Below are positions 1 to 23,746 of a stretch of DNA of 23,746 nucleotides, piece after piece. A program made the translations under genes and the position numbers. Source of the stretch: a virus; the IMG/VR virus record IMGVR_UViG_3300029448_000443, positions 1 through 23,746 of that record, one strand, 5' to 3'. Below the pieces are notes generated by a model. The model was not told where the DNA came from. It ran no database searches and saw only the letters and a list, made by a program, of their open reading frames with translations. Every line of letters begins with the position of its first letter. Position 1 is the stretch's first letter.

Positions 1-81
1 AACATCAAACGGATTTGAATGTTCATGAATTTCATTTGATTTGACATTGGTATCTTGATCTAAAGTAATTATGCTATCCAT
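1..81 (-). CDS. Partial unknown protein, N-terminus only
   Basis: An open frame starts at the ATG formed by 81-79 on the minus strand and runs off the left edge after 27 codons without a stop. A purine-rich GAGAG stretch lies just upstream, with an A/T spacer. The visible residues are polar and acidic, with no recognisable domain, and begin MDSIITLDQDTN. It is the last visible gene of the minus-strand block and is separated from the next gene upstream by a 77-base gap holding AT-rich repeats. It is probably a real phage gene because it has a start, a plausible ribosome site and the block's orientation. No function can be assigned. Confidence 0.6.
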   Translation of the reverse strand, partial: MDSIITLDQDTNVKSNEIHEHSNPFDV

Positions 82-117
82 AATTTTCTCTCTTTCTACA
101 CTAAAAGTGTTGTTGTT

Positions 118-166
118 AAACTACCTTAATTAGTAGTTAGGTAAATTAGTAAACTATCTTAACTAG
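118..166. repeat. Pair of 16-base AT-rich direct repeats upstream of the left-edge gene
   Basis: AAACTACCTTAATTAG at 118-133 recurs as AAACTATCTTAACTAG at 151-166 (14 of 16 identical), start to start 33 bases, close to three helical turns. The first copy also takes part in an inverted repeat, AACTAC (119-124) with GTAGTT (133-138). Close by, ACACT-AAA-AGTGT at 98-110 is a perfect 5-base dyad. The cluster lies between a stop codon and the next start in the minus-strand block. It may be operator sites or a phage promoter, but AT-rich sequence makes such matches cheap. Confidence 0.35.
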
Positions 167-542
167 ATAAACAAGCAGATAATTTATTTTTATTTAGAAT
201 TCTTTTTCTTTTCTTTGCTAAAAATTCTGTAAATGCCCTATCCAAATTTACGGCTAACTGGTGGGTTGGCTCGACGGATATATCATTAGTGGCATCATTA
301 GATTTAGTGTCGGACGTTGCTAACTCTATATCCCCACGTGTTTCAATCCAAACTTTTGCTCCACAAGAAAGTGGTTTATCAGGCGAATAAACTAATTCCA
401 TTTCTCCAACTACCTTAACTCTAGTAGCATAGGTATTCTTTCCACCTTGCTTAATTGTGAAAACTGGATTTCGTTCTCCTGATTTGGCATTGGCTTTGAT
501 CACGTGTTGATTTACGTGGATACGTGCTATCTTATTCTGCAT
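159..542 (-). CDS. Conserved-looking phage hypothetical protein, 127 aa
   Basis: A 127-residue basic protein that starts at ATG 542 behind an excellent AAGGAG site. The first 75 residues look like a compact beta-rich domain with the stretches IHVNQHVIKANAKSG, GERNPVFTIKQGG and YSPDKPLSCGAKVWIET. The remainder is low-complexity and ends in a lysine-rich helix. It resembles, from memory, small proteins of unknown function that are widespread in marine and cyanobacterial phages, but I cannot name the family. It overlaps the upstream gene by 11 bases, so it is probably co-translated with it. Its place at the end of the methyltransferase block suggests an early, host-directed or DNA-related role (inference). 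Confidence 0.75.
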   Translation of the reverse strand: MQNKIARIHVNQHVIKANAKSGERNPVFTIKQGGKNTYATRVKVVGEMELVYSPDKPLSCGAKVWIETRGDIELATSDTKSNDATNDISVEPTHQLAVNLDRAFTEFLAKKRKRILNKNKLSACLSS

Positions 543-891
543 TGTCTATCTCCTTTTTCCAATCTTCAATTTGATCTAAAGTTTCACTACAAAACAAATT
601 TACTTCAATAGTATGATTACTTGAATTAGATATCCTGTCTAGATAAGTTCTTAACTTGGATACAAGTATCTCACTTGGATACACACCTTGCCTAAGTTCC
701 TTTTGAATATCTGCTTTATTCATCTCATATGCTCTTTCATGTATTCTGAGTGCTTTCTCTTCAGCTAGATTAGCTTGACCATCGTAAAAGCTCGTGGCTT
801 TTTGGATAGCATCTTCTTCTGACAATCCCTCCTCCATAAACTTGTCTACCAAGTCTTCAAGGTGGCTTTCTACAAAGTACTCTTTACTCAT
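532..891 (-). CDS. Small acidic helical protein, unknown function
   Basis: A 119-residue protein. The start chosen is ATG 891-889, which has AGGAG about 7 bases upstream; a TTG one codon earlier (894) is possible but less likely. The sequence is mostly predicted helix, acidic at the N-terminus (residues 5-40, containing EDLVDKFMEEGLSEEDAIQ) with heptad-like spacing and no cysteines or catalytic motif. The EGLSEEDAIQKA segment resembles a short UBA-like or helix-turn-helix fold, but that is only an impression. It lies between the zinc ribbon gene and the 127 aa gene and overlaps the latter by 11 bases. Confidence 0.7.
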   Translation of the reverse strand: MSKEYFVESHLEDLVDKFMEEGLSEEDAIQKATSFYDGQANLAEEKALRIHERAYEMNKADIQKELRQGVYPSEILVSKLRTYLDRISNSSNHTIEVNLFCSETLDQIEDWKKEIDNAE

Positions 892-948
892 CAATTTCTC
901 CTATAAAATGTGAATGAAATTAACAGTTACTACAGATAGATTACCTAG

Positions 949-1119
949 TCAAATTATTTTTCTTCTTAACTTATCTACCTTATGAGGTGCAACTTGAAGC
1001 ATAAAGCAGATAGCACAAAGAAGTCTGTTTAAACTATAAACATCTCCTTTATCCCCACATTGGTCGCACATGTATCTATGCTCGTTAGTGTTGCGTTTTG
1101 CTAAAGTTTTAGTGTTCAT
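949..1119 (-). CDS. Mini zinc-ribbon protein, 56 aa
   Basis: A 56-residue protein starting at ATG 1119, with AAGGAT about 7 bases upstream. Reading could extend back to ATG 1146, inside the upstream gene, but that start has no site. It carries two CxxC pairs, CDQC and CAIC, about 15 residues apart, typical of a four-cysteine zinc ribbon, followed by a basic tail (KVDKLRRK). Such mini zinc fingers in phages often bind nucleic acid or host RNA polymerase, but nothing here decides which. The gene overlaps the upstream coiled-coil gene by 11 bases and is followed by a 57-base gap without a clear terminator. Confidence 0.65.
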   Translation of the reverse strand: MNTKTLAKRNTNEHRYMCDQCGDKGDVYSLNRLLCAICFMLQVAPHKVDKLRRKII

Positions 1120-1765
1120 TTTTGCTATCCTTATTAACGTCCACATAGACTCTCAAACATTTGGACTTACTGATTGGTTGACCATACTGATGCACTCTCC
1201 AACCCTCTGTCTTTTTAGTTTCCTCGTCTAAGTACTGACCTCTAACACGTATCTTGTAGCTTTCCTTGTTTAGATAGTCTTTCATCTTTTGTACAAGCTC
1301 TCTACCCTCATCATCGTTAGGTATCTCGCTAAACACATAAACATGACCATTTGGGCATTTGTTGTTGACCATTTCAGCATAGAACATCATGCGATTTCTA
1401 GCTTGTCTTACTTCTGATTTAAGACTATTGATTTGTTCGTTAAGCACAGAATTATCTGATAAAGCATCATCAAGTGACTGCCTAAAATCTTTTTTGTGTC
1501 TCTCTAGTGTCTCGATCTTTTTCCAAGCAACATCGTAAGCATCTGCCGTTACAGTAGGTCGATTGTTAAGCTTTCTGATTGTCTCCTCTAAAGAGACTAT
1601 CCTATCTTGTAGTTTATCTGCTCTTTCTGATTGTTGTTGGGCAAACATAACATCTTCAGTAGGTTCATCTTTGCACATCTGAACAAAGGCATTCCTTACA
1701 TGTTGATCTGTCATGTTGGCTATGTCGATAAACTCTTTTTTACTTCTTGAATAATATTTAGCCAT
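1109..1765 (-). CDS. Coiled-coil protein of unknown function, 218 aa
   Basis: A 218-residue protein with a good AAAGGGA site before ATG 1765. Residues about 40-125 are a long charged helix with heptad spacing (for example KLQDRIVSLEETIRKLNNR), so a coiled-coil dimer is likely. The C-terminal third is a different, beta-rich domain with the segment CPNGHVYVF and a basic stretch around YKIRVRGQYL. The CPNGH could be half a metal site, but no matching pair is seen. It lies directly after the cytosine methyltransferase and overlaps its end by 8 bases, so the two are probably translated together. A partner or accessory role for the methyltransferase is possible but unproven. Confidence 0.72.
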   Translation of the reverse strand: MAKYYSRSKKEFIDIANMTDQHVRNAFVQMCKDEPTEDVMFAQQQSERADKLQDRIVSLEETIRKLNNRPTVTADAYDVAWKKIETLERHKKDFRQSLDDALSDNSVLNEQINSLKSEVRQARNRMMFYAEMVNNKCPNGHVYVFSEIPNDDEGRELVQKMKDYLNKESYKIRVRGQYLDEETKKTEGWRVHQYGQPISKSKCLRVYVDVNKDSKNEH

Positions 1766-2894
1766 GTTGTTTCCCTTTCAAAATAAACTTTATGACTTCG
1801 TTAGTCCAACCATTGCCTAGTATCTTGTATCCTTGACTATTACTTACTGCTTTACAATAGTCATCAGGCAATGTTTGTAACCTACAACATTCTTTTACAG
1901 TTAGTTTTCTCCATTGTAAAGTTTTATCTGTGTAAGCATTTGGATAACGACCAACTGGCATAGGCGATACAACAGTATCCTTAGTTAAGGTAGATAAGCA
2001 ACGTGACTTGTCCGAATCGGATACTTCCAAAGCTTGAGTGATTGGTACAGACAAATCATTATCTTTCCTAACTCCATTGTTATCTAGTCTACGACCAGTT
2101 ATCGATGCAGATTTACAAAGTATCTTAGGTTCTCTGTGTCCACCTTGCATAGTCGTTAGAGTAGGTGCTTTACCTTCAACAGAATAAACTCTTTTGATAA
2201 TGTCGTAACCTTTGAGATCAGCTACTCCAACTTGCTGACAACCATCTTTGAATACCAATTGTCTACGTGACTTCTCGAAATACATTTTAAGATTGCCACC
2301 TTTCCAATAGTTCGCATCTAGACAGTACGACTTATCTCTATCTACACAACCACACTCAATAATGTCTTTGAGTTTGATTCCCTTGTCATCAGGTATGTCA
2401 AATTCAAAATCAGTTATGTACATACGTAATCTATTCTGAGCAGATACGATTGACGAATTGATCATGTACATTTTCAAGTTAGGATTAATCTCTTGTAAGG
2501 TATTTAAAATGATATCTTGCCATTCTTTTTTCATTCGTACATTTTCGAAAAGCAATTTGCATTGAGGAAAACGTTCATAGTAGTATTTGTATATCTTAAC
2601 AAATTCAAAGAACAGTTTTGATTGGGGGTGTTCAAAATTCAATCCCTTGCCTGCTACGGAAAATCCCTGACAAGGTGATCCACATAAGATAACGTCAATA
2701 GGTACGTTATTTATCTTATCCATGACAGTTCGTATATCACCTAGATGTACAAGATCATCGTGGTTATCATCTGCTACCTTGATAGCAAACTTATCTATCT
2801 CTGAGGTAAACCAGTTAGATACTGGTAAGCCTAGTTCTTTTACTGCTTGGCGACCAGTTTCGCCACCACTACATAAATTAAGCCAATTCATCAT
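1758..2894 (-). CDS. DNMT3-like DNA (cytosine-5) methyltransferase
   Basis: A 378-residue enzyme that should transfer a methyl group from SAM to C5 of cytosine in DNA. Visible motifs: I, LNLCSGGETG near residues 5-14; II, SEID at 31-34; III, GDIRTV; IV, GSPCQGFS with the catalytic Cys75; VI, FENV at 116-119; VIII, QNRLR at 153-157; IX/X, LTVKECCRLQTLPDDY and GNGWTNEVIKF near the C-terminus. Residues about 190-310 between VIII and IX form the target recognition region. Motif I and the SEI...GDIRTV...KLFFEF...FENV layout resemble the DNMT3 branch rather than typical bacterial Dcm. AGGAG lies 4-7 bases from two adjacent ATGs (2894, 2891); the second has better spacing. It is first in the minus-strand block, behind a strong promoter. 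The target sequence is unknown; no restriction enzyme partner is seen. Confidence 0.93.
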   Translation of the reverse strand: MMNWLNLCSGGETGRQAVKELGLPVSNWFTSEIDKFAIKVADDNHDDLVHLGDIRTVMDKINNVPIDVILCGSPCQGFSVAGKGLNFEHPQSKLFFEFVKIYKYYYERFPQCKLLFENVRMKKEWQDIILNTLQEINPNLKMYMINSSIVSAQNRLRMYITDFEFDIPDDKGIKLKDIIECGCVDRDKSYCLDANYWKGGNLKMYFEKSRRQLVFKDGCQQVGVADLKGYDIIKRVYSVEGKAPTLTTMQGGHREPKILCKSASITGRRLDNNGVRKDNDLSVPITQALEVSDSDKSRCLSTLTKDTVVSPMPVGRYPNAYTDKTLQWRKLTVKECCRLQTLPDDYCKAVSNSQGYKILGNGWTNEVIKFILKGKQHG

Positions 2895-2923
2895 ATTTCT
2901 CCTATAGTTTATGATCAGGGTTT

Positions 2924-2953
2924 CTTATACATCTAACTAAAAACATATGTCAA
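2924..2953 (-). promoter_or_regulatory. Strong sigma70-like promoter for the methyltransferase block
   Basis: On the minus strand TTGACA (2953-2948) is followed after 18 bases by TATAAG (2929-2924), a perfect -35 and a 5 of 6 match at -10. Transcription should start near 2917, leaving a leader of about 20 bases before the AGGAG site of the methyltransferase. Its closeness to host consensus suggests early transcription by host RNA polymerase. Only a sequence match supports it. Confidence 0.7.
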
Positions 2954-2976
2954 ATTATTTTTTTAAAATTATTTTA

Positions 2977-3006
2977 TTGACGTAAATTATGGTTTCGTGA
3001 TATACG
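2977..3006 (+). promoter_or_regulatory. Sigma70-like promoter for the replication operon
   Basis: TTGACG (2977-2982) and TATACG (3001-3006) are separated by 18 bases, just downstream of an AT-rich tract (about 2951-2976) that could act as an UP element. Transcription would start near 3013, about 40 bases before the first plus-strand gene. It is weaker than the divergent minus-strand promoter, and the two -35 boxes are only about 23 bases apart, so the promoters may interfere or be co-regulated. Confidence 0.6.
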
Positions 3007-3010
3007 CACT

Positions 3011-3027
3011 TATCCCTTTGGGAGATA
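3011..3027. promoter_or_regulatory. Operator-like dyad at the expected transcription start
   Basis: TATCCC (3011-3016), TTT, then GGGAGATA (3020-3027) is an inverted repeat: TCCC/GGGA pairs perfectly and the outer TA bases pair if one G is bulged. It lies across the predicted +1 of the plus-strand promoter and upstream of a gene for a ribbon-helix-helix protein, a family that binds short dyads. Autoregulation is a reasonable guess. A short RNA hairpin is the alternative. Confidence 0.35.
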
Positions 3028-3052
3028 CACCATTAACTATCATGGAGTTAAT

Positions 3053-3259
3053 ATGAGCCGACCATTAAAGATAGCTGAAGAGACTAAGAGCTATAACCTT
3101 ACAGTCTCGAAAGCTGACTATGACGAACTAGAGAAATTTGCTACTAGGGAAACAAACAGATACGCTAGCCAAATAAGCGTAGCTGATCTAATCCGAAATG
3201 CAATAAAACTATACTTAGAAGATTTAAGGATAGCAGATGAACGAACAAGTGAAGACTGA
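3053..3259 (+). CDS. Ribbon-helix-helix type DNA-binding protein (putative regulator)
   Basis: A 68-residue protein that opens the plus-strand operon. ATG 3053 has GGAG five bases upstream. The layout fits the Arc/CopG ribbon-helix-helix fold: a short strand (SYNLTVSKADY, residues 14-24), helix A (DELEKFATRETNR) and helix B with the typical segment VADLIRNAIKLYLEDL at about residues 44-59. Proteins of this family dimerise and bind operators through the N-terminal strand. The dyad at 3011-3027 in its own leader is a candidate target, so it may switch the early operon. The family call rests on pattern and length only. The end overlaps the next gene by 23 bases. Confidence 0.65.
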   Translation: MSRPLKIAEETKSYNLTVSKADYDELEKFATRETNRYASQISVADLIRNAIKLYLEDLRIADERTSED

Positions 3260-3497
3260 AATTAAGAAACGTAGCTATGATAACCTACATGTCCTTTGGG
3301 CAAAGTTATCAGCAGTTAGAGTAGGTATAGTGGATAAGGAACAAGTTAAGCTAGGTAATCAGCGTGACTACCTAACATGGATACCTATCTGTATGGCAAA
3401 GCTACCTAACTTACTCAAACATGAGTACGATCTAGATAGGCTAGGGCAAGTGTATACTGTGAACACAAAGCAGTATAAGCATGCTATCTCTAAATGA
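3237..3497 (+). CDS. Unknown small protein before primase, 86 aa
   Basis: An 86-residue basic protein that starts at ATG 3237 inside the end of the previous gene, with AAGGA about 6 bases upstream. It is rich in Lys, Leu and Tyr, with no cysteine pair or nucleotide-binding motif; the centre, LGNQRDYLTWIPICMAKLPNL, is the most hydrophobic part. Its stop overlaps the primase start as ATGA, so the two are tightly coupled. Position suggests a replication accessory role. I do not recognise the family. Confidence 0.7.
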   Translation: MNEQVKTEIKKRSYDNLHVLWAKLSAVRVGIVDKEQVKLGNQRDYLTWIPICMAKLPNLLKHEYDLDRLGQVYTVNTKQYKHAISK

Positions 3498-4288
3498 ATG
3501 TGAAGTGGTTAAAAAGTTATGTTGAATCCCTTCCCATTCCTAGTTATGGGCGTTATCGGTCTGATTGCCCTGTATGTGGCAAGCCTAACACCTTTAGTGT
3601 AACAGATAGTGGCTTTGAGAGATTGTGGTATTGTTTCCATGCTGATTGCCACACTAAAGGTAGTACTGGCGTTAGCCTAACTAAAGATAATTCAAGTAAG
3701 GCTTTTGTCAAAAGAGAAACTAAACAAGAAGAGACAGACGTTGATTTTACAATACCTGATACGTTTGTCTCTTTGTCTCGTAATATCAATGCTGAGAACT
3801 ATGTCAAACAAGTACATTCTTATGATGCTTATTTGTCAGGCTTGGCTGATATTAGATATGACTTCCAACGTGATCGTGTTGTCTACCTAGTTAAGCAAGG
3901 AGATAAGGTAGTCGATGCAACTGGACGAAGTTTAACCAACACAAGACCTAAGTGGTTAAGATATGGTACAAGCAAGCTACCATTTACATGTGGCACAAGT
4001 GATAATCTTTTTATTGTAGAAGATTGCCCATCTGCATGTAGTGTATCTAATCTAGTAAGTGGCTTGGGCTTGATGGGAACATCATTGCTAGATAGCCACA
4101 TACAAGTAATCCAAAATTATAAAAAAATTTTTGTAGCATTAGACAGAGATGCAACTCGTAAAGCAGTTGACATTGTCAGGCATTTGTCTAATTATGTACC
4201 TACTAAATTAGTTGTACTAAAGAAAGACCTGAAAAATATGGAGAAAGAGGAACGTGATGACTTCATCAACAATTATATCAGTAGATAA
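3494..4288 (+). CDS. T7-type DNA primase, zinc finger plus TOPRIM
   Basis: A 264-residue protein equivalent to the primase half of T7 gp4, which makes short RNA primers on the lagging strand. The zinc-binding domain shows C25-x2-C28 and, 19 residues later, C47 and C52 in YCFHADC. The TOPRIM fold shows the metal-binding acids E176 (FIVEDCPSA) and D217/D219 (ALDRDA). It starts at ATG 3494 in a 4-base ATGA overlap with the preceding gene and has no strong site of its own, so it is probably coupled. In T7 this domain is fused to the helicase; here it stops and the helicase follows as a separate gene overlapping by 32 bases. The two proteins must therefore meet by binding. Confidence 0.88.
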   Translation: MNVKWLKSYVESLPIPSYGRYRSDCPVCGKPNTFSVTDSGFERLWYCFHADCHTKGSTGVSLTKDNSSKAFVKRETKQEETDVDFTIPDTFVSLSRNINAENYVKQVHSYDAYLSGLADIRYDFQRDRVVYLVKQGDKVVDATGRSLTNTRPKWLRYGTSKLPFTCGTSDNLFIVEDCPSACSVSNLVSGLGLMGTSLLDSHIQVIQNYKKIFVALDRDATRKAVDIVRHLSNYVPTKLVVLKKDLKNMEKEERDDFINNYISR

Positions 4289-5486
4289 GCAAGTATTAGG
4301 ATTTTGTTTAGATGTTGACTTCTTTGCAAAGGTAAAGAATAAAATAGATAGAGATATGTTTGATAGGGAACTAAAAGATATCTTTGACACAATTGTATAT
4401 TCCCACACAAAGTATGCTAAGACGTTAACCAAATCTGAGCTTGCAGGTATTTTCAATGATAGAAATCCTGCGATACCTGATTCAGCTAGGAACAGAGTAC
4501 AAGAGATTATATCTGAACTAGATGATACGCCAAGTGACAATGATGAACTGCACCTAGACTTGGTCAACAATCTTTGGCTAAGAGATAGAGCAAGACAGAT
4601 AGGAGAGAAAGCACTTGAGATATTTACTGGCGAGAACGAAGAGTTTGGTGAGCTACGTAGGCTTATCGATGCCGTTGAAGATGGTAGGATCAGCGACAAG
4701 ACTACCTACAATATTGTTGAGAGTGATCTAGCTCAACTACTTGAAGAGGAAGCAGGAGAGAACGATTTCCCTTTTCAATTCAACCTTATCCAAGAAAAAG
4801 TTAAAGGAATGGATAAGGGTAATTTAGGGATACTATTTGCTAGACCTGAAGTGGGTAAGACCACATTTTGTTGTTTCCTTGCATCATCTTACATCAAACA
4901 AAAATTCAAAGTTACCTATTGGGCAAACGAAGAACCTGCTCAACGAATCAAGCTACGTATCATTCAATCTTATTTTGAATTGACAAGAGAAGAAATGGTT
5001 ATGCAAAAAGACAAACTACTTGAACGCTACCATTTTGAGATTGAACCTTATCTAACTATCATGGACTCAGTTGGTACATCTGTAGAAGAGATGGACGACT
5101 ATGCCAAGCTGAATAAACCTGATGTCATGTTCTGTGATCAGCTAGATAAGTTCCGTGTTGGTGGTCAGTACAATCGTGGTGATGAAAGATTGAAAGAGAC
5201 TTATGTGACGGCAAGAGAAATTGCCAAGCGAAATCAATTACTTATATGGGCAGTCAGTCAGGCAAGCTACGATGCCCATGATCGTCAATTTATTGACTAC
5301 TCTATGTTAGACAATTCTAGAACTGGTAAAGCAGGGGAAGCTGATGTTATCATAGGAATTGGTAAGACAGGATCAAGCGAGGTAGATAATATTGTCAGAC
5401 ATATCTGTATATCCAAGAACAAGATCAATGGTTGGCATGGTATGATAAATGCTCAGATAGATGTACATAGAGGAGTATACTACTAA
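4257..5486 (+). CDS. Replicative DNA helicase, DnaB/T7 gp4 C-terminal type
   Basis: A 409-residue RecA-fold helicase that should unwind the phage fork as a ring. Walker A is ARPEVGKT (195-202); E225/E226 in WANEEP follow as the catalytic glutamate region; Walker B ends in MFCDQLDKF with D294; a later motif reads VSQASYDAHDR. Residues 1-110 resemble a DnaB N-terminal helical domain, whose normal role is primase contact, which would fit a primase encoded as a separate protein. ATG 4257 is preferred because GAGG lies 6 bases upstream; GTG 4254 is directly adjacent. It overlaps the primase gene by 32 bases, and its stop (TAATG) overlaps the next start. Confidence 0.9.
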   Translation: MTSSTIISVDKQVLGFCLDVDFFAKVKNKIDRDMFDRELKDIFDTIVYSHTKYAKTLTKSELAGIFNDRNPAIPDSARNRVQEIISELDDTPSDNDELHLDLVNNLWLRDRARQIGEKALEIFTGENEEFGELRRLIDAVEDGRISDKTTYNIVESDLAQLLEEEAGENDFPFQFNLIQEKVKGMDKGNLGILFARPEVGKTTFCCFLASSYIKQKFKVTYWANEEPAQRIKLRIIQSYFELTREEMVMQKDKLLERYHFEIEPYLTIMDSVGTSVEEMDDYAKLNKPDVMFCDQLDKFRVGGQYNRGDERLKETYVTAREIAKRNQLLIWAVSQASYDAHDRQFIDYSMLDNSRTGKAGEADVIIGIGKTGSSEVDNIVRHICISKNKINGWHGMINAQIDVHRGVYY

Positions 5487-5599
5487 TGGGTTTCTTTATT
5501 TGTTTGATAGGTATTTGGGGCTTACTTACACAAACTGGCGGTAATCCCTTTACTATAATCATGGCGTTAATGTTCTTAGTTTTACTAGGTACTCGATAA
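5486..5599 (+). CDS. Tiny hydrophobic membrane protein, 37 aa
   Basis: A 37-codon gene between helicase and HNH nuclease. Its ATG overlaps the helicase stop (TAATG), with AGGAG 10 bases upstream, and its own stop overlaps the next start in the same way (TAATG at 5597-5601). The protein has two hydrophobic stretches, residues 2-14 (GFFICLIGIWGLL) and 22-35, around a TGGNP turn, so it is either a hairpin or one long membrane segment. Perfect overlap with both neighbours argues strongly that it is translated. Small proteins like this may act as holin-like, superinfection-exclusion or membrane-anchor factors, but no choice is possible from sequence. Confidence 0.65.
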   Translation: MGFFICLIGIWGLLTQTGGNPFTIIMALMFLVLLGTR

Positions 5600-5883
5600 T
5601 GAGTAGACCTAAACTAAATGCTAGAGCAAAACGTAGGAGATACTGGTTGAATTACATAAAAATGAAATGTGGTTGTTCCTTCTGTGGATACAGAGATAAT
5701 CCTCTCGCTTTGCAATTCGATCACTTAGGTAATAAGACTAGGCAAGTTAGCCATATGGTTTTAAACAGTATAAAAAATTTAATAAAAGAAGTAAGAAAGT
5801 GCAGAGTCCTCTGTGCTAATTGCCATTCAATACATACAGATAGGAGAAGAAATGGTAGAACAACTAAACGTGTTGACACTTGA
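5599..5883 (+). CDS. Small HNH endonuclease
   Basis: A 94-residue basic protein with an HNH/zinc-finger nuclease core: paired cysteines CSFC (26-29), the metal-site DH at 41-42 (LQFDHLG), and C68 plus CANCHSIH (72-79), which gives a second CxxC, the Asn and the final His. N-terminal residues 1-25 are very basic (KRRRYW), suiting DNA contact. It is the size of a free-standing phage HNH nuclease and would nick or cut DNA. It starts by TAATG overlap with the small membrane gene, and its end covers the start of the exonuclease gene by 32 bases. Standing next to a DNA polymerase split into two frames, it could be a homing endonuclease; a role in host DNA breakdown is the alternative. Confidence 0.8.
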   Translation: MSRPKLNARAKRRRYWLNYIKMKCGCSFCGYRDNPLALQFDHLGNKTRQVSHMVLNSIKNLIKEVRKCRVLCANCHSIHTDRRRNGRTTKRVDT

Positions 5884-6448
5884 TGTCGAAACAACTCACA
5901 AAACAAAGGGATCTGGTGGCACTACTGCTTTGCCTTATTTTAACAATAGGCTTGTATCCATCGGTTATAAGTGGTTAGGACAAGATAAGGTAGATTACGA
6001 CTTCATCTACCATTCAGATCCAAGAGCATCTGTAGAAGATGATTGGTTCAAGAATATGCAAGCTACCTTAGATAAGACAGATGTGCTTGTCGGACAAAAC
6101 TTAAAGTTTGATCTGACTTGGGTTCGAGCATGTGGCTTTAAGTATGATGGTCACGTGTACGACACTATGGTAGCTGAGTATATCTTAGCTAAAGCAAAGA
6201 GGTGGTCACTTAGTCTTGACTCTCTTACAAAACGATATGGTGTTACACAAAAGGAAAAAGATTTGGTTGCACCTTATTTAAAAGATGGTAAAACATTTTA
6301 CGATATACCTTATGACATAGTTAAAGAGTATGGTATAGCAGACGTGATTGCTACAGAAGAAGTAGCAGTTAAACAACTTGAAGCCTTTGGCACAACATTT
6401 GGAGAATTATTTAATGACACTAGTACCGACACTAAAGCTTTCGCTTGA
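5852..6448 (+). CDS. 3'-5' proofreading exonuclease, family A polymerase N-terminal half
   Basis: A 198-residue DnaQ-fold exonuclease equal to the N-terminal domain of T7 DNA polymerase. ExoI is LDVETT with D11 and E13, ExoII is GQNLKFD with D87, ExoIII is YGIAD with Y160 and D164: all catalytic acids are present. ATG 5852 is chosen because AGGAG lies 5-6 bases upstream; earlier codons lie inside the HNH gene. It ends at 6448 with ELFND(T), exactly where family A polymerases continue into LVP..., which here is read in another frame from 6414. It is thus a separate protein, or the first half of a frameshift product. It presumably proofreads as a partner of the next gene's product. Confidence 0.88.
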   Translation: MVEQLNVLTLDVETTHKTKGSGGTTALPYFNNRLVSIGYKWLGQDKVDYDFIYHSDPRASVEDDWFKNMQATLDKTDVLVGQNLKFDLTWVRACGFKYDGHVYDTMVAEYILAKAKRWSLSLDSLTKRYGVTQKEKDLVAPYLKDGKTFYDIPYDIVKEYGIADVIATEEVAVKQLEAFGTTFGELFNDTSTDTKAFA

Positions 6449-7946
6449 AATGACAAACGTCCTCACTCGTATTGAGATGAATGGACTTAAGATAAACTTA
6501 GATACTTTAGATGAGATAGAGAAAGAATACAATGAGGAACTATCCTATCTAGAAAAGAAACTACAGACTATGGCAAAAGAAGCAATGGGCGATACACCTA
6601 TCAACCTATCTAGTCCTGATGATCGTAGTGTGTTGTTGTACTCTCGCAAAGTAAAAGATAAAACTCTGTGGTCAATTACATTTAATCTTGGGCATGAGAT
6701 GCGAGGTAACACAATCAAGCCTAAGTTACGTACACGTATGAAGAAGAATGATTTCATTCGTAATGTACGGAACATGACTGACATCGTGTACAAGACTGTG
6801 GGACAGATGTGTGCAGGTTGTTTAGGGCATGGTCGTGTCAGACCTGTCAATAAGAATGGTGAACCAAGTAAAGCATTACGGATATGCAAGCCATGCAAAG
6901 GTAAAGGTACTATCTACGAAAGCACTAATGAGGTAGCAGGCTTTAAGATTGTACCTCGTAATCCCAAAGATGTGGCATCTGCAGGATTCAAGACAGATAA
7001 GGTTACTCTTGAAGATAGGTCGACTGAACTAAGTGGGGAAGCACGTGAGTTCTGTGTAGCCTACTCAAGATATAATGCTATTCGTACCTACCTATCTACC
7101 TTTGTTGAGGGTATGAAGAACAATGTAGACGATGATAACTTTATTCATCCTGAGTTTATGCAATGTGTCACGGCTACTGGTAGACTATCTAGTCGTAATC
7201 CTAACTTTCAAAACATGCCACGTGGTTCTACCTTTGCCATACGTAAGGTAGTTGAGAGTCGATTCGATGGTGGCTACATACTTGAAGGGGATTACTCTCA
7301 GTTGGAGTTCAGAGTAGCAGGTTTTCTAGCTAAAGATCCACAAGCTTACGATGATGTTCTCAAGGGTACTGATGTTCATAGCTACACTGCATCGATAATA
7401 GGGTGTTCAAGGCAGGATGCAAAGGCACACACGTTCAAACCTCTCTATGGTGGAGTAAGTGGTACTCCTGCACAACAAGCCTACTACACGGCGTTTAAAG
7501 AGAAGTATGAGAAGGTTGCTGAGTGGCACAAAGAACTTGAAAAGGAAGCAGTCAAAACTAAAGAGATAAAATTACCGTCAGGTCGTACCTATGCTTTCCC
7601 TGATGCTAAGTGGACTGAGTGGGGTGCGGCCACAAACAGAACGGCTATCTGTAATTACCCAGTTCAAGGGTTTGCTACTGCTGACTTGCTACCTATTGCC
7701 TTAGTTCAGCTAGATAAGGTGATGAGAGAGTTGGATATGAAGTCAGTTATATGCAACACAGTCCATGATTCAATCGTACTTGATGTACATCCTGATGAAA
7801 AAGATTTGTGTGTTAAGGTACTTTCTGAAGCTATGTTGTCTATTTCTGATGGCTCGAAAGCTAGGTATGGCTTAGAATACGACATGCCAATAGGAATAGA
7901 ATTAAAAATAGGTAATAATTGGCTTGACCTAACTGAAATAAATTAG
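6414..7946 (+). CDS. Family A DNA polymerase domain with DnaJ-type zinc finger
   Basis: A 510-residue polymerase domain that copies the phage genome. Motif A is GDYSQLEFR (D293), motif B RQDAKAHTFKPLYGG (R333, K337, F341, Y345), motif C VHDSIV (D452). F341 aligns with Phe762 of E. coli Pol I and Tyr526 of T7. Before motif A, in the thumb region, C133-C136 and C158-C161 in CAGCLGHG...CKPCKGKG form a DnaJ central-domain zinc finger, the hallmark of HMO-2011-type phage polymerases (established knowledge). ATG 6414 has GGAG 9 bases upstream and overlaps the exonuclease gene by 35 bases in the +1 frame. ATG 6450 is a poorer start. It lacks its own exonuclease domain. Confidence 0.92.
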   Translation: MTLVPTLKLSLEMTNVLTRIEMNGLKINLDTLDEIEKEYNEELSYLEKKLQTMAKEAMGDTPINLSSPDDRSVLLYSRKVKDKTLWSITFNLGHEMRGNTIKPKLRTRMKKNDFIRNVRNMTDIVYKTVGQMCAGCLGHGRVRPVNKNGEPSKALRICKPCKGKGTIYESTNEVAGFKIVPRNPKDVASAGFKTDKVTLEDRSTELSGEAREFCVAYSRYNAIRTYLSTFVEGMKNNVDDDNFIHPEFMQCVTATGRLSSRNPNFQNMPRGSTFAIRKVVESRFDGGYILEGDYSQLEFRVAGFLAKDPQAYDDVLKGTDVHSYTASIIGCSRQDAKAHTFKPLYGGVSGTPAQQAYYTAFKEKYEKVAEWHKELEKEAVKTKEIKLPSGRTYAFPDAKWTEWGAATNRTAICNYPVQGFATADLLPIALVQLDKVMRELDMKSVICNTVHDSIVLDVHPDEKDLCVKVLSEAMLSISDGSKARYGLEYDMPIGIELKIGNNWLDLTEIN

Positions 7947-7990
7947 TAAGCTCAAATTACGTTTTAAATTAAACCAAAAGGAAAAATAAA

Positions 7991-8842
7991 ATGGAAACAA
8001 ATGAACTAGTAATTGGAAACGAAATGGATCAACTCGTATCAGCATTTAGTGATGATGATACATCTACATTTATGGAACTTACTGGACAAGCAAAAGCAAC
8101 AAGTAATGTTGGCTTGCCTAGACTTAACATAAACTACGATACAGAAACAGAAGACGGTGTCGCACTTACTCGTGGCTCATGGAAGATGTTTGTGGATGGT
8201 GAGTTTATTTATGCTAAAGAAGTCTTAGTAAGACCTATCCTACGTACATTCGAGTGGAGTGTTTATGATATGGATCAACAAGCTTTTGTTTGTAAGTCTG
8301 TACAGAAGCCTACACTTGCAGGTGAATTCCCTGATACTCTTGCAGGGAATAAGTGTGGTAGATTGTCAGCAAAGGAAGAAGAACTCCTTACTGATGATGA
8401 CCCACTAAAAGTAAAGTCACGGTCTGCAGTTTGTAACCAAGTTATCTATGGTCAAATAACTGGCGACTTTACAAAAGCTGATGGAACTAAGGTTGAGATA
8501 AAAGATAAACCTTTCGTATCTTATTTCAAAAAATCAGGGTTCAAACCTATCAGCAATTTTATAGAGAGCTTAACTAGACAGAAGAAGATTATGCAAAAGG
8601 TTGTTATGAAGTTGGCGACTAGCAGAGTCAAGTCAGGTTCAGTTATCTATTATATACCAGTTCCGACTCTCCATTCGGAAGTGCCTGTCTCGGATGCAGA
8701 CAAAACATTGATGAAAGACTTTAGTGAGACAGTTAAAGCTCACAATGAGAACGTTCTTAATCAGTTCAGAGAAGCTCAGAAACTCATCTCTCCTAGTGAG
8801 GAACAAGACTTGTCGGCTGATTTTGATGCTAAATCTGCTTAA
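7991..8842 (+). CDS. Acidic-tailed replication protein, possible ssDNA-binding protein
   Basis: A 283-residue protein with a clear AAGGA site 8 bases before ATG 7991 and a 44-base leader after the polymerase stop. Residues about 35-230 look like a beta-rich single domain, followed by a long helix and an acidic C-terminus (SPSEEQDLSADFD). An acidic tail and a place directly after the polymerase fit a gp2.5-like ssDNA-binding protein that touches polymerase and helicase. I see no family signature that proves this, and it is longer than T7 gp2.5 (232 aa, from memory). C115-C146 region cysteines (NKCGR, AVCNQ) do not form a clear metal site. Unknown structure, replication context certain. Confidence 0.72.
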   Translation: METNELVIGNEMDQLVSAFSDDDTSTFMELTGQAKATSNVGLPRLNINYDTETEDGVALTRGSWKMFVDGEFIYAKEVLVRPILRTFEWSVYDMDQQAFVCKSVQKPTLAGEFPDTLAGNKCGRLSAKEEELLTDDDPLKVKSRSAVCNQVIYGQITGDFTKADGTKVEIKDKPFVSYFKKSGFKPISNFIESLTRQKKIMQKVVMKLATSRVKSGSVIYYIPVPTLHSEVPVSDADKTLMKDFSETVKAHNENVLNQFREAQKLISPSEEQDLSADFDAKSA

Positions 8843-8855
8843 AATCCAAGACTAT

Positions 8856-9716
8856 ATGCAAAAAGCAACTAGGGGGGAAGTCACGATCTCCCCTAGTGCT
8901 ATTAACGACTTCGCACAAGAGTGCAAGGACTCTGTAGATAGACAACTAAATAAGAAGCGTGAGTTCAGTATACGTATGTCAGGTTTAGGTAGACCTCTCT
9001 GTCAGCAATTGCTAGATAGGCAAGGCATGAAAGAAGAGATGGACTATAATGCTTTATTTCGTTTTATGTTTGGTGACCTCGTAGAATCTGTGGTCGTACT
9101 CATAATGGAACAAGCTGACGTAGAAATCATAGATAAACAAAAAGCAGTTGAGCTAGAAATAGCAGGACAAAAGATTACAGGTACACTTGATCTTATCGTC
9201 AGAGATGAGACAGGCACAGACAAAGTGTGGGATGTTAAGTCTGCAAGTGAATGGGCATTTAAGTTCAAGTATACTGGTTATGGTGGGTACGACAAGATAA
9301 AAGAAGACGATCCTTTTGGGTATGTCATGCAAGGACATTTGTACGGTGAAGCTACAGGGTTACCTTTTGGTGGGTGGATAGTTGTCAACAAGTCAAGTGG
9401 CGAGATAGCTATGGTTGAAGCACCTGAGTGGCAAGAAGAAGATAGAAAAGCCTACATGAAAGATGCAGAGAGAAGAGTAAAAAGATTAATAGATCCAAGT
9501 AATGAATTTGTGAAGCCTTACAAGTCTGAGTTTGAAACTTACAAACTTAAAGGCGAACACATAAGAACAGGTAATAAAACCTTACACAAGATATGTAGCA
9601 TGTGTGGATACAGATCACACTGTTGGGGAAATGCACAGTTACATCCAAAGGTAACATCCAAATCAAAGACTGCACCTAAGATATGGTACGACGTCTTGAA
9701 GAAGAAAGAATTATAG
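8856..9716 (+). CDS. Cas4/RecB-like PD-(D/E)XK exonuclease with Fe-S cysteines
   Basis: A 286-residue nuclease. The core reads GTLDLIV (D112), VWDVKSAS (D126, K128) and the downstream QGHLY (Q159...Y163), in the order used by RecB-family nucleases. The C-terminus has C247-x2-C250-x5-C256, exactly the spacing of the Cas4/AddB iron-sulfur cluster, which also needs an N-terminal cysteine (C23 or C49 are candidates). It would resect DNA ends 5' to 3' in recombination or host DNA breakdown, as T7 gp6 exonuclease does at this map position. No CRISPR genes are near. Start is uncertain: ATG 8856 is used; ATG 8826 would overlap the preceding gene by 17 bases; neither has a strong site. Confidence 0.8.
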   Translation: MQKATRGEVTISPSAINDFAQECKDSVDRQLNKKREFSIRMSGLGRPLCQQLLDRQGMKEEMDYNALFRFMFGDLVESVVVLIMEQADVEIIDKQKAVELEIAGQKITGTLDLIVRDETGTDKVWDVKSASEWAFKFKYTGYGGYDKIKEDDPFGYVMQGHLYGEATGLPFGGWIVVNKSSGEIAMVEAPEWQEEDRKAYMKDAERRVKRLIDPSNEFVKPYKSEFETYKLKGEHIRTGNKTLHKICSMCGYRSHCWGNAQLHPKVTSKSKTAPKIWYDVLKKKEL

Positions 9717-10111
9717 TGTCAGCTATCTACGTAAACAAGTACGAGACTAAACTACTTGAGTTGAATGACAATTTGTACCACGTGTACATCGAGTCTCACA
9801 AAGGTATAGGTGGTGGCAGAGATATTACTTTTCTCAGACAACATGACAGGGGTATACCTTTGACCTTGAGAGATAACTTTTCTGACAAAGGAGCTTTGAC
9901 TCCTGAAACAGAAGCTAGAGATATCAAGAAAGTGGAGAATGAATTTCAAACAATTAACTACAGTTTAAACTATGGAAAGATTTTATGTGTGCCGATATAT
10001 CCCCTTCTAGACGAACTTACTACACTAGAAAAACAATCCCCGAAGATGGCAGGATATGTAAGCAAACGCCTAGAATCATTGAGTTGGAAAATCCGACAGG
10101 GGACAACATAG
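9683..10111 (+). CDS. Unknown protein between two nucleases
   Basis: A 142-residue protein if read from ATG 9683, or 131 residues from GTG 9716, which overlaps the stop of the preceding gene (TAGTG) and so fits the style of this operon. The N-terminal half is beta-rich (YETKLLELNDNLYHVYIESH), followed by a glycine-rich turn GIGGGRD and a mostly helical end. No cysteine, Walker or nuclease motif is seen. Its stop (TAG) overlaps the endonuclease I start by 1 base. A role in DNA processing is suggested only by neighbours. Confidence 0.65.
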   Translation: MVRRLEEERIIVSAIYVNKYETKLLELNDNLYHVYIESHKGIGGGRDITFLRQHDRGIPLTLRDNFSDKGALTPETEARDIKKVENEFQTINYSLNYGKILCVPIYPLLDELTTLEKQSPKMAGYVSKRLESLSWKIRQGTT

Positions 10112-10494
10112 TGGCTAAACGTAATGCAGGATATAGATCTAAGTTTGAATTGTTCCTAGCTAGAAAGCTAATACAAAACAAAGTAGAGTTTGAGTATGAG
10201 AAGAAGAAGATAACCTATGTACCTAAGATACGTACCTACACTCCTGACTTCTACATACCTGCTACCAACATATACATCGAAGCTAAAGGTGAGTTTGATA
10301 AGGCAGACAGAGTTAAGATGGCTTTGATAAAAGAACAACACAAAGACTTAGACATTCGTATAGTCTTTATGAATGCACGAAACAGGATATACAAAGGAAG
10401 TAAAACCACTTACGCTGATTGGTGTCTCAGACACAATTACAGGTGGGCAGAAAAAGCAATACCTATGGAGTGGTTAAGAAATGAAAAAGGATGA
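10111..10494 (+). CDS. T7-type endonuclease I (Holliday junction resolvase)
   Basis: A 127-residue enzyme homologous to T7 gp3, which resolves branched DNA and helps break host DNA. The catalytic set is all present: E13 (SKFELFL), D46 (YTPDFYIP), E57 and K59 (IYIEAKG), matching T7 E20, D55, E65 and K67 in order and spacing. The C-terminus DWCLRHNYRWAEKAIP is also typical. GTG 10111 is chosen because AGGGGA ends 7 bases upstream and it overlaps the preceding stop (TAGTG); a longer frame back to 9985 would lie in the preceding gene. T7 endonuclease I acts as a domain-swapped dimer. It overlaps the next gene by 14 bases. Confidence 0.92.
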   Translation: MAKRNAGYRSKFELFLARKLIQNKVEFEYEKKKITYVPKIRTYTPDFYIPATNIYIEAKGEFDKADRVKMALIKEQHKDLDIRIVFMNARNRIYKGSKTTYADWCLRHNYRWAEKAIPMEWLRNEKG

Positions 10495-10819
10495 CATGAA
10501 CACACTTATGTCTTTGGAAAAGGATAAGTATTACATAATTATATCTGAGATGCCTGATGATCAGTTTCACTTGGTAGCCTATGATACAACAGGCAAGAAG
10601 TACAATACATTTGAAGATCACTCAGTTGCATCTATCATGCACGAAGGTGTGATGGCTTTGCTACGTAGACGAGGTGATGAAGTATTTCGTTGTGGTGAAG
10701 CTGAGATAGAGTTTGGCTTTGCGGCCAAAGAACTTAAAGTAGAATATCAACAAGATACTGGTGAGATACTTGACATTCCTGAAAATGTGATTAAAGTAGA
10801 TTTCGGTAAAGATCAATAG
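10481..10819 (+). CDS. Unknown small acidic protein, 112 aa
   Basis: A 112-residue acidic protein starting at ATG 10481, with GGAG 10 bases upstream; ATG 10496 after AAGGA is an alternative. A beta-rich first half (YYIIISEMPDDQFHLVAYD) is followed by a helix and the acidic DIPENVIKVDF end. A single central cysteine (C73) gives no metal site. Its stop overlaps the next start (TAGTG). Not recognised; it lies between endonuclease I and DUF3310, where T7 also carries small accessory genes. Confidence 0.7.
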   Translation: MKKDDMNTLMSLEKDKYYIIISEMPDDQFHLVAYDTTGKKYNTFEDHSVASIMHEGVMALLRRRGDEVFRCGEAEIEFGFAAKELKVEYQQDTGEILDIPENVIKVDFGKDQ

Positions 10820-11100
10820 TGAGGTATTACGAATACATGTTAAAGAAATTAGAAAAAGAAGAAAAAAAGAAAGTAGATATGGTAAACAGTCCTGCACATT
10901 ACAACAAGGCAGGTATTGAAACCATAGATATAATTCAATCTGTCACAGGAGATGGATTTGAATCATATCTTCAAGGTAACATTTTAAAATATATATGTAG
11001 ATACAAGTATAAAAATGGTACAGAAGATTTAGAAAAAGCACACTGGTATTTAAACCGTTTAATTGAAGTACAAGTAGGAGAGGATTATAATGGCGTCTAA
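10819..11100 (+). CDS. DUF3310 protein (SaV-like, T7 gp1.7-related)
   Basis: A 93-residue protein with the DUF3310 pattern: NSPAHYNKAGIETIDII, then the FESYLQGNILKYICRY segment, then KNGTEDLEKAHWYLNRL. This family includes small phage nucleotide kinase-type proteins; T7 gp1.7 is a thymidylate kinase-like relative (established knowledge, remembered). Here it sits just before ribonucleotide reductase, which fits a dNTP role. Start: GTG 10819 overlaps the previous stop (TAGTG); ATG 10837 and ATG 10879 (MVNSPAHY, the usual start of the family core) are also possible. The extra 20 residues, if translated, are a lysine/glutamate helix. Confidence 0.85.
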   Translation: MRYYEYMLKKLEKEEKKKVDMVNSPAHYNKAGIETIDIIQSVTGDGFESYLQGNILKYICRYKYKNGTEDLEKAHWYLNRLIEVQVGEDYNGV

Positions 11101-13018
11101 TATGTTACCAACTTCTTATCAGGAGTTTATACACAAGTCTAGATATGCTAGATGGATGGAAGATGAAGGTAGAAGAGAGAACTGGTTAGAGACAGTTTCA
11201 AGATATGTAAACTTCATGGAACAAACTCTTTTGGAAAAGCACAACTACAAGATGGAGAAAGTCGACAAGGACATGATCCACGAGTACATAAGTGACTTAA
11301 GAGTTATGCCATCTATGAGGGCGATGATGACTGCAGGAGAAGCACTTAAGAGAGATAACACTTGTGGGTACAATTGTAGCTACCTACCAGTGGATAGTCC
11401 ACGTAGCTTTGATGAAGCTATGTACATTCTTATGTGTGGCACAGGTGTTGGTTTCTCTGTTGAGCGAGAGAACGTAGATAAGTTACCTGTAATTAGCGAG
11501 AATATGCAACAGTCTGATGTTGTTATTGTTGTGGAAGATAGTAAAGCGGGGTGGGCAAAAGCATATCGTGAGCTTGTGGCTTTACTTTATTCAGGAATGA
11601 TACCTAAATGGGACATATCAAAGATACGACTTGCAGGTGCAAGATTGAAAGTTATGGGTGGTAGGGCATCAGGTCCTGATCCCCTTGTTAACTTATTTAA
11701 GTTTACCATTGACAAATTTAAAGGGGCAAAGGGTAGAAAACTTTATCCTATCGAATGCCACGATATTATGTGCAAGGTAGGCGAGGTTGTTGTTGTAGGT
11801 GGTGTTAGACGATCTGCACTGATTAGCTTATCTAATCTTAACGATGATCAAATGGCACATGCCAAGTCAGGTGAGTGGTGGAACAATCATGGTCAGAGAG
11901 CATTGGCAAATAACTCTGTAGCCTACAAAGAAAAGCCTGCTATGGAAACCTACATGAGAGAATGGTTAGCTTTGTATGAGTCTAAATCAGGCGAGCGTGG
12001 TATGTTCAATCGTAAGGCCGCAGACAATCAAGTATCTAAAAGTGGCAGAAGACAGACAGGCTACATGTGGGGTACAAACCCATGTAGTGAAATCATACTT
12101 AGACCGTACCAATTTTGTAACCTATCTGAAGTGGTTGTACGTGAAAACGATGACCTACTAAGTCTTCAATCAAAAGTACGAGTTGCTACAATGCTAGGTA
12201 CGTTTCAGTCTACCCTTACAGATCTAAAGTATCTACGTAAGATATGGAAAACAAATACTGAAGAAGAACGCTTGCTTGGTGTATCGTTAACTGGTATCAT
12301 GGATCATTATGTGTTATCTAGAGCAACTGATTCAAAGGTTTGGTTACAAGATATGAAAGAAGTAGCTATAAGAACAAACAGAGAATATGCGGATAAGATA
12401 GGTATACCGAGAAGTACGGCTATCACTTGTGTTAAACCAAGTGGTACTGTGTCTCAGCTTACTGACTCTGCTTCAGGTATTCATGCAAGGCACAATCCAT
12501 ATTACATTAGAACTGTACGTGGGGATAACAAAGATCCTTTAACACAGTTTATGAAAGAGGAAGGTATTCCTGCAGAGCCTGATGTTATGAAGCCTGACAG
12601 TGTTACCGTCTTTTCTTTTCCGATGAAATCTCCTAGTGGTGCTATCACTAGAACTGAGATGAGTGCAATAGAACAACTAGAGTTATGGAAGATCTATGCA
12701 CTTAACTGGTGCGAACACAAACCATCTGTGACTATTTCTGTAAAAGAAGATGAGTGGATGGAAGTTGGTGCTTGGTTGTACGAGAATTTTGACATAGCGT
12801 CAGGTGTATCGTTCTTGCCATTTGCCGACCATACGTACCAACAAGCTCCTTATCAAGATATAGAAGCTGACGAATATCTAGAGTGGCAAAGCCGTGTGCC
12901 TGCTTCTTTGGATTGGACTAAGTTTTCTAATTATGAGAAGGAAGATAATACGAGCGGTACTCGTGAATTGGCTTGCACTGCAGATGCCTGTGAAGTCGTG
13001 GACTTAGGTGCAAACTAA
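11090..13018 (+). CDS. nrdJ: Class II (B12-dependent) ribonucleotide reductase
   Basis: A 642-residue enzyme that reduces ribonucleotides to deoxyribonucleotides with adenosylcobalamin. The radical site is NPCSE with C332 and E334. C343 lies 11 residues on, as C419 follows C408 in the Lactobacillus leichmannii enzyme, and pairs with an N-terminal cysteine, C92 or C96 (CGYNCSY). The C-terminal relay pair is C629 and C634 (CTADAC), spaced 5 as in that enzyme. LMCGTGVGFSVE and VKPSGTVSQL are typical segments. It is shorter than the 739-residue L. leichmannii enzyme. GGAGAGGA lies about 5 bases before ATG 11090. No NrdB-like subunit is near, as expected for class II. It supplies dNTPs and depends on host cobalamin. 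Its stop overlaps the next start (TAATG). Confidence 0.93.
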   Translation: MASNMLPTSYQEFIHKSRYARWMEDEGRRENWLETVSRYVNFMEQTLLEKHNYKMEKVDKDMIHEYISDLRVMPSMRAMMTAGEALKRDNTCGYNCSYLPVDSPRSFDEAMYILMCGTGVGFSVERENVDKLPVISENMQQSDVVIVVEDSKAGWAKAYRELVALLYSGMIPKWDISKIRLAGARLKVMGGRASGPDPLVNLFKFTIDKFKGAKGRKLYPIECHDIMCKVGEVVVVGGVRRSALISLSNLNDDQMAHAKSGEWWNNHGQRALANNSVAYKEKPAMETYMREWLALYESKSGERGMFNRKAADNQVSKSGRRQTGYMWGTNPCSEIILRPYQFCNLSEVVVRENDDLLSLQSKVRVATMLGTFQSTLTDLKYLRKIWKTNTEEERLLGVSLTGIMDHYVLSRATDSKVWLQDMKEVAIRTNREYADKIGIPRSTAITCVKPSGTVSQLTDSASGIHARHNPYYIRTVRGDNKDPLTQFMKEEGIPAEPDVMKPDSVTVFSFPMKSPSGAITRTEMSAIEQLELWKIYALNWCEHKPSVTISVKEDEWMEVGAWLYENFDIASGVSFLPFADHTYQQAPYQDIEADEYLEWQSRVPASLDWTKFSNYEKEDNTSGTRELACTADACEVVDLGAN

Positions 13019-13536
13019 TGATCGAAGTACCAATCAGCGAGGATTACATGCGTCATGCGAGGGAAAAAGCTTCTACTGTAGGCATTTTACAGGGAAGTAT
13101 TACAGGTGGCACTAGTAACGTTGTAGGTGCGATAGGCGAGGTAATCGTAGCTGATATCATTGGGGCAACTGAAGCAAATACATATAACTATGATTTAGTG
13201 AAAGATGGGAATCGTATCGACGTTAAGACTAAACGTTGTAACACTAAACCAAAGTCTAATTATGATTGCTCGGTTGCATCTCATGGTAGCAAGCAAGACT
13301 GTGACAGTTATGTATTCGTGAGGATACTTTCTGATCTCAGCAAAGCTTGGATACTAGGTAGCATCAGTAAGCAAGAGTACTATGCTAAAGCTACCCGATA
13401 CAAGAAAGGTCAAATAGATCCAAGCAACGGCTTTACGTTTAAAGCTGATTGTTATAACTTACCTATAAGTGAATTAGAGCCGATCGATGAAATCAAAGGT
13501 GAAAGCGAAACTATTCTCACTAGAAGCGTTTCTTAA
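13018..13536 (+). CDS. PD-(D/E)XK nuclease-like protein, 172 aa
   Basis: A 172-residue protein with a restriction-type nuclease signature: GAIGEVIVADIIG (E41), then YDLVKDGNRIDVKTK with D59, D68, K70. The order E...D...DxK fits phage-encoded PD-(D/E)XK proteins that recognise or cut DNA. The C-terminal half is unremarkable, with GSISKQEYY and a cluster of aromatic residues. It starts immediately at the reductase stop (TAATG) and its end overlaps the next small gene by 50 bases. Possible jobs are host DNA breakdown, genome processing or defence against other phages. Cut specificity is unknown. Confidence 0.72.
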   Translation: MIEVPISEDYMRHAREKASTVGILQGSITGGTSNVVGAIGEVIVADIIGATEANTYNYDLVKDGNRIDVKTKRCNTKPKSNYDCSVASHGSKQDCDSYVFVRILSDLSKAWILGSISKQEYYAKATRYKKGQIDPSNGFTFKADCYNLPISELEPIDEIKGESETILTRSVS

Positions 13537-13708
13537 TAAGGACGGAAATGTTGAGATACTCTACGATGCAGTAGATCCAAATGAATTTGAGAAGACCATG
13601 AATTTAGGTCTTCCCATGTATGAAGGTACAACTAAGGTAACTCAGTTAATAAAGTATCTGAAGTCTATGGCACAAGAGGTTATGGATAAATCTGGTAAGT
13701 ATGTGTAA
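13487..13708 (+). CDS. Unknown small protein, 73 aa
   Basis: A 73-residue protein, ATG 13487, within the last 50 bases of the previous gene but in another frame. A weak GAG element lies upstream; GTG 13499 is an alternative start. It is mixed charged and hydrophobic (LFSLEAFLNKDGNVEILYD), with a helical C-terminus containing LIKYLKSMAQEVMDK. Its stop TAA overlaps the next ATG (TAATG at 13706-13710). Overlap on both sides makes translation likely. No motif was recognised. Confidence 0.62.
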   Translation: MKSKVKAKLFSLEAFLNKDGNVEILYDAVDPNEFEKTMNLGLPMYEGTTKVTQLIKYLKSMAQEVMDKSGKYV

Positions 13709-13830
13709 TGGAGTGGTGGGAAGCTTGGCTTGTTGTTGCCATTACTATCAACACTACTATCAATACAATTGTTTTCTTTAAAGGACGTAAAGTCTTTAAG
13801 AAAGATAAACCTACTTCTTCATCATCTTGA
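13708..13830 (+). CDS. Tiny single-span membrane protein, 40 aa
   Basis: A 40-codon gene that begins in a TAATG overlap with the preceding stop. The protein starts MEWWEAWLVV, has a hydrophobic stretch at residues 7-24 with threonine and asparagine in it, then a basic patch KGRKVFKKDK and ends in SSSS: an amphipathic or weak membrane anchor with a basic inner side. It is the last gene on the plus strand, and its final 20 bases overlap the end of the convergent minus-strand gene. It may be an o-spanin or holin-type factor, but nothing specific shows this. Confidence 0.55.
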   Translation: MEWWEAWLVVAITINTTINTIVFFKGRKVFKKDKPTSSSS

Positions 13831-14089
13831 AGTCTTGACCGTCTATCCTACCGTTTTTGTTCATATCTAGTTTTTTCTGGCCGCCTACGAGTTTGCCACC
13901 CATAGCCATCTTTTTGACTTTACCACCATGCTTCATACCCATCATACCCATCTGAGCATTAGGCTTTACGTTCTTTTCAGCCATGCCACCCATAGCCATC
14001 TTTTGTACTTTGCCACCATACATCATAGGCTTTCGTATGTTACCACCATACATCATGCCCTTACGCTGACCATTAAAGTAAGTCTTCAT
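13811..14089 (-). CDS. Met/Gly-repeat protein with EF-hand-like C-terminus, 92 aa
   Basis: A 92-residue protein; ATG 14089 is chosen because GGAG lies about 7 bases upstream. Residues 11-67 are Met/Gly/Lys repeats: MMYGG twice (12-16, 22-26), MKHGG, and KMAMGG twice. Residues 74-88, LDMNKNGRIDGQDFK, match a single EF-hand or dockerin-type calcium loop with D75, N77, N79, D83 and D86. The protein is very basic. It is the last gene of the virion block, directly behind the 1696 aa protein, so a virion or ejection role is likely. Its 3' end overlaps the plus-strand gene. Function unknown. The DNA carries matching direct repeats. Confidence 0.75.
   Translation of the reverse strand: MKTYFNGQRKGMMYGGNIRKPMMYGGKVQKMAMGGMAEKNVKPNAQMGMMGMKHGGKVKKMAMGGKLVGGQKKLDMNKNGRIDGQDFKMMKK
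13895..14019. repeat. 35-base direct repeat inside the Met/Gly-repeat gene
   Basis: The 35 bases at 13895-13929 recur at 13985-14019 with 3 mismatches, spaced by exactly 90 bases (30 codons), so the reading frame is kept. Both copies begin GCCACCCATAGCCATCTTTT on the plus strand. A shorter CCACCATACATCAT element at 14013-14026 recurs near 14043-14056. This looks like recent tandem growth of the repeat protein. Confidence 0.7.
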
Positions 14090-14100
14090 TTTCTCTCTCC

Positions 14101-17100
14101 TTAGTTTATTTGAGTTTGTTGTGTAGGGTATACAACCCCGATTGATCTCCAATAAGTTTCCTCATTGTAGCCACTATCATGTGTTAGTCCATACACATTC
14201 TTTATAGCATTAGCAGAGAACTTCATTACTGCTCGTACAAAATAGTCAGCATCTGCTTCTATCACTCTTGTAGGATCGTTCATCAAATTCAGAATAGTAT
14301 TTGATACTCTCTCATCATTTAGAATTGTATTCAAGATAGCACCATCTGCTAGAGCGGCATATCTTATAGCCATCTCAGCCATAACATACTCTGTACTAAC
14401 CATACCTCTAGCTATGTTGAATGCCTTTGATAAGGTGTTATTCAGAGTGAATCCGGGGTTAGGACCTTTTGTGGTCGCACCACTTTCTTTTGCTCTAGCT
14501 AATACAGACTTAGCATCCATCTTTGTAGAGTGTCTGTACATGGCTACAAGCACTTCCTTTTGTTCAGAACTCATACCTGCAGCATCCATAAGAGCATTGA
14601 ACTTTTCTGATTGTATAGACAGAGCAGTTCTTGTACCATCTTCTGCGATTTCGTCGAATGCAGTTAATAGAGAGAACGGTATCTCAGGAGTTTGGTAAGA
14701 GCTTATTGGTATCTCTTCTCCATTGTAGAATTTAAACTTAGAACCGTTTTTACTTTCTCCTCCAGATGCTCTTAGTACGTCAACCACAAGACCTTGTAAT
14801 ATTTTTTGACTTTGCTCAAGGGTCATCTCCCCTGCATCAACTAGTCTGTCTAAGTCTTGTATGTACAAGTCTACAGAATTAGGATCACCTCTCATTATAA
14901 CATCACTAAAGAAAGAGTCACCTGACATGTTTTCTTTGTACAGCCTACTCTTTTGGTACACAGCACTTTGTTCTGTTTCCATTTGTTTTACGGCCGCACT
15001 CTTAGTTACTTGAGCTTCTTGGTCTACTATATCAAAGAATTTTTTATGAGTTTCTTTGAACTTCTTAGATGACATGATTGCACTAGTTATGCCTTCCTCT
15101 GCTTTTAGCATAGATCTAATATCAAATGCTGGTATACGTATATTTTCTATCTCACCAGTATCTTTGTTAAGTCTTCTAACATTGACTTTTATAAGCTCTT
15201 CCATAGCATCTATGTACTCTTCGTAGTTCTTAAATTGAGTAGGAAGAGGTATAGCTTTAGGTAGATTAAATCCTTCAGTGTCTTGAACTCTTATGTTACC
15301 TGTCTGCATCTTGTTAAGATCTATATTCTCTCCGTTCTTTATCTGATCAGCTACGTTGAACATACCTTTGTAGGATATGAACTTACTGTACATCAAAGAT
15401 TGAAGTGTCTCACTCAGAGCTAATAATCCTGTTCTACCATCCTCTTTAGTTATATCAAACACAGGAGATACCATGCTGTTTAGCTGTGAGGATGTAGGCT
15501 CTATTACTTTACCATCTTGTCCTTTCATTAGAACATTAGGTGGTAGTTGTTCTGAGGTAGAAGCAAAGGTAGCTATAAATCTTTTCATCTCATCTTTTAC
15601 AAACCCTGCTGTTCTGTCAGTAGGCTTTACAATTGCATCGATCATTGGATCAAATAGTTTATTTATAGTACTTTTAGTTATTGTTGTTTCCTGACCATCT
15701 ATTCCTAAAAACTTTATAGGACTACCCTTTGAAGCTTTTTCTATCTGATCACCTATAGTATTTTCATCAAACCTCTGCTTCTCAAGTCTTGCTATATTTC
15801 TAGCGTAGATAACATCATTGAAAGTTCCTGCATCCACTGAGTTACCCCAACCTCTAAAATCTTGATCAAGTAGTGCTACCATTCGCACACCTAATGAGCT
15901 TATGTTAGCATTTTGATTTTTAGAGAATACTTGAAAGGACTGACGTAGCTTTTCAAACTCTAAAGGTGAAGCTAAGAACCCAAAGTCATCTGCAGTAAAT
16001 GCTAAGTCTTGTTTTTGTACCATATACTGTAGTAGCTGAAAGTTACTCATTGTATCGTTTTCACCTAATCCAAACTGAGATCTTATTCCCGGATTAGCTT
16101 GAGCTTGATCTTTAAAGTATCTGTACAAATCTTTGCCTGATTCAAATGGTGTGTCATCTTTAGTCAAGGTAGAGTTCATTATATCTATGAAACCTTGATC
16201 GTTAAAAGTTTTCATAAGACCTCGTTTTGCTCCCCCTTCTATGTTATTCATCAACTGCCTACCTGCTGAATTACCAAGTAGAGGTGAGGTTCTAGGGTTG
16301 GATATAATTGATATGTCAACGCCATACCCTTTTGCAAACTCATCAAACATTTTAAATATGTTATCGCCAGTGTTTACAAAGTCTATAGTTTGAGATGGGT
16401 CTATTTTACCATATGCAGCTTCCACTTTAGCGTCTGATGCTGTTCTTATTACTTTTGTAACTTTTGATACGGCATCATTTGAGTTATTTACAGAATCAAT
16501 CTGTTTGTCTGTAAGAGTAAGTCTCTTGTTAGTCTCAACCACAGTATTCACAAGATCAGATGCTATTTTACTTACTGACTGCTTTTGCTGATATATTCCT
16601 TTATCTGGTGAAGGAGTAAGATTACTGTACTCAAATGTATCTTGCTCTTTTCTCGTTAAATATGACTCAGCTTTATTTCTTAACTTAAATAAACTAGCCA
16701 ATCCATTGTCTACAGCATCTCCTTCAGTCCACATGGATAGAAGAGCTTCGTTTTGTGGGTTCTTTAATTCTTCTAAGAAATTGTCAATTTCAATTATCTC
16801 TTGTTCTAATGACTTTTTAAATATGAGTTGTTGATTTACGGCCGCAGATTCGTACATACCTGCAGTCATTTTCAATCTTTGTATAACTTCAGGTGCAACA
16901 CCTTCTGCTGATTCTAACTTGAGTATATCTGCTTTCAAACTTTCAACTAATGCAGAAAAGTTGTTTACTCTTTCTTCTCCAAAGTCCTGAACATCCATAG
17001 CTCTTCGAACACTATTGTTAAACTTAAGAAGATCTTTTTTCTTAAATCCTAACTCATCCATCTTAAGATATTGAGACACGCCATGAAAAACACCAATACC

Positions 17101-19191
17101 TGATGAATCAGCCAAACTTAAAACTAACTTATTCTGTATGCCTTTTCTGAATTGCTCTGGTATATCTTTAGTCATAAGATGTATGTCTTGAACAGATTCC
17201 ATTAGATTTTTTATAATCATGTCGGATTGTATCTTAGGAAGATTCAAAGCATTCTTTGTAAATTCATCTATAGTTCTAATACCAGATATGCTTAAGCCTA
17301 ATGTATCCTTGAGATCATTTAAATTTCTTAAGTCAGGGTTGACGAGCATACCTTTTCCGTATCCTGCCAACATTATATTAGCTACATTCTCAATACCAAT
17401 CTTAGCTTGGAAAACTCTGTTTTGTATAAAATCTTCTACGACGGGTAGCTTAACACCTGATTGATAGTTGTAGAATTTCTTAACGCCACCAAACAACAGA
17501 TATCCTGCTACGGCCGCACCCTCTCCAAAAGCACCCATCTGTGGGTTTTCTTCACTTGCAAACATGTTTCGACCAGCACCTTGAATCATACCTATTGTCA
17601 AGTCTTGTCTAGGGTTCAAACCTACAAGTATAGCATTTGCACCTGCTACCTTGTACATCTCGTAGTTTCTTCTGTTTTTCAGAAGAGATATTTCATTGGT
17701 TAATCTGTTCGCATTTTCAACATTACCAGTTGTACGTGCATTTATAAGATCTCTACTTTTAGTGTCTATTTGATCTTGTAGGTTTCTTACTCCTGCCTTC
17801 ACATTCTCGTAGTTAAATCTTTTGTCAACAATGTTAGCAAGTCTATTAGCAGAAAATCTTGCTAGTCTACCTTCATTGGTATTAAGCATCATTATTTCTT
17901 TTGCCGCATCTTTCACGCTAACGTTGTGTGTGAGTGCATAGGACTTAGATCTCGCTACTTGATTGTTAATTGTGTCTATCTTGAATGGTACGTTAGTACC
18001 TGCACCATATTTTCTATTATGTAAAAGTCTTTGTGTACCATTTATTGCGTCTTTTACTCTTCTTGCTATAACGACAGGTGCAGTTACCCCTTTGAATGCT
18101 ACTGCACCCTCTGCTAAAAACATTGCTACCTGCTCGAAGAACCCTAACTTATCAAAGGCGTACTCGAACACATTACTTGCAAATTGGGGAGTCACAAAGT
18201 TCTTTTCAAAGACTTCTATACCATCAACATTTATCTTTTTGTTGTACCCTTTTGCTTCAAACTCTTCAGGAGACATAGAATTACGTAACTCATCACGTAT
18301 TATATCATTTAATATTCTGTGCCTGTCAGTGTCAGGTAAAAGTTCAGAAAGCTTACCACTTCTTCTGAATTCAAATAACTCTTTTTCTATAGTAGGTGAA
18401 AGCCATGTATCTCTCTCTGGATCTCCTATACCTGTGAGTCCTTGTAGCTTTTGAAAAGCTCCATCTGCAAGTTGAGGTAGGTAGAACATTAGACCTTCAT
18501 TCAAAAAGCCGACAGTCTCATATGTCCTTCTAGCAAGGTTACCACCAAAGGTAGGACTAACTCGTCTTGCTATAATCTTTTGTACTTGTTTGTCCATAGG
18601 TGCATCAGGCTGGGTTTGAAACCACTGCATGAACTCACCTTCTTGCTTGACTTTCTTGTCAAGGATAGTTTTATTTGTAGGAAAAACACTTTTCATAAAA
18701 GCATTTTGATCATCACTAGCAGGCATAGTATCACCGTACTCTACTTCTCCCGTAGCGATGTTTATTGGGAAAGAACCTGTCTCTATTATTCCAGTAGAAA
18801 GCCTATCGCTTGTAGGTACAGATCTAGTATATCTGTTCTTGAATAAGTTTATCTTTGCATCTAAGTCTTGTCTGTTAACTAAAGTTTGATTAGCTGTGGT
18901 AGCGAGATTTATAGCTTTGTTAGCTTGTATAGCATCGTTGACTATCTGTGTATCTATTTTATTAGGACCATCAAAGAAAGAATTAACATCAATCTCTTCA
19001 TTCAAAGCTTTTTGGAAAACATTGTCTTGAACTTGTCTAGGATTGAGTTCAACATCGGGAGCTTCTTCTCTCTGGAACTCATATACATCTCTTTTAGGAG
19101 CATCAGTATCTTCTCCCGGATATACATCTCTGACTAAATCACTTTTTAAAACTTCAGGACCTGAACCTAAATAATCTGCTACTGTTGCCAT
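14101..19191 (-). CDS. Giant internal virion protein, probable DNA ejection protein (T7 gp16-like position)
   Basis: A 1696-residue protein, the largest in the window. It is largely helical and polar with few cysteines, and has two glycine/alanine-rich hydrophobic stretches, around GAVAFKGVTAPVVIA (about residue 363) and GEGAAVAGYLLFGGV (about residue 560). These could insert in a membrane. Charged heptad-like tracts also occur, for example near DLQDQI. I see no lytic transglycosylase or lysozyme motif, unlike T7 gp16. Size, order (last of a 14-15-16-like series) and coupling to the 963 aa gene (TAATG at 19189-19193) support an internal core or ejection role. This is inference from position and size, not from sequence similarity that I can see. 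Confidence 0.75.
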   Translation of the reverse strand: MATVADYLGSGPEVLKSDLVRDVYPGEDTDAPKRDVYEFQREEAPDVELNPRQVQDNVFQKALNEEIDVNSFFDGPNKIDTQIVNDAIQANKAINLATTANQTLVNRQDLDAKINLFKNRYTRSVPTSDRLSTGIIETGSFPINIATGEVEYGDTMPASDDQNAFMKSVFPTNKTILDKKVKQEGEFMQWFQTQPDAPMDKQVQKIIARRVSPTFGGNLARRTYETVGFLNEGLMFYLPQLADGAFQKLQGLTGIGDPERDTWLSPTIEKELFEFRRSGKLSELLPDTDRHRILNDIIRDELRNSMSPEEFEAKGYNKKINVDGIEVFEKNFVTPQFASNVFEYAFDKLGFFEQVAMFLAEGAVAFKGVTAPVVIARRVKDAINGTQRLLHNRKYGAGTNVPFKIDTINNQVARSKSYALTHNVSVKDAAKEIMMLNTNEGRLARFSANRLANIVDKRFNYENVKAGVRNLQDQIDTKSRDLINARTTGNVENANRLTNEISLLKNRRNYEMYKVAGANAILVGLNPRQDLTIGMIQGAGRNMFASEENPQMGAFGEGAAVAGYLLFGGVKKFYNYQSGVKLPVVEDFIQNRVFQAKIGIENVANIMLAGYGKGMLVNPDLRNLNDLKDTLGLSISGIRTIDEFTKNALNLPKIQSDMIIKNLMESVQDIHLMTKDIPEQFRKGIQNKLVLSLADSSGIGVFHGVSQYLKMDELGFKKKDLLKFNNSVRRAMDVQDFGEERVNNFSALVESLKADILKLESAEGVAPEVIQRLKMTAGMYESAAVNQQLIFKKSLEQEIIEIDNFLEELKNPQNEALLSMWTEGDAVDNGLASLFKLRNKAESYLTRKEQDTFEYSNLTPSPDKGIYQQKQSVSKIASDLVNTVVETNKRLTLTDKQIDSVNNSNDAVSKVTKVIRTASDAKVEAAYGKIDPSQTIDFVNTGDNIFKMFDEFAKGYGVDISIISNPRTSPLLGNSAGRQLMNNIEGGAKRGLMKTFNDQGFIDIMNSTLTKDDTPFESGKDLYRYFKDQAQANPGIRSQFGLGENDTMSNFQLLQYMVQKQDLAFTADDFGFLASPLEFEKLRQSFQVFSKNQNANISSLGVRMVALLDQDFRGWGNSVDAGTFNDVIYARNIARLEKQRFDENTIGDQIEKASKGSPIKFLGIDGQETTITKSTINKLFDPMIDAIVKPTDRTAGFVKDEMKRFIATFASTSEQLPPNVLMKGQDGKVIEPTSSQLNSMVSPVFDITKEDGRTGLLALSETLQSLMYSKFISYKGMFNVADQIKNGENIDLNKMQTGNIRVQDTEGFNLPKAIPLPTQFKNYEEYIDAMEELIKVNVRRLNKDTGEIENIRIPAFDIRSMLKAEEGITSAIMSSKKFKETHKKFFDIVDQEAQVTKSAAVKQMETEQSAVYQKSRLYKENMSGDSFFSDVIMRGDPNSVDLYIQDLDRLVDAGEMTLEQSQKILQGLVVDVLRASGGESKNGSKFKFYNGEEIPISSYQTPEIPFSLLTAFDEIAEDGTRTALSIQSEKFNALMDAAGMSSEQKEVLVAMYRHSTKMDAKSVLARAKESGATTKGPNPGFTLNNTLSKAFNIARGMVSTEYVMAEMAIRYAALADGAILNTILNDERVSNTILNLMNDPTRVIEADADYFVRAVMKFSANAIKNVYGLTHDSGYNEETYWRSIGVVYPTQQTQIN

Positions 19192-22082
19192 TATGGTCTA
19201 AAACCTCTCTGTGCTAGTTCATTTGATGATAACATTTTTCCATATCTATCCACATAGACAGGTAGCCCTACAGCTATTGGATCTCGTCTGTTTGTGGCTC
19301 GTACAACTTCATACACTTGTAATTCTGCATCTTCTGGATCGTGGGATTGAACTGGCTGTAATGCGTAGACACTTCTATCATATTTGTTGCCGTCCATCTC
19401 ATATCTATTTTTATATTGTCTAGCAGAATTTATAGAACTAACCATTTGTCGTACTTGCTTAAATACAGGAACAGCCCTCATAGCACGTATGTTTTTCTTT
19501 AAGATGATATTGCTACCATCTTCTTTTATGTTTGTAAATACTTCAAGTAAATTGTTGTTTATAATTAACTGTGATTCAGCATCGTTTTTGAAGCCTACTA
19601 ATAGTGCCTTTGTAATTTGATTACTTGCAAAGAAAGAAGATGTGATACTATCTAGAGCAGCTTTGAAGTCTCTGTCTGATATTCTACCATTCGGATCAAG
19701 TGTTCTCGCTCTTTGGTAGGCTATTGTTATTAGTTGAGAAGCTAGTTTTGCACTACCTAGACGTCTATCTGCTAATTTTTTTGTTAGTCCACCTAGTTCT
19801 CTATTCATACTGGCGACTACTCTGTCTGCTTGACCTATTTCAAACACGTCCATACCAAACTCTTCAACTAAGTATGAACCAGTAGATTTTAAAAGACCTG
19901 AGTTAGATCTTACTATATCAGTCACAAGATTATCAAGAGCTACGGCCGCATTGTTTCTATCACCTTGTACCCCTATATTATTGATAGCTGAATTCAATGT
20001 CGTTAAATAATCATTAAGGTTTACATTTTGCTTTGCTATGTCCTCAACTTTCAACTCACCCTTACTTAATTTTGTTATGGCAGCTTCTATTTGCTCTGTA
20101 GCATAGCCTACCTTTCCGGGATCTTTTTTGATTGAGAAGTCATCGTTCATAAGCATTGATACTACTTGAAATACGTCAGCATCATCGTCGATGTCTTGAT
20201 TAACAATAGTACGACCAATAGCAGCAAAGTCTTTTGTTCTTAAGTTTGTAAAGTTTGAAATCTTAGGAACTTGTTTAAGTATAGACGTACCAGCCTTGAA
20301 TAACTTATTGTTACCTTCTAAGACTGTACCACTTGTACTTATTCTAAATCCCCCTGCACCTTCTAACGCTTGAAAGTAACCGTCATCCTTCAACATGTCT
20401 GCAGGTTTAGTAAAGCCCTTTTGTTTAGCAAACTCTAATACTTCAGGCTGAAGAGCAACAACATCACTCTTGTTTGCTAGTAGCACTTGATTAGGACGCA
20501 AAGGAGTACCTGTAACATTCCCATCAACAGTCTGAGTAGATGCAACATTCCTAGTCACACTCACGTCTTCAGGTGGTTGGTTGATAACAGGTCCGTGTAT
20601 AAATGCTTTTATTTCAGGTATGGCATATAAGTTAGGAAACTTAAGTGCGTAATTATCAGGTCTATCTTGATATCTCTGTTCACCAGCAGTTACTGTCACC
20701 TTTGTTGTCATGTTATCATGGTTTTCCATCGTGGATGTTATGTCAGATATAAAGGAAGCTTTTTCTTGTGCAGGCAAACTATTCAAAAATCCTTGTATAT
20801 CTACGTTTTGACCATCAAGGGGTACGACTAATCCGTTCATCCTGCTTAAAAAAGTATTTGCTGTCTCTTTGTTTTTAGCCATATCAACTACTGTATTAGG
20901 AAACAAATCTACACCACCATATGATATTCCAGATTTACCTTTTCCTTCTGCAACTTTGTTTGCAGCATCCGCCATACCTTTTAATGCAAAATAATCTTGA
21001 GCTATCTGTTGCTCTTCTTCGTTTTCTGAATTTAAATACTGAGTAAACAAATTATTTTTTACCATATCTTTGATTTTTGTACTATTCAATACGGACTTTG
21101 AAAACATTGCTCGACTCTCTTGGTCTTTGATGTCCTCTCTGACTACGTCTACAGAATTACTTAAAAGATCGGCTACAGATACGTTTGTATTTTCTTTTTT
21201 ACCATATGAAAGTTTAAAGGACTCAAGAAAAAATCTTGATTTAGTATCTTTGGGATCTAGTCTTTTTATCATGTCATTAGCAACAATGATACCTGATCCG
21301 GGGTTGTTTTTCTCGGCAGTAGCTATCGCATCTTTCATAGTGTTTATGTTTGTGTCAGATAAACCCTTAAATTCACCCTCATCGTCTTCTTCTGCTTTTG
21401 CATTTAACGCCCAGAATAAAGAATTCTGTGTGGGATTGTTGTCCCTGTACTCTACCAAATCACCTGTTAGCTCTTCTCCTGTATCAACATTAACAGGTCT
21501 ACCACCATCTATCTTTACTTTTACAGGACCTTTGAATACTTCCCCAGTTGTCTTTATTGGAAAGTAATTATCTCTAAGAGCCTTTGCCATTGAAGCATCC
21601 GTAGCCTTAGAAAATATTCTGTTTTCACCCTCACTTAAGTTAACCATAGCAGCAGAAGATTTCAAAACTCTATGAAGATTTGGATTTTGTTCTACGTAGG
21701 CTCTGTTGTTTGCTAAGAAATTTTGTGCAAAAGTTGAACTCTTAGATGCTTCTCCTATAATTTTTTGGTCGTAAGGCGATACGTCTACCTGACCTAAAGA
21801 CTTCAAGGCTATGGCATTGTATAAATCAAAATTTGTCTTAGCTAGTTGTTGAAGTCTAGGTTTAAAGAAAGGATTAGATATAACTTTTTGAGCCATGTCT
21901 GTGCTACTAGTTGCTACTTCGAAGAAACTCTGCTGATTTTTCTCTACAGTCTCTGCTTTTTTCTTTTCCTTTGCTATGGCTTCTTTTTTCTGTGCAGTTC
22001 TACCTGCCACAAAGGATTCCATTGCTCCATTTAATACGCCGAATGCAACAGGACTATTTGCTATCTTATCAAAAATACCCAT
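19191..22082 (-). CDS. Large internal virion protein (T7 gp15-like position)
   Basis: A 963-residue, mostly helical and hydrophilic protein starting at ATG 22082 with AAAGG 8 bases upstream. The N-terminus (MGIFDKIANSPVAFGVLNGAMES, residues 1-23) is short and hydrophobic, followed by a lysine-glutamate helix about residues 31-50 (KKEAIAKEKKKAETVEKNQ). No enzymatic motif is seen. By size and order it corresponds to the inner core protein gp15 of T7 (747 aa). It is joined to the next gene by a 1-base TAATG overlap, so the two large proteins are made together and probably assemble together. Virion role is inferred from context. Confidence 0.72.
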   Translation of the reverse strand: MGIFDKIANSPVAFGVLNGAMESFVAGRTAQKKEAIAKEKKKAETVEKNQQSFFEVATSSTDMAQKVISNPFFKPRLQQLAKTNFDLYNAIALKSLGQVDVSPYDQKIIGEASKSSTFAQNFLANNRAYVEQNPNLHRVLKSSAAMVNLSEGENRIFSKATDASMAKALRDNYFPIKTTGEVFKGPVKVKIDGGRPVNVDTGEELTGDLVEYRDNNPTQNSLFWALNAKAEEDDEGEFKGLSDTNINTMKDAIATAEKNNPGSGIIVANDMIKRLDPKDTKSRFFLESFKLSYGKKENTNVSVADLLSNSVDVVREDIKDQESRAMFSKSVLNSTKIKDMVKNNLFTQYLNSENEEEQQIAQDYFALKGMADAANKVAEGKGKSGISYGGVDLFPNTVVDMAKNKETANTFLSRMNGLVVPLDGQNVDIQGFLNSLPAQEKASFISDITSTMENHDNMTTKVTVTAGEQRYQDRPDNYALKFPNLYAIPEIKAFIHGPVINQPPEDVSVTRNVASTQTVDGNVTGTPLRPNQVLLANKSDVVALQPEVLEFAKQKGFTKPADMLKDDGYFQALEGAGGFRISTSGTVLEGNNKLFKAGTSILKQVPKISNFTNLRTKDFAAIGRTIVNQDIDDDADVFQVVSMLMNDDFSIKKDPGKVGYATEQIEAAITKLSKGELKVEDIAKQNVNLNDYLTTLNSAINNIGVQGDRNNAAVALDNLVTDIVRSNSGLLKSTGSYLVEEFGMDVFEIGQADRVVASMNRELGGLTKKLADRRLGSAKLASQLITIAYQRARTLDPNGRISDRDFKAALDSITSSFFASNQITKALLVGFKNDAESQLIINNNLLEVFTNIKEDGSNIILKKNIRAMRAVPVFKQVRQMVSSINSARQYKNRYEMDGNKYDRSVYALQPVQSHDPEDAELQVYEVVRATNRRDPIAVGLPVYVDRYGKMLSSNELAQRGFRP

Positions 22083-22592
22083 CTACTTACCTTTTCTTAA
22101 AGTTTCGTTTAGTCCTTCTCGTAAGGTTTCAAACATTGCAGGATTGTTGTCTTTCATAAGCTTGAAGAAAGACTCATCATCAATTCTGTTATCATTTATA
22201 CCACCATCATCTTTCTCAAACATTCTGTAGGGAACATCTTCTTGTTCGGCTAGGTAAGCAATGTACACACCCAACGGACCTTTGCTTAGTAATCCTACAT
22301 CTAAGCTAAATTTACCACTCTCAAATCCATCTATGACCCAAGTCTCTACGATATGTTCTATCGATACACCTGCTACCAACAATTTCATCATGTCTTCTTT
22401 GAACGAAGGATCTTCAAATCTGTCAGTCGCTTCTTGTAGCACAACTTCTGGATCAGTATGTTGAGGTGGGTTGCCCCATGCCCATTTCTTATTGTCGACA
22501 GTAAGGGAAGTTCCCGGTATAGCTTGTGCAAGTGGATCTTTTGCTTCTATAGATCCTGATCGTACATTTGTTTGTGTTTCTAGTTGATCCAT
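22083..22592 (-). CDS. Unknown virion-block protein, 169 aa
   Basis: A 169-residue acidic protein, ATG 22592, with AGGG about 8 bases upstream. It has no catalytic motif. The central part (MKLLVAGVSIEHIVETWVIDGF, residues about 68-90) is hydrophobic and the C-terminus helical. Its stop touches the next gene's start (TAG directly followed by ATG), and a 9-base gap separates it from the gene upstream. It probably is a virion or chaperone-like structural factor by position only. Not recognised. Confidence 0.65.
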   Translation of the reverse strand: MDQLETQTNVRSGSIEAKDPLAQAIPGTSLTVDNKKWAWGNPPQHTDPEVVLQEATDRFEDPSFKEDMMKLLVAGVSIEHIVETWVIDGFESGKFSLDVGLLSKGPLGVYIAYLAEQEDVPYRMFEKDDGGINDNRIDDESFFKLMKDNNPAMFETLREGLNETLRKGK

Positions 22593-22601
22593 ATTATTAC
22601 C

Positions 22602-22982
22602 CTATGCTGTTGGTACACCTGTTGTTTTGTAAGATGCGGTAAAACCTTTTACTCGTGCATCTGAAGCAACACTCATTGTAGGTGTAGGAGGTGTCCTTCT
22701 TTTTGCTACGTAATTTTGCCCTTGTATGTACCTAAAATTATTATCTCTTGAAAGATTATTTGAGAAGTATCTGTAGGCTGTTTCCATATTAGGTAAGCTA
22801 AGACCTATAGGAGCTTGCATAGTTTTCAAAGAAGCTCTAGGAGCAGTTAAGTTTGATTCTAAATTAATTCTCTGAGGAGTAGCAAAACCTGTATCTTCAT
22901 CTTTATCACTTAACGCACTATATACTTCTGCTCCTTTTTTTACTACAGAAAGAACTGTAAGAACACTATCTAAAAAACTCAT
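22602..22982 (-). CDS. Unknown virion-block protein, 126 aa
   Basis: A 126-residue basic protein, ATG 22982, with AGGGG about 9 bases upstream. The N-terminus MSFLDSVLTVLSVVKKGAEV is an amphipathic or membrane-binding helix; residues 40-126 are loosely structured with PTPTMSV and a basic YVAKRRT segment. It lies between the helical gp14-like gene and the 169 aa gene, with stop-start contact upstream (TAGATG). An ejectosome or tail role is possible. No family recognised. Confidence 0.65.
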   Translation of the reverse strand: MSFLDSVLTVLSVVKKGAEVYSALSDKDEDTGFATPQRINLESNLTAPRASLKTMQAPIGLSLPNMETAYRYFSNNLSRDNNFRYIQGQNYVAKRRTPPTPTMSVASDARVKGFTASYKTTGVPTA

Positions 22983-23746
22983 CTACCAAGCCCCTATTAC
23001 TTTAATTATGTTTGATGCTAATGTTGTTTTGTTGGCTGCAGAGTAAGCATCTGCATTAGCCGCAGCTTCTAAGGCTTGTATCACTTGTTCGTGCTTTCTT
23101 TGTAACTCTGACTCAGAAGCTGTAAAATTAAAAGTAGCGTTATCTCTGTACTTTTGCCACAGATCATTCATAGCTGTAGCACTCATGTTGTACATAAGTT
23201 GAGCATTTATTCTGTTGGTTTCATTTTGAACTGCTGTGTTAGCTGTGTTCAACTCTCTACGCCACTTGACGTTTGATTGATCAATTACATTTCTCATGTT
23301 TGCATTGAACTTCTCTCGCTGATCTCTCATACTAGCGTTGAATTCTGCAAAGGAGTTCTCTTGGTTTATGTTGTACTGCTTAAGTGCTACATCTCTGTTT
23401 ATGTTTGCTGTGTCAACTTGAACACCTAACTCAGCAAAGTATTCCTCTACTTGTAGCTCATTCTTTGCATTGAACTGTTGTCTAGCATTCTCTGCCGCGG
23501 CTTCAGTAAATGCTGCTTGAGCTAGTGCGTTGTACTTTATAGCGTTGGATTGTTGTTGGGCATCGAGTTCTTTTATGTCGATGGATAGCAAGGCTTGAGC
23601 GTTACTTATCGCACCTTTAGTTCTAGCATCGGCATTCTGTCTATCCATTGTAGCAACTTGCAATGCGTTCTGTAATGCTGCTTGTTGTCTGTTATCTAAG
23701 TTCTTTAGCTGTATGTTTGCATAAGCACCCGCATCTCTGGCCGCAA
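22983..23746 (-). CDS. Ala/Gln/Asn-rich helical internal virion protein, partial at right edge
   Basis: The frame stays open to the right end, so the start lies outside the window and at least 254 residues are visible. Codons before 23663 continue the same composition (ANIQLKNLDNRQQAALQNA). The protein is almost wholly helical and rich in Ala, Gln and Asn, with long heptad-like tracts (TAVQNETNRINAQLM) and no cysteine catalytic motif; it ends with a small hydrophobic stretch IIKVIGAW. Composition and its position before two large core proteins match T7 internal virion protein gp14, which builds the outer-membrane pore of the ejectosome (established for T7). Family identity here is inference. 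Confidence 0.7.
   Translation of the reverse strand, partial: AARDAGAYANIQLKNLDNRQQAALQNALQVATMDRQNADARTKGAISNAQALLSIDIKELDAQQQSNAIKYNALAQAAFTEAAAENARQQFNAKNELQVEEYFAELGVQVDTANINRDVALKQYNINQENSFAEFNASMRDQREKFNANMRNVIDQSNVKWRRELNTANTAVQNETNRINAQLMYNMSATAMNDLWQKYRDNATFNFTASESELQRKHEQVIQALEAAANADAYSAANKTTLASNIIKVIGAW

Follow-up and report, generated by a model that had tools for sequence, protein, structure and literature searches.

A clade-wide split of the HMO-2011-type DNA polymerase at the exonuclease/polymerase seam in uncultured marine phages

The exonuclease and polymerase genes and the position of the cut

The window, i.e., the whole analyzed stretch of 23,746 nucleotides from the IMG/VR virus record IMGVR_UViG_3300029448_000443, carries the two domains of a family-A DNA polymerase in two overlapping genes, downstream of other replication genes. 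The features of this locus are as follows.

3494-4288: primase-like gene, upstream of the exonuclease/polymerase pair
4254-5486: DnaB-like helicase gene, upstream of the pair
5599-5883, plus strand: small HNH endonuclease ORF (phrog_2255 HNH endonuclease, E 4e-22), overlapping the exonuclease start
5852-6448, plus strand: 3'-5' exonuclease half, 198 aa, ATG at 5852 and TGA at 6446-6448 (PF01612, E 1.6e-10)
6401-6416, plus strand: Shine-Dalgarno (SD) GGAG (6401-6404) and ATG (6414-6416) of the polymerase gene, inside the end of the exonuclease gene
6414-6448, plus strand: overlap of the exonuclease and polymerase frames, 35 nt, in different frames
6414-7946, plus strand: polymerase half, 510 aa; it carries motifs A, B and C together with a zinc insert resembling DnaJ (PF00476, E 7.4e-51)

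An earlier sequence-only reading had placed the exonuclease end at 6448 and the polymerase ATG at 6414 in different frames, and this is borne out, the polymerase frame lying one forward (+1) relative to the exonuclease frame. The GGAG is 9 nt upstream of the polymerase ATG. A program-made ORF list gives earlier starts, GTG 5813 for the exonuclease and TTG 6378 for the polymerase; both homology and the position of the SD speak for 5852 and 6414 as the true starts. The exonuclease half contains Exo I (D11/E13), Exo II (N83/D87) and Exo III (Y160/D164), and the zinc insert of the polymerase half contains CAGCLGHG and CKPCKGKG, with a sub-threshold match to the Pfam DnaJ zinc domain (17.9 vs 32.7 bits). 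Elsewhere in the window, positions 14101-22082 of the minus strand hold a pair of very long ORFs, of 1696 aa and 963 aa, neither with a PHROG match.

A phmmer comparison places the seam between the two genes at the Klenow exonuclease/polymerase boundary. Because the seam falls in the linker at this boundary, the cut separates complete domains. This agrees with a model (mean pLDDT 88) of a hypothetical joined chain, in which the halves were linked via the four-letter code word TTAT=L. The seam is predicted to lie in a short lower-confidence linker (block 181-190, pLDDT 61) between helices 154-180 and 187-210. Almost the entire modeled chain can be matched to Klenow 1kfd (Z 30.9; 507 residues at 3.2 A) and to Bacillus Pol I fragments, the latter with Z up to 31.5. 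The 510-aa protein folded without an alignment reached a pLDDT of 35, too low to be informative. It should be noted that the model joins the halves artificially and, thus, says nothing on their binding.

Introns or inteins are frequent in phage polymerase genes and, with a small HNH gene just upstream, a split intein or a group I intron could be thought to rejoin the halves into one chain. However, the 35-nt overlap of the genes in the window leaves no intervening sequence, the few residues beyond the exonuclease domain leave too little room for an intein, and a comparison with Rfam gave no match to an intron or any other RNA family, either for the window or for the split loci L276, L278, L279 and L281. 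The HNH gene itself sits between the helicase and exonuclease genes, away from the junction, and in many split loci no relative of it was detected. An intron or intein at the break is rejected on these grounds, and rejoining of the halves by such an element has a negligible probability.

In our sample, relatives of the HNH ORF occur upstream of the exonuclease gene in many loci of the split clade, and in split-clade loci only. The 132 fused loci, of which 105 include 800 nt or more of upstream sequence, contain none, and none was detected in the L018-like and L273-289 split lineages. The ORF is associated with the split; a role in causing it is unsupported, given the position of the gene upstream of the exonuclease and its absence from several split lineages.

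Distribution and origin of the split

Using tblastn against 50,697 phage records, we found that the closest annotated polymerase is that of Pelagibacter phage HTVC033P (49.5% identity), followed by those of CRP-3, CRP-212, HMO-2011 and other HMO-2011-type isolates. That known relatives encode one protein, as the sequence-only reading had stated, holds for this type: in each of the 11 isolates examined, the polymerase is encoded by one gene, 678-716 aa in length. Scans of IMG/VR were seeded with the exonuclease and polymerase of the window and with HTVC033P, L112 (a divergent split member) and CRP-3. Together with the isolates they gave 325 sequences with both halves, a count in which some contigs occur twice and which also takes in the window and its copy L001. 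Of these, 181 are split with the +1 relation, 5 are split in the other frame relation and 132 are fused; 5 run off the contig end, and the remaining 2, the Zobellviridae phages ICP2 and MEP402, are cut elsewhere.

Among the IMG/VR relatives, all that are close enough, down to polymerase identities of about 55%, carry the split, at 90 distinct junctions, and no fused locus was found among the close relatives of the window in these scans. All other sampled relatives, outside the split clade, are fused at the exonuclease/polymerase seam. The relatives that the sequence-only reading had proposed to search are, thus, split when close and fused when distant. This comparison confirms that the split is real and beyond chance, and it is a feature of a whole clade of uncultured marine phages, beyond the phage of the window alone.

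In the window contig alone, a one-base sequencing or assembly error would look the same, and a decaying gene might be suspected. Against both stand the recurrence of the same split across many metagenome assemblies, at 90 distinct junctions, and the state of the two halves, which are intact and, as judged from dN/dS, under purifying selection: in the split clade, dN/dS has a median of 0.13 for the exonuclease and 0.073 for the polymerase, compared to 0.11 and 0.096, respectively, in fused relatives. Sequencing error and a pseudogene are both rejected by the clade-wide conservation combined with dN/dS, which leaves this explanation with almost no probability. One member of the split clade, L105 (127-714), has an exonuclease frame that stops early, at 390, next to an intact polymerase, through decay or sequencing error.

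All motifs in both halves had been described as intact, and the clade bears this out. Exonuclease residues D11, E13, N83, D87, Y160 and D164 are invariant wherever aligned (167 split and 128 fused sequences), as are polymerase residues D293, E298, R300, R333, K337, Y345, H451 and D452 in the split sequences. In 177 split sequences, the four zinc cysteines show no variation, nor do the residues of motifs A, B and C, apart from S295.

In a maximum likelihood tree of 54 representative polymerases, which has long branches in its deep part, the split sequences form one clade on one side of a branch (100/99), requiring one change; a single change also suffices in 100% of the sampled bootstrap trees. 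In the exonuclease tree, built on 184 columns, 18 of 20 split rows group together (100/96). L281/L282, the split pair that diverges most, is placed outside this group, and a single clade is not rejected (p-AU 0.208). In ICP2 and MEP402 the exonuclease stays joined to the N-terminal part of the polymerase across this seam, so the fused state is most likely ancestral. As far as these comparisons reach, the data are best explained by an old, maintained split that arose once.

Separate initiation of the polymerase

The polymerase gene has a start codon in all 90 distinct split junctions (87 ATG, 2 TTG and 1 GTG) and, 5-11 nt upstream of it, an SD-like 4-mer, again in 90 of 90; thus, the GGAG/ATG that the sequence-only reading had ascribed to the downstream half of one phage recurs throughout. 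This SD is encoded within exonuclease codons, and codon choice there is restricted. Glu at the SD position is GAG in 77 of 77 cases, compared to 684 of 1673 (41%) elsewhere in the exonuclease (Fisher p 1e-29); the counts take in related sequences, and the p-value overstates independence, so they are to be read as a pattern, not as an exact probability. Similarly, Lys at this position is AAG in 9 of 9 cases, and Gly is GGA or GGG in 30 of 30. Among 63 conserved two-fold-degenerate columns of the exonuclease (median codon uniformity 0.72), only four, at residues 179, 184, 188 and 193, have 100% uniformity, and all four fall in the polymerase initiation region. The two genes mostly overlap, and their arrangement ranges across the split relatives from a 68-nt overlap to a 1097-nt gap; what is conserved at the junction is a start codon with an SD at a distance of 5-11 nt.

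The strong synonymous constraint at the junction would also be expected of a recoding site, and the +1 relation is kept in most split loci. Both facts are consistent with programmed +1 ribosomal frameshifting in the overlap, which would yield an exonuclease-polymerase fusion, alone or beside the separate halves. Conversely, it is the SD and the start codon that stay conserved, whereas the exonuclease stop shifts its position relative to the polymerase start and its context varies (GCT TGA, ATT TGA, GCT TAA, ATC TAG, ACT TAA and others), and the overlap is just 8 nt in L281-289. In L274 and L276-279, the polymerase gene, with its own purine-rich SD and ATG, begins approximately 0.6-1.1 kb after the exonuclease end, and small ORFs lie between (an HTH-like protein, a Cys-rich protein and others); L273 has a similar gap of 658 nt. 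Because of this distance, a +1 frameshift fusion is impossible in L274 and L276-279, as in L273, and the gene arrangement makes it certain that two proteins are produced in this sublineage. With the genes separated here and the overlap and stop context variable elsewhere, there is no slippery site conserved in an overlap of all members. Programmed frameshifting is, thus, rejected for the separated lineage and disfavored elsewhere; it is a quite improbable account of the split as a whole, and the overlapping lineages might still produce a minor frameshift product.

In L274, L276-279 and L273, the SD in the exonuclease end now precedes the start of the small HTH-like gene. Among fused HTVC033P-like loci, including L144, an in-frame SD-like site with an ATG is found at the position of the split polymerase start in 29 of 71 distinct junctions, where it is a possible internal start. 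Conserved internal initiation in these fused relatives is rejected since the other 42 junctions have no SD-like site with an ATG.

Probable joint function of the two proteins and known split polymerases

Representing the history of the locus as "fused-split-reassembled", we propose the following steps. The ancestor would have been a single-chain family-A DNA polymerase of the HMO-2011 type. A single split in the ancestor of the clade, in the linker between the exonuclease and polymerase domains, would have been followed by production of two proteins ever since. Translational coupling of the overlapping genes would cause both proteins to be made together, and their non-covalent binding would rebuild a Klenow-like proofreading polymerase, presumably the only replicative polymerase of the phage. 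We assign this reading a probability of approximately 85%. The suggestion of a working two-protein polymerase rather than decay is supported by the single origin, purifying selection, invariant catalytic residues and the conserved SD and start codon; the joint working of the two proteins is what we infer from them. Assembly of the products into one polymerase is most likely, by analogy with gp43A/gp43B of phage 25.

Gene content points in the same direction, in that ten split genomes of 43-56 kb have exactly one PolA match each, and no PolB was found in these ten. As in HMO-2011-type phages, HMO-2011-like TerL (53-58% identity) and coat protein (41-56%) are present in 10 of 10 large split-clade genomes, to which this result refers, the window record itself being partial.

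Alternatively, the exonuclease might now be independent, proofreading in trans or serving another DNA-processing role, while the 510-aa polymerase stands alone, without a stable complex. The polymerase domain of Klenow remains active when the exonuclease domain is missing, and adjacency of the two genes is lost in L273-279. However, the gene order is kept in every split locus, with the genes adjacent or nearly so, and the exonuclease has the same catalytic residues and the same purifying selection as in fused enzymes. We consider independent action of the two proteins unlikely.

Split phage polymerases are already known. The gp43A and gp43B proteins of the T4-like phage 25 co-purify, with polymerase activity (PMC2988022). 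The window shares with these proteins of Aeromonas phages 25 and 44RR a replicative polymerase encoded in two ORFs with all motifs intact; in contrast, theirs is a family B enzyme, associated with a homing endonuclease or with an insertion of untranslated sequence instead of overlapping genes. PolA is encoded in two ORFs in MEP401 and MEP402 as well, and most MEP401-type genomes have split polymerases (PMC10580990). Unlike in the window, the cut in the Zobellviridae phages MEP402 and ICP2 falls within the polymerase domain; a small ORF separates the parts in MEP402, and an in-frame stop does so in ICP2. In Vibrio phage ICP2_2013_A_Haiti (L145, 1372-3465), PolA is annotated as two same-frame ORFs with a stop and a few bases between them. 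Phage exonucleases annotated as a separate polymerase subunit form phrog_403 and phrog_192 ("DNA polymerase exonuclease subunit"); P0001 matches both (7.6e-13 and 1.7e-5), its best match being the whole-polymerase family phrog_17 (1.4e-26). A literature search, with subscription papers and preprints mostly outside its reach, returned no report of the exonuclease/polymerase seam as a fixed clade-wide feature.

Also among the closest known systems is the HMO-2011 type (HMO-2011, HTVC033P, CRP-1/2/3 and others). Like the window, it has a family-A enzyme in which a partial DnaJ zinc domain and two CXXCXGXG motifs occur; the polymerases are 37-50% identical, and the order of the replication genes is similar. 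In a survey of this type, all members have one continuous DNAP of 540-779 aa with exonuclease, DnaJ and polymerase domains (Qin et al. 2022, PMC9038755). The window, with 198 aa + 510 aa, departs from this property, which is descriptive and not a formal criterion. The survey kept DNAP matches of at least 80% alignment length and took proteins of >540 aa into the DNAP tree (PMC9038755); because of these length and coverage filters, 510-aa split polymerases would probably have been excluded. This is a warning that surveys with such filters on DNAP may miss split polymerases. Family-A replicases such as T7 gp5 and Klenow are single chains, whose exonuclease and polymerase domains have the primer end in common. 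A phage clade that keeps the exonuclease and polymerase separate, with no second PolA and no PolB found, is a natural experiment on whether proofreading needs covalent linkage.
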